DNA of 64,000 nt from Mucilaginibacter flavus. Lineage in GTDB: Bacteria; Bacteroidota; Bacteroidia; Sphingobacteriales; Sphingobacteriaceae. The stretch lies in contig NZ_JAUFPS010000024.1 of NCBI RefSeq assembly GCF_030409315.1, positions 9,607 through 73,606 of the forward strand, written 5' to 3'. Both the position numbers and the translations under genes were made by a program. Below, piece after piece: positions 1-64,000 of this stretch. The stretch's first letter is position 1. Every line of letters starts with the position of its first letter. Below the pieces are notes generated by a model, which was not told the origin of the DNA, searched no databases, and was given only the letters and a program-made list of their open reading frames with translations.

Positions 1-1
1 T

Positions 2-81
2 CAATAATTCAATAATTCAATAATTCAATAATTCAATAATTCAATAATTCAACAATTCAACAATTCAATAATTCAACAATT
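2..81. repeat. Octanucleotide tandem repeat upstream of AhpD-like gene
   Basis: Ten head-to-tail copies of an 8-bp unit: six CAATAATT, two CAACAATT, one CAATAATT, one CAACAATT. The array starts at the window edge, so it may be longer. It ends 9 bp before the ATG at 91 and therefore occupies the promoter or 5' leader of the first gene. There are no spacers, so it is a microsatellite and not a CRISPR. An 8-bp unit is not a multiple of three and also shifts helical phase, so copy-number change could alter expression; that is inference. Confidence 0.9.
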
Positions 82-90
82 CAAAAGAAT

Positions 91-645
91 ATGGCACACA
101 TCAATGTACCCGAGGGCGTACCGGGCATACGGTCGCTGGTAATGTTCAGGCCCGAAACAGGCAAACCACTTTACGAACTGGCACAGGTATTACTCAGGGG
201 CGAATCGACCCTAAGCCCCGCCGACCGTGAGCTGATAGCCACCTATGTATCCTACCGTAATAACTGCACCTTTTGCTACAGCAGCCATGCCGCCGCGGCA
301 AGATGTTTATATGAGGATGACGAGCTGATTGTAGACGAAGTATTAAAAGATATGCAGGAAGCACTCATAAGCGCCAAGCTAAAAACCCTGCTACATATAG
401 CCGGCAAAGTGCAGATACTGGGTAAGGAAGTTACCCAGCCCGATATTGACGCTGCCCGCAACCTGGGCGCTACCGATAAGGAAATTCATGATACGGTGCT
501 GATAGCCGCAGCCTTCAGCATGTTTAACCGTTATGTAGATGGCCTGGCCAGCCTTACCCCAACAGAACCGGAAGCTTATGCCGAAATGGGGGTACGTATG
601 GCCAAGGGGTATATTTTACCGGCACAGCCTGTGCCTCAACCTTAA
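91..645 (+). CDS. AhpD-like carboxymuconolactone decarboxylase family protein (first paralog)
   Basis: A 184-residue cytosolic protein of the AhpD / carboxymuconolactone decarboxylase fold. It carries Glu47, Cys59, Cys62 and His66; the E-x11-C-x2-C-x3-H spacing is the same as the Glu118/Cys130/Cys133/His137 active site of mycobacterial AhpD, so a thiol-based peroxidase or disulfide reductase role is likely. The physiological substrate is not visible. No signal peptide. The gene lies 26 bp upstream of a second paralog on the same strand, so the two are probably one transcript. The ATG at 91 directly follows the octanucleotide array, with only a weak purine stretch (AAAAGAA) as ribosome binding site. 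Confidence 0.85.
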   Translation: MAHINVPEGVPGIRSLVMFRPETGKPLYELAQVLLRGESTLSPADRELIATYVSYRNNCTFCYSSHAAAARCLYEDDELIVDEVLKDMQEALISAKLKTLLHIAGKVQILGKEVTQPDIDAARNLGATDKEIHDTVLIAAAFSMFNRYVDGLASLTPTEPEAYAEMGVRMAKGYILPAQPVPQP

Positions 646-671
646 ATTATTCACCATTAAATAAACGCATT

Positions 672-1223
672 ATGGCACATATAGAATTGAATAACGAAAT
701 GCCCGGCATAAGGGGTTTAATGTATTACAGCCCCGAAACGGAAGCCCCACTAAACGCCCTTGCGGAACTTTTGCTTCGCGATGACAACAACACTTTAAGC
801 CGGGGCGACCGGGAATTGATAGGCACCTATGTATCTTACTTAAACGACTGCTTTTTTTGCCAAAACGTGCACGGCGCTATTGCAGGCCATTACCTTAGCT
901 GCAACATGGAGCAGATAGATGCCATTAAAGCCGATTTCAACTCGGCCAACCTATCGCCCAAAATGAAAGCTTTATTAACCATTGCAGGCAGCGTACAAAA
1001 AGGCGGCAAACACGTTACAACCGAACAAGTTGAAGCCGCCCGTAACGAAGGCGCTACGGATAAAGAAATTCACGATACGGTACTCATTGCAGCCTCGTTC
1101 TGCATGTTTAACCGCTACGTAGATGGGCTTGGCACCTGGGCACCGCAAGACAGGTCTTTTTACATCAACCGTGCGCCAGAGCGTGCCGAGGTAGGCTACG
1201 CGGCCAGCATCTTTCAAAAATAA
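672..1223 (+). CDS. AhpD-like carboxymuconolactone decarboxylase family protein (second paralog)
   Basis: A 183-residue paralog of the preceding protein. The two share the N-terminal MAHI start, an RELIxTYVSY segment and a C-terminal ATDKEIHDTVLIAA block. The active-site set is Glu48, Cys60, Cys63 and His67, with AhpD spacing. Predicted role is alkylhydroperoxidase-like redox chemistry in the cytosol; these proteins often form homo-oligomers, and two linked paralogs could form a hetero-oligomer (inference). It probably shares a transcript with the upstream gene (26-bp gap). It is followed by a repeat-containing gap of 583 bp. Confidence 0.85.
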   Translation: MAHIELNNEMPGIRGLMYYSPETEAPLNALAELLLRDDNNTLSRGDRELIGTYVSYLNDCFFCQNVHGAIAGHYLSCNMEQIDAIKADFNSANLSPKMKALLTIAGSVQKGGKHVTTEQVEAARNEGATDKEIHDTVLIAASFCMFNRYVDGLGTWAPQDRSFYINRAPERAEVGYAASIFQK

Positions 1224-1806
1224 ACGATATTTTTCCTAAATCTATCCAATGCAGGAGGCCTCGCTATGTGCGGGGCCTTTGTTGATTTATGAGGGATTGC
1301 ATAGTTTAAACTAACCAAGGGACGACTCACCCCGAACATCGCTGCGCTCGTTCTGCCCCTCTCTCCGGCTAAAGCCGCATAGAGGGGCTAAAAGATTTTT
1401 TATTTTTTCTAACCCTCTTTGCGGCTTGCCGGAGAGAGGGTCGGCCAGCGAAGCGTTGCCGGGGTGAGTCGTCGCCGGCATACAGAGGGGGTAGTAAGGG
1501 CTAAATGAATCCCTTTCCATACAAGAAAAATAAATGCAACAACGCCTCGTCTTATCTGCCTTACTCCCGCCAAACCGCATTTTTCCGCGCTAAAACGCTC
1601 AACAATAACCAATTATTACATTAGCACCCAACAATAAATCTTCATCAAAAATTAATAATTCTTTGTCGGTTTATTTGGTGCGTTCGTCGGCACATAATGA
1701 GCCTTTGCATGCAATCCCGCTCATATTTGACTCATTGTTTCACCACTCAAAAAAAACGCTATGAGCTCACATCGACTATTTTTTTCACTAAATCCCGAAA
1801 GTCAAT
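1224..1806. other. Gap between AhpD pair and gldK
   Basis: 583 bp with no credible gene. It holds a 153-bp inverted-repeat element (1321-1473, listed separately). The remaining sequence (about 1474-1806) is AT-rich toward the 3' end and must contain the promoter of the gld cluster, but I found no clear TAnnTTTG box. Reading frames here are created by the repeat hairpin. Confidence 0.7.
1321..1473. repeat. Inverted-repeat element, copy A
   Basis: A 153-bp element bounded by GACGACTCACCCC on the left and its complement GGGGTGAGTCGTC on the right. A second, inner palindrome has arms built on CCCCTCTCTCCGG and CCGGAGAGAGGG. The 46 bp at 1428-1473 are identical to 5831-5876 in copy B. The size, nested symmetry and absence of coding capacity suggest a REP/MITE-like dispersed element. 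Confidence 0.85.
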
Positions 1807-3096
1807 ATGAGATCCTCAATTCAAATTACAGGCCTGCTGTTAATAGTGTTCAGCTCCTGCCAATCCAAATTATACAACACCCCGGCCACACGGGCAGTGT
1901 CGGCAAAACGGCTCATCCCACCGGTGGGGATGGTTTACATTCCATCCGGTACTTTTCAGTATAAATTATTAGATGATGATAAGGCCGAAAAACGCAACGT
2001 TAGTGTAAGCGCCTTTTTTATTGATAAAACCGAAGTAACCAATAAACAATACCAGGCCTTTACAAACTGGGTGGCCGATTCTGTTGCCATTACCGATTAC
2101 CTGCACGATGATGCTTTTTACCTGCCTGCTACCGGAGCCACCGTTGGCAAAAGCGGCAAAGAAGTAAGGCTGATAGATTGGGATAAGGTGAACAAAATTT
2201 CGCCCTTATGGAAAAAAGCACCGGCTGATGTAAAGGAAAAGTTAGCAGGCATGATGACCATGATTAACGGGCAACGAGTGCCAGACCCAGCGCAAATGAA
2301 CTACCGTTTTTATTACGTGCGGATGGATGGCGAAAAAAACAACCAGTATGTGATGGATACGGTTGGGGTATATCCCAACGAGCATGTATGGTCGGCCGAT
2401 TTCCCTAATGCCCAAATGACGGTGATGGATGCCAATTACTTTGGCAATAAAATTTATGAGTATAACCCGGTTGTGGGTGTTACCTGGAAACAGGCCCGCG
2501 CTTATGCCGACTGGCGCGGCACCCAGCTTAAAATACTCATCAGGAATAATCCCAACCTCAAAAACTTTAAACTAAGTTTTAGCCTGCCAACCGAGGCCCA
2601 ATGGCAATATGCTGCCGAAGCGAAACTTGACCCGGCAGATACGGTTGAGCGTACGGTAAAAACCATAGTTGATAAAACCACCGGTAAAGAAAAACTCTCG
2701 CTCAACTTTAAACAGGGCGAAGGCGCTTATGCCAGCGATGGATCAACTTTTACCTTGCCCGTTACCTCTTATACCCCCAACGCGTTTGGCATTTACAATA
2801 TGGCCGGCAATGTAAGCGAATGGACATTGGATGCTTTTAGCCCGTCGGCATCGCAGCTGGTAAACGACCTTAACCCGGCATTGCTGTACGATGCCACCGA
2901 TAAAGATTCGCCCCTGTTAAAACGAAAGGTAGTGCGCGGTGGGTCCTGGAAAGATAACGGCGAAATGCTGAACAGCGATACCCGCAGTTTTGAAGACCAG
3001 GGCAACGCCCACTCCTACATTGGCTTCCGCTGCGTAATGGCGGCCTTTGAACTCCCCGGCGAACAGGTAAAAACAAGAAAATACGCTAAACGATAA
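1807..3096 (+). CDS. gldK: Gliding motility / T9SS lipoprotein GldK (PorK-like)
   Basis: A 429-residue lipoprotein with a short signal peptide and lipobox FSSC (Cys18). From about residue 40 it has a formylglycine-generating-enzyme/SUMF1-like fold: PPVGMVYIPSGTF near the start, FFIDKTEVTNKQYQAF, NMAGNVSEWTLDAF and a C-terminal KVVRGGSWKD...SYIGFRCV block. This is the GldK/GldJ architecture; being followed by gldN, gldL and gldM favours GldK. In studied T9SS, GldK forms a periplasmic ring with GldN attached to the outer membrane. The start at 1807 gives an intact signal peptide; a longer overlapping frame from 1761 is a shadow. Five bp separate it from gldN. Confidence 0.88.
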   Translation: MRSSIQITGLLLIVFSSCQSKLYNTPATRAVSAKRLIPPVGMVYIPSGTFQYKLLDDDKAEKRNVSVSAFFIDKTEVTNKQYQAFTNWVADSVAITDYLHDDAFYLPATGATVGKSGKEVRLIDWDKVNKISPLWKKAPADVKEKLAGMMTMINGQRVPDPAQMNYRFYYVRMDGEKNNQYVMDTVGVYPNEHVWSADFPNAQMTVMDANYFGNKIYEYNPVVGVTWKQARAYADWRGTQLKILIRNNPNLKNFKLSFSLPTEAQWQYAAEAKLDPADTVERTVKTIVDKTTGKEKLSLNFKQGEGAYASDGSTFTLPVTSYTPNAFGIYNMAGNVSEWTLDAFSPSASQLVNDLNPALLYDATDKDSPLLKRKVVRGGSWKDNGEMLNSDTRSFEDQGNAHSYIGFRCVMAAFELPGEQVKTRKYAKR

Positions 3097-3101
3097 AACT
3101 C

Positions 3102-4007
3102 ATGAAAAAGATAATCATCATTATTGAAACCCTTTTGCTGATGGGTTTTGGCAGAAGTGCGGGCTTTGCACAAGCTATGCAAACCGATAGTACATTAACA
3201 GATACCCTGCCGGCTTACGATAACTTCATTAAACAGGCCGATTTGGGTAAAGCCCGGCCGTTCCCTTATCCTAAAATAAACCAGGCCAGCATCAGGCTTT
3301 ACGCCCAGGTGTGGCGGGATATTGACCTTACCGATACGGCCAACAGCATACTCACCATCCCCGGTAAATCATTAATGGAGGATGTGATGAAGGGCATAAA
3401 ACTGGGCAAGCTTACCCCCTATGAACGCGACGATTTTAAAAAGAAAATGACCGCCAAAGAGGGTGAACTGCGGTTTGCCGACTCGGTACTGATCCCCATT
3501 TTTGATAAGGATGGCAACCAAACCGGCTCGCGCATGGCACTCAATGAATTTAACCCTGATAAGATCAGGCGGTTCAGGATTAAGGAGGATGTGTTTTTTG
3601 ACAGGCAACGCGGCCGTGTTGATACCCGCATAGTTGCCATAGCGCCCATGATGTCGATCCTATCCTCGGCCGACTTACCGCAAAACCTGGCGTACGCGCC
3701 TGCCTTTTGGCTGTACTTTCCGCAGTTGCGATACACGCTGGTGCAGGAGGATGTGAGCAACCCCGATAAAGGCATTTTTGATTTTACCATGGATGATGTT
3801 TTTATGCAGCACAAGTTTTCGGCCTATTTGGTAAAGCAGTCATCGCCGGGCGGTGTGCAAACCGGGCAACTTGATCCGGGTAGCCCCGAAGCCCTGATGC
3901 TGGAACAAAAGTTAACCGATTTGAAAAAGCATATCTGGCAAAACCCCAAAGGGGTAAATGAAAAGAATTTGGTAAAAGTTGATCAAAAAAAGGAGGATAA
4001 ACCATGA
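3102..4007 (+). CDS. gldN: Gliding motility / T9SS protein GldN (PorN-like)
   Basis: A 301-residue periplasmic protein with a signal peptide cleaved near residues 23-26 (GFAQA). The family core is visible: RLYAQVWRDIDLTDTANS, then RRFRIKEDVFFDRQRGR followed by VAIAPMMSI, matching the GldN pattern of a strongly conserved KEDWxFD segment and an IAP motif. GldN partners GldK in the periplasmic ring of the T9SS. The usual order in Bacteroidota is gldK-gldL-gldM-gldN; here gldN comes directly after gldK (5-bp gap) and overlaps the next gene by four bases (ATGA). It is probably translated with gldK. Confidence 0.85.
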   Translation: MKKIIIIIETLLLMGFGRSAGFAQAMQTDSTLTDTLPAYDNFIKQADLGKARPFPYPKINQASIRLYAQVWRDIDLTDTANSILTIPGKSLMEDVMKGIKLGKLTPYERDDFKKKMTAKEGELRFADSVLIPIFDKDGNQTGSRMALNEFNPDKIRRFRIKEDVFFDRQRGRVDTRIVAIAPMMSILSSADLPQNLAYAPAFWLYFPQLRYTLVQEDVSNPDKGIFDFTMDDVFMQHKFSAYLVKQSSPGGVQTGQLDPGSPEALMLEQKLTDLKKHIWQNPKGVNEKNLVKVDQKKEDKP

Positions 4008-4630
4008 GAACGCAATTGAATTTATTACGGGAATTTTTATGGATGCTATTAATTTCCGGCCTGCTGTTTTGCTGCGGCAAAGCGAGCGCCCAGGTACTGC
4101 CAGAGTATAGCGCGTTCCCCTCATCGTCATTCGGCGTTCAGCTGGGCACCCAGGGTATTGGATTGCAGGGTTCCTACAGCTTTTGGAACCAGTTTAACGC
4201 CAGGGTTGGGTTCAATACCGTACCCAATGTTAACATCAAATACAACGGTCGCGATTTGCAGCTTAACCGCACATCTGTATACGCCATTGCCGATTGGCAG
4301 CCCCTGTACGGGCAAGGCGAATGGCTGGCGCGCAAGTGGTACATCAGCACAGGGGTAGGTTATTATTTTTCAAATAATTTATATCGTGAAGGTATAGGTA
4401 GCCTGCCCAATTACACCATCTACATGTCGAAAGTTCGGCCTTATATAGGTACGGGCCTGGGCAATATCCATTTGTTTAAAAACATAGGTATGCGTACCGA
4501 TCTGGGCTGGTATATCCCTACAAGTTCGGCCACATCAACTTATGATGACAAGGCAAGCAAGGTAAGCAACGGCCTGCGCGGGTTGTTGCCGGGGCTTAAT
4601 TCGGCGGTTACCATTTATGTAAAGTTTTAG
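4004..4630 (+). CDS. Unknown outer-membrane beta-barrel protein within the gld cluster
   Basis: A 208-residue protein with an N-terminal hydrophobic stretch and a probable signal cleavage after KASAQ (about residue 30). The rest alternates aromatic/hydrophobic and polar residues (FGVQLGTQGIGLQGSYSF, YISTGVGYYFSNN, VRPYIGTGLGNIHLF) and ends in a terminal Phe (IYVKF), as expected for a small 8-stranded outer-membrane barrel. Its ATG overlaps the stop of gldN (ATGA), so the two are translationally coupled. I do not recognise it as GldJ, SprF/PorP or PorV; its job is unknown, but its location suggests a T9SS accessory outer-membrane protein. Confidence 0.75.
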   Translation: MRTQLNLLREFLWMLLISGLLFCCGKASAQVLPEYSAFPSSSFGVQLGTQGIGLQGSYSFWNQFNARVGFNTVPNVNIKYNGRDLQLNRTSVYAIADWQPLYGQGEWLARKWYISTGVGYYFSNNLYREGIGSLPNYTIYMSKVRPYIGTGLGNIHLFKNIGMRTDLGWYIPTSSATSTYDDKASKVSNGLRGLLPGLNSAVTIYVKF

Positions 4631-4678
4631 TTGTCTGAAATTTAAGTCGTCGGGATAAAAAAGAGCTCGGGATTGTGC

Positions 4679-4808
4679 GATTCCTTCCTTGGGGAAGGAG
4701 GAGGTAGGGGTTAAATCAGCTATTCATTAGCATGATTGGCGTCGTTTTTAGAAACCCCTCCCTGCCTTTGCGCAAGTTTCCTGTCGCGCCCCTCCCAAGG
4801 GAGGGAAT
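4679..4808. repeat. Imperfect inverted-repeat hairpin before gldL
   Basis: In the 229-bp gap between the barrel gene and gldL, a purine-rich arm (TTCCTTGGGGAAGGAGGAGG then TAGGGGTT) is complementary to a distal pyrimidine-rich arm (AACCCCTCCCTGCC... and CCCCTCCCAAGGGAGGGAA). The sequence differs from the 1321 and 5725 elements, so it is a second repeat family. The rest of the gap shows nothing recognisable besides the A-rich leader of gldL. Confidence 0.65.
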
Positions 4809-4859
4809 ACTAAAAAACTGCAAAACGTATATCTGTAAAACCATTAAAAATTAAATATC

Positions 4860-5663
4860 ATGTTAAAGAAAAAGAAAATCAACTGGCTGCATATAGCCAT
4901 ATCATGGGGTGCCAGTATCGTGATCCTTGGCGCTATGTTTAAAATTAATCACTGGGGCGGTCAGCTGGGTACCTATATGATAGGGCTTGGCCTATCTGTA
5001 GAGGCTATGCTGTTTTTTACCCTAGGCTTTTTCCCGCCCGCCGAAGAGCCGGAATGGGAAAAGGTTTACCCCGAACTGGCCGTTGATTACGATGGCGAAC
5101 CCGCTCCCAAAGGCCTGCGAAAAGTGCATGTCAACACCGGTACCACAGCCGCACTGGATGGCCTGTTAACGCAAGCCGACCTAAGCCCCGAAAAAATCAA
5201 CAACCTGGGCGAAGGGTTGAAACAGTTTTCGGATAAAATGAGTCGCATCAACGCCACAGCCGATGCCTCATTAGATACCGACGAATTTTCGGCCAAACTA
5301 AAAAACGCAGCGTCAAAATTTGATTTGTTGGGTATGATGTTTGAGAAAGCATCGGCAGGCTTTGCTACCATAAGCGATAGCCGCGATGATGCTTTGGCCT
5401 ATCAGCAGCAGGTGTTAAAGCTTACCCATAACCTGGCGCATTTAAACTCCCTGTATGAAACTGAACTGCACGGAGCAGATACCAACCTGCGCCGCATTAA
5501 CCAGTTTTACAATGGCCTAAATGGAACACTAAGCAGTTTGCATGAGTCGGCTGGTGAAACCAGGGTGTTTAAGGATGAGGTGAATAAGCTGGTGCAAAAT
5601 ATATCATCGTTAAATGTTTACTACGCTAATATGTTATCGGCTATGAATCAACAGCGGGGGTAG
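4860..5663 (+). CDS. gldL: T9SS/gliding motor stator GldL
   Basis: A 267-residue inner-membrane protein with two transmembrane helices (about residues 10-29 and 37-58) followed by a cytoplasmic helical/coiled region. The family signature FKINHWGG lies between the helices, and TM2 carries Glu48 in GLSVEAMLFF, corresponding to the essential membrane glutamate (Glu49) of Flavobacterium johnsoniae GldL. GldL forms the proton-driven motor with GldM that powers the T9SS and gliding. Here it is separated from the upstream gene by 229 bp and from gldM by 375 bp of repeat-bearing sequence, unlike the tight gldL-gldM pair usual in the phylum. Confidence 0.9.
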   Translation: MLKKKKINWLHIAISWGASIVILGAMFKINHWGGQLGTYMIGLGLSVEAMLFFTLGFFPPAEEPEWEKVYPELAVDYDGEPAPKGLRKVHVNTGTTAALDGLLTQADLSPEKINNLGEGLKQFSDKMSRINATADASLDTDEFSAKLKNAASKFDLLGMMFEKASAGFATISDSRDDALAYQQQVLKLTHNLAHLNSLYETELHGADTNLRRINQFYNGLNGTLSSLHESAGETRVFKDEVNKLVQNISSLNVYYANMLSAMNQQRG

Positions 5664-6038
5664 CAATAGGATTCAGTCACTGAGTGAAGTAGGTAGATTG
5701 AATAACGTAGATCACATGTGCGCAGACGACTCACCCCAACGAGGCTACGCCCGTTTGCCCCTCTCTCCGACTGCGTCGCATAGAGGGGCGGGAAAATAAG
5801 AAAATGTAGTTCACCCTCTATGCGGCTTTAGCCGGAGAGAGGGTCGGCCAGCGAAGCGTTGCCGGGGTGAGTCGTCACCAACGTTCAATTGATACGTCAT
5901 AAGTAACTTATTTCAGCACCCCAAAATATAGTGTCATCCACATGAAGTATACTCAGCACGTGGGGTGCCGATCAGTTGGCTAACTGACGGCATGACAGAT
6001 AATACATTAATGAAACCATAAATTAAAAATTTAAAAAA
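5664..6038. other. Repeat-bearing gap between gldL and gldM
   Basis: 375 bp without a gene. It holds repeat copy B (5725-5876). The 162 bp after the repeat presumably include a gldM leader; immediately before the gldM ATG the sequence is A/T-rich (AAATTTAAAAAA). No consensus promoter was found. Confidence 0.7.
5725..5876. repeat. Inverted-repeat element, copy B
   Basis: Second copy of the element at 1321-1473, 152 bp, with the same GACGACTCACCCC / GGGGTGAGTCGTC ends. The right 46 bp are identical to copy A while the left half and loop have diverged. It lies between gldL and gldM in the same orientation as copy A. Confidence 0.85.
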
Positions 6039-7571
6039 ATGGCTGCAGGAAAAGAAACCACCAGGCAAAAAATGATCAATATCATGTACCTGGTTTTGTT
6101 AGCAATGCTGGCCCTCAATGTATCAGAAACCATATTGGATGCCTTTAAAACCATCAACGATAGCTTAACCGCGTCGGCAACCAATGTAGGGACGTCGGTA
6201 CAGCAGTTATTCAGCACGTTTGAGCAAACCCGGCTTAAAGAATCGCCGGAGCGGGCAAAACCCGTTTATGAAAAGGCTAAACAAGCCCGGGAAGCAAGCG
6301 AGGATCTGGATAACTACATCAGGGACATTAAATTGGAGCTTACCAATCAAAGTAACGGGTACGATATCCAAACCGGCGACCTTAAACAGCGCGACAACCT
6401 CGATATAGGCTTTGATGTAATGATCAACAAAAAACGGGCAAAAGCGCTTAAGCAAAAGATCAATGACACCCGCGAGCGGTTGATCACGCTGTTGGGTCCT
6501 CAGGATAGTAAAACGGTATCGTTCACCCTGAAGGCCGACGACCCTACAGGCCAAAGTGCCAATCACCGTAATTGGGAGGAGTTAAACTTTGGTGAGGGTG
6601 TCCCCTTAACGGCCACGTTCACGATATTATCGCGCATACAGGCTGATAATAAAAATGCCGAATCGGAAGTGGTTAAAAAAATTCTGGGTAAAATGGACCA
6701 GGCCGTGGTGAACCTGGATAAGTTTGAGGCTGTAGCGGTTGCACCTACATCGTACCTGATACAGGGTCAACCCTACACCGCCCAGGTATTTTTAACAGCC
6801 TATGACTCGCGGTCGACCCCAACGGTACAGGTTGGCGGCAGTACCATAGCGGTAAAGGATGGCCGTGGAGTTTACAGCGCAAATACCAGTCGCGAAGGTG
6901 TATTTAACTGGCGGGGAACCATCAGCGTAAAACAAACCGATGGCACTGTTAAAACCTATACCACGCCAGAGCAGCGGTATATTGTTTCGAGGCCGTCGGC
7001 CGTAGTATCGCCCGATAAAATGAATGTGCTGTATATCGGTGTAGATAACCCGGTTTCGGTATCTGTGCCGGGCATTCCATCCAAAAACATCCGGATAGGG
7101 ATTTCGGCGGGTACACTCAGTGGCTCCGAAGGAAAATATGTAGCAAGGGTAAATAGTCCGGGCACGGTAACGGTTTCAGTATCTGCCGAGATTTCGCCGG
7201 GAAAAACCCAGGTATTAAGCAATACCCTTTTCAGAGCTAAGCGTATCCCCGATCCTGTTGCCCGCTTTTCGGGAAAATCAAGCGGGAATGTACCAACTGT
7301 GGCCTTAAAAGCCCAGAATGCCATTTTTGCCATGCTGGATAATTTTGATTTTGACGCGAGGTTTAAAATAACCCGTTTCAGCCTCATTATTGCCAACCCT
7401 AGGGAAACGGCATCGGTACAAACAGGGTCGGGCAATACGCTTAATGATGCCATGACGGCGTCGCTAAGCAGCATTAAACCCGGCGCAAGGGTTATTTTTG
7501 ATAACATTATAGCCGTAGGGCCCGATGGCTCACCAAGGCAGCTGGCACCGGTGGCACTGACAGCGAATTAA
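6039..7571 (+). CDS. gldM: T9SS/gliding motor protein GldM (PorM-like)
   Basis: A 510-residue protein with a short cytoplasmic N-terminus, one transmembrane helix (about residues 13-31, ending LNVSETILDAF) and a long periplasmic region of beta-sandwich domains. Arg9 in MAAGKETTRQKM is at the position of the conserved arginine that pairs with the GldL TM2 glutamate. The C-terminal FARF/SGKS and RFSLI segments match the last GldM domain, which contacts the GldKN ring. GldM transmits motor torque from the inner membrane to the outer-membrane translocon. It is followed by a hairpin terminator at 7657. Confidence 0.9.
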   Translation: MAAGKETTRQKMINIMYLVLLAMLALNVSETILDAFKTINDSLTASATNVGTSVQQLFSTFEQTRLKESPERAKPVYEKAKQAREASEDLDNYIRDIKLELTNQSNGYDIQTGDLKQRDNLDIGFDVMINKKRAKALKQKINDTRERLITLLGPQDSKTVSFTLKADDPTGQSANHRNWEELNFGEGVPLTATFTILSRIQADNKNAESEVVKKILGKMDQAVVNLDKFEAVAVAPTSYLIQGQPYTAQVFLTAYDSRSTPTVQVGGSTIAVKDGRGVYSANTSREGVFNWRGTISVKQTDGTVKTYTTPEQRYIVSRPSAVVSPDKMNVLYIGVDNPVSVSVPGIPSKNIRIGISAGTLSGSEGKYVARVNSPGTVTVSVSAEISPGKTQVLSNTLFRAKRIPDPVARFSGKSSGNVPTVALKAQNAIFAMLDNFDFDARFKITRFSLIIANPRETASVQTGSGNTLNDAMTASLSSIKPGARVIFDNIIAVGPDGSPRQLAPVALTAN

Positions 7572-7586
7572 GGTTTGAGAAAAACA

Positions 7587-7639
7587 AATATCGAATAATG
7601 AATTTTGAATATCGAATTTTCACTTCATTATTCGATATT
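7587..7639. repeat. Inverted repeat after gldM
   Basis: Arms AATATCGAATAATGAA (7587-7602) and TTCATTATTCGATATT (7624-7639) are perfect complements around a 21-bp loop that itself contains a further ATATCGAA unit; a related TTCGATATT follows at about 7645. It is probably a small extragenic palindromic repeat. Confidence 0.75.
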
Positions 7640-7656
7640 GGATGTTCGATATTAAT

Positions 7657-7687
7657 AAAGCTCTTCCTTATAGAAGAGCTTTATTTG
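7657..7687 (+). terminator. Rho-independent terminator-like hairpin after gldM
   Basis: Arms AAAGCTCTTC and GAAGAGCTTT flank a 6-nt loop and are followed by TATTTG. The hairpin lies 86 bp after the gldM stop and before the next ATG at 7736, separating the gld cluster from the oxidase gene. Confidence 0.7.
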
Positions 7688-7735
7688 TTTCTTTTTCTCC
7701 AAACTAAAATACTACCTTGTATTAACCAATTAGTT

Positions 7736-9076
7736 ATGAAAAGAAAAACCTTTATCCGTTTAGGCGGCACACTTATGGCTACACCTTTGTTATCTCCTAT
7801 CATATCCCTGGCAGGCCAGGCACCTTTACAAAACTGGGCAGGCAATCTTACTTATAGCACGGCCAATGTGCAGTACCCTAAATCGGTGGCCGAAGTACAG
7901 CAGCTGGTTAAAAAACATGGCAAACTTAAAGCCCTGGGCACACGGCATTGCTTTAACCGTATAGCCGATAGTAAGGACGACCTGCTATCTACCAAAGAAC
8001 TCAATAAAGTTATCGCCATAGATAAAAAAGACATGACAGTCATTGTTGAAGGTGGCATTAAATATGGCGAGCTTGCCCCCTACCTGCATAAAGAAGGTTA
8101 CGCGTTGCATAACCTGGCATCGCTGCCGCATATTTCTGTAGCGGGATCTATCACCACTGCTACTCACGGCAGCGGTGTTAAAAATGGTAACCTGGCCAGC
8201 GCGGTACGGGCATTGGAAGTTATTGTAGCCGATGGCAGCATCGTTCACTTTTCAAAAGCTGCCGACCCTGAAAAATTTAACGCTGTGGTTGTTGGTTTGG
8301 GTGCTATTGGTGTAATTACTAAAGTTACCCTTGCTATTGAACCTACTTATATAATGCGCCAGCGCGTATTTTTAAAAATGCCGATGGCGCAGGTTAAACA
8401 ACATTTTGAAGCCATAGTATCTGCGGGATATAGTGTAAGCCTGTTTACCGATTGGCAAAACGATTACGTAAACGAGGTTTGGATAAAAAGCCGCATGGAA
8501 GAAAAAGACCACGACGGCCCCGAATTTTACGGTGCCAAAGCAGCTACCAAAAACCTGCATCCCATATATGATCATCCGGCCGAAAGCTGCACCGATCAGT
8601 TAGGGGTACCCGGTCCTTGGTATGAGCGTCTGCCGCATTTTAAAATGGGGTTTACGCCAAGCAGCGGTAAAGAGCTGCAGTCAGAATATTTTGTGCCGAT
8701 GCAACACGCTGTAGAGGCTATTGAAGCGATAGCTAAACTGGGTAAACAAGTGGGCCCGCATTTGTTTATCACCGAGATCAGAACTATAGCGGCCGATAGC
8801 CTTTGGATGAGCCCCTGCCACAACCAGCAATCGGTCACCATCCACTTTACCTGGAAGCCAGAAACCGAGGCAGTTACCAAACTGCTGCCCACTATTGAAA
8901 AAGCGCTTGCTCCTTTCAACGCCCGGCCACATTGGGGCAAAGTATTTACGCTTGATCCAAAAGTATTGGCATCACGGTACGAAAAGATAGCCGCGTTTAA
9001 AAAAGTAGTTGACGATTATGACCCGCATGGTAAATTCAGAAACGCTTTTTTAAATCATAACATTTATGGGGTATAG
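7736..9076 (+). CDS. FAD-linked oxidase, alditol/xylitol oxidase-like (gulonolactone oxidase superfamily)
   Basis: A 446-residue flavoprotein of the vanillyl-alcohol oxidase/PCMH fold. The N-terminal half is the FAD-binding domain: GTRHCFNRIAD, where the His corresponds to the covalent-FAD histidine of Streptomyces alditol oxidase, and SLPHISVAGSITTATHGSG. The C-terminal half is the D-arabinono-1,4-lactone oxidase-type substrate domain with RPHWGKVF. It probably oxidises a polyol or aldonolactone with O2, producing H2O2. The N-terminus (KRKTFIRLGGTLMATPLLSP) resembles a degenerate Tat signal with RK in place of RR. A frame upstream to 7598 runs through the repeat and terminator, so the ATG at 7736 is preferred. 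Confidence 0.85.
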   Translation: MKRKTFIRLGGTLMATPLLSPIISLAGQAPLQNWAGNLTYSTANVQYPKSVAEVQQLVKKHGKLKALGTRHCFNRIADSKDDLLSTKELNKVIAIDKKDMTVIVEGGIKYGELAPYLHKEGYALHNLASLPHISVAGSITTATHGSGVKNGNLASAVRALEVIVADGSIVHFSKAADPEKFNAVVVGLGAIGVITKVTLAIEPTYIMRQRVFLKMPMAQVKQHFEAIVSAGYSVSLFTDWQNDYVNEVWIKSRMEEKDHDGPEFYGAKAATKNLHPIYDHPAESCTDQLGVPGPWYERLPHFKMGFTPSSGKELQSEYFVPMQHAVEAIEAIAKLGKQVGPHLFITEIRTIAADSLWMSPCHNQQSVTIHFTWKPETEAVTKLLPTIEKALAPFNARPHWGKVFTLDPKVLASRYEKIAAFKKVVDDYDPHGKFRNAFLNHNIYGV

Positions 9077-9147
9077 CAACAGCCGGAAAGAATAGCACTT
9101 TAATATTTTTAATATTTGCCTTATCTTTCCGGGGCTAAAACCCTGTC

Positions 9148-12015
9148 ATGTACCTGCTGCGCTATTGGTTACTGTTATTATTTACTACTTTTTTGTTTAC
9201 CGCTCACGCTCAGCAGGATGTAGATCTGCATTTAAATGACAGCTTCTTTCCGGGTAAAAATATCCTTAAGGTAAAGCGCGATTTTCGTGATCCGTATTTG
9301 TGGGTTTTAGCGCAAAACCATCAGGTTTATCGCATAAATAGCATTACTAAAAGCATTGATGATTACAGCGGCAGTTTTAATGCCTATCATAATTTACAAT
9401 TTACAGACCTTGCCGGCATCAGCAAGGATACGGTAGTTATATCAACCAATACCAACACACTTATTATCAATGCCAATAACACTGTCAAAACCTTTAATGT
9501 TGATGACAATAACGGCGGCAAAGTACAAGGCATTGGCGTTGAAAACATGACCGGCAGTTTCCCATCCTCGCCTTTTTATCCTTATACTGATTTACTGGCC
9601 ATCGCAACCACTAAACGTTTTTTGTATTATGCTATTAAAGAAAATACCTTAACCCCAACTAATGTTGATACCACTAACGTGCGTTTTTACCAGCACACGT
9701 ATCGCAACAGGATGTCGGGTTATGGCTATCCGCTTAATTATGGCGATACTGTAAATTATTACAACGTAACCACCAGTAGCCAATTCACCACTTTTGGAGG
9801 TTACGTATGGCTTGGCGGAAACTCGTTTGGCAAACATGTGTTATCGGCATTTTATAACCGTTACAGCAGTAACACTTATTATGACACCGATTTTGAATAT
9901 TATGCCAACATTTTTTGGGCTACAGAAAATGGCTTGTTCCAATTAAAATGGTCGCAATCTTACGGTTCTCAATACCCTCATAATCATTATTTAAAAGGTC
10001 AAACAATCAATTATATTACATCGATGGTGGGACTTACAGATTTTAACGACCAACTTACGCACGAAAATTTATTGATTGCTACCAACAATGGTCTCTACTT
10101 TTCAAATTCCAACTATAAAAAAGCCCAACTTACAAAATACCAGTTTTTTCATTACGATGAATTGGGTAATAAAACTATCAATGATATATGCGTAAATGCT
10201 ACCAGTTACACCAGCCCGGTTTGCGAAGACGGCATATGGATTGGAGCGGCCGATGGCCTGTACCTGATAAAACCTGATTACGGAAAGTATGTTAACACCA
10301 CTAATCAAATTAAAGCGGTACAATTTGACGGGCAAGATGCTGATGTAAGTAACTACAATATTTGCAACGGCACAACCATAAAGGCAACGGTAAATAACTA
10401 TATTTATTCGGGCAGCCTTATACAATGGTATAAAAACGGGACAGAGTTGCCAGGTGAGAGCAAAACCGCCCTAACCATTAACTCCCCGGGAGATTATTAT
10501 GCTTTGTTGTATGATCCTTGTTCGGCATTGCATCTGCAAACCAATCATTTAACTGTAACCCAAATTGCTGCCCCAGTTTTCACCTTCAACTACCCCGACG
10601 TAGTAAACTATTGCGCAGGCACATCGGCACAACTAAAAACCGATGATAAACCTAACTACCAATACCGCTGGTATAAAGATGGCGTATTGAATGGCAACAC
10701 TACAGCTACACAGGATAACATTACCGAAACAGGCAAATACAAGATAGAAGTAAGTGCATGTGAAAGCAGCTGGGTAGCCTCAAAGGAAGTGCAGATAAAT
10801 TTTATTTCGATACCTACGCCGGTGTTAACTACTGATAAGACGAGCTATTGCGATGGCGATCTGGCTGTACTATCGGCAAGTGTTCCTATTGATGGTTCAA
10901 ACATTATTAACTGGACGGGTTATCAGTATAGCTGGTTTAAGGATGGCAGCCCTATAATTGGCAGCGTGCCATCAATAAAAGTAGGCCAGCCGGGTAAATA
11001 TAAAGTGGTAGTATCGGGATGCTCTGGTTCGGTATCGTCGGCCGAGTTACAGGTTGATTTTGCAAAATTAGATAAACCCCTTATCACTGCCGATAAAGCC
11101 GCTTATTGCATTGGTGATAACGCGCAACTAAACACCAACATCAGCTTTGATCCATTTACCACAAACATCATATGGTTTAAGGATGGCGCGATACTTACCG
11201 ATGCCCAAAACAAAACCAATGTTACCACCAACCAACCCGGAACCTACGTGGTTAATCTTTTCGATAATACAAAGCAGTGCCAAATCAGTTCGGCATCGTA
11301 CAACCTTACCTTTACACCGCCACCAACCCTAAGCATCCAGCAGTTTGTGAACTCAAGTTTATGTAGCGGCGAAACGGTGGATTTAAAGGCTTCCTATACC
11401 AGCGGCACCATCAAATGGTCTACCGGCGAAACTACGGATAAGATCAGCGTTAAAAGTTCCGGCACATACCAGGCTACCGTAACAACGCCTGCGGGTTGCA
11501 CGGTTGTAACTACATCAACAGTACAGTTTTTGCCAAACCCTACGCTTAATGTGCCCGATGCCACACTTTGCCAGTACACCAAAGAAAGCATTACGCTTAC
11601 TGCCCCGGCAGGCTTTGTAAAATATGAATGGAACGGACAAGCAGGCAGTACTACCTTTACTACCGATAAATTAGGACAGGTAAGTTTAACCGTTACCGAT
11701 AACAACGGCTGCAGGGCTACGCAAACTATTACGATCAGCAGCCATTGCGATGACATCCACGTACCTAACGCCTTTTCGCCCAATGGCGACGGGCATAACG
11801 ATACCTGGGTAATTGCGGGCCTGGAAGGCGATTTAAGTACCACCGTAAAAGTTTACAATCGCCTGGGAAGCCAGATATTTATATCGCAAGGCTACTCCAC
11901 TCCGTGGAACGGCAGCTACAAAGGTCAAAAGCTACCTGCGGGTGTTTATTATTATGTAATTAGCGCAAAAGGATCTAAACAGGTGTTGAGTGGGTCGGTG
12001 ACTATCATTTATTAA
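9148..12015 (+). CDS. Large T9SS-secreted protein with Ig-like repeats and type B sorting domain
   Basis: A 955-residue exported protein: signal peptide (cleavage near HAQQ, residue 22), an N-terminal region of about 380 residues with propeller-like segments (LWVLAQNHQVYRINS, GIWIGAADGLYLI), several Ig/PKD-like repeats each opening with a Cys (YCAGTSAQL, YCDGDLAVL, YCIGDNAQL) and containing WYKDG/WFKDG, and a C-terminal gliding motility-associated type B domain (VPNAFSPNGDGHNDTW ... GVYYYVI). Type B domains direct T9SS export and cell-surface attachment. It probably depends on the gld system encoded just upstream. The binding target is unknown. Confidence 0.88.
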   Translation: MYLLRYWLLLLFTTFLFTAHAQQDVDLHLNDSFFPGKNILKVKRDFRDPYLWVLAQNHQVYRINSITKSIDDYSGSFNAYHNLQFTDLAGISKDTVVISTNTNTLIINANNTVKTFNVDDNNGGKVQGIGVENMTGSFPSSPFYPYTDLLAIATTKRFLYYAIKENTLTPTNVDTTNVRFYQHTYRNRMSGYGYPLNYGDTVNYYNVTTSSQFTTFGGYVWLGGNSFGKHVLSAFYNRYSSNTYYDTDFEYYANIFWATENGLFQLKWSQSYGSQYPHNHYLKGQTINYITSMVGLTDFNDQLTHENLLIATNNGLYFSNSNYKKAQLTKYQFFHYDELGNKTINDICVNATSYTSPVCEDGIWIGAADGLYLIKPDYGKYVNTTNQIKAVQFDGQDADVSNYNICNGTTIKATVNNYIYSGSLIQWYKNGTELPGESKTALTINSPGDYYALLYDPCSALHLQTNHLTVTQIAAPVFTFNYPDVVNYCAGTSAQLKTDDKPNYQYRWYKDGVLNGNTTATQDNITETGKYKIEVSACESSWVASKEVQINFISIPTPVLTTDKTSYCDGDLAVLSASVPIDGSNIINWTGYQYSWFKDGSPIIGSVPSIKVGQPGKYKVVVSGCSGSVSSAELQVDFAKLDKPLITADKAAYCIGDNAQLNTNISFDPFTTNIIWFKDGAILTDAQNKTNVTTNQPGTYVVNLFDNTKQCQISSASYNLTFTPPPTLSIQQFVNSSLCSGETVDLKASYTSGTIKWSTGETTDKISVKSSGTYQATVTTPAGCTVVTTSTVQFLPNPTLNVPDATLCQYTKESITLTAPAGFVKYEWNGQAGSTTFTTDKLGQVSLTVTDNNGCRATQTITISSHCDDIHVPNAFSPNGDGHNDTWVIAGLEGDLSTTVKVYNRLGSQIFISQGYSTPWNGSYKGQKLPAGVYYYVISAKGSKQVLSGSVTIIY

Positions 12016-12364
12016 GAGTGAAAGTTGCTAAATTGAAGCTAAAAGCAGAATGTTTAAAGCCAATGTACTATTTATCGAGACAATAAATCTGCAATTTGTG
12101 AGATTAACTATCAGACTCTAAGCAGCTGTTTAAAAACAATTAAAAAACTACTTTATCCTCAAAGTAATTGCGAGGTATAAAATCCGGCGGACTTTGAATG
12201 AGGAGATGACGTAAGAACTACCTTCTACACCCTGTCATTCTGAGGCACGAAGAATCTTCTTCGCTATAAAAGTCTGCAATTAGCATGGCGAAGAAGATCC
12301 TTCGTTCCTCAGGATGACAAACATTTTTTACAAAACGTCATGGGTAACGATTGAGGATAACCTT
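12016..12364. other. Gap with dispersed hairpin repeat
   Basis: 349 bp between two convergent genes. It contains the 87-bp repeat at 12233-12319; the first 200 bp show no gene, RNA or clear terminator. Confidence 0.65.
12233..12319. repeat. 87-bp palindromic extragenic repeat
   Basis: Two 32-bp arms, beginning TGTCATTCTGAGGCACGAAG and ending CTTCGTTCCTCAGGATGACA, are complementary with few mismatches around a 23-bp loop. This TGTCATTCTGAGG...GAAGAATC sequence is a common dispersed palindrome in Bacteroidota genomes (from memory, not searched). Confidence 0.8.
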
Positions 12365-12736
12365 TCAATTGCTATAAGTAACCACTACCCGCTTCACCAT
12401 TCCATCCGTATCAAAAAATAAATTTTCAACGGCATTTTTTCCGCTAACCGTATTATGGTAGTAAATAGCGACCACGTTTACGCCGGTGAGCACTTCCAGC
12501 AGTTCAAAATGCAGGGCCGACAATTTGCTTAAAGCGGTTTCCCAATACTCCCGCACCTGTGCTTTACCGGCTATGATTCCGCCACAATCGGGATAGATTT
12601 TCAGCGCGTATGGGGTTTCGATGGTAAAATCATCGGTGTAGTGCTGCATCAGGCGGTCAAGGTTTCGGGTATTCCAGCAGTCAATCCACTCCGCTGCGAA
12701 AGTATTGGCAAATTGTTGGTCTATCATATCAATCAA
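12365..12736 (-). CDS. Nuclear transport factor 2 / SnoaL-like protein
   Basis: A 123-residue protein of the NTF2-like (SnoaL) fold: an N-terminal helix followed by WIDCWNTRNLDRLMQHYTDDF, a typical SnoaL opening, then alternating strands (ALHFELLEVLTGVNVVAIYYHN) and FDTDGMVKRVVVTY at the end. Such proteins act as small enzymes (cyclases, isomerases) or ligand-binding domains; no catalytic set identifies a substrate here. It is divergent from the ECF sigma gene, with the regulatory region at 12737-12875 between them. Confidence 0.75.
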   Translation of the reverse strand: MIDMIDQQFANTFAAEWIDCWNTRNLDRLMQHYTDDFTIETPYALKIYPDCGGIIAGKAQVREYWETALSKLSALHFELLEVLTGVNVVAIYYHNTVSGKNAVENLFFDTDGMVKRVVVTYSN

Positions 12737-12806
12737 AAATTTTCAATGCGATAAAAATACGGTATCGGTTAATGCTACGTTATGAAGTTGATAAATTTAT
12801 TGTTTT

Positions 12807-12839
12807 TTTGCGCTGTGTAACATTCGATAAATAAGTTTG
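12807..12839 (+). promoter_or_regulatory. Predicted Bacteroidota-type promoter of the ECF sigma gene
   Basis: TTTG at 12807-12810 and TAAGTTTG at 12832-12839, separated by 21 bp, match the -33 TTTG / -7 TAnnTTTG consensus of the Bacteroidota housekeeping sigma. A potential TTG start at 12837 overlaps the -7 box, which argues that translation begins at a downstream ATG (12876 or 12894). Confidence 0.6.
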
Positions 12840-12875
12840 TCAAAACTAAGCCGAGACATATTTAAGAATGCTTTT

Positions 12876-13499
12876 ATGACCTACAGCGTAAATATGCCTG
12901 TATTGAACCCGCAAAACCCGCTTACCGATCAGCAACTTCTGGAGCGCATGCGTTATGATGATCGCGAGGCCTTCACCCAACTATATAACCGCTATTGGGA
13001 TAAAACTTTTGCCGTGGCCTTACATCGCCTTGGTGATGAACACGAGGCCGAAGAGGTGGTACAGGAGGTGTTTTTAAGCATCTGGCAGCGCCGCGCCAAT
13101 ATCGAACTAACGCATGCCGTAGCTACCTATCTTTCAACGGCGGTTAAATACAAAGTGATCAATCACCTGGCCAAACAACACCGCAGGCAGCAGCATATTG
13201 ATGAGCTAAGCCTTAACCCCACCCAAACCGAAGATACCACAGCCAACTGGCTTGCCGAAAAAGAGCTGCGCAAATTGCTTGACCACAGCATTAACCAGCT
13301 GCCCGAAAAATGCCGCATTGTTTTTTTGCTCAGCCGGGATGAAAATAAAACCTACACCGAAATAGCGGCCCAACTCAATATTTCCACAAAAACAGTAGAG
13401 GCACACATGAGCAAAGCCCTGGCAACATTACGGGCAACAATGGGGGTTTCGGGCTGTGTGCTGATTTTGCTGTGTACAAATGCTGATTGCTTTTTGTAA
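12876..13499 (+). CDS. ECF-family RNA polymerase sigma factor
   Basis: About 207 residues (start 12876, or 201 from ATG 12894). Region 2 spans roughly the first 90 residues (DREAFTQLYNRYWDKTF, AEEVVQEVFLSIWQRR) and region 4 the C-terminal part (LPEKCRIVFLLSRDENKTYTEIAAQLNIS then STKTVEAHMSKAL). This is the Bacteroidota sigma-70 family that usually sits next to a FecR anti-sigma and an STN-type TonB receptor. Exactly such genes lie downstream from 14909, but three other genes intervene. The promoter at 12807-12839 indicates vegetative transcription. Confidence 0.88.
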   Translation: MTYSVNMPVLNPQNPLTDQQLLERMRYDDREAFTQLYNRYWDKTFAVALHRLGDEHEAEEVVQEVFLSIWQRRANIELTHAVATYLSTAVKYKVINHLAKQHRRQQHIDELSLNPTQTEDTTANWLAEKELRKLLDHSINQLPEKCRIVFLLSRDENKTYTEIAAQLNISTKTVEAHMSKALATLRATMGVSGCVLILLCTNADCFL

Positions 13500-13542
13500 G
13501 CATTATACTTACACTTTTTGTAACAATTATTTATCTTTGAGT

Positions 13543-13800
13543 ATGACAAGGCTTACCGTTGATATCAATAACAAAAAATCTGAAAAGGCGGTAAAAGCTG
13601 TTTTGGAAGCACTTGGATTAAATTACGAGCTGGAGCAGCACGCAGAAACTACCAAACGGCCATTGAACAAAGCTGAGCAAAGAGTTTATAAAAACTTAAA
13701 AAACTCATTCGAGCAAATCAAACTACACCAGGAAGGTAAGATCGAACTTCAAAATGCAAAAGAAGCTTTAGCAGAAATTGAAGCGTCACTTAAAGACTGA
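13543..13800 (+). CDS. Putative type II antitoxin of a RelE-type pair
   Basis: An 85-residue charged, mostly helical protein (MTRLTVDINNKKSEKAVKAVL..., ending ALAEIEASLKD). It begins with a short strand followed by a helix, then a long Lys/Glu-rich helical segment that could wrap a toxin. I see no definite RHH or HTH signature beyond the N-terminal strand-helix. The stop overlaps the ATG of the RelE-like gene by one base (TGATG), the usual arrangement of an antitoxin preceding its toxin. A TATCTTTG (-7-like) at 13532-13539 is only three bases from the ATG at 13543, without a well-placed -33. An upstream extension to 13480 would overlap the sigma gene and is rejected. Confidence 0.7.
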   Translation: MTRLTVDINNKKSEKAVKAVLEALGLNYELEQHAETTKRPLNKAEQRVYKNLKNSFEQIKLHQEGKIELQNAKEALAEIEASLKD

Positions 13801-14132
13801 TGGCTTTTAAAGTTGTACTAACGCCTGGTTTTAAGAGAGACTTAAAACAGATTGCAAAAAAACACAAACAAATTTTACGAGATTTAACACATTTAGTTGA
13901 TCAATTAAGTGATAACCCTACTATGGGCACTGATCTTGGTCAAAATGTATTTAAGATCCGACTGCCTATTTCGGGTACGAATAAAGGAAAATCCGGGGGC
14001 GCGCGGATTATTACTTTTATTATTTTCTTAAATGAAATAGTTTACTTGTCTGAAATCTATTTAAAAAGCGAATATGATACCGTTGATGTAGCAACTGTTT
14101 TAGCTCGCTTAAAAGACAGCGGAATAATTTGA
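13800..14132 (+). CDS. RelE/ParE-superfamily toxin
   Basis: A 110-residue protein of the RelE/ParE fold: FKVVLTPGFKRDLKQIAKKHK, a helix-rich start, then VFKIRLPISGTNKGKSGGARIITFIIFLNEIVYLSEIYLKSEYDTV. The KIRL...GKSGGARI pattern resembles HigB2/RelE-like mRNA interferases, with basic and Arg residues in the central sheet. Translation is coupled to the antitoxin by the TGATG overlap. Expected role is ribosome-dependent or free mRNA cleavage when unbound; activity cannot be judged from sequence. The pair sits between the ECF sigma gene and its probable FecR partner. Confidence 0.8.
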   Translation: MAFKVVLTPGFKRDLKQIAKKHKQILRDLTHLVDQLSDNPTMGTDLGQNVFKIRLPISGTNKGKSGGARIITFIIFLNEIVYLSEIYLKSEYDTVDVATVLARLKDSGII

Positions 14133-14177
14133 TTATCAAACGTTACTCATTGCCTAAATTGTTAACCAACATACCTG

Positions 14178-14741
14178 TTACTTTTTCACCTCGTAATGCA
14201 ACTCAACCATGCCGCTTTTGTAAGCCGTTACGTTTTTGAGGTGTAAAGCTTGTTCTGCTGCTATATCTTTAAAAAATAGCGTGCCATCGCCTAAAATAAC
14301 CGGCATAATGGATAGCCTTATTTCGTCAGCCAGTTTCAAATTCAAAAAATCATTGGCAAGTACCGCCCCGCCAACCAGCCAAACGTTTTTATAGTTTGGT
14401 TTCAGCCGTTCATTTACCAGTTTATTTAAATCGCCGGCATAGGTTTCAATGTTCGGCCTTTTAATGGGCAGATCGTGGTGAGTTAATACAATGGTGGGGA
14501 TATCGCCATAGGCCCAGCCATAATCTTTTGAAAGCGCTAAAGCATGCTCATAGGTGCTGGCACCCATCACGTAACAATCTATTGTTTTGAGGAATTTTAC
14601 GGTATCCTCCTCACTAAGCACGACTCCCTCCTCATAATGATCGCCGGTATCAAACCACGAAATGCTGTTATCTTTTTTGGCGATGATGCCATCAAGACTT
14701 GCAACCATATGTATCGTTATTTTAAATGCGTCGGTTGTCAT
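14178..14741 (-). CDS. Dihydrofolate reductase / RibD C-terminal domain family protein
   Basis: 187 residues from the ATG at 14741. Pattern: ITIHMVASLDGIIAKKD at the N-terminus, IDCYVMGASTYEHAL (nucleotide-site GxxT/Y region), NVWLVGGAVLANDFLNLKLADEIRLSIMPVILGDG. This is the RibD-C/DHFR-like reductase family; many members are of unknown substrate and the resistance-associated ones act on folate or flavin precursors. An alternative start at 14846 adds 35 residues with no family similarity, so the ATG before TTDAFK is preferred. It is antisense to, and interrupts, the sigma-FecR order. Confidence 0.8.
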   Translation of the reverse strand: MTTDAFKITIHMVASLDGIIAKKDNSISWFDTGDHYEEGVVLSEEDTVKFLKTIDCYVMGASTYEHALALSKDYGWAYGDIPTIVLTHHDLPIKRPNIETYAGDLNKLVNERLKPNYKNVWLVGGAVLANDFLNLKLADEIRLSIMPVILGDGTLFFKDIAAEQALHLKNVTAYKSGMVELHYEVKK

Positions 14742-14908
14742 TTTGCGATTGTACTGGTTTACTGAATGTGCTGTTGATCCTCTAAAAATAGGTAATCCAT
14801 AACATGTTATCAACGAAGAAAGTAGCGAGTTAAAAATAATTTTCATTTTCCACTAAGGGTGTTTATCTCAACCGCTGACTATATGTGTAAAGGTTGAAAT
14901 AGTTTAAC

Positions 14909-15889
14909 ATGGAAAACAACGCGTACGATCCTAAAGAGCTTGCCCATAAACTGGAACAAGGCAGCATTACTGCCCGGGAACTGGCCTGGTTTGAGCAATG
15001 GTATGCCGGGTTCAATGATGAAGAAGTATTGCTTTCAGCGGCTGTACACTCGTCTGCTGATGAACTCAGGAATAGCATTTTTAATCGTATTGCTGCGCAG
15101 ATGGAAGCGCCGGTGCAGCCTAAACGCAAAGTGATCACTTTATGGCGCGGCATAGCTGCCGCAGCGGCTGTAATAGCACTCATTTGCTTCGCTGCATTTT
15201 ACAGGGACAGTGTTTTAAATGTGATAGACCCGGTTAAACAGTTGGAGCTAAATAGTGCGGCAGGCCAGCACAGGCACTTTGTTTTGCCCGATGGTACACA
15301 GGTTTGGCTAAGCCCGTCTACACGGATAAGCTACCCGGATAATTTCAGAGGCGAACAACGGTTGGTAACGTTAACCGGCGAAGCTTTTTTTGACGTGAAA
15401 CACGATGCCACGCATCCGTTTATCATTCAATCGGGTGCTATCAAAACCGCGGTATTAGGCACCAGTTTTAATGTAAATGCCTACGCCGATGCTCCTGTTA
15501 CCGAAGTTACTGTGGTGACTGGTAAGGTTGCGGTAGCGGCAGATAAAAATCGGCAAATTATGACACCTAATCAGCGGGTTGTGTTTAACAAAACCAACGG
15601 CTTACTTGTAAAACAGGATTTCCCGGATGCGGCCCGGTTTCTTGACCAGCGTAATGGCTTATTCAACTTTAACGGGCAACCGGTACAAAACGTGGCAGAT
15701 AACCTGGCCCGGCAATATGGTATCCGTATTACTGTAGATGCTGCACTCGCCCAAAAAGGCTTTTACGGGCATTTAAATACTAATCAACCTGCAGCACAAA
15801 CTTTTAATAAGCTAAGCGCGGTTATGGATGCCCAATGGCACAAAGCAAACAACCAGTATTACCTGGAGCCAATTGCAGCCAAAAATTAA
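14909..15889 (+). CDS. FecR-type anti-sigma factor / signal transducer
   Basis: A 326-residue protein: N-terminal cytoplasmic anti-sigma domain (about 1-75), one transmembrane helix (about residues 78-97, LWRGIAAAAAVIALICFAAF), a periplasmic FecR domain (LPDGTQVWLSPSTRISYPDNF, RLVTLTGEAFFDVKHDATHPF, ILGTSFNVNAY-like block) and a C-terminal DUF4974 domain (NGQPVQNVADNLARQYGI). In Fec-type signalling it holds an ECF sigma inactive until the STN domain of a TonB receptor signals binding; the receptor gene follows at 15941 (51-bp gap). The probable cognate sigma is at 12876. Confidence 0.88.
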   Translation: MENNAYDPKELAHKLEQGSITARELAWFEQWYAGFNDEEVLLSAAVHSSADELRNSIFNRIAAQMEAPVQPKRKVITLWRGIAAAAAVIALICFAAFYRDSVLNVIDPVKQLELNSAAGQHRHFVLPDGTQVWLSPSTRISYPDNFRGEQRLVTLTGEAFFDVKHDATHPFIIQSGAIKTAVLGTSFNVNAYADAPVTEVTVVTGKVAVAADKNRQIMTPNQRVVFNKTNGLLVKQDFPDAARFLDQRNGLFNFNGQPVQNVADNLARQYGIRITVDAALAQKGFYGHLNTNQPAAQTFNKLSAVMDAQWHKANNQYYLEPIAAKN

Positions 15890-15940
15890 TTTTTTTAAAT
15901 CAACACCGCTCACACAGATCATCACCCCCAAAATCATCAA

Positions 15941-18610
15941 ATGAAAAACAATTACCCGGCTGGTTTACCCATGCTGATAGTCCAATTTATGCGAATCCCG
16001 GCTGGTTTACGAACGGCGCTTTGCATTGCATTGGCGTTAAGCTTATCGGCTGGCGCTAAAGCACAATCGCTGCTTGACAAACCGGTAACCATCAGCATTA
16101 ATAACGAACCGCTTAAACAGGCCTTAGATAAGTTAACGGTTGCCAGCGGCGTAACCTTCACTTACAACGAAACCGTTGCCAAAAGCACCACGATCATCAA
16201 CATTACGGCTAACAATCAACCACTGGGCGATGTACTGAAAAAGGCATTTACCGCTTTGCCGTTCAGCTATTCGGTACTTGACCAGGATATTATGGTAAAA
16301 TACGATCCCGATAAAATAAAAAAGCCGGCAGCCGCCCAGTCAGCCGGCGGCAAATACACCATAAGCGGTACCGTTAGATCAAAGCAAACCGGTGAAACGG
16401 TAATTGGCGCAAGCATCAGGGTAACCGATGTAAACCAAGGCACATCAAGTAACGAATATGGTTTTTACTCGCTTACCTTACCCGCCGGCGATCACCAGTT
16501 AGCCATAAGCGCAGTGGGGCAAAAAAGCGTGCTGATACCCATCTCATTACAAAAAAATCAGCAGCTCGCCATCAATATGAATAATAACGAGCAATCTATA
16601 CAGGAAGTAACCATTACCGCCAAAGCACCCGGCACGCGCGATTTGAGTAACCCACAAATGGGCGTTGAGCACCTAAGCATCCAGGAAACCAAAAACATTC
16701 CGGTGTTATTGGGCGAGCGGGATATTATCAAAACCATACAACTCCTGCCGGGTATCAAATCGGCAGGTGAAGGTAGCGGTGGTTTTTATGTACGCGGCGG
16801 CGCGGCCGATCAAAACCTTATCCTGCTGGATGAAGCACCGGTTTACAATGCATCGCACATGCTGGGTTTCTTCTCCACCTTTAACTCTGATGCTATCAAA
16901 AACATCAGCATTTATAAAGGCGATATGCCGGCCCAGTATGGCGGCAGGCTATCATCTGTATTGGATGTTAAAATGAATGATGGTAATAATCAAAAATTTG
17001 GCGTAAGCGGTGGCGTTGGCTTGATAGCCGCCCGGATTAACGTAGAGGGGCCCATCCAAAAAAATAAATCATCGTTCCTGATCTCGGCAAGGCGCACTTA
17101 TGCCGATGCTTTCCTGGCGCTTTCAAAAGATACCATCGCCAAAAAGAGTAAGCTTTATTTTTATGACATAAACGCCAAAGCCAATTATATTTTAGGCGAT
17201 AAAGACCGCTTGTACATCTCGGGCTATTTTGGCAAAGATGTGTTAAAGGCATCCGATATAGCGGGCATTAACTGGGGCAACACCACCGCTACCCTACGCT
17301 GGAACCATATTTTTAACAGCCAGTTGTTCTCCAACACTTCGCTCATTTACAGCAACTATGATTATAAGATAAACATTAAGCAGGATGTAAACGAGTTTAA
17401 CATCTACTCACAAATTCGTGATCTTAACTTTAAGGAAGATTTGCAATACTACGCCGGTGATAAAAACACCATTAGCTTTGGGGTAAACGCTGTTTATCAC
17501 ACCATAAAACCCGGCGAAATTTCATCAACTGGTAACTCGGGTATTCAATCGCAAAACCTGCAAAACAGGTATGCTTTAGAAAACGCCGCCTACGCTACCA
17601 ATACCTGGAAAGCTACAGATAGGTTTAGTTTAACCTATGGCTTACGTGTATCTGCATTTACTATTCTTGGCGAGGGCGATTATTATACCCTTGATGCCGA
17701 TGGCAATATTACCGGCACACAACATTACACAGCCGGCCAGGCGGTTAAAACCTACGTTAATGCTGAGCCAAGGATCGCGGCAGCGTATTCGCTAAATGAT
17801 TTCAGCTCGCTTAAGGCATCGTACGCGCGTAATGCCCAAAACCTGCACCTGATATCAAACTCCAACTCGGGTTCGCCAACTGATAAATGGGTAGCCAGTA
17901 CCAACCTCATTAAACCCGAACTGGCCGATCAGCTTTCAGTTGGATACTACCGCGATTTGAAAGATCACCAGTATGAATTTACGATTGAAACCTATTATAA
18001 AAAGATGCAAAACCAGGTTGATTACCGCAATGGGGCCAACGTGTTTACCAATCAGCCTATAGAAACCCAACTGCTTTACGGTATCGGTCGCGCTTATGGT
18101 GCCGAGTTTCTGTTAAAGAAAAAAACCGGTCGGCTTACCGGCTGGATAAGTTATACGCTTTCAAAAACCGAACGTAAAATAGACGGGATTAACAATGACC
18201 AATGGTACAACGCCCGGCAGGACCGCACACATGATATAGCCGTTGTGGCCATGTATAAGGCTTCAGAAAAATGGACATTTTCTGCCAATTTTGTTTACTA
18301 CACCGGCGATGCTGTAACTTATCCAAGCGGTAAATACCAGGTTGATGGCAGTACCTATTACTACTATACCAGCCGCAATGCCGATAGGATACCCGCTTAT
18401 AACAGGCTTGATTTGGGTGCCACCCACCAGCTGAAAAAGAGCGCGAAGTTTGAATCGGACCTTACTTTTAGTTTGTACAACGCTTATGGCAGCCACAATG
18501 CTTATCGCATCTATTTCAGGGATAATAAGAATGATCCAAGCAGAACCGAGGCGGTGCGTACTACGCTGTTCACCTTTGTACCATCTATAAGCTACAACTT
18601 TAAATTTTAA
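15941..18610 (+). CDS. TonB-dependent receptor with STN signalling domain (FecA-like)
   Basis: An 889-residue outer-membrane receptor: signal peptide (core about residues 17-40, ending AKAQ), an STN/secretin N-terminal domain (about 42-125), a CarboxypepD_reg-like beta-sandwich (ISGTVRSKQTGETVIGASI), plug domain (about 225-340; DIIKTIQLLPGIKSAGEG, FYVRGGAADQNLILLDEAPV, PAQYGGRLSSVLDVKM) and a 22-strand barrel ending SYNFKF. The STN domain explains the adjacent FecR. The partner is the DUF4249 lipoprotein three bases downstream; TonB receptor plus DUF4249 is a recurrent pairing distinct from SusC/SusD. The imported substrate is unknown. Confidence 0.88.
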   Translation: MKNNYPAGLPMLIVQFMRIPAGLRTALCIALALSLSAGAKAQSLLDKPVTISINNEPLKQALDKLTVASGVTFTYNETVAKSTTIINITANNQPLGDVLKKAFTALPFSYSVLDQDIMVKYDPDKIKKPAAAQSAGGKYTISGTVRSKQTGETVIGASIRVTDVNQGTSSNEYGFYSLTLPAGDHQLAISAVGQKSVLIPISLQKNQQLAINMNNNEQSIQEVTITAKAPGTRDLSNPQMGVEHLSIQETKNIPVLLGERDIIKTIQLLPGIKSAGEGSGGFYVRGGAADQNLILLDEAPVYNASHMLGFFSTFNSDAIKNISIYKGDMPAQYGGRLSSVLDVKMNDGNNQKFGVSGGVGLIAARINVEGPIQKNKSSFLISARRTYADAFLALSKDTIAKKSKLYFYDINAKANYILGDKDRLYISGYFGKDVLKASDIAGINWGNTTATLRWNHIFNSQLFSNTSLIYSNYDYKINIKQDVNEFNIYSQIRDLNFKEDLQYYAGDKNTISFGVNAVYHTIKPGEISSTGNSGIQSQNLQNRYALENAAYATNTWKATDRFSLTYGLRVSAFTILGEGDYYTLDADGNITGTQHYTAGQAVKTYVNAEPRIAAAYSLNDFSSLKASYARNAQNLHLISNSNSGSPTDKWVASTNLIKPELADQLSVGYYRDLKDHQYEFTIETYYKKMQNQVDYRNGANVFTNQPIETQLLYGIGRAYGAEFLLKKKTGRLTGWISYTLSKTERKIDGINNDQWYNARQDRTHDIAVVAMYKASEKWTFSANFVYYTGDAVTYPSGKYQVDGSTYYYYTSRNADRIPAYNRLDLGATHQLKKSAKFESDLTFSLYNAYGSHNAYRIYFRDNKNDPSRTEAVRTTLFTFVPSISYNFKF

Positions 18611-18613
18611 CCT

Positions 18614-19432
18614 ATGCGCAGCACTATAAAATACCTTACTATAGCTTTAATGGCCACAACGTTATGTTCATGCGAGAAAGCCATCAATTTAAAACTAAGT
18701 GATACCACTCCTCAATATGTAATTGAAGGTGTATTAACTAACCAGGCAGGCGGCTGTAAAGTAACCTTAAGCCAAACCAAAAACTTTACCGATAATAATG
18801 ATGTTATTGGGATTGATGGCGCGCAGATAAGCATCAGCGACGATAACAACACCTACCAGCTAACCGCGGCTGGAAACGGCATTTATCAAAACGCTACATT
18901 AACAGGCGCGTACGCCCATATTTACAAACTGAATGTTACCGTAGCCGGTAAAACATTTACATCAACCTGCGCCATGCAGGCACAGGTAGCGCTTGATAGC
19001 ATTTACCTGGTAAAAAGCACGTTTGGCAATAATGCCGATGGTACGGTACGCAAGTATGTAACCGTTAAATACCATGATCCTGCCGCCGTCAAAAATTACT
19101 ACCGCTTTGTGCAATATGTGAATGATCGTAAGGAGGAATCGATATTGTTATCCGATGATGAATTTACCAACGGGCAGGAAGTGAACGATCAGTTAAACTT
19201 TACCAATAGTAACGACAACCCAGCGAGGGATATACGCCCGGGTAATAAAGTAACCATCGAGATGCAGTGTATTGATCCGGCTGTTTACAAGTACTTTTTT
19301 AGTCTTAATTCTTCTGCCAATGGCGATGGCAATAACGCCGCCCCATCAAACCCGGTAAGCAATATACAAGGCGGGGCGCTGGGGTACTTTAGCGTGCATA
19401 CGGTGCAACAGAAAACGTTGACGGCACCGTAA
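18614..19432 (+). CDS. DUF4249 family lipoprotein
   Basis: A 272-residue lipoprotein, lipobox LCSC (Cys20), with the DUF4249 beginning (EKAINLKLSDTTPQYVIEGVLTNQAG) and beta-rich repeats (GIDGAQISISDDNNTYQL, AGKTFTSTCAMQAQV). Family members occur directly after TonB receptors such as the one ending four bases upstream and are likely surface lipoproteins contributing to ligand capture. The C-terminus (GGALGYFSVHTVQQKTL) is the usual family end. Last gene of the FecR-receptor operon; the terminator is at 19455. Confidence 0.85.
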   Translation: MRSTIKYLTIALMATTLCSCEKAINLKLSDTTPQYVIEGVLTNQAGGCKVTLSQTKNFTDNNDVIGIDGAQISISDDNNTYQLTAAGNGIYQNATLTGAYAHIYKLNVTVAGKTFTSTCAMQAQVALDSIYLVKSTFGNNADGTVRKYVTVKYHDPAAVKNYYRFVQYVNDRKEESILLSDDEFTNGQEVNDQLNFTNSNDNPARDIRPGNKVTIEMQCIDPAVYKYFFSLNSSANGDGNNAAPSNPVSNIQGGALGYFSVHTVQQKTLTAP

Positions 19433-19454
19433 TAGCCGCGTATTCGTTTTAAAT

Positions 19455-19492
19455 AAAAAGGCGATGAGTTTAATAAACCATCGCCTTTTTTA
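19455..19492. terminator. Bidirectional hairpin terminator
   Basis: AAAAAGGCGATG, a short loop and CATCGCCTTTTTT lie between convergent genes (DUF4249 on +, DoxX on -). A/T tracts on both sides allow termination in either direction. Confidence 0.8.
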
Positions 19493-19506
19493 TTGTCGGA
19501 TTTTAC

Positions 19507-19896
19507 TTACGCTACAGCCTTGGCAACAAACATAGGGCTATAATATTTCCAATACCCCACACCCAAAAGCAGGTTTGGCAAAACCAGGAAAACGCCCATT
19601 AACCAGCCCGATGGCACCAAGAATGTATGGAACAACAACACATTTAAGCTGATGGGAAAAAGTACAACCGCCGAAAACGGCGCATACCTATTGGTTAATA
19701 AAGATAACCCACCTGTAATTTGAATTACCTTTTGAATAGGATAAAAGTACCCCGTGCCCTTCAAACCCGCTATAAAAGCCCCGGCCGCACCGGTATGCAA
19801 AGGCTGATAAGGAATAAAATGCAAAAAATAATCGAGGCCAAATGTTAGGTATAAAAAACCAAGCAATAGCCGGGATACAAGGACAGTAGTTTTCAT
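19507..19896 (-). CDS. DoxX family membrane protein
   Basis: A 129-residue protein with four predicted transmembrane helices (VLVSRLLLGFLYLTFGLDYF, IQKVIQITGGLSLL, AVVLFPISLNVLLFHTF, LMGVFLVLPNLLLG), typical of the DoxX/SURF4-like family. The molecular function of most members is unknown; some take part in quinone-linked or redox chemistry. The ATG at 19896 (MKTTVLVSR) fits the first helix; a longer frame from 20076 runs through non-coding sequence. A possible -7 (TAAGTTTG on minus, 19911-19918) lies just upstream, without an obvious -33. Confidence 0.75.
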   Translation of the reverse strand: MKTTVLVSRLLLGFLYLTFGLDYFLHFIPYQPLHTGAAGAFIAGLKGTGYFYPIQKVIQITGGLSLLTNRYAPFSAVVLFPISLNVLLFHTFLVPSGWLMGVFLVLPNLLLGVGYWKYYSPMFVAKAVA

Positions 19897-20050
19897 GAAA
19901 ATGTTTTTATCAAACTTAATTAAAACGCTGCATAATGACTGTCGAAAACTGCGCGTTTCGCCAATTAAAAAATAAAAAAATAATCGGATTCGCTCCTGAC
20001 ATAGGGCTGTCATCAGCCACTGGTAGTTTCGTGTATTCAAAAAAGAGATC

Positions 20051-20599
20051 ATGAAAAACGAAGCGAAAACAATCAAAACCGTACCAGAAAATTATACATC
20101 CGTAACGCCATGGATCATATCGCCTTCCTCGGCAAAGCTTATTGAGTTTTTAAAGGCCGCTTTTAATGCCGAAGAAATTGCCAATAGCAGGATAACCAAC
20201 CGGGATGGCATCATCATCCACGTAGTGGTAAAAATAGGCGACGCGATGGTGATGCTTTTTGATTCCAGAACGGGCTGGGCATCTACCCCGGCTTTTTTGA
20301 ATTTATATGTAGCCGATGTTGAAAGCGTTTACCAAAAGGCGATAAAGCTTGGCGCTACCCCGGTAACCAATATTACCAGGCTTTATTTTGGCGAAAAAGT
20401 TGGCCGGGTTTTAGATCCCTTTGGCAATTTGTGGTGGATAAACGAACGCGTTGAAGATATTGATTTTACCCAACCCGGAGAATTTGAAAAAAGAGCCACT
20501 ACCCCTGAAGCGATAGAAGGCATAGCCTATATCCAACAGTCATTAGATGAGGCCTTGAAAGCGCAGAAAAGGTTTTTTGAGGACAAGAAGGCAAACTAA
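20051..20599 (+). CDS. VOC (glyoxalase/bleomycin-resistance-like) family protein, PhnB-type
   Basis: A 182-residue protein with the paired beta-alpha-beta3 VOC fold: SVTPWIISPSSAKLIEFLKAAFNAEE, GIIIHVVVKIGDAMVMLFD, VYQKAIKLGATPVTN, GRVLDPFGNLWWINE. The final DPFGNLW motif is characteristic of the YdfO/PhnB-like subgroup that resembles metal-binding dioxygenase folds. The His/Glu metal set is only partly clear, so catalytic activity is uncertain. Divergent from DoxX; followed by the hairpin at 20650. Confidence 0.78.
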   Translation: MKNEAKTIKTVPENYTSVTPWIISPSSAKLIEFLKAAFNAEEIANSRITNRDGIIIHVVVKIGDAMVMLFDSRTGWASTPAFLNLYVADVESVYQKAIKLGATPVTNITRLYFGEKVGRVLDPFGNLWWINERVEDIDFTQPGEFEKRATTPEAIEGIAYIQQSLDEALKAQKRFFEDKKAN

Positions 20600-20649
20600 T
20601 ATTCCACAATTTTGCATTCCTGAAATTAGTAATACGAATTGCCGAACCC

Positions 20650-20686
20650 AGACTTACGAAGTTTTAAAAACTTCGTAAGTCTTTCC
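20650..20686. terminator. Perfect hairpin terminator between convergent genes
   Basis: A 16-bp arm (AGACTTACGAAGTTTT), a single A, and its exact complement (AAAACTTCGTAAGTCT) at 20650-20682, then TTTCC. It lies between the stop at 20599 (+) and the stop at 20726 (-). The perfect arms suggest it is also a member of a repeat family. Confidence 0.7.
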
Positions 20687-20725
20687 TTTCTTTGTCATTT
20701 ACTGGCATTTGGGATAAAAATAAAT

Positions 20726-23700
20726 TTAATACTGCACAGCCGTAACAGTAACCGGCCCCATTAGGCCCGATGATTGCAATTTAGTATCGGGACCGTAAAT
20801 CGGGTAACTGGTCCAGGTTTTGCGTTGCTCTGCCGGGAGTTTGCTATCCCCTATTAAACGGTTCACCCAGTTATTTACTACCGATACCTCTACGGTATTA
20901 TCTCCTTTTTTTGCAGCCTTGGTAATATCTACTCTGTATGGATACGTCCAAACACCGCCAACGTCCACGCCGTTTACTTTTACCTTAGCCATCATTTTAA
21001 CATCGCCAAGGTTAAGGTACAGGTGCTGCCCTTTAACAGGTTGGGGTAGTTTAATAGTATTTTTATAAATCGCTGTGCCGGCGTAATATTTAATACTATC
21101 GTTTGTTGATATCGTCCAATCTGTCAGTTCATTAAAAACTACCGGCTGTTTGGGGCCGCGCATTTTGGCATCAAATGTTACCTGCCACGGGCCTTTAACT
21201 TCGGTTACAGGAAGTTCTTTAGGGAAGTTTATAGCGTTGGCAACCATATCACCCACAGGCTTCCTGAATACGATAAACAAGCTTTGTAAGGGTTGCAACG
21301 TTAACGGTACTGTTGTGGTTTTACCTGTTGATGAAAATTCCGGCAAGACCCTGGTATCACCTGTTACAGCATCCCAAAGTTCGGGCTGCCTACCTGTAGT
21401 TTTAAAACCTGGCGAAATATTGATCGTCTCCTCGCTTTGGTTACTCACATAGTAGATCTCCATATCCGGCAATGTACGGTGAATGTACAACACCGGCTTA
21501 TCTGTTTTCAGTTCAAAATCCGGCGCTACATTCAGGGCATTCAGCGCGGCTTGCAAGTCCATACCCGCCATTACAGTCCCTTTGCCAAATGTGGCCTGTT
21601 GCGTGGTAGTGCCGTCAACTTTGCCCCAAAGCTGGGCTGCCAGTTTTTTTACTTCAGCATCTGCAGCCGGGTATCCTTGTAAACTTGGCGAACGTTCTGG
21701 CGCGGGGCCATAAATGTTCGCTCCTTCTTCAACCAGTTCTTTAATCTTTTGCAATAATTCCGGCCTCATGGTTTCCAGTTTAGGGAGTACCAGCAGGTTG
21801 TAACTCATGCCATCGGGCAACACTATTTTGCCATTAATCACTTTCACCCTATTCCTGATCACTTCTGCATTGATATAATCGTATGAATAGCTGTAAGGCA
21901 GTTTAGGATCGGTTATACCGGTCATTTTTGGCGCGTCCTCGCCAATAAAGTAGGCTACATCGGCAACGTATTTGCCTTGCTGCAGCATCAGGTTGGTACG
22001 TTTCAAATAAGCGGTAAACAAATCCATATAGTTAAACCAGGTATTGTGCCTGTTAAACTCGGTGCCAAAATTGGCGTTGATGCCGGGCATTTTATCATCA
22101 GATGGCTGCGAGATAAAAACATGCAACAAGGTATTGTTGATCCCTTCGGTAAAGAACCGGTCGCCACGTTTTTTAAGCTGGTACGGATAGCGCAGGTAAA
22201 GGCCCCCGCCGGCAGTAAACGATTCTGCCGATACCTTGGTTTTACCATAAATATGCGCCGATGATGAAGCCGCCCTATTCTCAATATTTCCTAAATCACC
22301 CTCACTCCAAAACTCGCCGCCAACTTCGTCGCTTTGGCCGCCATACTGCAAAAACTCGCCCGGGAAACCCCAATGCCCATAGTTTTCCAACCAGGTGGTA
22401 AGCCCATGTTGATGGCTTACATCGCGCAGACCGCCCACGTAATCATAGGCTACCCTATCGGCAATAAAGCGTCGTAAATCCCATAAAAACCGATCACTTT
22501 GATCCTGACTGCCGACTACGTAGCCTTTCAAAGCAGGCAGGTAAGGTAACGGATCATAACCATAAACGGCTTTAAATTTAGCAGCAAGGTTATCCGTCCA
22601 GTTTTGGCCGCCGGTTTCGTAGCTGTCTTCAACGGCCACCTTCCAGGTTTTCCTATCTTCGGCCGGTACGCGTTTCATGATTTCGCCCAGGAAAGCGTTG
22701 AAATGCCCTTCAATATGATCCTTGTTCATCTTATCAACTTCAAAGCCGGTACCCTCGGGGGCTGCCGGGCCATTTTTTACGCCTGTAGGTAACATGCCGG
22801 TGCGCATAATTACCCAATCGCCTGCGGGTGCTTTCCAGGTTAAAGTACCATCGGCGGTCATTGAGGTACTGATATCAATGATACTGTTAGGATCAATTAC
22901 TGTTTGCTGATCGTTGATAACAGGCTCAGGTTTCCATTGATATTCGTTCCAGTACGGCAGCGGTGTTTGGAACATTTTGGCTAATGTTTTTTCAATATAA
23001 CGCTCTACAACCGGGGCGGTAGAGATATTTAACTCGGCAACGCCAAAATCAGATGAGGCATCGCTAAAAATAACTTTAAACCTTTTGGCGGTGGTGGCAG
23101 GTAAAGCCACAGCAATTGGTCCGTACGGATCAAAGCCTACGTTAAGGGCGTCGTTATCGCGGTCGATAACAAAGTTTTTGATGCTTTTATAGGTACCATT
23201 TTCTTCTGCAAGTATCTCGGCCTTTGCATTTAACCTGTTATGAGCGGGGTATATGGTGATACTCCTTGCGGTAAAATCCCGGACGGTTTCCAGCTCTACG
23301 GAAAATGACTTTTGGGCAGGTATTTTTATTTCTGTTGATAGGTTTCCATCGGTAATATTGCCAATATTTTCAACAGTAGCCGAAGTGCTGATCTTCGGTT
23401 TCTGATCGGTAATAGAAGTTCCAAAGCTCTTAGGCGCTTTAAACGCTATGACCCTAACATCCTGAAAATCGGAACCGGGCTTTTTGAGTTGCAGGCTTAC
23501 AGTTTTGCCACCCTTTACCCTAACCTCTGATGAGGCCAGGTAACGCATGGATTGCTCCGGCTTTATCCAGGGGCCACCACTTTGGCTCCATCCCGGTCCG
23601 TTAAAAATCCCTATCTGAATATTAAGTTCGGTAGCGGTTTTAAGCGCGGCGTGCATAATATCCCACCATTCATCGCTAAACAGCTTTACGTTTCCGTAGG

Positions 23701-23938
23701 GCGTACTATCGTAACCTATATTGCCAATAAATGCCCGGTTAATCCCCACGCGTTTCATGGCCTGCAAATCTTTAATCACCCCTTCCTTTGAAATATTGCC
23801 CGACATCCAATACCAGTAAACACTGGTTTGCAGGGTATCGGCAGGGTGAATAAACCTATCCTGCAAAGATGCCTGTTGAGCGTTAACCCTTATAAACGCG
23901 AAGAAAATGGCAGTAAGGAGGATAATCTTTTTTATCAT
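20726..23938 (-). CDS. Glycoside hydrolase family 106-type (alpha-L-rhamnosidase)
   Basis: 1,070 residues with a signal peptide (MIKKIILLTAIFFAFIRVNAQ). The family opening VYWYWMSGNISKEGVIKDLQAMKRVGI is followed by IGIFNGPGWSQSGGPWI, a central TIM barrel with VEDSYETGGQNWTDN and KTKVSAESFTAGGG (conserved acidic residues of the active-site region), and C-terminal beta-sandwich domains ending in a galactose-binding-like fold (VNGVDVGGVWTYPYRVDI). GH106 enzymes release L-rhamnose from pectin-type (RG-I/RG-II) or other rhamnosides in the periplasm. Start 23938 gives a clean signal peptide; 17 extra upstream codons are unlikely. A terminator at 24104 separates it from the SusCD operon. Confidence 0.85.
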   Translation of the reverse strand: MIKKIILLTAIFFAFIRVNAQQASLQDRFIHPADTLQTSVYWYWMSGNISKEGVIKDLQAMKRVGINRAFIGNIGYDSTPYGNVKLFSDEWWDIMHAALKTATELNIQIGIFNGPGWSQSGGPWIKPEQSMRYLASSEVRVKGGKTVSLQLKKPGSDFQDVRVIAFKAPKSFGTSITDQKPKISTSATVENIGNITDGNLSTEIKIPAQKSFSVELETVRDFTARSITIYPAHNRLNAKAEILAEENGTYKSIKNFVIDRDNDALNVGFDPYGPIAVALPATTAKRFKVIFSDASSDFGVAELNISTAPVVERYIEKTLAKMFQTPLPYWNEYQWKPEPVINDQQTVIDPNSIIDISTSMTADGTLTWKAPAGDWVIMRTGMLPTGVKNGPAAPEGTGFEVDKMNKDHIEGHFNAFLGEIMKRVPAEDRKTWKVAVEDSYETGGQNWTDNLAAKFKAVYGYDPLPYLPALKGYVVGSQDQSDRFLWDLRRFIADRVAYDYVGGLRDVSHQHGLTTWLENYGHWGFPGEFLQYGGQSDEVGGEFWSEGDLGNIENRAASSSAHIYGKTKVSAESFTAGGGLYLRYPYQLKKRGDRFFTEGINNTLLHVFISQPSDDKMPGINANFGTEFNRHNTWFNYMDLFTAYLKRTNLMLQQGKYVADVAYFIGEDAPKMTGITDPKLPYSYSYDYINAEVIRNRVKVINGKIVLPDGMSYNLLVLPKLETMRPELLQKIKELVEEGANIYGPAPERSPSLQGYPAADAEVKKLAAQLWGKVDGTTTQQATFGKGTVMAGMDLQAALNALNVAPDFELKTDKPVLYIHRTLPDMEIYYVSNQSEETINISPGFKTTGRQPELWDAVTGDTRVLPEFSSTGKTTTVPLTLQPLQSLFIVFRKPVGDMVANAINFPKELPVTEVKGPWQVTFDAKMRGPKQPVVFNELTDWTISTNDSIKYYAGTAIYKNTIKLPQPVKGQHLYLNLGDVKMMAKVKVNGVDVGGVWTYPYRVDITKAAKKGDNTVEVSVVNNWVNRLIGDSKLPAEQRKTWTSYPIYGPDTKLQSSGLMGPVTVTAVQY

Positions 23939-24037
23939 AGATACAAGCTTTACAGGCATCATACGGCCGGGACGATTAATCGCCCACACATAACGGCTTA
24001 TGAAATTTTGTTTATTGGTTTATGTAAGGCTAAACTA

Positions 24038-24064
24038 CATGACAGGGCTGCTTTAACTGTCATG
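24038..24064. promoter_or_regulatory. Inverted repeat upstream of GH106 gene
   Basis: CATGACAG (24038-24045) and CTGTCATG (24057-24064) are perfect complements around an 11-bp spacer, 100 bp upstream of the GH106 start. The two half-sites are 19 bp apart. It is a candidate operator, since the gene appears to be transcribed separately from the upstream operon. Confidence 0.4.
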
Positions 24065-24097
24065 AACAGTCTTAGCTCCGGCTTGCCTTCTCCAAAC

Positions 24098-24130
24098 AAA
24101 AAAAGCCGGCAACCATTGCGGTCACCGGCT
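24098..24130 (-). terminator. Terminator of the SusCD operon 1
   Basis: On the minus strand, AGCCGGTGACC, a 5-nt loop and GGTTGCCGGCT are followed by seven T. The hairpin begins 26 bp after the stop of the last lipoprotein gene (24156). Confidence 0.8.
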
Positions 24131-24155
24131 ATACTTAACCAATTTATAAACTTAT

Positions 24156-25382
24156 TTAATTACCGTTATCTACTTTATACATGCTGATTTCCATCATATG
24201 CCAATAGTTACTTTCGCCCCATGTTTCCAACATGCTGATCCTGATGTAACGGTATTGCTGTAAACCGGCAGGGAATGTGAATGATTCGCCGGCAGCGGCA
24301 AAATCTTTATCGGCCTGGCTGTTTTGCCCCCTTGGTAAACCCGATGGTTTAACCGAGTTAAAGGTTGACAATTTTACCCAGGTACTAAAGTCGCCATTGG
24401 CGCTTGGGTTATTGCTACCCCAAATTTCAAACCGTTTTGGATTACCCTGGTCATAAAGCCCCGAAGTTCGTTGCCATATTTTCATACTGTATAACGATGC
24501 CTGCTGCCCCATATCAATAGTAACCCAGGTAGGGAAGTCGTGATAGTTTGCATAGAAACCCGGCCCTTGCGATTCGTCTGTTTTGCCATCCCACATGTAT
24601 GGCAAATACCAGCCATAGGCCGATTCAATATCTGTTGGCAGCCTGTATTCTTTAAATAACGATTTATCGCACAAAACAACATGAATAATTTTGGCAAAAT
24701 TATCATCCGTGCCAGTACTAAACAGATCTACAGAACCTTTCTCAGGAATGTAATATGATTGATATTTAACATCGGTGCCTAACTTATAATCAGTTAACGT
24801 TACCGAGCTGCTTTTAGCAGCCAGTTGTGCCGTGGCACTTGCACCCAGTTTATTGGTATACTTAATAGTTGTGGAAACATTGCCCGTATCGGCTGGCGCG
24901 AAGTTTAACGTTAAAGATCCATCGGCGTTGAACTGGTAGGGATTGGCTTGATTGTATGCCCGATTTGCAAGCCCGCTAATGTAAGTCGCGCCATAAACGC
25001 GTACATTGTTTAAATCCTGCCCCACCGATTTATTGCCATCGCCATCATGCGCTACAATGGTAAAAGAGTAAACATACTCTTTAAGATTTGGGATAGATAC
25101 GGTAATAGAATCGGCCGGACTATGGCTGGTTGCCGCAACTACCACCGAATCGCTGCCGTTATTCCAGGTAACTACATAGCTTTTTATACTTGGATCTGGA
25201 CTGGGGTGCCAAACCAGTACTGCCCGTAAATTGCCGGCATGGTAGGTAACGCCGGTTGCCAGGCCCGGATAAGTTACCTCGTGATTAGCTAAATAAGATT
25301 TATAATCTGTGTCGTACTTTTTGCAGCCAGATAAAGCCAGTCCTATCAAAAAGCAAACAGCAATGTTAAAAGTGATTTTCAT
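24156..25382 (-). CDS. Surface lipoprotein: DUF4998 plus F5/8 type C (discoidin-like) domain
   Basis: 408 residues, lipobox LSGC (Cys20). After the lipid anchor comes a DUF4998-type/fibronectin-like region (PGLATGVTYHAGNLRAVLVWHPSPDPSIKSYVVTW), a second beta domain, and a C-terminal discoidin-like domain (WVTIDMGQQASLYSMKIWQR, KRFEIWGSNN, QQYRYIRISMLETWG). Such proteins take the SusE/SusF-like position in SusCD systems and probably bind glycan at the cell surface. It is the last gene of the SusC-SusD-lipoprotein operon, 25 bp after its neighbour. A paralogous lipoprotein with another C-terminal domain is at 54681. Confidence 0.8.
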   Translation of the reverse strand: MKITFNIAVCFLIGLALSGCKKYDTDYKSYLANHEVTYPGLATGVTYHAGNLRAVLVWHPSPDPSIKSYVVTWNNGSDSVVVAATSHSPADSITVSIPNLKEYVYSFTIVAHDGDGNKSVGQDLNNVRVYGATYISGLANRAYNQANPYQFNADGSLTLNFAPADTGNVSTTIKYTNKLGASATAQLAAKSSSVTLTDYKLGTDVKYQSYYIPEKGSVDLFSTGTDDNFAKIIHVVLCDKSLFKEYRLPTDIESAYGWYLPYMWDGKTDESQGPGFYANYHDFPTWVTIDMGQQASLYSMKIWQRTSGLYDQGNPKRFEIWGSNNPSANGDFSTWVKLSTFNSVKPSGLPRGQNSQADKDFAAAGESFTFPAGLQQYRYIRISMLETWGESNYWHMMEISMYKVDNGN

Positions 25383-25407
25383 TTTGTTGATTTTTTAATT
25401 AAACTGT

Positions 25408-26634
25408 TTACAAAGGGTTACCATACAGTGATACTTCAATAGCATTCACATAGTTTAAACCGCCAAACGTGCGCGAAACATCTAACCTGATAAATTTAGT
25501 TGCCGGCGACGCGAACGGTATTGGAAAGCTAACCCCCGCGGCCACAAAGGCTAAATCTGAAGCGTTGGCCTGGTTGTTTGGTAAGCCAGATGGCGGCGGC
25601 GGAAACACAAAGTTACCCAGGTTAACCCAATCGCCAGATATGGTACCCGGTGCCGAGCCTTTTGGCAAAACAGAATCCTGCGGATTATCAACCGTAGTGC
25701 CCCATAAAGTAAAATTCTGAATATTTTGGTACGAGTAAATACTGTTTAGCCTTTCCCACAATACAAAGCGGCTTAGTTTGGCGGTAACGCCCAGGCCAAA
25801 GGTACATTGGTTTGTAGGCGCTCCTAAAGTATGCCAGCCAGGCTCGTTGGTGCTACCATCAAACAGGTATTTTAACTCCCAGCCGTAACCTATAGGACTA
25901 TCGCTGGCCAGATGATATACAAAAAACTTGCTTTTGTCTAACAGGGTTTCATAAAGCGGCGTTAATGTTTTAATTAGGGTATCTGAATGATTGCCAAACC
26001 TATCGGTAGTGTAAACCGCGAATTTGGTAGATACCGCGCTAAAGCCGCGCACCGAAAAATTAACCGTATCGGTACTAATATACTCAGGGTCCTGCTCATC
26101 ATACTTATTGGTTTTGGTATTAAACGATAGTACGTGCAGTGCTATAGGTGCTTTATTGGGGTTTAAGCCAAAGAAGTTGGCACCGCCAAAATCGGGCGTA
26201 ACGGCCAGAGCCGCGTTGATAAGCTGATAATTTGGAGTTAAAGGGTTTACCTTAATAGTAACCGGATCTGACATTACGTTGGCCCGGCTTACCGCGTACA
26301 GTGTAACCTCATACTCCTTTGCCCTTGCAAAACCATCAACCAAAATAGTATCGGTATAATAGCTCGCCTTGGTTTCGCGCACGGTGTTATCATTTATGGC
26401 GTATTTGGCCAACACGTATAACAGGTTTTTTGAATTGGGTAGTGTATAAGTAATCCTGGCGCTGCCATTTAAGTTTTGTATGGCTACATTAGTAACTACA
26501 CCCGGCTTGGTTTTATCGTTTGACACCACCTCAATGTTCGACTCATTTTTTTTGCACGAGCTTAAAAACATCAGCAGTAAAACCGGCGCCAGCAACAAGT
26601 AGCTTAGCTTTATACGGTTAGTGATCTTTTTCAT
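25408..26634 (-). CDS. Surface lipoprotein: DUF4959-DUF5126-DUF5000 architecture
   Basis: 408 residues, lipobox LSSC (Cys27). Domain order inferred from family patterns: DUF4959 (KPGVVTNVAIQNLNGSARITYTLP), DUF5126 (central, ALAVTPDFGGANFFGLNPNKAPIAL) and C-terminal DUF5000, discoidin-like (NFTLWGTTVDNPQ, PFASPATKFIRLDVSRTFGG). It lies between SusD (50-bp gap) and the DUF4998 lipoprotein; this set recurs in locus 2 with the same order. Expected to be an outer-leaflet glycan-binding accessory of the SusCD transporter. Confidence 0.82.
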   Translation of the reverse strand: MKKITNRIKLSYLLLAPVLLLMFLSSCKKNESNIEVVSNDKTKPGVVTNVAIQNLNGSARITYTLPNSKNLLYVLAKYAINDNTVRETKASYYTDTILVDGFARAKEYEVTLYAVSRANVMSDPVTIKVNPLTPNYQLINAALAVTPDFGGANFFGLNPNKAPIALHVLSFNTKTNKYDEQDPEYISTDTVNFSVRGFSAVSTKFAVYTTDRFGNHSDTLIKTLTPLYETLLDKSKFFVYHLASDSPIGYGWELKYLFDGSTNEPGWHTLGAPTNQCTFGLGVTAKLSRFVLWERLNSIYSYQNIQNFTLWGTTVDNPQDSVLPKGSAPGTISGDWVNLGNFVFPPPPSGLPNNQANASDLAFVAAGVSFPIPFASPATKFIRLDVSRTFGGLNYVNAIEVSLYGNPL

Positions 26635-26684
26635 AATTTATATTTTAATATTAATCATTTGAAATACGTTAAGGCGCAGGTAAA

Positions 26685-28598
26685 CTACCAGTAAGGGTTT
26701 TGGTTAAGGTTATTATCAACCACAATATCACTGGTTTGAATAGGCCATAAATAATCTTTTAAGCCAAATACCGGTGTAATTACCGTTTGCGGGCGATAGT
26801 AATTTACGGCCTCGCCTTCGTTAATATTCCAACCCTGTATCGGTCTGCTTAAAACATCCTGTAACTCTTTCCAGCGGCGCAAATCCCAACCGGCCTGCCC
26901 TTCAAAACATAGTTCAATCCTACGTTCCTGGTGTATAATCTGGCGCAAACCTTCTTTAGTAGTTGGTTTAGAAGGGTTTTTAGAATAGTTGGCCCATGAA
27001 GCCTGCACACCATCTAACCCCGCCCTTGCCCGTACTTTATCAATATAAGTGTAAGCCTCGGCAACCGGTCCCTGCGATTCATTAAGCGCTTCGGCGTACA
27101 GTAAATAAAGCCCCGATAAACGCATCCTTGGCATATGAAAATCTGAAGAGGTAAAAACGTTATCATACACAGATAAGTAATTGGCCAGCTTTTTGGCCCA
27201 CATGCCGGTAATATTGGTACCACTTAAACTCTTGGGGCCGGCTAAAGCGTAAGGGCCTCGGGCCTGCACATAAAACGCGCTGCTTTCATCGCGTTTACCA
27301 TTACCAAACCAAATACCGCCATCAAAACCAATGCTGGCGTAAAACCTCAGTTCGCGGTTAAAGTGACCTTTGGCAGTAGTATAGCCCGATTTGATGTACG
27401 AGCCGTTGGCATCATCGCCAACCTGCGGCGTGTAGCGGTTGGCATAATCAAAGGTTTTATCCTCATTTATGGGTACACCGTTATTGGTGTAATACAATTC
27501 GGCAGTTGAAATTGGAACCGCGAATGTGGATGGATAAGTCGAAGCCAGGCTTTCTGAAGCATCCGTCATCCTTGGGATAGTAAAGCCCTGGTAACCGAAG
27601 GTATAGTTGAGTGCCCAGATCAGTTCGGGACTTTCTTCCCACTTACCGGTAATGGTGTTTTGCAAAGTCAAAACCTTTTTTAAATTATCAGATATAGTGC
27701 CTATCCCAACAGTTGGAGCGGTGGTATTTAACTTAAGACCTTGCGCCTCGCACTCGGTGATGGCTGCTTTACAGGCATCGGCAGCAAGCTTCCACTTATT
27801 GGGGTCATAAGTTGCCGAAAACAAAGCGTTGCCGTCTTTATCTTTATAATTGGCATAATCGGGGTTGCCATTAAACAGCGGGCTTGCAGCTGTAACCAGC
27901 ATTTCGGCCTTAACAGACATAGCAATAAACTTAGTGATACGCCCAAACTCTGTTGCCTGGTTTTCAATAACCGGTGGCAAATCAGGGATGGCCTCATCCA
28001 TAAGCGATATTACATAGGCAAATGAATCATCAACAGATGATCTTTTGCGTTTTACCTGGTCGGTAGTGGCGTTAACCACATTGTTATCCTTAATCAATAT
28101 CATTGGGCCGTACATCCTTATCATAAAGTAGTGGTAGTAGGCTTTTAAAAACTTAACCTCGGCTATCCATCTCTTTTTTTCTGAAGCGCTCAAATCGATA
28201 GGTTTATCAATGTTTTCGAGCATAATGTTACACCTACGCAAAGCCTGGAACATGCTTGAACCGCCATTGGTAGCATCCCAATAGTTAAGACTGGGATTGG
28301 CACTGGTTTGTAACCCGCGGATGAGGTTAAAACCTACCTCGTTAAAGTAGTGGTCATTTAAGGTATTAGGGTATACAATTTCTGACGAGGTTACAAAACC
28401 CGGATCATTCACTACATTGTTAAGCTGCGTCATGGTGGCGTAGCAGGAGAAAAGGTAGTTTTCGGCCTCGTTACGATTACGGAACGCGTACTCAAGCGTG
28501 CCCACGTTATCGGGCGTAACATCCAGGTATTTTTTACATGAAAGGCTCATAGAACATAGCACAATCACACAAATCAATTTATAATATGATGATTTCAT
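26685..28598 (-). CDS. RagB/SusD family nutrient-uptake outer-membrane lipoprotein
   Basis: 637 residues, lipobox LSC (Cys21) followed by KKYLDVTPDN, the usual SusD opening. TPR-like helical regions include EVKFLKAYYHYFMIRMYGP, and the C-terminal SusD_RagB domain contains RLSGLYLLYAEALNE, YIDKVRARAGLDG and RRIELCFEGQAGWDLRRWK, ending LNQNPYW. It forms the lid over the SusC barrel (1,082-residue protein 21 bp upstream) and binds glycan or oligosaccharide at the surface. Second gene of operon 1. Confidence 0.93.
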   Translation of the reverse strand: MKSSYYKLICVIVLCSMSLSCKKYLDVTPDNVGTLEYAFRNRNEAENYLFSCYATMTQLNNVVNDPGFVTSSEIVYPNTLNDHYFNEVGFNLIRGLQTSANPSLNYWDATNGGSSMFQALRRCNIMLENIDKPIDLSASEKKRWIAEVKFLKAYYHYFMIRMYGPMILIKDNNVVNATTDQVKRKRSSVDDSFAYVISLMDEAIPDLPPVIENQATEFGRITKFIAMSVKAEMLVTAASPLFNGNPDYANYKDKDGNALFSATYDPNKWKLAADACKAAITECEAQGLKLNTTAPTVGIGTISDNLKKVLTLQNTITGKWEESPELIWALNYTFGYQGFTIPRMTDASESLASTYPSTFAVPISTAELYYTNNGVPINEDKTFDYANRYTPQVGDDANGSYIKSGYTTAKGHFNRELRFYASIGFDGGIWFGNGKRDESSAFYVQARGPYALAGPKSLSGTNITGMWAKKLANYLSVYDNVFTSSDFHMPRMRLSGLYLLYAEALNESQGPVAEAYTYIDKVRARAGLDGVQASWANYSKNPSKPTTKEGLRQIIHQERRIELCFEGQAGWDLRRWKELQDVLSRPIQGWNINEGEAVNYYRPQTVITPVFGLKDYLWPIQTSDIVVDNNLNQNPYW

Positions 28599-28619
28599 AT
28601 CCTTTATATTTTCTGTTAA

Positions 28620-31600
28620 TTATAAATTCACGTTTAAGCCTACGTTAAATACTTTCTGTATCGGGTACGCGAAGCCGTTGCCGCCTTGCTCGGGGTCCCA
28701 TAATTTGAATGGGCTCCAGGTTACCAGGTTTAAGCCGTTAAAGTAGATGCGCAGATTTGCTACACGTAATGATTTTGAAATACGTGAAGGCAAAGTATAA
28801 CCCACCTCTAATGATTTTAAACGCATAAAACTACCATCGCGCAGCCACCAGGTGCTTGGCTGCAGGTTGTTTGATATTACGGTTGAGTTGGTACCTAAAC
28901 GCGGATAGGCAGCATATAAGTTCTGGTTTTCTTCGCTCCAGTGGTTATCGGCAAACTCCTTCAACACCTGGGTATTGCCATACACATAAGCATCCGGGCT
29001 TTGAATGAACGGACTAACGCGCGTTGGATCGACAAAGAACGATACCCGTGCCTGGCCCTGGAAAAATGCCGAAAGATCAAAGCCTTTATAACCGGTTGAA
29101 AAACCAAAGCCATAAACAATCTCGGGCGTTTGGGGGTAGCCCATGTATACCTCGTCAAGCGCGTCAATCTTACCATCGCCATTTACATCGCGGTATTTGA
29201 TATCGCCGCCCTGTGGTTTTATACCGCTGCCGTTAAAGATCTGGGTTGGTGAGTTGGCTGCTTCCTGGTCGTCAACAAATAAACGCTCGGCAATGTAGCC
29301 GTAACCCCTACTAATAGGCTGACCAATTGCATGGCGCCATGGTTCTTTATAATCAGGCTCTTCAATATAAGTGTATTTGTTGCTTGAGTAAGTAAAGTTA
29401 CCGCGGATTGCCGCCCATGCCCCATTGCTGAAGTTTTGTTTGTAATCCATCGATAAATCCACACCTTTTGAATCAACCACACCTAAGTTGGCGCTGATGG
29501 GGGCTTCCAAACCTTCGCTTACAGGGATGCTGGTACGCTGTTGCAAAATATCGTAGCGGTGGTTTTTATAAAACTCGGCCACAATGTTAAAGTTTTTGGC
29601 CAGCGTCATTTCAACAGCAAGGTTAAGCTGCCTTGAAGTTTCCCAGGTTACATCGGTATTTTCATAGTTGTTAATGGTAACCCCTTTACGCTCGTACTGG
29701 TTGTTGATACCAAACTGGGCATAGTTATAGCCCGAGTTAAAAGCCACATCTGACTGGTAAAAGAAACGTTGAGAGCCAATGGCATCATTACCCACCAAAC
29801 CGTAGCTGGCGCGTATTTTTAAGCGATCGATAAAGCCAGGTGTCCAGAAGCTTTCGTTTGATACCACCCATGATGCGCCGATGGTTGGGAAAAAACCGTA
29901 ACGGTGATTAGCCGAAAAACGTTCCGACCCATTGTAGCCAAAGTTAAACTCGGCAAAATAACGGCTCATGTATGAGTAAGTTGCCCTGCCGGCCAAACCA
30001 AGGTTACGGTATGGTAATGCCGCTAACAAAGTGCCGGCATTGGCATAAAGCGTTTGCTGTTGGGTACCAATAATAGTACTGCTGATATTGCTTTTACCTA
30101 TGGCTTTGTTATACTCCAAAGCGGCTTGCAAATAAAGGAAGGTATTTACCTGTGTGGCTCCCGGCGAATAGCCAAGGTACTCCTGCGCCACGTTATAGCC
30201 TGTTGGCTGCGGGTTAAGCCAGGTAAGGGTATATTGGTTGGTTTCTTTATTATAGGTATTTACATTATAATAAAATGGCGAGTAGGCCGATGTAGATTCG
30301 AAATAAGAATACCTGTTGGTGTTAAAAATACCTTTAAATTTTAAACCGTCGGTTATAAACTTCAGGTTTTGGTTTAGCTCCAACTGTGCCGACATGCGCG
30401 ATTCAGAAGAGTTTTTATGCCCTCTTAACAATTGCGCGTAGGGGTTATTGTAAGAAATATTGTTGCTGGTTGTACCACCTGTTAAACCTACGTTACCAAA
30501 CAAAATGTGCTGCGCGTTAAGGTTAGCAGAATCTGCCGGGAAATAGGCCGGGAATAATACCGGGCTGGTGTGGATGGCTACGTTATATAAATCTGACGCG
30601 AAAGAGCCATCGGTAGTAACCGGACCATTGTATTCGCTAAACGTACCCGATAATCTTACCACCACCTCGGTGGTTTTAGTCATGTTTACGTTGATGTTTG
30701 ACCGTAGCTGGTAATTTTTAAACTTAACGTTGTTGTTGTTATTGTTGCGGATATCGTTCTTCAATACTCCGTTATCAACGTTATAAGCACCGGCAATGTA
30801 GTAGCGTGCTATATTACCGCCGCCGCTTACACTTAGGTTATTACGCTCGGTAGTGGCGTGTTTTTTAAACAAAAGGCCAAGCCAGTCAACAGCCGGATAC
30901 ACATATTGGTTACTGCCGGGTGTACCTGCGATAGTGTTTCTGGTATTGTTGATTTTGGTTTCGGGGAAAGGCAATGGCAATGTAGGGTCGCGGGTTAGCG
31001 TGGCCTCGTTATACAGGTTCATGTACTGAATAGGATCAACCAAATGCAGTGTTTGGGTTGATTGCGAAGACGAATACTCCGAGCGGAAATTGATTTTCGG
31101 CGCTCCTTCTTTACCCTCTTTTGTACTCACCAAAATTACACCGTTTGCACCCCTTGCACCGTAAAGCGCGGTGGCGCTGGCGTCCTTCAGTATCGAGAAG
31201 CTGGCAATATCATCAACGTTTAAACGGGCAAGATCATTGGTTGATAACTCCACGTTATCTATCAAAATCAGCGGATCGCGTTTATAACCGAAGGTGGTTA
31301 CGCCACGGATAAAAAACGAGGCATTATCCTGCCCCGGCTGACCACTCCTTTGGTAGGCGATGATACCCGCTGCCTGCCCTGCAAGCGCGTTGGTTAAGTT
31401 ACTTGCCGGTATCTTCAACTCGCCGGGCTTAATACTGGTAACCGAACCTACCAGGGCCTCCTTACGCTCCTTTTTACCAAAGGCTGTAATTACTACCTCG
31501 TCGGCTATCAGTTTATTTTCCTTAAGGATTACATTGAAGATTTTTTTGTCTTCGGTAACGGTTAGGCGTTGCTCCACAAAACCGATGAAGGTAACCCTTA

Positions 31601-31868
31601 ATGTGGTACCTACCGGTACCTCTAACACAAAGCGGCCATTCTCGTCTGTAGAGGTAGAGATGTTGCTTTTGGTATTTTCGGCCAGGATGGTAGCACCTTG
31701 TATTTTTACGCCCAGGGTATCTGTTACCTTACCGGTTACAGTAACCCGGTTTTGGGCCTGCGCGCTGCCAAACAGCAGGGCAAACACAAACAGCAGCAGA
31801 TATCGGCCCGCCGGAATGTGCTTAGTTTTTTTTAAAAGTAGTTTACTAAAAATGTAAAGTGGCTTCAT
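28620..31868 (-). CDS. SusC/RagA family TonB-linked outer-membrane protein (no STN domain)
   Basis: 1,082 residues: signal peptide (to about AQAQN, residue 40), CarboxypepD_reg domain (VTGKVTDTLGVKIQGATILAE), plug with the SusC signature (GKKERKEALVGSVTSI, LKDASATALYGARGANGVILVSTK) and a large barrel ending FNVGLNVNL. It imports oligosaccharides with SusD. Unlike the SusC of locus 2 (59205) it lacks an N-terminal STN domain, so it is not expected to signal to a FecR/sigma pair; regulation by a cytosolic AraC regulator is more likely. First gene of the operon; promoter expected in 31869-32468. Confidence 0.93.
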   Translation of the reverse strand: MKPLYIFSKLLLKKTKHIPAGRYLLLFVFALLFGSAQAQNRVTVTGKVTDTLGVKIQGATILAENTKSNISTSTDENGRFVLEVPVGTTLRVTFIGFVEQRLTVTEDKKIFNVILKENKLIADEVVITAFGKKERKEALVGSVTSIKPGELKIPASNLTNALAGQAAGIIAYQRSGQPGQDNASFFIRGVTTFGYKRDPLILIDNVELSTNDLARLNVDDIASFSILKDASATALYGARGANGVILVSTKEGKEGAPKINFRSEYSSSQSTQTLHLVDPIQYMNLYNEATLTRDPTLPLPFPETKINNTRNTIAGTPGSNQYVYPAVDWLGLLFKKHATTERNNLSVSGGGNIARYYIAGAYNVDNGVLKNDIRNNNNNNVKFKNYQLRSNINVNMTKTTEVVVRLSGTFSEYNGPVTTDGSFASDLYNVAIHTSPVLFPAYFPADSANLNAQHILFGNVGLTGGTTSNNISYNNPYAQLLRGHKNSSESRMSAQLELNQNLKFITDGLKFKGIFNTNRYSYFESTSAYSPFYYNVNTYNKETNQYTLTWLNPQPTGYNVAQEYLGYSPGATQVNTFLYLQAALEYNKAIGKSNISSTIIGTQQQTLYANAGTLLAALPYRNLGLAGRATYSYMSRYFAEFNFGYNGSERFSANHRYGFFPTIGASWVVSNESFWTPGFIDRLKIRASYGLVGNDAIGSQRFFYQSDVAFNSGYNYAQFGINNQYERKGVTINNYENTDVTWETSRQLNLAVEMTLAKNFNIVAEFYKNHRYDILQQRTSIPVSEGLEAPISANLGVVDSKGVDLSMDYKQNFSNGAWAAIRGNFTYSSNKYTYIEEPDYKEPWRHAIGQPISRGYGYIAERLFVDDQEAANSPTQIFNGSGIKPQGGDIKYRDVNGDGKIDALDEVYMGYPQTPEIVYGFGFSTGYKGFDLSAFFQGQARVSFFVDPTRVSPFIQSPDAYVYGNTQVLKEFADNHWSEENQNLYAAYPRLGTNSTVISNNLQPSTWWLRDGSFMRLKSLEVGYTLPSRISKSLRVANLRIYFNGLNLVTWSPFKLWDPEQGGNGFAYPIQKVFNVGLNVNL

Positions 31869-32468
31869 AAAATTGGGTTCATAATTTATTAGTTGTTAAT
31901 TAGGGTTGATCAATTCAGTTATAGGTTACCGGGATGCAGGAAACGTATAGAATTGGGTTTCGGAAGAAGCATATTCAACCAGTTTTTTACTACCACACAC
32001 TCAAAAACTATTTCGCCGGATAACGTTTGCTATAAATGTATATACATTACTATAAATCTTATCGTGGATGCGTATTTTAATCGATTATTTGACATGCTTT
32101 TACACTCCACAGTCAGGATGGCTTCATATTTATGGGTTTTGGTTAATAATTGGTATTGTAAATGTATGCGCAGATAGTGCATCAAAAAATGGATAAACTT
32201 TCAAAAAAGATGGATAATTTTCTGATTTTAAACAATCAAAACAGATTTCTCCATTAATCATCCATCTGGCAAAAAAGCTGCGCGTTTTAGGGCTCAGCGA
32301 AGAGAAAAGAGCACTTAACCGTTTTTACCAACAACAATTGCCTGTTGCCAAAAACGAATCACTTGTAATACTTTTTTAAGAAAAAAAGGCAACAAACAGC
32401 CACCTCTTTCAAAAAGATACCTATTTATCGCCTTAAAATTTCAGTTATAAAGAAACGGAGAAGAGAAA
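31869..32468. other. Leader/promoter gap of SusCD operon 1
   Basis: 600 bp with no convincing gene. It must contain the promoter of the minus-strand susC and any terminator of the galM operon. A perfect 14-bp palindrome AATGTATATACATT (32035-32048) lies about 167 bp upstream of the susC start. No TAnnTTTG box was recognised. The segment 32180-32400 is A/T-rich with repeated GGATAA motifs but no reading frame of note. Confidence 0.6.
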
Positions 32469-33512
32469 CTAAATAATAACACCAAATTTATACACGATAA
32501 CCTGGTGATAAGCCTGCCCCGGCCTTAGTGTTGTAGATGGAAAATGGGCATGATTCGGGCTATCGGGATAGTACTGGCATTCGAGGCATAATCCATCAAA
32601 GGGTTTGAATGAGCGCTGAAAACTTCCATTGGATTTGCTATGCAGATAATCGCCCGTATAAACCAAAACTGCCGGATAACTTGTTGATACTTCCAGGGTA
32701 CGACCGGAAGCTTCGTGTACCAGCCTGGCGGCAGGTTTCATTAGGTTATCATCGGCATCGCGAAGCAAAAAACAATCATTAAAACCGGTAATTTCATCCC
32801 CGGCAAACTTTAATTTACCCTGTAATACACTACCATCCAAAGCTTTATCGGCCACCGCATTTATCAACCCCGTTGGAATATATGCAGCATCAACATCCAA
32901 TAATTCATCGGCGTAAACCTTCAGTGAATGTTCAAAAACACCCTCGTCTTTTGCCGATAGATTGAAATAAGCATGATTGGTAAAATTGGCTATAGTGGCC
33001 TCGTCTGTATCCGCGCTATATGTAATACTTAGCTGATTATAGAATGTAAAACGATAGGTAACCGTTAAATTTAAATTACCAGGAAAACCACCATCTCCCG
33101 CCATGCTTTGGAGGGTAAAAGTTATGCCATCCTCCACAAGTTCGTGATCAAACACCCGGGTATTAAACCCCGATCTGCCTCCATGATTGGAGTTTTCTCC
33201 ATCATTGGCATCCAGCTTAAAAGCTTTATCATCAAGGGTAAACTGTGCCCCTCCTATCCTGTTGGCAAACCTGCCAATGGTTGCACCAAGGTAACATTCA
33301 TCTGCAACATAACCTACCAAAGAATCATAACCAAGAATTACGTTTTCGAAATTACCGGCATTATCGGGCATAACAGCAGCTACCAGTGTGGCACCGTAAT
33401 CCGTGATTTCTATATAAGCCCCGGAAGTGTTTTCTATCCTGAACAAGTATACCGGTTTGCCAAAATGATCGCCCCAATGCTGTTGCGATATAGTAATTTG
33501 GCCTTTAATCAT
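32469..33512 (-). CDS. galM: Aldose 1-epimerase (galactose mutarotase)
   Basis: 347 residues from the ATG at 33512 (a TTG at 33536 would add eight residues). Family motifs: YIEITDYGATLVAAVMPD, LGATIGRFANRIGGAQF, NSNHGGRSGFNTRVF, NFTNHAYFNLS (catalytic-base His region) and CLECQYYPDSPNHAHFP (catalytic Glu with the PDSPNH motif). It interconverts alpha and beta anomers of galactose or related aldoses in the cytosol, feeding imported sugar to the Leloir-type pathway. No signal peptide. Last gene of the GH / MFS / DUF5107 / AraC operon. Confidence 0.9.
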   Translation of the reverse strand: MIKGQITISQQHWGDHFGKPVYLFRIENTSGAYIEITDYGATLVAAVMPDNAGNFENVILGYDSLVGYVADECYLGATIGRFANRIGGAQFTLDDKAFKLDANDGENSNHGGRSGFNTRVFDHELVEDGITFTLQSMAGDGGFPGNLNLTVTYRFTFYNQLSITYSADTDEATIANFTNHAYFNLSAKDEGVFEHSLKVYADELLDVDAAYIPTGLINAVADKALDGSVLQGKLKFAGDEITGFNDCFLLRDADDNLMKPAARLVHEASGRTLEVSTSYPAVLVYTGDYLHSKSNGSFQRSFKPFDGLCLECQYYPDSPNHAHFPSTTLRPGQAYHQVIVYKFGVII

Positions 33513-33583
33513 GGTTTCATTTAATTTATTGTTCAAGATAGATTATATTATTGTTAAAAGTACAAGTATTAAGCTAAAACTTT

Positions 33584-34492
33584 TTAGCTTGACAATGCCG
33601 CATCAACCGGCTTATTTTTTTGTAATTGTTTATACTTAGATGGCGAAATACCGGTAACCTTACTAAACAGGCGCGAAAAGTAATATTGATCTTCAAAACC
33701 CAATTCGGCACAGATTTTCTTGATGCTTTTATCGGTAAAAAACAACTCCTGGCACGACCGCTGTATCTTCAACTCATTAAAATAATTGACCGGCGAACTC
33801 CCCGTTTTTTGCCTGAACATTTTTGAGTAATAGGTAATGGAGACGTTTTGTTTTTGGGCTAACTCTTTTAAGCTAATCTTAACACCAATATTATCTTTCA
33901 TAAAAGCGATGGAACTGTCGATAGCATCCACGTTATTAGCCTGAGGATCAATTTCGCGGTGGTAGATGAGCGAGGTTACAAAATGCAGTGCTTTAAAGTT
34001 GCTGATCTCCATTTCGCGCTTGCTGTAGCTATGATTTAAAATGGTACATAGTTTATGAAAAACGGCAACCCGGCCTTCATCAAAACTAACTTCATGCACC
34101 CGCAGGCCCGATCTGTCGAAAAGCTCGGCTGCCATGCCACCGTTAAAATGCATCCAGTAAATACTCCACGGATCGCTTGCAGAACTGCAGTATTTATGCG
34201 GTAAGCCCTGGGGGATAATGAAATAGTTGCCTGCTTTTAAAGCTAACTTTGAGCCTTTAAAGCTAATTTCGCCGCTACCGGCTACGCAATAAATGAGGAT
34301 GTAATCGCTGCTGCCATACCTACGTTCACGCTCATGCCCCAGGGCATTAGGATAATAGCCAACAGCGGGGGCATAAAAATTGCGGTTTATGGGGTTGGCA
34401 GCAACCGCACGGCGGATATGAGGGGGCAGCACAAACATGCGCTGCCCTTCAAAACCATCCTTTACACGCTTTATTTTATGATCGGTACTCAT
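33584..34492 (-). CDS. AraC family transcriptional regulator (locus 1, within operon)
   Basis: 302 residues: N-terminal cupin sensor domain (ILIYCVAGSGEISFKGSKLALKAGNYFIIPQGLPHKY) and C-terminal pair of HTH motifs (ISLKELAQKQNVSITYYSKMFRQKTGSSPVNYFNELKIQR; KKICAELGFEDQYYFSRLFSKVTGISPSKYK). The N-terminus KRVKDGFEGQRMFVLPPHIRR parallels that of the AraC protein at 41911 (LRRRDGFDGQKLIVLPKKI), so the two are paralogs. A sugar-responsive activator of the surrounding locus is likely. It lies 22 bp downstream of the DUF5107 gene. Confidence 0.88.
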   Translation of the reverse strand: MSTDHKIKRVKDGFEGQRMFVLPPHIRRAVAANPINRNFYAPAVGYYPNALGHERERRYGSSDYILIYCVAGSGEISFKGSKLALKAGNYFIIPQGLPHKYCSSASDPWSIYWMHFNGGMAAELFDRSGLRVHEVSFDEGRVAVFHKLCTILNHSYSKREMEISNFKALHFVTSLIYHREIDPQANNVDAIDSSIAFMKDNIGVKISLKELAQKQNVSITYYSKMFRQKTGSSPVNYFNELKIQRSCQELFFTDKSIKKICAELGFEDQYYFSRLFSKVTGISPSKYKQLQKNKPVDAALSS

Positions 34493-34514
34493 TTTATTTG
34501 CAGTAAAAACTTCT

Positions 34515-37500
34515 TCAGTAGTTACTTACATTCAGTTGCTGCCGGGTCATTTCCAGGTGAGCTTTTGCGCCGGCGTGGGTAGCATCAAGCTCCAAAACTT
34601 TACTTAGCATAGTTTGGGCAGCATCAAACTCATGCAAACCTAACAGGCCAAGGCCCTGCAAAAAGTACGTATGGATGCGATTGCGGAGGTTTAAATCATC
34701 ATCAAAGATCAACAGGTTGGGTAATGATACCGCGAAGTAATCAATCTTCACCTCGTCGTTTTCGTGAGCCTTACCGTAGCTAACCAGTTTGTTGAATATC
34801 TGCGTTGCTTTTTCCTGCTCGCCCAGTTTTTTCCAGCCCAGGCCCTGGTAAAAGATCTTATCGGGCTGCTGATCGTTATAAAACACCGCCGCCGAAGGTT
34901 CATCTAAGCCTATGGTTGCCTGCGTATAAAACCCTTGTGCTACTTCCTGTTGGTCTAAGCCTTCGTAAGCAAGACCCAGCCAGTAATCAATATCGTTTTC
35001 CTGTGTGCCGTAGAGTTTACCTTCGCCCAAATTATGCGGATAAGTTTTTGCATTTGTTAGGTTGGTAATGGCTTTACTGTAATCACCTTCTTCCAAATAT
35101 TTTTTGGCCAATTGCACCAGGCTAAAAACATATTGACCTGATGCTTTACCTTCCCCACCTTCCCATGGGTGAAACTGGCGGTTCATTAATAAGCTTAGCG
35201 CTTTTTCATAATCGCCCAGCATATTGTGTAATGCTACCCTTTCCAGGTAAACATCATCGCGTTGCAAAGCAACTTCCAGGTTATTTTCAATGAACTGCAG
35301 GCGTTGGGTCGCCGGATAGTTTAGTCTTTTATAAAGCTGATCAAGCTCCATCAGCACTCGGGCATCAGTTTTATCTAAGGCAAATGCCTTTTCAAAATAG
35401 CTTAACGCTTTGGTATGATCATTATGCTTATTGAAATGCGCTATAGCCAGGTTGCGGTAAACCGTAGGGAAAATTCCATCCAACTTAACAGATTGTTCCC
35501 AATAATTAACCGCTACATCATACTGGCGTTTATCATAAAAAAGGTTACCTAAATAATACGGAGCCTTAGCATCGGCAGGGTTAACCTGTATAGCCAGCTG
35601 CAAAACTTTAACCTCATCCAAACGATTAGGGAAACACAGGTATGAATTAGCTGCGGCAGCTTTTTTGAACCACAACGTGGCATTATCCGATAATCCGTTT
35701 TTATGGGCGATATAACCCAGCGCATAATAAATCATTGGGTTATTGCCAGCCTGTTTTAAAGCGAGCTGCAATAACTGACCGGCCTCTTCATATAAGCCTG
35801 CGTTAACGTAATCAAGGGAGTACTCTAAAAAGTTTTGATCATCGTTTCTTGAAAGGGCAACCAGTTCGTCAATACACTTAGCTACCAATAAGGAATCGTC
35901 AAGACTTTTATAAACCTGTACCTTTTCAAAAATAACCCCAAGGTTAAAGCCATCACGCTCCAAAGCTTCACCGGCAACTTTCAACGCTTTTTCGGGCTGG
36001 TTAAGTTTGCGCAAAGCGGCCATTTTAATCACGTATGATTTGCTGTTATTGGCATTTCTATCCAACGATTGATTGATATGTTCCAACGCCAAAGCAAAAT
36101 GACCGCGGGCAGCATCAATCTGCGCCACCGCGAAAAAGCCGGTATCTTTCCAGGCATTGCTCCAGGTTGATTTGTAGAACACGGTGTAAGCCTCATCCGC
36201 ACGATCAAGGTATTTTAAGCATAAGCCCAGGTTGTAATATGGTTCGCTATCATAAGGGTTGGGGTTACGACCAATGCTTGTTTCAACCGCCGTTCTTAAA
36301 TATGGTTCGGCTTTGGCAAACTGCCCTTTGCGGATGTACCATTTACCCAGCGCGTTATTGCTGCGCAGGTCTGTAGGTTCACGGCGCAAGGCCTCTTCAT
36401 AATAAGGTACCGGACTATAAGTAGCATGGCGATATTGCTCCAGGTGCTGAGCTGTTAAAAACAACTGCTCCACACTTTCCACATCTGCTGGTGCCAATGC
36501 CGGTTTTGCGGCGGTTGGCATTTCGTTCTTTTTGTTTTTGGCCGGCTCGTAACGCAGTACTTCCTGACTGCTGTTATTGGCTATGGTAAGCAATACTTCG
36601 TTCCCATTCAAACCGGCATCAACAGTTATTTCCTTTACAAAAATATGTTCGGGGCTGATATCTACAGTCTCTTTAACCAATTGCTTCCCCCGGTAACTTA
36701 AATCAATGGTTAGCGAAGGCTGAACTGATGTTACCTGCACCTTCAACGTAACCTTGTCGCCTGTTTTGCTCAGGGCCAGTAAAATATCTTTGGATGCATT
36801 TTTTACCATCCCCAACTCACGGTAAGGCAAAAAGTATTGGGTAAATGTTTTTTCCTCGTAAGGCATCAACCAGCTAAAATCGGGCTGGTTATCAGTGAAT
36901 ACGCCGGTCATTAGTTCGATGTATGGGCCGTCCTCGTCGGTCAGGTTCCTGTCCCAGGCCTGGCCAAAATCGCTGTGCCCCCAGGTCCACTGTTTTTTGC
37001 CGGGCGATACATGGTGATTGGCCACGTGCAGCAAACCTGCTTCGCTATCGTGTTCATAGCCACCCACAAAATCATAGTCGGAGTTGATAGCCATGTACGA
37101 AGTTGGCACCGGGATGTTTTTATACATGGATATATCGGTGCCCGGCGAATAATCAACCTTGTAATAAGTACCAGTAGCGATAGGAAAATCGGATACATCG
37201 CGCTTGCCATGGTCAAACACAGCGTTCACATCCGGCGGGAAAACCGACTGGTAATAATCATTCACCTTCACCGCCGGGTTGGCCCACCATAAAAAGGTTT
37301 GCGGCAAAGCCGAACGGTTAAACAGTTTAGCTTTTATTTCGATATAGGCAGTATCAGGGCGTAGCGTAAAACCGGCCATACCCTTGGTATGAAACATACG
37401 CTCCACCTCGTTAACCCAAACGGTTTTGCTGCCATCGGCATATTCCTCTAACTTATAATCAACCGGGTCAAAAGTGCTTGGGCGGTGATGCTGCGGCCAG

Positions 37501-37859
37501 TTAAATTCAATACCACCAGAAATCCACGGACCGGTTAAACCTACCAGCGCAGGTTTAATTACCTGGTTATGGTATATGAAATGGCGCTGTTTAATTTTAT
37601 CAAACGCGGTTTGAATACGGCCACCCAATTGCGGCAATATCATCACCTTCAGGTATTTATTTTCGAGGAATAAACCCGTGTAAGCTTTATCTTCTTTTTC
37701 ATCGGCAATTTTTTCAATTACAGGGTTTGGATATACCACGCCACTGCTGCCCTGGTATACCCGTTTTTCAAAAAACATAGGGTTTTTATCGGGCTGACCA
37801 ACTCTATAGGTGGGGATAATTACTTGCTCTTCCCAAACGGAAACAGTTGAATTTTGCAT
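34515..37859 (-). CDS. DUF5107 domain protein with C-terminal TPR array
   Basis: 1,114 residues, no signal peptide, so predicted cytosolic. The first about 430 residues are a DUF5107 region: NKYLKVMILPQLGGRIQTAFDK, GPWISGGIEFNWPQHHRPSTFDPVDY, LWWANPAVKVNDYYQSVFPPD, beta-sandwich-like and reminiscent of galactose-mutarotase-type folds. From about residue 460 to the end it is a succession of TPR units (YYEEALRREPTDLRSNNALGKWYIRKGQF, PYYLGNLFYDKRQYDVAVNYW, GLHEFDAAQTMLSKVLELD). The family occurs in carbohydrate loci of Bacteroidota; I cannot assign a reaction. It sits 15 bp downstream of the sugar porter gene, so a role in intracellular sugar or oligosaccharide handling is probable. Confidence 0.82.
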   Translation of the reverse strand: MQNSTVSVWEEQVIIPTYRVGQPDKNPMFFEKRVYQGSSGVVYPNPVIEKIADEKEDKAYTGLFLENKYLKVMILPQLGGRIQTAFDKIKQRHFIYHNQVIKPALVGLTGPWISGGIEFNWPQHHRPSTFDPVDYKLEEYADGSKTVWVNEVERMFHTKGMAGFTLRPDTAYIEIKAKLFNRSALPQTFLWWANPAVKVNDYYQSVFPPDVNAVFDHGKRDVSDFPIATGTYYKVDYSPGTDISMYKNIPVPTSYMAINSDYDFVGGYEHDSEAGLLHVANHHVSPGKKQWTWGHSDFGQAWDRNLTDEDGPYIELMTGVFTDNQPDFSWLMPYEEKTFTQYFLPYRELGMVKNASKDILLALSKTGDKVTLKVQVTSVQPSLTIDLSYRGKQLVKETVDISPEHIFVKEITVDAGLNGNEVLLTIANNSSQEVLRYEPAKNKKNEMPTAAKPALAPADVESVEQLFLTAQHLEQYRHATYSPVPYYEEALRREPTDLRSNNALGKWYIRKGQFAKAEPYLRTAVETSIGRNPNPYDSEPYYNLGLCLKYLDRADEAYTVFYKSTWSNAWKDTGFFAVAQIDAARGHFALALEHINQSLDRNANNSKSYVIKMAALRKLNQPEKALKVAGEALERDGFNLGVIFEKVQVYKSLDDSLLVAKCIDELVALSRNDDQNFLEYSLDYVNAGLYEEAGQLLQLALKQAGNNPMIYYALGYIAHKNGLSDNATLWFKKAAAANSYLCFPNRLDEVKVLQLAIQVNPADAKAPYYLGNLFYDKRQYDVAVNYWEQSVKLDGIFPTVYRNLAIAHFNKHNDHTKALSYFEKAFALDKTDARVLMELDQLYKRLNYPATQRLQFIENNLEVALQRDDVYLERVALHNMLGDYEKALSLLMNRQFHPWEGGEGKASGQYVFSLVQLAKKYLEEGDYSKAITNLTNAKTYPHNLGEGKLYGTQENDIDYWLGLAYEGLDQQEVAQGFYTQATIGLDEPSAAVFYNDQQPDKIFYQGLGWKKLGEQEKATQIFNKLVSYGKAHENDEVKIDYFAVSLPNLLIFDDDLNLRNRIHTYFLQGLGLLGLHEFDAAQTMLSKVLELDATHAGAKAHLEMTRQQLNVSNY

Positions 37860-37874
37860 AAATATTGGGTGTTA

Positions 37875-39218
37875 TTAATGTCTTATTAAATTATCTTCTA
37901 ATTCTTCCAGGGTTTGGCCCTTGGTTTCTTTTACTTTGGCTTTTACAAACAAAAAGCCCAGGAAACAGATGCCGGCGTACAGGTAAAATGGCCCGTAAGC
38001 GCCCAATATCTTGGCCAGTATCGGAAAGGTAAATACCAGTATAAAGTAGGCTCCCCATAATGATACAATAGCTACTGATGATGCTACGCCGCGGATTTTA
38101 TTAGGAAAAATCTCGGAGATGAGCACCCAGGTTACCGGGGCCAACGATATAGCATAAGTACTGATAGCCAGCAGCACAAATATGGAAACAAGTCCTGCCG
38201 GGAAATGGTTTTGCAACAAAAAGGCCAGTATAATATACAGGATAGATAAACCCAACGCGCCCCATAACATTAACGGGCGACGGCCAAGCTTATCAACCTG
38301 CCACATAGCCAATAATGTAAATACCAGGTTTACCACGCCTATGGCTACGGTTTCAAACAACTGGCGGTTTAGGTTTGCCCCTACCGATTCAAATATGGTG
38401 GAGGTGTAATTAAACACCACATTGATACCGCAAAACTGTTGAAATACCGCCAGCGTAATGCCTACCACCACAGCCGGGCGAACGGCCTTCTCAAACACCA
38501 TAGCATATGATTGTTTGGTTGCGCCTTCCAATGATTTTTTTACCGCTTTAAAAGTCGATTCGGCAAAATCCGTTGAGCCAATTTTATTGAGGATGGTCAT
38601 CGCTTTATCTGTTTGGCCCGATTTCATGAGCCACCTTGGGCTTTCGGGCAACCAGGTAACGCCAATTAAAAATATGGCCGATGGCACAGCACCCAGGCCA
38701 AACATCCATCGCCATGAATCGGCACCATGATCGGCTAAAAAGTAATTAACTAAATTGGTAATCAATATCCCTATAACTACGGTAAGCTGGTTTATAGCCA
38801 CGTTACGGCCACGTACTTCGGCTGGTGACACCTCGGCTATGTACATAGGGCATAGCATAGATGCCATGCCTACTCCTATTCCAGCCGCAAAGCGCAGCAA
38901 CAAAAAGTAAGTTAGCGATGCTGAAAAAGCAATCCCTATGGATGAAACCGCGAAGATTAGCGCGGCGATGATCAACCCTGGTTTGCGGCCATATTTATCG
39001 GCTATATTGCCGGCAAATAAACAGCCCACAATACATCCCAAAGCCAGCGAACCAGTTAAAAACCCTTCCCATACCGGTGTAAGCAAGAACTGGGTACGTA
39101 AAAAAGGTAAAGCGCCGGAGATCACCGCGAAATCGAACCCGAAAAGGTACCCGCCCAATGCAGAAATAAAAGAAATGCCAATAATGTAACTGCTGTTAAA
39201 GTTTTTTGAACTACTCAT
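37875..39218 (-). CDS. MFS sugar porter (XylE/GLUT-type symporter)
   Basis: 447 residues, 12 predicted transmembrane helices. Sugar porter signatures: GYLFGFDFAVISGAL in TM1, GNIADKYGRKPGL in loop 2-3, PESPRWLMKSG after TM6, QQFCGINVVFNYT in TM7, VDKLGRRPLML in loop 8-9 and the KETKGQTLEELE end. It is an inner-membrane, probably proton-coupled monosaccharide transporter; neighbours suggest galactose or rhamnose, but the substrate cannot be read from sequence. The operon order is GH, MFS, DUF5107, AraC, galM. Confidence 0.92.
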   Translation of the reverse strand: MSSSKNFNSSYIIGISFISALGGYLFGFDFAVISGALPFLRTQFLLTPVWEGFLTGSLALGCIVGCLFAGNIADKYGRKPGLIIAALIFAVSSIGIAFSASLTYFLLLRFAAGIGVGMASMLCPMYIAEVSPAEVRGRNVAINQLTVVIGILITNLVNYFLADHGADSWRWMFGLGAVPSAIFLIGVTWLPESPRWLMKSGQTDKAMTILNKIGSTDFAESTFKAVKKSLEGATKQSYAMVFEKAVRPAVVVGITLAVFQQFCGINVVFNYTSTIFESVGANLNRQLFETVAIGVVNLVFTLLAMWQVDKLGRRPLMLWGALGLSILYIILAFLLQNHFPAGLVSIFVLLAISTYAISLAPVTWVLISEIFPNKIRGVASSVAIVSLWGAYFILVFTFPILAKILGAYGPFYLYAGICFLGFLFVKAKVKETKGQTLEELEDNLIRH

Positions 39219-39272
39219 TTTTTAGGTTGTATATTTTAACTGGTGGCATAATATTACTATTTATTTACGTGA

Positions 39273-41528
39273 TTAATTTACCGCTACTAATTTTACTAAT
39301 AGGGTATCGCCGGTGCCTGCTACCATGCTAAAAGTCTGCACGTCAGCCTTTAGTTCACCTATTACCGCGTCGGTCATAAAATCATGAAACTCATATTTTT
39401 TATGCGGATCGAGGTGTAAAGCTTGCCTGCTGAATTGTTGTTGAAAATTGTTTTTCAGGTCGAAATTGAACAGCGCCAGCATAATGGTATCGCCGGGCAG
39501 GTAAAATGACATTTGCTGATCGTAAGTTTCGCCATCGGCTGTTTTTAACGGAGTGAAAGCTTTAGGATGGCTAAAGAACTCCGCTATATTTTTATTATCC
39601 AAAAACTCCTGCGCACGGTAAGCGGCTATGGGATTGCGATAGTCAGATCCATCGCCCAAAATACTGCCCATTACCATCATAGCATATAACCTCACTTTTA
39701 TTTCCCGTTCGTTTAGATCAGGATTGCGCTGAAAGTTTTTCATGATGCTTACATCCAAATTGGTGTATGGGAACAAAGTACCCTGTACCCAGCTCATATG
39801 CGACCCTGTAGCTAAGGACGACTCCGTACTCCCCCAGTTAGGAAAACCTTTTTGATCGTCCCTTAAGTGCGAATAAACATCGGTAGATACGAACCGGGTA
39901 TGCGCGTACTGGTGCGGAAACAATGGTGAAATGGCCTGGGTAATAAAAATATCTTTCCCCATAATAGAATCGACGAGGAACCGAAGCGTTTTCATTCCAT
40001 AGTTATAAGCCTGCATCCCTGTGCGCGTTTTAGCATCGTACCTGCTGGTACTTTCTAATGCACCCGCCGTTAAAAAATCTATTTTCAAAAACTTAGCGTT
40101 AATGGCTTTGGCCTTTTTTAACTGCTGAATGATGTAAAGACGGATAGCCGGGTGGGTAGGGTCCATAGCATAGGCACCCCATTGGCCCTCCTTATACAAA
40201 ATGGGCTTACCGGCTTTATCGTGCAGCAAAACATCCTGCAGCAAATAGTCAGATCCGGGTAGTTTATGCCCTTTAATATCATCTTTCCAGCTCCACATAG
40301 CAAAAGGAATAAAGTAAAAGCCCATTTGCTGCCCGTTTTTCGCGCCGTACTCGCCTATAGATTTTAAAACTTCGGTTGAGTAAATACCCTGATCGTACGA
40401 ATCGATGCTCAGCACGGGTTTACTGTAGGCGCTAAAGTTTTTCATGGAGTGCACAAAATCTGATATCTGGTTTACAGCAGGCGGCATCATCACTTTTTCG
40501 TAACCCAACACGCCTTCAACCCCAAAGCTATTCCAGTAAACCGGCGCTGCGCCTTCCCAGGTTTGTTTACCATTGATGGCCGAGTTAACCCTGCCATAAT
40601 CTTTAAAAGCCTCGTGCAGATCATCTGACGCGCATAAATAAACATCGGCCGAGTTAACGGTTTTACCTAACATGGTGCCATGCTCTACATGATCATGCGT
40701 ACCATCCAGGCCGCCATAAGCCGATTTTAATGCCGGGTTATCGGGTGTAGCCGCACCACCAAAAACATTTAGGGAATCGAGCACGCCCGATTTATTGCCG
40801 GTTTGGTAAGCAAGCCCCGTTTTCCAAAAATCGTGGTTTACACTACCTATTACCAGGCCCGAGTTTTTCAGTTGATCGTACACTGCCATAAACTCATAAC
40901 TGATACCTTTTACAGCAGGCGCATTTGCTTTAGGCCAGCTTGTTTCCAAGGTTGTCGTCCAATCATCGTTATCAAAAGGAACATCTAAAACCCGTGGCTC
41001 GCTGCCGGGCACAGCCAATTGCCCCTTATACCGCGGCAACACAGCCAGCGGACTGATATCTCTTGTCTCTATAGGCATACCCGCGGCGGTAGCCGATACA
41101 TTGATGAGCAGATAAGGATGATCTTTATAAACGGTAAATCGTTGCGTTAATACTATTTTATGCTTGTTATCGCTGTGCTTAATAAGCAGCGCTGTGCCTT
41201 TGCCTATTTTATCGTCAATTGCTTCGGTAGTAATTGTATGGCTGGCAAAATCGGCACTGGTAACGCGGCCGGTTCTTACATCATTAACGTAGGCCACGGT
41301 GTTGTACAAATGAGTGCCATTGGCAAAAGCGTAACCTACCAGGCCGGTATGTCCATCAACGGTGATCTTCACATATTCATTGCCAAAAATGCTTTGATCC
41401 GTTTTAGTCTGAGTAATTTGGGCTGTTGATGCATTGCCCAAATGCATAATGCTGAGCATAATGCCCAGGCCGGATAGCTTTACGCCATTTATTTTTTTCC
41501 CTTTAAGTACTGCGTAAAAATGCTGCAT
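39273..41528 (-). CDS. Clan GH-D-like glycoside hydrolase, probable alpha-galactosidase-type
   Basis: 751 residues with a signal peptide (cleavage after about residue 37, NASTAQ). An N-terminal beta-sandwich (about 40-290) precedes a TIM barrel: GVLGYEKVMMPPAVNQISDFV, KPVLSIDSYDQGIYS, AMDPTHPAIRLYIIQQLKKAKAINAKFLKIDFLTAGA (KIDFL aligning with the GH27/36 KxD nucleophile strand) and ITQAISPLFP, then a C-terminal beta domain. The layout resembles GH36/GH27/GH31 relatives. Alpha-galactosidase is the best guess given galM; another alpha-glycosidase is possible. It is the first gene of the operon, divergent from AraC at 41911. Confidence 0.68.
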   Translation of the reverse strand: MQHFYAVLKGKKINGVKLSGLGIMLSIMHLGNASTAQITQTKTDQSIFGNEYVKITVDGHTGLVGYAFANGTHLYNTVAYVNDVRTGRVTSADFASHTITTEAIDDKIGKGTALLIKHSDNKHKIVLTQRFTVYKDHPYLLINVSATAAGMPIETRDISPLAVLPRYKGQLAVPGSEPRVLDVPFDNDDWTTTLETSWPKANAPAVKGISYEFMAVYDQLKNSGLVIGSVNHDFWKTGLAYQTGNKSGVLDSLNVFGGAATPDNPALKSAYGGLDGTHDHVEHGTMLGKTVNSADVYLCASDDLHEAFKDYGRVNSAINGKQTWEGAAPVYWNSFGVEGVLGYEKVMMPPAVNQISDFVHSMKNFSAYSKPVLSIDSYDQGIYSTEVLKSIGEYGAKNGQQMGFYFIPFAMWSWKDDIKGHKLPGSDYLLQDVLLHDKAGKPILYKEGQWGAYAMDPTHPAIRLYIIQQLKKAKAINAKFLKIDFLTAGALESTSRYDAKTRTGMQAYNYGMKTLRFLVDSIMGKDIFITQAISPLFPHQYAHTRFVSTDVYSHLRDDQKGFPNWGSTESSLATGSHMSWVQGTLFPYTNLDVSIMKNFQRNPDLNEREIKVRLYAMMVMGSILGDGSDYRNPIAAYRAQEFLDNKNIAEFFSHPKAFTPLKTADGETYDQQMSFYLPGDTIMLALFNFDLKNNFQQQFSRQALHLDPHKKYEFHDFMTDAVIGELKADVQTFSMVAGTGDTLLVKLVAVN

Positions 41529-41910
41529 TTGGTGTAATTATACTTTTTAAAAACCCTTCACAATTCAATATAAACGCCGTCTTTTATTGCTACCCGGTTG
41601 TTAGCTGTATTATTTTATACAGCTAACCGGTCAACCTTTGGCATGCCCGTTCCGTTAATTGCTTAACAATGATATTTTCCGGAAGCGTTTGATATTGCTG
41701 ATATCGCTAATTGGTTACGATGTAAATCTCACGGAATAAATGAGATTAAAAAATAGGTAATGTTATGGAAATGATGGACTATATTATGACACCAATTTGA
41801 AACTTATTTCAATTGGATAATAAAATTTTAATTTTTTTTATCAATGTTTGTATTACGGAAATTTCCAATTACTCCTGCCGGGTATTTTATAATCACTTTC
41901 TTCATAAAAA
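41529..41910. promoter_or_regulatory. Divergent regulatory region of the GH operon and AraC gene
   Basis: 382 bp between the GH-D-like gene (-) and the AraC gene (+). It contains a strong palindrome at 41594-41630 (CCGGTTGTTAGCTGTAT, 6-bp centre, ATACAGCTAACCGG), about 66 bp upstream of the GH start. This could be an operator for one of the AraC paralogs or an mRNA hairpin. No clear -7/-33 pair was found on either strand. Confidence 0.5.
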
Positions 41911-42822
41911 ATGGCTAAAAGCACAGTTTTAAGGCGCAGGGACGGTTTTGATGGGCAAAAACTAATTGTATTGCCCAAAAAGATCATCACCAATTTTTTA
42001 AGTAAAGACCTGGTTACCAAACAGATTTATATTACCGATATTGGCTACTACCCCAAAGCCAAACACCACTACGCCGAGCGCCCCAATGGCATTAACCAGC
42101 ACATTATTATTTATTGTACCGAAGGTTACGGCTGGCTGGAGATCAACAAAAAAAAGATTGAAGTATCACCCTCACAATTTATAGCCATACCTGCTAATAC
42201 GCCGCATAAGTATGCCGCCAACATGGATAAACCATGGACGATATACTGGATTCACTTTAAAGGCGAAATTGCTGCCTTTATTGTTGATTTAATTTTAAAA
42301 AACTCCGAGAATTACAAGCCTTACCTTTCCTTCAATGAAGATCGTATTAAACTATTTGAGGATATCTGTTTTAACCTGGAGAAAGGCTACAGCAGCGACG
42401 CCTTACGCTATGTGAACATGATTTTTTCTCATTTTTTATCCTCCCTTATTTACGAGGATAAGTTTAACCATGTTGACGATCAACCCGCCGATAACGATAT
42501 TGTAGAAAAAACGATACAATACATGCAGGATAATATTAACAGCATGATCCGGCTGGATGACCTTAGCAGCTTTGCCCGTTTATCTACCTCGCATTACTCG
42601 GCTATCTTCAGGGCTAAAACGGGGTATTCGCCAATTGAATATTTTAACCAGTTGAAGGTTCAGAAAGCTTGCCAATACATTTCGTTTACCACCATGTCTA
42701 TCAAAAACATCGCCCTAAACCTGGGCATTGAAGATCAATATTACTTTTCACGAATGTTTACTAAGCTTATGGGCAGTTCGCCAAATGAGTATAGGAAGAA
42801 GCTGAAGGAGGTTAAAGGTTAA
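41911..42822 (+). CDS. AraC family transcriptional regulator (locus 1, divergent)
   Basis: 303 residues: N-terminal cupin domain (HIIIYCTEGYGWLEINKKKIEVSPSQFIAIPANTPHKYAA) and C-terminal AraC-type DNA-binding domain (IRLDDLSSFARLSTSHYSAIFRAKTGYSPIEYFNQLKVQK; IKNIALNLGIEDQYYFSRMFTKLMGSSPNEY). It is a paralog of the regulator at 33584, sharing the DGFDGQKL-type N-terminus and EDQYYFSR motif. It is transcribed away from the GH/MFS operon, the usual place for its activator. The last codons are encoded within a 7-bp tandem repeat (see 42809). Confidence 0.88.
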   Translation: MAKSTVLRRRDGFDGQKLIVLPKKIITNFLSKDLVTKQIYITDIGYYPKAKHHYAERPNGINQHIIIYCTEGYGWLEINKKKIEVSPSQFIAIPANTPHKYAANMDKPWTIYWIHFKGEIAAFIVDLILKNSENYKPYLSFNEDRIKLFEDICFNLEKGYSSDALRYVNMIFSHFLSSLIYEDKFNHVDDQPADNDIVEKTIQYMQDNINSMIRLDDLSSFARLSTSHYSAIFRAKTGYSPIEYFNQLKVQKACQYISFTTMSIKNIALNLGIEDQYYFSRMFTKLMGSSPNEYRKKLKEVKG

Positions 42823-42914
42823 AGGCGAAAGGCGAAAGGCGAAAGGTCGCTTCGCAACCCTTAAAAGACCTTTTACCTTTTACCTTTTACCTTTCGCCTT
42901 TAACCTTTTACCTC
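42809..42914. repeat. Heptanucleotide tandem repeats forming a large hairpin
   Basis: Left arm 42809-42847 consists of 7-bp units (GTTAAAG twice, GCGAAAG three times); right arm 42867-42914 consists of complementary units (CTTTTAC, CTTTCGC, CTTTAAC). The transcript could fold into a hairpin of about 40 bp. It overlaps the last codons and stop of the AraC gene. There are no spacers, so it is not a CRISPR. Confidence 0.85.
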
Positions 42915-42935
42915 CTTTTACCTAAAGATTGATTT

Positions 42936-42992
42936 TTGCAAACATTGGATTGATGCTTGCAAACAGTACAGCCTGCTGCCACGTTACCTTTG
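42936..42992 (+). promoter_or_regulatory. Candidate promoter and direct-repeat operator of SDR gene
   Basis: A TACCTTTG (-7-like, 42985-42992) lies 21 bp before the ATG at 43014. Two identical TTGCAAACA sites (42936-42944 and 42957-42965) are spaced 21 bp start to start, two helical turns, upstream of it. The second contains the nearest TTG, 25 bp before the -7, which is a poor spacing; an activator may compensate (inference). Confidence 0.4.
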
Positions 42993-43013
42993 TTTTATAA
43001 TTAAAACAGCAAA

Positions 43014-43778
43014 ATGGAACCAACAAATAAAATAGCCCTTGTAACCGGTGGCAGCCGCGGTTTGGGCAAAAACATGGCCCTAAGCCTGGCTCAAAAAGGC
43101 ATCAACGTAATACTTACTTATAACAGCAAACAGGATGAAGCCCAGGCTGTAGTAGCCGAAATTGAAAAAGCACGCGTTAAAGCCGCCGCGCTTCAGTTGA
43201 ATACCGGCGAGGTTAAAACCTTCGACCAGTTTTTTGTAGATCTGAAAGTGGTTTTGAAAGAAACTTTTAATGCGGAACATTTCGACTTTTTGATCAACAA
43301 CGCGGGCGTTGGCGTACATGCTTCCTTTGCCGAAACTAAAGAAGAAGATTTTGATATGTTGTTCAACATCCACTTTAAAGGCGTTTTCTTTTTAACACAA
43401 AAAGCTTTGCCCATTATTAATGATGGCGGTCGCATTATTAATTTATCAAGTGGTTTGGCACGTTTCAGTTCTCCGGGTTACGCTGCCTATGCGTCCATGA
43501 AGGGAGGCATTGAAACTCTAAGTCGTTACATGGCCGCAGAGCTTGGCAAGCGTGGCATAGTGGTAAACGTGGTTGCCCCCGGCGCTATTGAAACCGATTT
43601 TGGCGGCGGCGTGGTACGCGATAACGAACAGGTGAACAAATACATTGCAGGTGTTACCGCTTTAGGTCGCGTAGGCGTACCTGATGATATTGGCGGCGTC
43701 GTAGCCTTTTTATGTACCGATGATGCCCGTTGGATTAACGCGCAACGTATTGAGGTATCTGGTGGTATGAATTTGTAA
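43014..43778 (+). CDS. SDR family NAD(P)-dependent oxidoreductase
   Basis: 254 residues, classical short-chain dehydrogenase: cofactor motif TGGSRGLG, NNAGVG, catalytic Ser in INLSSG and YxxxK in YASMK, followed by VNVVAPGAIETDF and a C-terminal IEVSGGMNL. TGGSRGLG followed by a polar strand end (YNSKQ) suits an NADP preference. Substrate unknown. Monocistronic; upstream direct repeats suggest dedicated control. Confidence 0.88.
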   Translation: MEPTNKIALVTGGSRGLGKNMALSLAQKGINVILTYNSKQDEAQAVVAEIEKARVKAAALQLNTGEVKTFDQFFVDLKVVLKETFNAEHFDFLINNAGVGVHASFAETKEEDFDMLFNIHFKGVFFLTQKALPIINDGGRIINLSSGLARFSSPGYAAYASMKGGIETLSRYMAAELGKRGIVVNVVAPGAIETDFGGGVVRDNEQVNKYIAGVTALGRVGVPDDIGGVVAFLCTDDARWINAQRIEVSGGMNL

Positions 43779-43795
43779 GGGAGAATTTTATATAT

Positions 43796-43902
43796 AGACG
43801 CAATATCTTGCGTCTCCCGCTTTACAGGGCGAGTTGATGAGATATAAGACGATTTAATTTGCGTGGTTGATTTGCACGCGGGAGACGCAAGATATTGCGT
43901 CT
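43796..43902. repeat. Inverted repeat with self-palindromic arms
   Basis: AGACGCAATATCTTGCGTCT followed by CCCGC at 43796-43820 is the exact complement of 43878-43902. Each arm is itself a near-perfect palindrome, so the element could fold as one long stem or as two hairpins. A degenerate half-copy (GCGGGAAACGCC...GCGTATCTAC) lies at 52640-52683. Confidence 0.85.
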
Positions 43903-43933
43903 CTACATTTGAATCTTTCTACCCCCAAAATAG

Positions 43934-43962
43934 AAAACTCCCGGTTGGCAATCCGGGAGTTT
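43934..43962. terminator. Terminator-like hairpin
   Basis: AAAACTCCCGG, an 8-nt loop and CCGGGAGTTT, followed by CTAAAC on plus and preceded by A-rich sequence. It could end transcription from the SDR gene. Confidence 0.55.
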
Positions 43963-44091
43963 CTAAACAAATTCAAACCAATAAATTAACTAACTTTTAC
44001 ATATTGTTGTACGGCAACCTAAGCGTAATGGTTACATTCTCAAATGCTTATTGTGCTATATTATTTAATACTCCTAAAAAGAATATAATTC

Positions 44092-44397
44092 TCATTTCAA
44101 ATAGTTAATCATAATCAATCGTACTAACTCAACATCCTCCTTTGAGGTAAACGGGAAGATAGTTTCTGCACAAACGCCATAATCTGATACGGTAGATGCC
44201 GAGTACTGATAATATTTTAGAAATTTCCGGATATCCCGCCAGGCTATTTCAAATTGATCGAGATTATTAAATTGATACAAGTTTGAAGCCTCCATCACCC
44301 CTTCGTAAAAGCCCGGGTAATTAAACAGCTTGTTGGCTATTTGCTCCAGGATCATTTTATCTGTTGCTTTTGTGTTTTTTATCCCGCCTAAGTACAT
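44092..44397 (-). CDS. Hypothetical protein
   Basis: 101 residues from the ATG at 44397 (a TTG at 44439 would add 14). The composition is ordinary and globular-looking, helical (MILEQIANKLFNYPGFYEGVMEASNLYQF, FEIAWRDIRKFLKYYQY, EDVELVRLIMINYLK), without signal peptide or membrane segment. No family recognised. Isolated between a repeat-bearing gap and a divergent gene. Confidence 0.55.
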   Translation of the reverse strand: MYLGGIKNTKATDKMILEQIANKLFNYPGFYEGVMEASNLYQFNNLDQFEIAWRDIRKFLKYYQYSASTVSDYGVCAETIFPFTSKEDVELVRLIMINYLK

Positions 44398-44656
44398 ATT
44401 TTTAAATTTGATATGCCTTAAGTAACGTTTTTTAAACAAAAGGAGATTTATCCATTATATTCATTGCTAATTAGTTACGATAAAATAATGGCTTTTTTAA
44501 TAATTTCTTACAAACCGGAATTATAGGAATACTACTGTTAACTTAAACCCCTTAGTGTAAAGTGAACAAAATGAATAACCGTTTGAACATCTATTGGTAT
44601 TCTTGTTGCATGGTTGGGTTATAACTGATTTTATTTATTAACCATACCCCATTTAA

Positions 44657-45004
44657 ATGACTATTCTGTATAACGCTTTAAGGACAGAAGCTGATCCTGA
44701 ACTAACCGATCAAAAAAACGAAGCTATTAACGAATTAGCTGCAAAAAACCATTTTTTCAACAACTGTATGGTTACTTTTCATCATCCCGAAGGTTTTAGC
44801 CCTATTGGTTTGGTTGAATTTAACTATAAAGGTCAAGCCACATTGAAGGCCTTTTATACTGTATACATACAGGATAATATATTAAGGGCATGCCTTGTAA
44901 CGCTTGATATGGTGAAGTTGATTGATGCCAACGTGCAATCGTTTTTACAAAAGCTGGAAGCCTACTCATTTCTTAAAGACACACAACAAGTGGTTGTAGC
45001 CTAA
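44657..45004 (+). CDS. Hypothetical protein
   Basis: 115 residues, probably soluble, with alternating strands (NNCMVTFHHPEGFSPIGLVEFNYKG, TLKAFYTVYIQDNILRACLVTLDMVKLID) and a C-terminal helix. No recognised domain. Divergent from the hypothetical gene at 44092 across 259 bp. Its codon use does not look unusual against the neighbours. Confidence 0.55.
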   Translation: MTILYNALRTEADPELTDQKNEAINELAAKNHFFNNCMVTFHHPEGFSPIGLVEFNYKGQATLKAFYTVYIQDNILRACLVTLDMVKLIDANVQSFLQKLEAYSFLKDTQQVVVA

Positions 45005-45112
45005 GGACCTACGCAAAGATTTACGAGGGAAACACTTCGTGTAAAAAATACCCCATATTGAGAAAATCGGGGCGCTTTAACCACGAATACCTTACCACAA
45101 ATTCCCGATAAA

Positions 45113-45919
45113 TTAAATCTTTGATGGCGCAACGCCAAACGTCTTTTTGAAAGCGAACGAGAAATGAGATAGATCTTCAAAACCCAATTCGAGGTAAACA
45201 TCAGAGGGAGCCTGCCCCTTTTCTTTGATGAGATAGCGCCCCTCCTGCAACCGGCGCTGCTGCAACCATCTGCTTGGACTTAGGTGAAAGATCTTTTCAA
45301 AATCGCGCTTAAACGTAGCTAAACTGCGCCCGGTTAGGTACGCAAATCTTTTAAGCTGCACATTAAAATGGTAATTTTTGTTCATAAAGCCCTCCAGGTC
45401 TATTTTACCCGGTTCGCTGAAATCAAAAAGCACATCCTTTAATTCGGGGTTGGCCTGTAGCAGTATTAATATCGCTTCCCTGAGCTTTAAACGCTGAAGC
45501 TCGCCGCTAATGCTATGCCCGCTTTGCGCGTATGGTAGCAACGATTCCATGAAACTTTTATAAAGTGGATTTGGCTTTAAGGTGATAAACGGTCCTTCAT
45601 CGGTATGCTTATCTGCTTTATACCCGTATTCTAAACTAAAATCACGTAAAGTTTGCTGATCAAGGTATATGGACAGCGTTTTGTATTCGCCGTTTGGCGG
45701 CGGTTGTTTCACAAATTTTATTAATTGATTCCGTTTGCTTAGCCTAAAATCGCCCTGTTGCACCTGGTAGGTTTTGCTGCCATTATTAATGGTAAGCGAA
45801 CCAGAGATCTGGTAGCTAAAAACATGCTCGGGTACAAACTGTTCTCCTTCCCTGCTCCTGCTGAGGTAGCAATTATGATGAATTTGTTGTAGTACTGGTT
45901 CTTTATCTTGCTTAAGCAT
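45113..45919 (-). CDS. AraC family transcriptional regulator (ExsA-type)
   Basis: 268 residues: N-terminal sensor domain (VFSYQISGSLTINNGSKTYQVQQGDFRLSKRNQLIKF) and C-terminal HTH pair (FNVQLKRFAYLTGRSLATFKRDFEKIFHLSPSRWLQQRRLQ; PSDVYLELGFEDLSHFSFAFKKTFGVAPSKI). It is not closely related to the two AraC paralogs of locus 1. It lies 72 bp downstream of the SDR gene at 45992 on the same strand, an arrangement typical of a regulator with its target oxidoreductase. Confidence 0.85.
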   Translation of the reverse strand: MLKQDKEPVLQQIHHNCYLSRSREGEQFVPEHVFSYQISGSLTINNGSKTYQVQQGDFRLSKRNQLIKFVKQPPPNGEYKTLSIYLDQQTLRDFSLEYGYKADKHTDEGPFITLKPNPLYKSFMESLLPYAQSGHSISGELQRLKLREAILILLQANPELKDVLFDFSEPGKIDLEGFMNKNYHFNVQLKRFAYLTGRSLATFKRDFEKIFHLSPSRWLQQRRLQEGRYLIKEKGQAPSDVYLELGFEDLSHFSFAFKKTFGVAPSKI

Positions 45920-45991
45920 GCCAGGGCAAATTTATAAATTAAAACAGCACAGGCCAATTCAATAGCCCATGCTGCTTATCAAAATCAAATA

Positions 45992-46876
45992 TTACTTTTT
46001 AAGGTTGAGGTATGATTTTCCCTGTTCCGTTTCAAAGAAGTTTTGGGCTTCGTCATGATCCGTAGAAATACTTACCGGCGCCCATTTTTCCAGCTCGGCC
46101 AGTTTAGCGGTTTCTGATGCTCTTACTATCGCTATGCCCTCGCTACCCAATACCAGGTGTAATGGCGGCTGCGGATGGTCAACAATATCAAGCATTACTT
46201 TAGCGGCTTTATCCGGATCGCCCAATGGTTTAAATTCCCCGCTTTGGAAGTATTTGACTCTTTTTTCAACCGTTGATTCATAACCTTCAACCGTTTTGGC
46301 ATAGGTCATCGACTCGCCGGCCCAGTCGGTACGGAAGCCACCCGGTTCAATTACGATTACTTTGATGCCCAGGGGAGCAAGCTCTTGCGCCAGCCCTTCG
46401 CTAAAGCCGCTCAAACCAAATTTAGCTGCCTGGTAAATAGTAACCCCGCCGCTGCCAACCCGGCCACCAATTGAACTGATTTGCAAAATATGCCCGGAAC
46501 GTTGTTTACGCATATGAGGCACTACCGCGCGGGTAATGGCAATTGGGGCGTTCAAATTTGTTTCTAACTGATCGCGCACCTGTTCATCAGTAAACGCCTC
46601 GGTGGCGCCGGTTATGCCAAACCCCGCGTTGTTAACCAACACATCAATACGGCCGAAATGCCTGATGGCGCCCTCAACGGCGTCGTTGATTTCATCCTGT
46701 TTGGTAACATCCAGTTTAATTGGAAGTACCTGGTTGGGATATTGCTCAACAAAATCCTGTAGCTGATCTGTATTACGTGCTGTTGCTGCTACTTTATCGC
46801 CTTTTGCAAGTACTGCTGCTGTAAGGCTGCGCCCTAATCCGCGGGAGCTGCCTGTTATAAACCAAATTTTTGTCAT
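45992..46876 (-). CDS. SDR family oxidoreductase
   Basis: 294 residues from the ATG at 46876 (MTKIWFITGSSRGLG); nine upstream codons to 46903 are judged leader. Motifs: TGSSRGLG, NNAGFG, LQISSIGGRVGSGG, YQAAK active site, IEPGGFRTDW. The extended C-terminus (KAAKVMLDIVDHPQPPLHLVLG) is typical of the larger SDRs related to retinol/17-beta-HSD-like bacterial enzymes. Substrate unknown. Followed by the AraC regulator. Confidence 0.87.
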   Translation of the reverse strand: MTKIWFITGSSRGLGRSLTAAVLAKGDKVAATARNTDQLQDFVEQYPNQVLPIKLDVTKQDEINDAVEGAIRHFGRIDVLVNNAGFGITGATEAFTDEQVRDQLETNLNAPIAITRAVVPHMRKQRSGHILQISSIGGRVGSGGVTIYQAAKFGLSGFSEGLAQELAPLGIKVIVIEPGGFRTDWAGESMTYAKTVEGYESTVEKRVKYFQSGEFKPLGDPDKAAKVMLDIVDHPQPPLHLVLGSEGIAIVRASETAKLAELEKWAPVSISTDHDEAQNFFETEQGKSYLNLKK

Positions 46877-47075
46877 GTCGTTTTTATCTTTTTGTTGATA
46901 CAAATATCGGGAGCTTTAAGCCCGGCAACTTTGCTGTAAAGTTCAAATTGCTTTGTTAAAACGCTCAACCGCATATCAACACGTTTAGCTAAAACGATCA
47001 AAATGCCTCTTCGAAAATTCTTTGCTGATAACAACACCTGCAAAGGAACACAAGATGCTACTTACCAAGCCTGTT

Positions 47076-47822
47076 TTACTTTAAACAAGCAATTACGCTT
47101 TCAATCACCCTTTTGGTTTCCTGTGGGTCGCGTACTTGTATACAGTCGCCCCCCGTGGTGCGCGCGGGCTGATCGTTACCGCCATCAAACAGGGCGTCGC
47201 CCATAAATAGCATTTGCTTAATCTTTATTTTGAGCGTGTCTCGCAGTTTGTACATACCATAGGCTTTATCGATACCGGGCTTGGTAATATCTATTGACGT
47301 AGCCCCGCCTAAATGCACGGCAAACTCCGGGATGAGTTTATCAAGGATCACTTTTATCTTTTTACGCTTTTTAAAATCGGGGTCCCAGGCTTTTTTGGGT
47401 TCGAGAGGGGCTTTCTGACCAAGGGCCGAAAAGGTGATCTGGCTGTCGCGATCTTCAATTTGATCGCCCCACGTTTTGTCAGCTTTAAAACCCGATTTTT
47501 CTACAGCCTGGTTTAGTGAATCGATGATCTTTTTCTTTTCATTCGCGGTAAAATCTTCTGAATATATCTTTTTCCAACGGGCATTTTTATACTGATAATA
47601 TTTGGTACCACAGGTTGGCAGTATGGAAAGGCGGGATAGTTTTGCATCCTTGGGGAGATGCGCTATTACCTGTTTTTCAAATTGAGGCCAATCCCCGCCG
47701 GATATAATAGCCACTTTAGCCACCTCCAACAGCCCCGAAAATAGGTGGGCCATTTCTTTATCGATAGCGGCCTTGCTTTCGGCAAGGGTACCATCCAGGT
47801 CAAAAACAATTAGCTTTTTCAT
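47076..47822 (-). CDS. HAD-IIB family phosphatase, phosphomannomutase-like
   Basis: 248 residues from the ATG at 47822 (a TTG at 47834 adds four). HAD motif I VFDLDGTLAES, motif II IISGG, a cap domain of about 100 residues, conserved Lys in DITKPGIDK, and motif IV MLFMGDALFDGGND. The FDLDGTL...SGGDWPQF and GGDC pattern resembles the eukaryotic-type phosphomannomutase/sucrose-phosphatase branch. It is a cytosolic Mg-dependent phosphotransferase; substrate probably a sugar phosphate. Confidence 0.8.
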   Translation of the reverse strand: MKKLIVFDLDGTLAESKAAIDKEMAHLFSGLLEVAKVAIISGGDWPQFEKQVIAHLPKDAKLSRLSILPTCGTKYYQYKNARWKKIYSEDFTANEKKKIIDSLNQAVEKSGFKADKTWGDQIEDRDSQITFSALGQKAPLEPKKAWDPDFKKRKKIKVILDKLIPEFAVHLGGATSIDITKPGIDKAYGMYKLRDTLKIKIKQMLFMGDALFDGGNDQPARTTGGDCIQVRDPQETKRVIESVIACLK

Positions 47823-47971
47823 GTTATTATCCAACGGATAATAAGGAGGTTAGTTTTAGGGAGGGACAAAATTCGTGTACCAGATTATAAATAATTTAAG
47901 TTGGAAACTTAAATTATTTATACCACGAGTTACGCTGCGCTAAACTCGCGGTAGCGATTAAAAAAAATCAA

Positions 47972-48469
47972 TCAATATCTATCGGCCAGTTCAATAACCT
48001 GCAAATCCTGTATTTTATCGACATCAATATTAAAACGCATTAGCGTACGTACTTTGTGCCAGCCGTGTTTACCTGCCGCGCCGGGGTTTAAATGCAGACA
48101 ATTGATCTTTTTGTCGTGCATCACCTTCAGGATATGCGAATGCCCGCAGATGAATAGCTTTGGCGGATTGCTATACATTTCTGTGCGGATAGCGGGGTTG
48201 TATTTGCCGGGATACCCACCAATGTGGGTCATCAACACATCCACACCTTCGCAATTAAAACGCAGGTTTTCGGGGTAAACAATGCGAATGTCTTTACCAT
48301 CAATATTACCATATACACCTTTTGTTGGCTTAAAAGCCGCTAACCGATCGGCCAGTTCTAATGTGCCAAAATCGCCGGCATGCCAAATCTCGTCACAGTT
48401 TTCAAAGTGTTTAAAAACTGCTTCGTCGAGGTAGCTATGGGTATCAGATATAAGGCCTATTTTGGTCAT
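47972..48469 (-). CDS. Metallophosphoesterase, YfcE/MJ0936 family
   Basis: 165 residues from the ATG at 48469 (MTKIGLISDTHSY). Metal-binding motifs of calcineurin-like phosphodiesterases: DTH, WHAGDFG, GNIDG (for GNHD), MTHIGGYPG and CGHSH. Family members are small Mn/Ni-dependent phosphodiesterases. It is 61 bp downstream of the tRNA methyltransferase gene, on the same strand; it could be the last gene of that transcript. Confidence 0.88.
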   Translation of the reverse strand: MTKIGLISDTHSYLDEAVFKHFENCDEIWHAGDFGTLELADRLAAFKPTKGVYGNIDGKDIRIVYPENLRFNCEGVDVLMTHIGGYPGKYNPAIRTEMYSNPPKLFICGHSHILKVMHDKKINCLHLNPGAAGKHGWHKVRTLMRFNIDVDKIQDLQVIELADRY

Positions 48470-48530
48470 GGATGTAAAAATAAGATGCAAGAGTCAAGAA
48501 TCAACAGTAAAGACAGGAATTTATCCGGAA

Positions 48531-49235
48531 TTAAAAAACCGTCAGAAAACCCTTCAAGACCTGTTGGTACGCTTCGCTATAAACTTTAGGTTCGTTATAA
48601 ATTACAAATCCCTTCTCTATTATATTAGTTTGAACTAAGCCCAAAGCAATAATTTCGCGATGCGCCTCATCGGTTTTGAAGGAATGTATTTTGGTGATTT
48701 TTTCCAGATAAAGCCCATTTGCTAAAGCTAAATCTTTAACCAATGCCGAGGTATCGGGCGGCAGTATCAACCAAAACACACCTGCGTTTGCCAGGTGATT
48801 TCGCCCTTGTTCAATCAGTTCCTCAAAAAAGCCGTCTTCCGCATGTTTGGCCTGGTTCTTTTTTGCGCCTGGCGATTGAAGGGAATTAATATAAAACGGC
48901 GGATTAGAAACAATCAAATCGTATTTCTTTTCGGGATGAGCATCGAAAAACGATTTAAAATCTGAAGGGTAAAGTGTAAGCCTATCTTTAAACGGAGAAT
49001 TTTCAAAATTACGGGTGGCAGTAACGGCGGCGGCTTCGTCAATTTCAACAGCATCGATGTGCGCCATCGGGAAACGCTGAGCCAACATTAAAGCGATCAC
49101 ACCGGTACCTGTTCCTATATCTAAAGCAGTTAAGGGCTCATCGGCTTCGGCTAACGCGCCCAGCAATACCCCGTCGGTATTGATCTTCATGGCGCAGCCG
49201 GTTTGGTCTACGCTGAATTGTTTGAAATGGAACAT
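48531..49235 (-). CDS. trmN: tRNA1(Val) adenine(37)-N6-methyltransferase-like
   Basis: 234 residues from the ATG at 49235 (MFHFKQFSVDQTGCAMKINTDG, the family opening). SAM-binding ALDIGTGTGVIALMLAQ, acidic VEIDE, and the catalytic NPPF motif in DLIVSNPPFY. Homologous to YfiC/TrmN6, which methylates A37 of tRNA1(Val). An upstream in-frame ATG at 49265 would overlap prs; the internal start leaves a 14-bp gap. It is co-directional with prs and probably co-transcribed with the NAD salvage genes, with no known link in function. Confidence 0.87.
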   Translation of the reverse strand: MFHFKQFSVDQTGCAMKINTDGVLLGALAEADEPLTALDIGTGTGVIALMLAQRFPMAHIDAVEIDEAAAVTATRNFENSPFKDRLTLYPSDFKSFFDAHPEKKYDLIVSNPPFYINSLQSPGAKKNQAKHAEDGFFEELIEQGRNHLANAGVFWLILPPDTSALVKDLALANGLYLEKITKIHSFKTDEAHREIIALGLVQTNIIEKGFVIYNEPKVYSEAYQQVLKGFLTVF

Positions 49236-49249
49236 CGTTGCGAATGCTT

Positions 49250-50158
49250 TTAAATAACGGAGCAAATTAACTCTGCCAGGCTATTCACCTCCACAAAATC
49301 ATCATCGATATGTTGCATGTTAACATGCGAATCGGTGCAAATCAACTTTTTAACGTACCCGCAGTTTTTAAGTTTGTTGATACCATCGTTCACAAACAAC
49401 CCATGGGTGGTAATTACATAAATATCCCCGGCACCGGCATCTTTATAAGTTTTAGCGGCATTGATAATACTGCCACCAGAGCGGATCATATCGTCATAAA
49501 TAACTACCGTTTTCCCGGCCACATCGGCATTAATGGCGCTCACCTCGGTATGGTCGCCTTTTAAACGGCGTTTAAGAATAAAGGCCGCGTTTACGCCCAT
49601 ATCATTAGCTAAGGACTCTACCCATTTTGCACGACCAGCATCGGTACTGGCCATTACAAAATTATCGCCGCCATATTTAAGCGCCGCGTTAATCACAATA
49701 TCCTTGCAATAAACGTGCACAGGGTATAAATCGTGTTCAAAATAGTATTGAATACCCTCAGAATGCAAATCAAACAACAACACCTTATTACCCCGGTTTG
49801 ATTTTGGGATAGATGACAATAACCTTGCCCGTGTTTTGGCGGTTACAATTTCGCCGCTCAGCACAGCCCGCTCCATGGTTGAATAACCAAAATACGGAAT
49901 CACCAAGGTTAACGAGTTTGCCCCATAACTTACCAGCGATGATGCCAGGTCGTATAGCTCAAGCGTAGCCTGGTCTGTAACCGTCCCCCCTATCAGTACC
50001 ACATCCCGGTTTTCTATGGACGACAGGATGCGCTGGTAACGCTCGCCATCGGTAAAATTACTTACAGAGAGTTGTCCTTTTTCAAACGTACCGCAGGCCA
50101 TCACCTTTTCGGCCAGGTATTCATAATCTTTTATAGCAAACAGCAGTTTTTTGGTCAT
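49250..50158 (-). CDS. prs: Ribose-phosphate pyrophosphokinase, divergent NAD-salvage-linked type
   Basis: 302 residues from the ATG at 50158 (307 from 50173, which overlaps nadV by 11 bp). Prs-like folds are present: FTDGERYQRI, DLHSEGIQYYFEHDLYP and a PRPP-binding loop VVIYDDMIRSGGSI. The canonical loop is DDMIDTGGT; here D is R and both T are S, so this is a divergent paralog and not the housekeeping enzyme. It should form PRPP from ribose 5-phosphate and ATP for NadV, encoded four bases upstream. Confidence 0.85.
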   Translation of the reverse strand: MTKKLLFAIKDYEYLAEKVMACGTFEKGQLSVSNFTDGERYQRILSSIENRDVVLIGGTVTDQATLELYDLASSLVSYGANSLTLVIPYFGYSTMERAVLSGEIVTAKTRARLLSSIPKSNRGNKVLLFDLHSEGIQYYFEHDLYPVHVYCKDIVINAALKYGGDNFVMASTDAGRAKWVESLANDMGVNAAFILKRRLKGDHTEVSAINADVAGKTVVIYDDMIRSGGSIINAAKTYKDAGAGDIYVITTHGLFVNDGINKLKNCGYVKKLICTDSHVNMQHIDDDFVEVNSLAELICSVI

Positions 50159-50162
50159 GGTA

Positions 50163-51581
50163 TCAGTTGGCATTTACATTGGCTTTCACCTGCTCAAAAC
50201 TAAGGGTATTTATTAAATTACCATTATCAAAAACAGTTTGCAGCAAGTCGGTTATTTCTGGATCTTCATCCTGGTTAATTGTTTTATAAGCGCCGTTCAC
50301 CCTCACCAACTTTAAACGGCCGCCCTTGCTCTTTTTAAAACTTTGGGTAATATTGCCATCGGCATCCATTTCTGTAGGGCTTTTTTCAACCCTAACCTCG
50401 GTACCATTAATAATAGCACTGCTGCACTTTAAAGCGAATTTTTGTGTATCGCGGTCAACTTTTTGCAATAATGCGCCGCCCATGCCCAGTACCAGGTTTT
50501 CGGCGCTGATTAGGTTTTCCTTTAGTGCTTCGTAAATATTACCTATCTCGGCATAGTTTACGCCATCGCCCTGTATCACCCTTACCTGTGGCGGCAAAAC
50601 TTTGTAACCCTTTTCATTAACGGTGAAGCCAAACTTATCAAACAGTATCTCAAATATTTTCAACAAGGTAGCAATCGGGTCGCCGCTATCCGGGCGGATC
50701 ACCAGCGTACCATCGCGTTGCAGGATCTGGTCGCGCAGGTCGGTTCCCCAATATTCGCTGCAGGCTTTAAAAATGTTAAAACTATCAGATACGCAGGCGA
50801 TGGTGCCGGTAGAAAACGCTTTAAGTACATGTTCAAAAACCTTTTCTTCGCCCTCCCTGCCCAACAAAGTACAAATACTATGCTCTGTAGCGGGGATGCT
50901 TAAACCGTAAACCCGTTGTGCATCATAATAGTCGATAGCCATTTTTGAGCCAGCCAGGTTATCGCTGCCATTGAAATTAAGCAGGTGCGCCGCGCCACCA
51001 ATTTTAGCGCTCTCCACACTGCTTACACCCCTAAAACCAAAATCGTTCAGCACAAAATCTATCCCGGCTTCTGTACCTGGGGTAGCAGTTTCCGCGTAGT
51101 ACCGTGTTACTACTTTCCTGATCTGGTTACTTACCGTAGCCACTGTGCAGGGGTACCAAACCTGCATTAACAGGGTTTCTAAAAAATTGGTTAACCAGTA
51201 ACATTCAGGGTCGGTGTTTTCAATGGTCATTAATACATTTCCGGTTGGCACCGCGGTACCTTCGACTATTGCTTTGATAATTACGGGTAACCTGCCATCG
51301 TATTTATCAATAATGTATTGAAACTTGCTTTTATCAAACACATCATCGCGCCCAAACACCTGCTGTAAAAAGCCATCGGCTTCGTCCAAATCCTGCTGGG
51401 TAAATGCCTGCCCTTGCAGGTATTCCTTTAGAAAATACTGTAAACCAAAAAATATAGTTTCGTTAAACATACCGCCCCGGCTTTCCAGGTAGCTGTAAAT
51501 TTGGGTGGTACCGGGGTAGTAAAATTTATGGTGAGCGTATTTATAGGCATCTGCCAGTAAAATTAAATTTTCGCGTTTCAT
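50163..51581 (-). CDS. nadV: Nicotinamide phosphoribosyltransferase (NAMPT/NadV)
   Basis: 472 residues. NAMPT motifs: DAYKYAHHKFYYPGTTQIYSYLESRGG, DFGFRGVSSVESA, the catalytic-His segment PATEHSICTLLG, VIRPDSGDP and VRVIQGDGVNY / LGMGGALLQK (phosphate-binding). It condenses nicotinamide with PRPP to give NMN, bypassing deamidation. It lies four bp downstream of nadM-nudix, and prs begins within or just after its 3' end, so substrate supply, NMN formation and adenylation are encoded together. Confidence 0.92.
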   Translation of the reverse strand: MKRENLILLADAYKYAHHKFYYPGTTQIYSYLESRGGMFNETIFFGLQYFLKEYLQGQAFTQQDLDEADGFLQQVFGRDDVFDKSKFQYIIDKYDGRLPVIIKAIVEGTAVPTGNVLMTIENTDPECYWLTNFLETLLMQVWYPCTVATVSNQIRKVVTRYYAETATPGTEAGIDFVLNDFGFRGVSSVESAKIGGAAHLLNFNGSDNLAGSKMAIDYYDAQRVYGLSIPATEHSICTLLGREGEEKVFEHVLKAFSTGTIACVSDSFNIFKACSEYWGTDLRDQILQRDGTLVIRPDSGDPIATLLKIFEILFDKFGFTVNEKGYKVLPPQVRVIQGDGVNYAEIGNIYEALKENLISAENLVLGMGGALLQKVDRDTQKFALKCSSAIINGTEVRVEKSPTEMDADGNITQSFKKSKGGRLKLVRVNGAYKTINQDEDPEITDLLQTVFDNGNLINTLSFEQVKANVNAN

Positions 51582-51585
51582 GGTA

Positions 51586-52482
51586 TTATTTATTTAGGTA
51601 TTTACCAATTATCAGTTTCAGCATTTTAATGTGTTCGTGGTTAACCAGTTCCTGGTCAATCATGTTTTGCAGCTCGTTTAACTTAAACCAGGCTACATCA
51701 ACAATATCATCGCTGGCTGTAGGTTGGCCAGAGATATGATCGCAGCTGAATAAAAGCGTGATGATCTTATCGGCCTCGTTACGATAGCGCCAGTCATTTA
51801 CCCGGTGCGATGTTTCGTAGGTCATCTCCCCTACTTCTACCTCGCCACATTCTTCGCCTAACTCACGCAAGGCTGCGGCTTCATAACTCTCATCCTCCGG
51901 ATCGGCAAAGCCGCCTATAAAACGCCATTTAGGGCTATTTGCTTTTTTACCCAGCAACAATTCGGTTTTGTTGTTTCTAAACATCGCCACGTCAACCGTT
52001 GGGTACACTTTGGTATACTGGTTGTAGTAAGCGTATAAAATACCGGCCCTGAAATCTTTTGAATCAAAAACCAATTCGGCATATTGCTTGCGCAACTCGG
52101 TAGCATTGTAATCGCCGTGTGCCGGTAACTCCACGGTAGTGAAATGACCTGTATAGTACGGAATAAAACTATCCCTGCTCCCAAACAAGGTAAAGCTGCC
52201 ACCGGGGAAAACGCTTTTTAGCAAGCTATCCAAACTATCAGACCATACCTTATCGCTCGGATGGTCGCTCACCGGCAATACTATCACCTCGGGATAATCT
52301 TTTTTGATCATCTTTTCGCGGGTATGATAATCATACGGGTTTTTACGGCTTCCCATTATCGGGCTTACGCCCAGCAATATGATGAGCTTGGCATGCTCCT
52401 TACTTACGGTATCAATCAACTGCTTATGCCCTTCGTGCAGGTACGGGGTTTGGAAACGGGCAATAATTACGGCTATTTTCAT
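51586..52482 (-). CDS. nadM: Bifunctional NMN adenylyltransferase / Nudix hydrolase
   Basis: 298 residues from the ATG at 52482 (MKIAVIIARFQTPYLHEGH); the TTG at 52506 lies in the operator and is rejected. The N-terminal half is a nucleotidyltransferase of the NadM type with LHEGH (HxGH) and SRKNPYDYHTREKM (ISxxxxR region). The C-terminal half is a Nudix domain with GGFADPEDES...ALRELGEECG, resembling the ADP-ribose pyrophosphatase half of Synechocystis/Francisella NadM-Nudix. It converts NMN to NAD and probably hydrolyses ADP-ribose. Two palindromes sit in its promoter. Confidence 0.9.
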   Translation of the reverse strand: MKIAVIIARFQTPYLHEGHKQLIDTVSKEHAKLIILLGVSPIMGSRKNPYDYHTREKMIKKDYPEVIVLPVSDHPSDKVWSDSLDSLLKSVFPGGSFTLFGSRDSFIPYYTGHFTTVELPAHGDYNATELRKQYAELVFDSKDFRAGILYAYYNQYTKVYPTVDVAMFRNNKTELLLGKKANSPKWRFIGGFADPEDESYEAAALRELGEECGEVEVGEMTYETSHRVNDWRYRNEADKIITLLFSCDHISGQPTASDDIVDVAWFKLNELQNMIDQELVNHEHIKMLKLIIGKYLNK

Positions 52483-52488
52483 ATAATT

Positions 52489-52505
52489 TGCGTTAATTAT
52501 ACGCA
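52489..52505. promoter_or_regulatory. NrtR-type operator 1 upstream of nadM
   Basis: TGCGTTAATTATACGCA, a 17-bp palindrome of the form TGCGT-N7-ACGCA. It starts seven bases upstream of the nadM ATG, at the predicted transcription start, so binding would block initiation. Confidence 0.75.
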
Positions 52506-52533
52506 ATATAAATATGCGTTTTAAATACGCAAA
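52503..52533 (-). promoter_or_regulatory. Candidate promoter of nadM-nadV-prs
   Basis: On the minus strand TTTG (52530-52533) and TATATTGC (52503-52510) are separated by exactly 19 bp. The -33 is consensus; the -7 matches only TAnnTT of TAnnTTTG. Operator 2 fills the spacer and shares its outer bases with the -33. Confidence 0.5.
52515..52531. promoter_or_regulatory. NrtR-type operator 2 upstream of nadM
   Basis: TGCGTTTTAAATACGCA, again TGCGT-N7-ACGCA, with AATT on the distal flank. It lies 26 bp from operator 1. The outer bases 52483-52493 and 52527-52537 (ATAATTTGCGT / ACGCAAATTAT) also complement each other, making one 55-bp dyad. Confidence 0.75.
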
Positions 52534-52639
52534 TTATTTTTGAAAATATTTTATGAAAAATTGTGCTTTATACACATTGAACTCAACTGCAGGTTAGTTA
52601 ATAAAGGTTGATTATAAGGAGAATTGACATGGTTCATTT

Positions 52640-52683
52640 GCGTGATCGACCAGCAAGCGGGAAACGCCAATAGGCGTATCTAC
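52640..52683. repeat. Degenerate half-copy of the 43796 repeat
   Basis: GCGTGATCGACCAGCAAGCG then GGAAACGCC...GCGTATCTAC corresponds to GCGTGGTTGATTTGCACGCG followed by GGAGACGC...GCGTCTCTAC at 43860-43905. It lies just past the nrtR stop codon. Confidence 0.5.
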
Positions 52684-52689
52684 AAAAAA

Positions 52690-53376
52690 TTAAACTTCGA
52701 AGTTGATACCCTCTTTTTGGAGTTGGAAGTATTTTTGGAGGTTGAACCGAAAAAGATTGCCAGGCCTGCCGGCACCTTCAAGTACCTGCTTTTCTGTTGT
52801 TTCTTCTAAAAAACCAAATTTGCTGATCTTCTTTTTAAAGTTACGCCGGTCTATATCCCTATCCAAAACCGCCATATAAAGTTTTTCCAATTCAGAAAAA
52901 GGGAATCGCTCTTCCAGTAACTCAAAGCCTACCGGCTGGTATAGCATTTTGCTTTTAAGCCGGTCATGCGCGGCGGTTATGATGATTTGGTGATCAAAAG
53001 CCAACTGCGGTATTTTTTTTATGTTGAACCAGGAAACTTCGGCAGCGTCGGTATCAGCCTTTATCTCAAAAACATCCGGTTTCACTAAACCATAATACGT
53101 AATAGAGATAACTCTGTTACGCGGATCGCGCCCTGGTTTGCCAAAGCTGTACAACTGCTCCAGGTAATTTATGCTGATGCCTGTTTCCTCCTTGAGTTCC
53201 CGCTGCACGGCATCTTCCAATGATTCATCGTTACCTACCAAGCCACCCGGTAACGCCCAGCTATCTTTAAATGGCTGTATGTTGCGTTTAATGAGCAACA
53301 CAGATAAACCCTCTTTTGAAGTATATCCAAAAACAACGGCATCAACGGCAACTTTAATATCCTGATTGGTGGGCAT
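52690..53376 (-). CDS. nrtR: NrtR: Nudix-related transcriptional regulator of NAD metabolism
   Basis: 228 residues: N-terminal Nudix-like domain (about 1-145; WALPGGLVGNDESLEDAVQRELKEETGI) and C-terminal winged-helix domain (DRRNFKKKISKFGFLEETTEKQVLEGAGRPGNLFRF), the RNFxKK-type DNA-binding signature of NrtR. Family members repress NAD genes and respond to ADP-ribose or NAD-related nucleotides. The Nudix box here retains Glu residues (RELKEETG), so catalytic competence cannot be excluded. It is upstream of, and co-directional with, nadM. Its own promoter overlaps an operator, indicating autoregulation. Confidence 0.9.
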   Translation of the reverse strand: MPTNQDIKVAVDAVVFGYTSKEGLSVLLIKRNIQPFKDSWALPGGLVGNDESLEDAVQRELKEETGISINYLEQLYSFGKPGRDPRNRVISITYYGLVKPDVFEIKADTDAAEVSWFNIKKIPQLAFDHQIIITAAHDRLKSKMLYQPVGFELLEERFPFSELEKLYMAVLDRDIDRRNFKKKISKFGFLEETTEKQVLEGAGRPGNLFRFNLQKYFQLQKEGINFEV

Positions 53377-53380
53377 GTTG

Positions 53381-53413
53381 CAAAGTTATTAATTTGCGGA
53401 AAATTCACGCAAA
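53381..53413 (-). promoter_or_regulatory. Predicted promoter of nrtR
   Basis: Minus-strand TTTG (53410-53413) and TAACTTTG (53381-53388), 21-bp spacer: a full match to TTTG/TAnnTTTG. The -7 box ends five bases before the ATG (53376), so the transcript is predicted to be leaderless or nearly so. Confidence 0.65.
53395..53411. promoter_or_regulatory. NrtR-type operator 3 in the nrtR promoter
   Basis: TGCGGAAAATTCACGCA, the third member of the TGCGK-N7-ACGCA set. The extended form 53391-53415 has perfect 8-bp arms (AATTTGCG / CGCAAATT). It lies between and overlaps the -33 and spacer of the nrtR promoter. Confidence 0.78.
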
Positions 53414-53430
53414 TTATAGATGGAGATACA

Positions 53431-53576
53431 TAGTAGTAAGTATCAAGTAGTAAGACAGCTGCGATTGGTTGCAAGTAATCAGTAGAAGGATAGCTAAATC
53501 AAATTCTGCCCCTGAAAGCCAAATCTTGATACTTACTACTTGATACTTACTACTTACTACTCACTACTTACTACTA
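53431..53576. repeat. Inverted repeat of TAGTAAG units
   Basis: Left arm 53431-53454 (TAGTAGTAAGTATCAAGTAG then TAAG) complements a longer right arm at 53525-53576 with tandem TACTTACTAC units. The right arm reaches the stop codon of the VOC gene at 53574. Confidence 0.75.
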
Positions 53577-53963
53577 AACTTCATACAATTCCAGCGGCAA
53601 GCCATCCGGATCGGCAAAAAAGGTGAAGCGTTTGCCGGTAAACTCGTCAATTCTTATCGGTTCAACCTCAATACCAAATTCTTTGATGTGAAATACGGCT
53701 TCGTCAAGGGCATCAACTTCAAATGCCAAATGGCGCAAACCGGCAGCTTCGGGTCGCGATGGGCGTGGTACGGGGTTGGGGAACGAAAAAAGTTCTATCT
53801 GGTATTGATTGCACACTTCCAGGTCGAGCTTATAAGAATCCCTTACTTCGCGATAAACCTCACGTACTATTTTTAATCCCAATATTTCGGTGTAAAAATG
53901 TTTAGACTTTTGATAGTCTGAACAGATGATGGCTATATGATGTACTTTATTAAGTTTAAGCAT
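53574..53963 (-). CDS. VOC family protein (glyoxalase I-like, GloA2 type)
   Basis: 129 residues: KVHHIAIICSDYQKSKHFYTEILGLKIVREVYRE, then YQIELFSFPNP, LRHLAFEVDALDEAVFHIKEFGIEVEPIR and FFADPDGLPLELYEV. Metal ligands of the glyoxalase type are present as His (HHIAI), Glu (IELF), His (RHLAF) and Glu (LELYE), so a metal-dependent lyase or isomerase activity is plausible. It resembles the YwkD/SMU1112c subgroup of unknown substrate. Confidence 0.87.
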   Translation of the reverse strand: MLKLNKVHHIAIICSDYQKSKHFYTEILGLKIVREVYREVRDSYKLDLEVCNQYQIELFSFPNPVPRPSRPEAAGLRHLAFEVDALDEAVFHIKEFGIEVEPIRIDEFTGKRFTFFADPDGLPLELYEV

Positions 53964-54059
53964 TATTTACAATTATCTTAATGTATTAGCGCTGTTTATT
54001 CATGGAAATCGTCTTTAACATTTTCATACAAAGCGATACCTTTTAATGAACACACAACA

Positions 54060-54177
54060 GGTAGCCGCGATGCGGCATCTGGCCTGGTTCATTTTTTTCT
54101 ACAAACCGGTAGCCGCGATGCGGCAATTTTTCGTTTTATTAAATATTCGATGCCGCATGGCGGCTGCCTATTTGTAG
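54060..54177. repeat. GGTAGCCGCGATGCGGCA repeat cluster
   Basis: GGTAGCCGCGATGCGGCA occurs twice in direct orientation (54060-54077, 54108-54125) and once inverted with one change (54151-54168). The second and third copies, extended by CTACAAA / TTTGTAG, pair to form a hairpin of 54099-54177 with arms of about 27 bp. Confidence 0.85.
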
Positions 54178-54337
54178 CACAAATATTTTATTTTTTTGCT
54201 CCGTAGGAGTTACCTTTTCTATGCAAGTCTTTAAAAGCGATTTTCCTGCGCTGTTGATAAGCAATAGTAATCAATAATCGCAAAACATCCGGATTAAATA
54301 TCAATTACAATGTAAAACCATCGAACGCTTTTAACAT

Positions 54338-54373
54338 AAAAAAGGCCGTAAAAACTCTCGCAGTTTTACGGCC
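54338..54373 (-). terminator. Distal terminator-like hairpin after locus 2
   Basis: On the minus strand GGCCGTAAAACT, a 5-nt loop and AGTTTTTACGGCC are followed by six T. It lies 308 bp past the stop of the last locus 2 gene and beyond the hairpin at 54611. Confidence 0.65.
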
Positions 54374-54385
54374 CTACATCTACCT

Positions 54386-54529
54386 ATGAAAACAACCTTT
54401 ATGAGAAAAGGTATTAAGTTTAATTCAAACGCGATGCCAGTTATTAAATATGGATTAAATCGCTTAAATCGGCACTTAATAAAAATTTTCGTCTCAGTTT
54501 GTAGAAATACCTCCACTATTATTGTGTAA
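54386..54529 (+). CDS. Possible small ORF of 47 codons
   Basis: MKTTFMRKGIKFNSNAMPVI... ends TSTIIV and a TAA stop. The frame begins just after the hairpin 54338-54373 and runs against the locus 2 operon. It is basic, has no hydrophobic signal and resembles nothing I know. It could be chance or a remnant; there is no clear ribosome binding site. Confidence 0.2.
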   Translation: MKTTFMRKGIKFNSNAMPVIKYGLNRLNRHLIKIFVSVCRNTSTIIV

Positions 54530-54610
54530 TTACGACACACCTTGCCACACCCAGCTTACAATTTTGTCAAAAAGCGGAATGGTATGGAGGCGGGCAATTC
54601 CGCACAAGGC

Positions 54611-54644
54611 AAAAAAATCCCGGCCAGGATTACCTGGCCGGGAT
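54611..54644 (-). terminator. Terminator of SusCD operon 2
   Basis: On the minus strand ATCCCGGCCAGG, a 4-nt loop and CCTGGCCGGGAT, perfect 12-bp arms, followed by a T run. It is 37 bp after the stop at 54681. Confidence 0.88.
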
Positions 54645-54680
54645 ATGATAAGGCTTAAAAAGATAGTTTTTAAGTTTAGT

Positions 54681-55928
54681 TTAATTTTTAAACAACTTAA
54701 TATTGGATACCTGGAAATAACTACCCGGGTTACCGCTGCCTACAACATTACCCAAAAAACCTATTGACACTACTTGCGGAGTAGTAAGCGTAAACGTAAA
54801 GGTTTTTGTTTCGGTAACGTTAGGGCTGGTTGCGCCAACATTAGCACCGTTAAACATTTTTGCCGAGCCAAGGGCTGTGCTCAGATTAGCCAATACCGGT
54901 ATGCCATTGCCGCCCGCTGCCGCTACACAGTATACGCTTGAGTTAGATTGCACCTCGGAGTAATAACTAAACGAAACAATGTAATTGCCCGCAGGTAAGG
55001 CCGCGTTTGTAGCCTGGTACACTATACCGTTCACCACCGGGGTATTACCCCATGTTTCCCAGTTAATAACGCCGCCCGCGTCTGATGAATAGCCGCCATT
55101 GGTACCACCATCTTTGTTTTTTGCGGCAGCATTGGTAATCCATGGCGCTGCAAGCGTTCCCCAACGACCATCATAAGTTGCTCTTTGGAAAGGGCCGGTG
55201 TTTGATAAATAAATATTGGTTACCTCGGCCTTTACGCTATGATCCTGGTAGTCTACATAAAAAGTATCAATAGCGGTTTTGTTGGGCTTGAAAGCCGTAC
55301 GATAACTAATTACGCTTCCCGCTTTAAACTTAGGCAAAGAGGTGCTTAAACCGCTTGGTACCGATGTAATCAAGGTATCATGCTGCTTATTAGCGGCATC
55401 GGCATATTTAATTTCCATTGATAGCAAACCGTCATCTGCGTTAACATCGGCCCAGTTAATCAGTGCCGAGCCATCTGTTTGCAATTCGGCCTTAGCTATA
55501 CCGCGGTTAATGAGCGAGCTTTGGTACAAGCTGCCATAAACGTTGCCTGCCAGCGTTACGGGGATAGATACATGCCCGGCGTTATCGTATGTACGAATCT
55601 CGAAAGTCATGATACCTTCGGGCAGGTTAGGGATGTATAGCCTGGCGGTATCAACGCCCGATGTACGGGTTACCGGTGTTTCGATAGAATCCTGTTTACT
55701 GTTCCAATAAACCCGGTACTTTACAATTTTAGGGTCGGATGTAAAAAGGCCTGTTAAAAGCACCCGGTTTTTGCCCGAAAACACCTGCACCGAATCTAAT
55801 TTACCCGGGTAAATGATTGCCCCATTTGGCTCGTATTTCTTTTTGTAATCATCCATTTTGGTACAGGCGCCTATAACAAACGTCGTTAATACCAAAAGGT
55901 AGTATGATATATTTTTATGCTGTTTCAT
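54681..55928 (-). CDS. Surface lipoprotein: DUF4998 plus DUF5013-like domain
   Basis: 415 residues, lipobox IGAC (Cys22). N-terminal DUF4998-like region (YPGKLDSVQVFSGKNRVLLTGLFTSDPKIVKYRVYW), second beta domain, and a C-terminal jelly-roll-like domain (YDGRWGTLAAPWITNAAAKNK, GGVINWETWGNTPVVNG, TKTFTFTLTTPQVVSIGFLG) resembling DUF5013 carbohydrate-binding modules. It is the counterpart of the lipoprotein at 24156, with the C-terminal discoidin domain replaced. Expected at the cell surface with SusCD. Confidence 0.78.
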   Translation of the reverse strand: MKQHKNISYYLLVLTTFVIGACTKMDDYKKKYEPNGAIIYPGKLDSVQVFSGKNRVLLTGLFTSDPKIVKYRVYWNSKQDSIETPVTRTSGVDTARLYIPNLPEGIMTFEIRTYDNAGHVSIPVTLAGNVYGSLYQSSLINRGIAKAELQTDGSALINWADVNADDGLLSMEIKYADAANKQHDTLITSVPSGLSTSLPKFKAGSVISYRTAFKPNKTAIDTFYVDYQDHSVKAEVTNIYLSNTGPFQRATYDGRWGTLAAPWITNAAAKNKDGGTNGGYSSDAGGVINWETWGNTPVVNGIVYQATNAALPAGNYIVSFSYYSEVQSNSSVYCVAAAGGNGIPVLANLSTALGSAKMFNGANVGATSPNVTETKTFTFTLTTPQVVSIGFLGNVVGSGNPGSYFQVSNIKLFKN

Positions 55929-55963
55929 AATTTTATTAAAATTGAAAATGCCTTACACGTTTA

Positions 55964-57169
55964 CTACTTTCCAAACAAGGTAAACTCGCTGATACTCATA
56001 AAGTATGATCCTGTCCAGTTGTGCAGGCTCCTGATCCTGATGTATCTATAAGAATTCGGGTTTGCCGGAAAATCAAATGCCCAACCATCATGACCGTATT
56101 GATAATCGGCAGCGGTTTCGGTACCCGATGGCGAACCCGATGGTTTTACCACCGTGCAGGTTACCAGTTTTGTCCATGAAGCATCTAAAGCACCATTTAC
56201 ATTTGGCGTGTTTGAACCCCATATTTCAAACTCTTTTAAGTTACCCCTCACATAATAAACATTGCCAATCTCCAGGAACGGGTTTAGTATAAACCTGCTA
56301 AGCACCCGTTGTTTACCCAAATCAAAAGTTACCATTTGCGGGCTGCCGGCACTCTCAACCGTGAATAAACAGTTTGGCCAGCCGCCGGTGAAGTTACCAT
56401 CCCAAATTTTAGTAATATCTGTATAGGAGTATAAATTGGTAGCATCGCCGGGCAATACATAAGGCGACCAATCTGATTTTGAAAACTGCTCCTCGTAAAA
56501 TGGTGTAAGCTTCAAAAACAGCGTATCAGATTTATTTAAAAACCTATCGCGCACAAAAAAGGCGTACTTCCGTTCTACAGCCGGCTGGCCCCTCACAGCC
56601 GCTTTTATTAAAACGCTGTTACTATAAATGTTATCCATACCTTTTGGCTGTACGTACAAACCGTTACCTGCGGTATCAACCATGGGTACAATGGCCAGGT
56701 TATCCTGGTTAATATTATCGGCAGCCACGTTAAACCCGCCAAAGGTGGCAGTTATTTTAAGCGACCGGAAAGCAAGTATGTAAGGCGGCGTTAGTGGCGT
56801 AACCGTAACATTAACCGGTGCCGAGGCCTTTTCGCTTGAGTTAACGGCATATAACTTTACCACGTGGGCAAGCGTATCGGCAAAGCCATCAATGGTAATG
56901 TTATTGGTATAGTGCGATGCAATAACTTCGCGCGTTTTACCCGGCGATGTTTCATATACCGCTTTTACGTAAAAAAGATCGGCATCATTAGGTAATGTAT
57001 AGGTTAAAGTGGCTGCCCCATTTTGGTTTTGCACCTTCACATTGCTAACCACACCCGGGGCACCATTATTTGTTATCGTAGGTTTATTAAGTGTATCCTG
57101 CTTACAACCGGCTACTATTATCGCTAATAGCCATATGTATAAAGCGGTACGTAATTTCATTGTTTCCAT
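55964..57169 (-). CDS. Surface lipoprotein: DUF4959-DUF5126-DUF5000 architecture
   Basis: 401 residues from the ATG at 57169 (lipobox VAGC, Cys22; ATG 57160 is equally possible). Domain order as in the protein at 25408: APGVVSNVKVQNQNGAATLTYTLP (DUF4959), SLKITATFGGFNVAADNI (DUF5126), and a discoidin-like end (VTFDLGKQRVLSRFIL, LKEFEIWGSNTPNV, NSYRYIRIRSLHNWTGS). Upstream codons to 57208 would overlap the susD stop by one base. Third gene of operon 2. Confidence 0.82.
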   Translation of the reverse strand: METMKLRTALYIWLLAIIVAGCKQDTLNKPTITNNGAPGVVSNVKVQNQNGAATLTYTLPNDADLFYVKAVYETSPGKTREVIASHYTNNITIDGFADTLAHVVKLYAVNSSEKASAPVNVTVTPLTPPYILAFRSLKITATFGGFNVAADNINQDNLAIVPMVDTAGNGLYVQPKGMDNIYSNSVLIKAAVRGQPAVERKYAFFVRDRFLNKSDTLFLKLTPFYEEQFSKSDWSPYVLPGDATNLYSYTDITKIWDGNFTGGWPNCLFTVESAGSPQMVTFDLGKQRVLSRFILNPFLEIGNVYYVRGNLKEFEIWGSNTPNVNGALDASWTKLVTCTVVKPSGSPSGTETAADYQYGHDGWAFDFPANPNSYRYIRIRSLHNWTGSYFMSISEFTLFGK

Positions 57170-57208
57170 GTTAATGTTTTTAGTGTTAAACATATGATTG
57201 CTATACAT

Positions 57209-59185
57209 TTACCAGTTAGGATTTTGAACCAGGTTTTGGTTAACCAGCAAATCGCTTTCCTGTATAGGCCATAAATAATCGCGCGGAATTATAAAATGCC
57301 TTGAATAAATAGAGCGTTCGCGGTAATACAACTCTGGCGAGTTTTCGCTGATTGACCAGCCAGTTACGTTGCCGTTAAGCTCCACTCCTGCCGTTTTCCA
57401 ACGTAGCAAATCCCAAAAACGATGACCTTCAAAGCAAAGCTCAACCGCGCGCTCGCGTTGTATAATGGAGCGCATACCATCTTTGGTGGTGTATTTTGTT
57501 GGGTTGATGCTGTAATTTGACCATGAATCCTGCACGGTAGGCAAACCAGCCCTTGCCCTAATGCGGTTTATATAAGTATATACATCAGCTACCGGGCCTT
57601 GCGCTTCGTTCAATGCCTCGGCGTAAAGCAGGTACAAATCAGACAGGCGCATTTCTGGCCATGGGTAATTGATATAGGTTACCGTGGCCCACTCATAATG
57701 CCAGTTAAGCGCTTTTTTCATGTAAAATCCGGCGATAGGTATTGGCGACGATTGGCCAACTTCGGCTCCGCGCGATTTCATCCACCAGGTATCTTCATCG
57801 GTTTTGGTAGGGCTGTTGGCCATGTACCATACACCACGGTCAAAACCCAAATCGGCATAGTAACGGGGCTCCCTGTCAAAGTTAAGGCGAGCCGTAGTTT
57901 CGCCTTCTTTAATGTTAAAACGTTCGGCATGGGTACCAACACGCAATTGCGAAATATTGGTAAAATCAAGCGTTTTATCTTCGGTAATTGGCACTCCGTT
58001 TTTGGTATAAAACATTTTGGCCATTTTTATAGTAGGACCAAGCAATGGCCTGTTTGCCGATTTCGCGGCATCGGCATTGTTAAAATCATACTGCCCGGCA
58101 CACATCGACTGGAAAAATGAATTATAGTTGATGTTATTATCGGCAGTTAAACCCCAAATTAACTCGTCGTTCCACTTTTCGCTCATGGCATTCCTGATAC
58201 TCATTTGCGTCATGGTAGTATCGCTAAGCTTATTAGTTGGCGCGGGGAAAGTATACAGCTGTATATTTTGCGATTCGCAAAAATCAATAGCCGCTTTGCA
58301 CGCGTCGGCCGCCAGTTGCCATTTTTGGGCACTGTAGGTAGGGTTAAATAATTGCTCGCCATCTTTATTCTTGAACGAATTATAATCGGGGTTACCATTA
58401 AACAGCGGGCTTGCGGCAGTAACCAGCAGCTTTGCTTTCATGCTTAACGCCGCTCCTTTAGTAACACGGCCAAGCTCGCTTCCTTCATTGCGGATAGTTA
58501 ATGGAAGTTTGGCAGCTGCCAGGTCATATAAGCCGGCAATATAGGTTACCACCTCATCAACCGGGCGGCGTTTCACCCTTATCTGGTCGATAGAGGCATC
58601 GATAGGCAAATTTTTGTCGATGATAGGAATCGGGCCATAAGCTCTGAATAATTGGAAATGATAAAACGCCTTTAAAAACTGCGCTTCGGCTATCCAGCGC
58701 TCGCGGGTATCCACATCCAGATCGCGTACTTTAGTCAGGTCGCTTACGTTTTCTAAAAACACATTACAATCACGTATAGCCTTGTAATTTGCCGCGGCAT
58801 CGCGGGTACCGTTCATGTAGTTGGCAATAGGATCTGATGAGTTTTGAAAACCCCTGGGCAATTGCAGCACATTGGTTGGCCTGATGTGGCCTGCCGGGTC
58901 TTCAACCCACACTTCATCGCCGGCGGTAAGGCCTACGTTATAGGTAGGGTCGGTTTCGGTAGGCAGGTATGAGTAGCAGGTAAACAAATACTTTTCTGCC
59001 TCGGTTTTTGAAACAAACGCGTTAGCTATGGTTGATACGTTATCCGGCACCACATCAAGAAATGATTTTTTGCAGGATGATATTGGCAAAACCATTATTA
59101 AAGCCACTGCTAACAGGCTGGTATATCCTTTAGGCGAATGGCTTAATACGGTATGTTTAATTTTTTCTATAAAATTACTTTTCAT
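57209..59185 (-). CDS. RagB/SusD family nutrient-uptake lipoprotein (locus 2)
   Basis: 658 residues, lipobox ISSC (Cys38) followed by KKSFLDVVPDNVS. Helical core AEAQFLKAFYHFQLFRAYGP and C-terminal SusD domain with MRLSDLYLLYAEALNEAQGP, INRIRARAGLPTV and RAVELCFEGHRFWDLLRWK, ending LVQNPNW. A paralog of the SusD at 26685, sharing the order of the accessory lipoproteins. It pairs with the SusC encoded 19 bp upstream. Confidence 0.93.
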   Translation of the reverse strand: MKSNFIEKIKHTVLSHSPKGYTSLLAVALIMVLPISSCKKSFLDVVPDNVSTIANAFVSKTEAEKYLFTCYSYLPTETDPTYNVGLTAGDEVWVEDPAGHIRPTNVLQLPRGFQNSSDPIANYMNGTRDAAANYKAIRDCNVFLENVSDLTKVRDLDVDTRERWIAEAQFLKAFYHFQLFRAYGPIPIIDKNLPIDASIDQIRVKRRPVDEVVTYIAGLYDLAAAKLPLTIRNEGSELGRVTKGAALSMKAKLLVTAASPLFNGNPDYNSFKNKDGEQLFNPTYSAQKWQLAADACKAAIDFCESQNIQLYTFPAPTNKLSDTTMTQMSIRNAMSEKWNDELIWGLTADNNINYNSFFQSMCAGQYDFNNADAAKSANRPLLGPTIKMAKMFYTKNGVPITEDKTLDFTNISQLRVGTHAERFNIKEGETTARLNFDREPRYYADLGFDRGVWYMANSPTKTDEDTWWMKSRGAEVGQSSPIPIAGFYMKKALNWHYEWATVTYINYPWPEMRLSDLYLLYAEALNEAQGPVADVYTYINRIRARAGLPTVQDSWSNYSINPTKYTTKDGMRSIIQRERAVELCFEGHRFWDLLRWKTAGVELNGNVTGWSISENSPELYYRERSIYSRHFIIPRDYLWPIQESDLLVNQNLVQNPNW

Positions 59186-59204
59186 ATAATTGATTTGAAA
59201 GCTT

Positions 59205-62200
59205 TTAAAATTCTACCCTTAAGCCTAAGTTGAACACTTTTTGAATTGGATACCCTAATCCAGATGTGCCCATTTCCGGGTCCCACAGTTTAAAGCTGCT
59301 TACCGTTAACAGGTTTAGGCCGTTTACATAAATACGCGCGCTTTTCAAGTGGATGCTTTTCAATTGATTTTTGGTGAAGTTGTAACCAATCTCTGCCGAT
59401 TTAAGGCGTAGGAATGAACCATCACGCAACCACCATGTTGATGTTGGTGAAGTATCGGTTTGACTATTGTTTGGCTGTATGGTAGAGCTTAAACGCGGCC
59501 AAAATGCATAGGGGTTGCGGTTATCTTCCGACCAATGGTCTTTAGCAATTGAATTAAGCAGGCCACTTTGGTTACCTGTATTCAGTTGGTTATTCGGGTT
59601 GTATCCATTCACTAAATAGAAAGGAGAAATATCTGCCGAGTTGATCACAAAGGATGACCGGGCCGATCCCTGGAAAAAGGCACTGATATCAAAGTTTTTA
59701 TACCCTACCGAAAAACCAAAGCCGTAAATAATTTCGGGCACCTGCGGGTAGCCTATTGGTACCACATCCGAGGCTGATATTTTTCCGTCGCCATTCATAT
59801 CCCGGTATTTAATATCTCCTGCTTTATAGGCGCCAAAGCTTTGTACCGGCGAGTTGGCTACATCTTTATCGTCCACAAATAAGCGCTCGGCAACAAGGCC
59901 GTATATCTGGCTCAGCGAATTACCTACTTTACTCAGGTATTGCAGGTTGGCGGGGTAAATAGGTTCCTCGTTTTTTAACAACTTGCTCTTAGCATAAGTA
60001 AGCGTACCGCGGGATTGTATCCAGAAAGAGTTAGTAAAGTTTTTCTTATAATCCATAGCAATATCCACACCCTTACTTGATGATTTACCGGCATTTGAAG
60101 ATATATTGGCCTGCAAACCCATGGAGGAAGGTATAGTACTACGCACCATCAATATATTATCGCGGTTTTGCTGATAGGCATCTACTGTTAAGGTAAAGTC
60201 TTTTGCTACCGTTAAATCCATACCTATATTGGTTTGCCTTGATTGCTCCCAGGTAATATTTTGATTTTCATAACGGTTGGTAACCACACCGGGCCTGCTG
60301 TAGGTGTAATTGGTACCAAACTGGCCGTTATTGCCGCTGTTTAAATTAACATCAGACAGGTAAAAAAAGCGATCATTGGCCGAACCTATCTGATCGTTAC
60401 CCACTAAACCATAGGTAAACCTGAATTTAAGGTTATCAATAACAGATAACGCAGGCTCAAAAAACTTTTCGTTTGATACCACCCAGCCGGCACCCACAGA
60501 CGGGAAAAAGCCAAAACGGTGGTTACTTGCAAAACGCTCCGAGCCGTTGTAACCAAAGTTAAATTCAAACAGGTAGCGGTTATCATAACCATAGGTAAAC
60601 CTGCCCGATACACCCTGGTTGCGCGATGGTAACGACAATTGCAACGATGGCGCATTGGCGGTAAGGTAATTACGCATGGTACCAATTAGCAAACCGCTAA
60701 CGGCATGCTTTTGGCCAAATGTGCGGTTGTAGTTTACCGCTGTTTCAATATAAGTTGTTGCGTTAGATACGCTGCCGCCGGGGCTGTAGGTTAAATATTC
60801 TGTTGGTGTGGCACCTACACTGCCCGACGAACCATCATTAAGTAAAGTTAAACCATTAAACTGACCGTTAAGTACGTTTGATTGATAGTAATAAGGACTA
60901 TACTGGCGCGATACCGTAAAGTATGAATAGCGGGTGGTATACGCCATCACCCTTGCAGATAAGCCATTAGTCAAAAAATCGAGCTTTTGATTCAGGTTTA
61001 ACTGTGCTGTTAGCGTGCTGGTATTTGAACTTTGGTAGCCCGATAGCGATTGCGCGTAAGGGTTCATATAGAGGCCACCGCTTGGGATAATAGTATTACC
61101 AAAAAGCGGGTGATTTACATACGGCAACAAATTACCGGGATAAATTGCAGGGAAAGCTACGGGGTTACTCCACAAGGCGTTTAAAAAAGTGTAGCCGCCG
61201 CCGTTTATAGGTCCGTGGTAGCTATCAAACTGACCTTTTAAACTTACTACCGCCTCGGTAGTTTTGGTAAGGTTTAGTGTGGTGTTTGATAATATGGAAT
61301 ATGATTGCAGCTTAATGTTGTTGCTGAAATTATTCAGGCTGTTTTCGGCCAGGTTACCATTATCAATATTGTAGGTCATGGCCAGGTAGTACTTCGCTTT
61401 TTCAGAACCACCGCTGGCATTCATATTATACCGCTGATTGTTGGTTTTGGTTTTGATGAGCTGCTTGATCCAGTTGTTGCTTGGGTACAACAGCGGGTCA
61501 TCACCTTTAGCGGTATGATCTATTTTATTTTGCGAATAAGGGAGCGCACCCAGCGGATTACGGGTAAGCACAGCCTCATTGGCCAAAGTCATGTAAGTAA
61601 TATTGTCTGCTAAATCGATATTTTTAATGTTTGATGAGGTTGAATTTTCGCCACGTACATTGAACTTAACCGCCCCTGTTTCACCACGTTTAGTGGTTAC
61701 CAGGATAACGCCGTTTGCACCGCGGGCACCATATAATGATGAAGCCGTAGCATCTTTCAGCACCGAAAAACCAGAAATATCATCCGGCTGTAAACGGGCC
61801 AGATCCGTAGTTGAAGATTCGATACCGTCAATCAAAATCAACGGATCAACCTTACCGGCCCCGAATGTACCCACACCACGAATGAAGAACTGGGCGTTAT
61901 CAGCCCCCGGCTCGCCACTGCGCTGGTATGATATCATACCCGGTACCACACCTGCAAGCATAGTGGTAAGGTTACTTGAAGGGCCTTTAAGTTGTTTAGG
62001 GCTTACCGTAGTTATGGAGCTAACCAAACTCGCCTTTTTCTGGGTACCGTAAGCTACAACGGCAACCTCCTCAAGCGAGGTTTTATCGGCCCCCATTTGT
62101 GCATCTATCTTATAAGTTCCGTTAGCTGATAAAGGAAAGGTTGCCAGTTCAAACTCCTGTGATTTTGATCCCACAAATGAAAAAACGATGGCAGTGTTAC

Positions 62201-62708
62201 CCTCTTTTAGGTTTAAAGAATATTTACCGTCTGCATCTGATTGTGTACCAATGGCAGTACCTTTAACTTTAACGCTTACGCCGGGTAAGGTAAGTCCCTT
62301 ATCGTCGGTAACAACACCCTGCACCTTTTTGGGGACTACCGCTTTTACGGGTTCCTTTTGCTGTGGAGGCGCTGCGGGCGCGGGTTCGCTTTTTTCAATT
62401 ACTATGAGCTGGTCGCGCAGTACGTAACTAAGGTTTTTACCTTTTAAAAGCGTGGCAAAAACTTCTTTTAAATCGGCGCTTTTAAAATCAACGGAAACAA
62501 CTTCTTTATCATTTAATAAATTGTTGCTGTAAAAAACAGTGAGTCCTGTTTGTTTTTTAATTGCTTTAAACACCTCGGCTAAGGTGGTATTAGCCTTTTT
62601 GAGTGTTATTGGTCCCGTATTTTGCGCGTGTACCGCGCTATAGCAGGTTACCAATAAAAGAAAAATAAAGGGCAGTATTATCCGCCGGCAGAATAAAATT
62701 CTCTCCAT
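59205..62708 (-). CDS. SusC/RagA TonB-linked outer-membrane protein with STN domain (locus 2)
   Basis: 1,167 residues: signal peptide (to AVHAQN, about 29), STN domain (about 33-107; TLAEVFKAIKKQTGLTVFYSNNLL, SADLKEVFATLLKG), CarboxypepD_reg domain (VQGVVTDDKGLTLPGVSVKV), plug (LKDATASSLYGARGANGVILVTTK) and barrel ending FNLGLRVEF. The STN domain is absent from the SusC of locus 1 and implies signalling to the FecR gene immediately upstream (62895). A Pro/Ala-rich linker (EPAPAAPPQQKEPVKA) joins STN and the next domain. Confidence 0.93.
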   Translation of the reverse strand: MERILFCRRIILPFIFLLLVTCYSAVHAQNTGPITLKKANTTLAEVFKAIKKQTGLTVFYSNNLLNDKEVVSVDFKSADLKEVFATLLKGKNLSYVLRDQLIVIEKSEPAPAAPPQQKEPVKAVVPKKVQGVVTDDKGLTLPGVSVKVKGTAIGTQSDADGKYSLNLKEGNTAIVFSFVGSKSQEFELATFPLSANGTYKIDAQMGADKTSLEEVAVVAYGTQKKASLVSSITTVSPKQLKGPSSNLTTMLAGVVPGMISYQRSGEPGADNAQFFIRGVGTFGAGKVDPLILIDGIESSTTDLARLQPDDISGFSVLKDATASSLYGARGANGVILVTTKRGETGAVKFNVRGENSTSSNIKNIDLADNITYMTLANEAVLTRNPLGALPYSQNKIDHTAKGDDPLLYPSNNWIKQLIKTKTNNQRYNMNASGGSEKAKYYLAMTYNIDNGNLAENSLNNFSNNIKLQSYSILSNTTLNLTKTTEAVVSLKGQFDSYHGPINGGGYTFLNALWSNPVAFPAIYPGNLLPYVNHPLFGNTIIPSGGLYMNPYAQSLSGYQSSNTSTLTAQLNLNQKLDFLTNGLSARVMAYTTRYSYFTVSRQYSPYYYQSNVLNGQFNGLTLLNDGSSGSVGATPTEYLTYSPGGSVSNATTYIETAVNYNRTFGQKHAVSGLLIGTMRNYLTANAPSLQLSLPSRNQGVSGRFTYGYDNRYLFEFNFGYNGSERFASNHRFGFFPSVGAGWVVSNEKFFEPALSVIDNLKFRFTYGLVGNDQIGSANDRFFYLSDVNLNSGNNGQFGTNYTYSRPGVVTNRYENQNITWEQSRQTNIGMDLTVAKDFTLTVDAYQQNRDNILMVRSTIPSSMGLQANISSNAGKSSSKGVDIAMDYKKNFTNSFWIQSRGTLTYAKSKLLKNEEPIYPANLQYLSKVGNSLSQIYGLVAERLFVDDKDVANSPVQSFGAYKAGDIKYRDMNGDGKISASDVVPIGYPQVPEIIYGFGFSVGYKNFDISAFFQGSARSSFVINSADISPFYLVNGYNPNNQLNTGNQSGLLNSIAKDHWSEDNRNPYAFWPRLSSTIQPNNSQTDTSPTSTWWLRDGSFLRLKSAEIGYNFTKNQLKSIHLKSARIYVNGLNLLTVSSFKLWDPEMGTSGLGYPIQKVFNLGLRVEF

Positions 62709-62770
62709 ATTTATTGGGTTTATAATTTGGTTTCTTCTAAGACCCGGTTTGAGAAAATCGGGTGAAGGGG

Positions 62771-62799
62771 AAATAAAAAAAGATTATCTTTTTTTATTT
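62771..62799. repeat. AT-rich perfect palindrome between fecR and susC
   Basis: AAATAAAAAAAGAT, a single T, ATCTTTTTTTATTT: 14-bp perfect arms. It is located 62 bp upstream of the susC start in the 186-bp gap. A second small stem, ACCCG...CGGGT, lies at 62742-62763. It could act as an attenuator, processing site or operator. Confidence 0.6.
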
Positions 62800-62894
62800 T
62801 TAGCTATACAAACAGCCATAAAGAACAATTAATCAAATGGTTTGATAGCAAAGTCACAACACTAAGGCGGTGGGCAAATTCTTAAAGTATTGTA

Positions 62895-64000
62895 TTATTT
62901 GATGTGCAAAACACCATCTGCAAAAGATGTTTTTACCCCTGCCGATGTTTTGATATTTTGAATAAAAACTTCAATGGGCCTGTTTTTTTCAATAGCGCCG
63001 CTAAAGGCCTCATGCGCCTTGGCCGGATCATCAAAAACAACCTTTACATCAAACCAGCGCGAAAGCACTTCACCAATGTCCTGTAGTTTGGTATCATGAA
63101 AATAATAGATATCATGCATCCAGGCCAGTTCAACATCGGCCTCAAATGGCTGGGTTAAAAAACCTTTACCCGCGGCATAAACGGCCTGGTAACCCGGTTG
63201 TAATAACACCTTAGGTGTATTTGCACTGTTAGTGGTTACAGAACCTTCAACCAATGATGTTGTGGTAACATCCTGCTTATAAGTATTTACATTAAACTGG
63301 GTACCCAATACTTTAATATCGGTTTGATTGGTATGCACTATAAAAGGTAGCGCCTTGTTTTTTGCCACTTTAAAAAACGCCTCACCGCTTAAATACACAT
63401 CTCTTGTTTGGCCGGTAAAAGCAAAGGGAAAGCGCAGGCTTGATGCTGAGTTCATCCAAACTTCGGTACCATCAGATAAAACTATCTGGTAATTTAATTT
63501 AGGCGGAATCATCAACGTGCTCCACTCCTGGGTTTTGGTATTGGCCAACTGGTAGCTTAAGCCATTGCTGCCTTTTTTTAGGTTAGCGAAGGAGGTGCTT
63601 ATAATCCGTTTGCCAGTGTCAGATAAATTGATGCGCTGCCCATTTGCCATTTGTAATTCTATGGCGGGTTTGTTGGATACCTTTTTTAAAGTCAAACCGC
63701 CGGTAACCTGTTTGGGCTGCCAGTAAAAGAAAAGCCCTATGCTAATGCACAGTAAGGCAGCTATTGAAATCCACTTGGTTATACCGCTACGCCTGGAGCC
63801 TATCGGCCTGACGTTTGAAATTTGAGGCGCTATTTTATCCCATGCACTATTTTCATCAATATTGTTAAAAAAGGTTTGGCTGGTGTTAAGCTCCTGCTGC
63901 ATTTTATCCCACATTTGCTTCACCTGCTCATCATGCTGTATGGCGGTTTCAAGCAAACTATCATCCTCGGCACTAATTGTACCGGTAACCCGTTCAATGA
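62895..64000 (-). CDS. FecR-type anti-sigma factor (locus 2, incomplete at window edge)
   Basis: At least 367 residues; the frame stays open to position 64000 (upstream residues include ERVTGTISAEDDS), so the true start lies outside the window. Features: cytoplasmic anti-sigma segment, transmembrane helix (WISIAALLCISIGLFFYW), FecR domain (LSDGTEVWMNSASSLRFPFAF, RDVYLSGEAFFKVAKNKALPF, VLGTQFNVNTY) and C-terminal DUF4974 (DIGEVLSRWFDVKVVFDD). It probably controls an ECF sigma encoded just beyond the edge, triggered by the STN domain of the SusC downstream. Confidence 0.9.
   Translation of the reverse strand, partial: IERVTGTISAEDDSLLETAIQHDEQVKQMWDKMQQELNTSQTFFNNIDENSAWDKIAPQISNVRPIGSRRSGITKWISIAALLCISIGLFFYWQPKQVTGGLTLKKVSNKPAIELQMANGQRINLSDTGKRIISTSFANLKKGSNGLSYQLANTKTQEWSTLMIPPKLNYQIVLSDGTEVWMNSASSLRFPFAFTGQTRDVYLSGEAFFKVAKNKALPFIVHTNQTDIKVLGTQFNVNTYKQDVTTTSLVEGSVTTNSANTPKVLLQPGYQAVYAAGKGFLTQPFEADVELAWMHDIYYFHDTKLQDIGEVLSRWFDVKVVFDDPAKAHEAFSGAIEKNRPIEVFIQNIKTSAGVKTSFADGVLHIK

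Follow-up and report, generated by a model that had tools for sequence, protein, structure and literature searches.

Three matching palindromes in the 64-kb Mucilaginibacter window (the whole stretch of DNA analyzed here) are, with a probability of about 0.85, operators of the adjoining protein NrtR, which as a homodimer would repress nadM-nadV-prs and be released from DNA by ADP-ribose. Comparative evidence supports the sites and their conservation, the way they track both the NrtR clade and NAD salvage genes, and their overlap with predicted promoters, while binding by NrtR, repression and ADP-ribose as the effector are what we infer. An NrtR regulon for nicotinamide salvage had been proposed in a preliminary description of this DNA; motif conservation and the way the motif follows NAD genes make this reading well supported, and the kind of system is ordinary and already known.

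The preliminary description reported two palindromes before nadM and one before nrtR, and all three were found again in the sequence, on the minus strand. Operator 1 of nadM has its core, TGCGTTAATTATACGCA, at 52489-52505 (TTTG/CAAA flanks 52487-52507), operator 2 has the core TGCGTTTTAAATACGCA at 52515-52531 (flanks to 52513-52533) and the operator of nrtR has the core TGCGGAAAATTCACGCA at 53395-53411 (flanks to 53393-53413). They are the only exact matches to TGCGK-N7-ACGCA in the window. The claim that this motif occurs only at NAD promoters holds at that scale and not strictly genome-wide, as two further bare cores with mixed spacers fit it (C38:78410 and C85:20817). The 6.96-Mb genome contains 41 copies of the bare palindrome TGCG-N9-CGCA, and the presence of three palindromes inside 917 bp corresponds to a Poisson P of ~3e-8, which is indicative only because it was computed post hoc. 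With TTT/AAA flanks the three palindromes are the top AT-spacer matches of the genome: the nrtR operator at 53.4 kb is the sole perfect match to TTTGCGK-N7-MCGCAAA and both nadM operators are one mismatch away. Other one-mismatch places mostly have GC-rich spacers, and several come from a dispersed TTTGCGTCTCCC.. repeat. Repeats resembling TTTGCGTCTCCC(G/A)CATGCAAA are present in many copies in this genome (e.g. L088, L089, L091 and L092).

The genes downstream of the paired operators, all on the minus strand, are predicted to encode a route from nicotinamide to NAD. NadV converts nicotinamide and PRPP to NMN, NadM converts NMN to NAD, and Prs supplies the PRPP. The predicted bifunctional NMN adenylyltransferase/Nudix hydrolase nadM-Nudix (51586-52482) has a NUDIX domain (2.3e-16) and matches the NCBIfam PRK05379 bifunctional models below their curated cut-offs. 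The predicted nicotinamide phosphoribosyltransferase nadV (50163-51581) matches NAMPT_N (2.6e-31) and NAPRTase (2.5e-46), and PRK09198 above its cut-off (1.1e-171). The prs-like ribose-phosphate pyrophosphokinase gene (49250-50173) overlaps the end of nadV, and its product matches TIGR01251 above cut-off (1.3e-58).

Between the two groups of sites lies nrtR (52690-53376, minus strand), encoding a 228-aa Nudix and winged-helix regulator. An NrtR-type Nudix-HTH protein beside the sites had been claimed before, and the Pfam matches agree, with NUDIX (4.7e-21) and NrtR_WHD (8.1e-21) above cut-off along with AraR_C (1.2e-13). Solved structures of relatives align over nearly the full length; matches in the PDB include AraR (5bs6, E 3.6e-45) and SoNrtR (3gz5, E 4e-29). 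The protein scores 140 bits against the NCBIfam NtrR equivalog NF050029, for which the cut-off is 400. We also considered an identity as an AraR/XylR sugar regulator and rejected it, given the intact Nudix box, the RDPR sequence and the adjoining NAD genes. In an alignment compared with the SoNrtR contacts of PMC4666351, Arg41 and Arg98, which contact ADP-ribose, are retained, Asn43 is changed to Ile, the phosphate-binding Lys76 is changed to a catalytic Glu, and Tyr10 and Phe15 fall outside the aligned region. Five other NrtR-like proteins are encoded in the same genome at E <= 1e-20.

Close NrtR homologs fall into orthologs (from ~50% identity upward) and paralogs (40-48%), and the loci of both were scanned for palindromes with every hexamer arm and spacers of 3 to 15. 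TTGCGT-N7-ACGCAA is the commonest palindrome in both ortholog groups, the genus and other genera, and in the latter TTGTGT-N7-ACACAA is likewise near the top. The same TTGCGT arm with spacers of 3-6 or 8-12 scores zero. The form TGCGK-N7-ACGCA given earlier is refined here to TTTGYGT-N7-ACRCAAA, in which the half-site accepts C or T as its second base. Counted by species that are phylogenetically non-independent, [AT]TGYGT-N7-ACRCA[AT] is present at 41/45 ortholog loci of the genus and 29/34 of other genera, with ~0.1 expected from shuffled sequence, and at none of the 16 NrtR-like paralog loci. In two of the four exceptions in the genus (L002 and L032) nadM lies at another place in the genome and carries the site there; one complete genus locus (L152) and five ortholog loci of other genera lack a site in the sequence examined. 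At the paralog loci (L016-L030) the commonest palindrome is TAGTGT-N9-ACACTA (7/16), which probably serves a branch of sugar regulators as operator.

A second set of loci was selected by NadM alone, so that neither NrtR nor the motif influenced the choice, and its scan additionally allowed TGCGG arms as found in the nrtR site. Here a site precedes nadM in all 32 loci that have an upstream region, and none is found in 71 kb comprising nadM and the DNA downstream of it. Among the members of the set are Fulvivirga, an uncultured Cytophagales bacterium and a Cyclobacteriaceae bacterium. Conservation upstream of orthologs was the check that the preliminary description had suggested, and its outcome favors the regulon: the motif is kept at every one of these nadM genes and at most NrtR-ortholog loci, and is missing from the paralog loci. 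Operator 1 is kept at nadM in related species and operator 2 across the genus and in Fulvivirga; 40 of 45 distinct nadM upstream regions carry two operators in tandem.

The sites also persist where gene order differs. In two species with an unlinked nrtR (L117 and L118) the motif remains at nadM, in trans, and in two Mucilaginibacter relatives with nrtR and nadV-prs (L153 and L154) no intact nadM is found at the locus and the operators are kept before nadV. L153 retains a short remnant match to nadM. The motif also precedes a different prs-nadV operon whose products share only 23-31% (prs) and 33-46% (nadV) identity with those of the window, an argument that the site goes with the regulator and not with the enzyme genes. 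Among 150 genomes of the genus, nrtR is present in 49, nadM in 43 and both in 42 (hypergeometric P 1e-28, uncorrected for shared ancestry). The single genus genome with nadM and without nrtR (G206) is 61% complete and is not usable as a negative control, so the unlinked nadM loci and the NadM-selected loci were used in its place.

Promoters of Bacteroidetes combine a -33 TTTG with a -7 TAnnTTTG, and in Flavobacterium transcription starts 4-5 nt past the -7 box (PMC6847099). As the preliminary description had noticed, the operator arm supplies the TTTG of the -33 box at both promoters; positions read from the sequence place both on the minus strand. The predicted nadM promoter has its TTTG at 52533-52530, in the outer arm of operator 2, followed by N19 and the predicted -7 box TATATTGC at 52510-52503 (TTTG-N19-TATATTG(C)). 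An overlap absent from the earlier account is that of operator 1 with this -7 box and with the predicted transcription start. Likewise absent from it is that the box lacks one T of the usual TATATTTG, as it also does in L043; most relatives have TTTG-N19-TATATTTG, in which the TTTG of each tandem operator doubles as a promoter element. Read literally, TATATTGC at 52503-52510 also fits TAnnTTGY, a box known as motif SM5 and ascribed to an alternative sigma factor in Flavobacterium psychrophilum (PMC9723704). Tandem operators at nadM repeat every 27 bp, the same distance as from one promoter TTTG to the next. In other genera an in-register TAnnTTTG is found at the gene-facing arm of 44/63 sites and at the opposite arm of 6/63 (sign test 39:1). 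Across genera the predicted -7 box, through its TTTG, is the more widely shared operator overlap, and the putative -33 overlap arises with the second, upstream operator.

At nrtR the predicted promoter consists of TTTG at 53413-53410 on the minus strand, supplied by the operator arm, followed by N21 and the -7 box TAACTTTG at 53388-53381, 4 nt before the ATG. A TAnnTTTG box ends 3-5 nt ahead of the nrtR ATG at 44/45 genus loci (53374-53388 in the window), from which a leaderless nrtR mRNA is predicted. Within the genus an nrtR-proximal site is found in five species only, that of the window and those of L002, L031, L032 and L034; the remaining species have promoter-like sequence before nrtR and no operator, and several other genera bear nrtR-proximal sites of their own. 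This patchy distribution suggests repeated gain or loss of autoregulation.

We found no further member of the regulon among the places inspected. TTGYGT-N7-ACRCAW has 13 forward matches in the genome and the reversed pattern has one; the matches inspected outside nadM adjoin genes without an evident NAD role, and extra TTGCGT-N7-ACGCAA sites in single relatives (L109, L114, L115 and L119) lie beside unrelated genes, so no additional member is claimed. TTGTGT-N7-ACACAA palindromes also stand between genes elsewhere in this genome (L096, L097 and L102) and may belong to another NrtR-like paralog.

Together, these data suggest the following mechanism. An NrtR homodimer would read two GYGT half-sites 7 bp apart through its two winged helices. 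The Bacteroides AraR dimer binds GTGT-N7-ACAC through the helix residues Asp178, Lys179, Arg180, Asn181 and Lys184 (PMC4666351), and since DRRNFKKK occupies this contact site in NrtR, the same contacts could be made, with Arg in place of Lys179, and an identical 7-bp spacing would follow. At nadM two dimers 26 bp apart would extend over both promoter elements (-33 and -7) as well as the predicted start, and at nrtR a single dimer would cover the -33 element. Bound NrtR would block RNA polymerase and repress nadM-nadV-prs, and with it the conversion of nicotinamide and PRPP via NMN to NAD, and in the window species it would also repress nrtR. ADP-ribose from NAD breakdown would then bind the Nudix domain, NrtR would leave the DNA and salvage would be switched on, the inducer being assigned by analogy with characterized NrtRs.

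That the palindromes are operators of another protein, such as one of the five NrtR-like paralogs or an unrelated dimeric regulator, is unlikely. The number of paralogs in the genome, the GTGT-N7-ACAC specificity of the related AraR (PMC4666351) and the TTGTGT-N7-ACACAA palindromes elsewhere would allow it, yet the paralog loci lack the motif and have a commonest palindrome with a 9-bp spacer. Moreover, motif and NrtR clade occur together across families, with two distantly similar NAD operons, and several genera have self-sites before nrtR. Still less credible, and close to negligible, is that the palindromes are no operators at all, being chance-symmetrical AT-rich promoter sequence or a dispersed repeat. 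The TTTG arms do double as promoter elements and dispersed repeats do match the motif at one mismatch, but conservation extends to the right-hand ACGCAA arm, which no promoter element requires, the spacer is fixed at 7, and the motif is missing from paralog loci of the same clade. The repeat look-alikes, for their part, have a GC-rich spacer and different arms.

That bound NrtR instead activates transcription, or represses it in response to NAD or another nucleotide, is the more serious of these alternatives and still rather improbable. NdnR of Corynebacterium responds to NAD, which strengthens its binding (PMC4666351, PMC6800001), and two of the SoNrtR ADP-ribose contacts differ in the window protein. 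Against this, the operators lie over the -7 box and predicted start, as fits repression, Arg41 and Arg98 are retained, and the NrtRs of Shewanella, Synechocystis, M. smegmatis and S. suis have ADP-ribose as their effector. Release of a repressing NrtR by ADP-ribose remains the reading we prefer.

The Nudix domain itself suggests an additional role. The Nudix box GLVGNDESLEDAVQRELKEETGI is intact and the full signature is present, and RExxEE is found in 66/66 orthologs and 0/17 paralogs examined. Characterized NrtRs have an impaired signature and are inactive (PMC4666351, PMC6800001 and PMC12735969), and restoring the signature of S. suis NrtR is reported to have restored catalysis (PMC12735969). 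With its catalytic residues intact the window NrtR may also hydrolyze its inducer, and it is plausible from these residues that the clade hydrolyzes ADP-ribose. Tentatively, and at slightly under even odds, we consider the clade to be both repressor and ADP-ribose pyrophosphatase, in which ADP-ribose binding would release the DNA and hydrolysis, yielding AMP and ribose-5-phosphate (for PRPP), would reset the switch; such a regulator would destroy its own inducer.

For Mucilaginibacter and its relatives, in which experiments on gene regulation are few, the analysis provides an operator motif of NAD control that has been tested by sequence comparison, and it lets the NAD regulon be read from genomes. 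It names an NrtR clade that is unusual in still resembling a working enzyme and allows a direct test of whether becoming a regulator requires a Nudix sensor to give up its enzyme activity. An operator arm whose TTTG serves as the -33 or -7 TTTG gives a simple, testable picture of repression at a Bacteroidetes promoter. Motif, promoter geometry and intact enzyme residues are the parts worth bench study.

Among known systems, AraR (BT0354) of Bacteroides is the closest solved structure (5bs6) and shares the N7 geometry, tandem operators at a target promoter and a near-identical recognition helix (DKRNFRK versus DRRNFKK). It differs in responding to arabinose, controlling sugar genes and having a degenerate Nudix box (PMC4666351), and in having RDPG where NrtR has RDPR, the Arg98 of SoNrtR that contacts ADP-ribose. 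NdnR of C. glutamicum is likewise an NrtR-family regulator of NAD genes, whereas PMC4666351 and PMC6800001 describe it as NAD-responsive and controlling de novo genes. With NuhA-type ADP-ribose Nudix hydrolases the window protein shares the intact GX5EX7REUXEEXGU signature; NuhA is described as an active ADP-ribose pyrophosphatase in PMC12735969, in a passage that presents it as an enzyme and mentions no regulatory role. The regulons of Shewanella SoNrtR, Synechocystis, MsNrtR and S. suis are alike in placing a Nudix and winged-helix protein beside NAD genes, in palindromic operators with a 7-bp spacer (GTTTTCGA-N7-TCGAAAAC for MsNrtR, PMC6800001) and, in some, in autoregulation. The Mucilaginibacter system differs from them in its GYGT half-site (TTTTCGA there), its intact catalytic Nudix box, its nadM-nadV-prs salvage genes in place of nadABC or pncB/pnuC, and its operators, which appear to be built into the TTTG/TAnnTTTG promoters.
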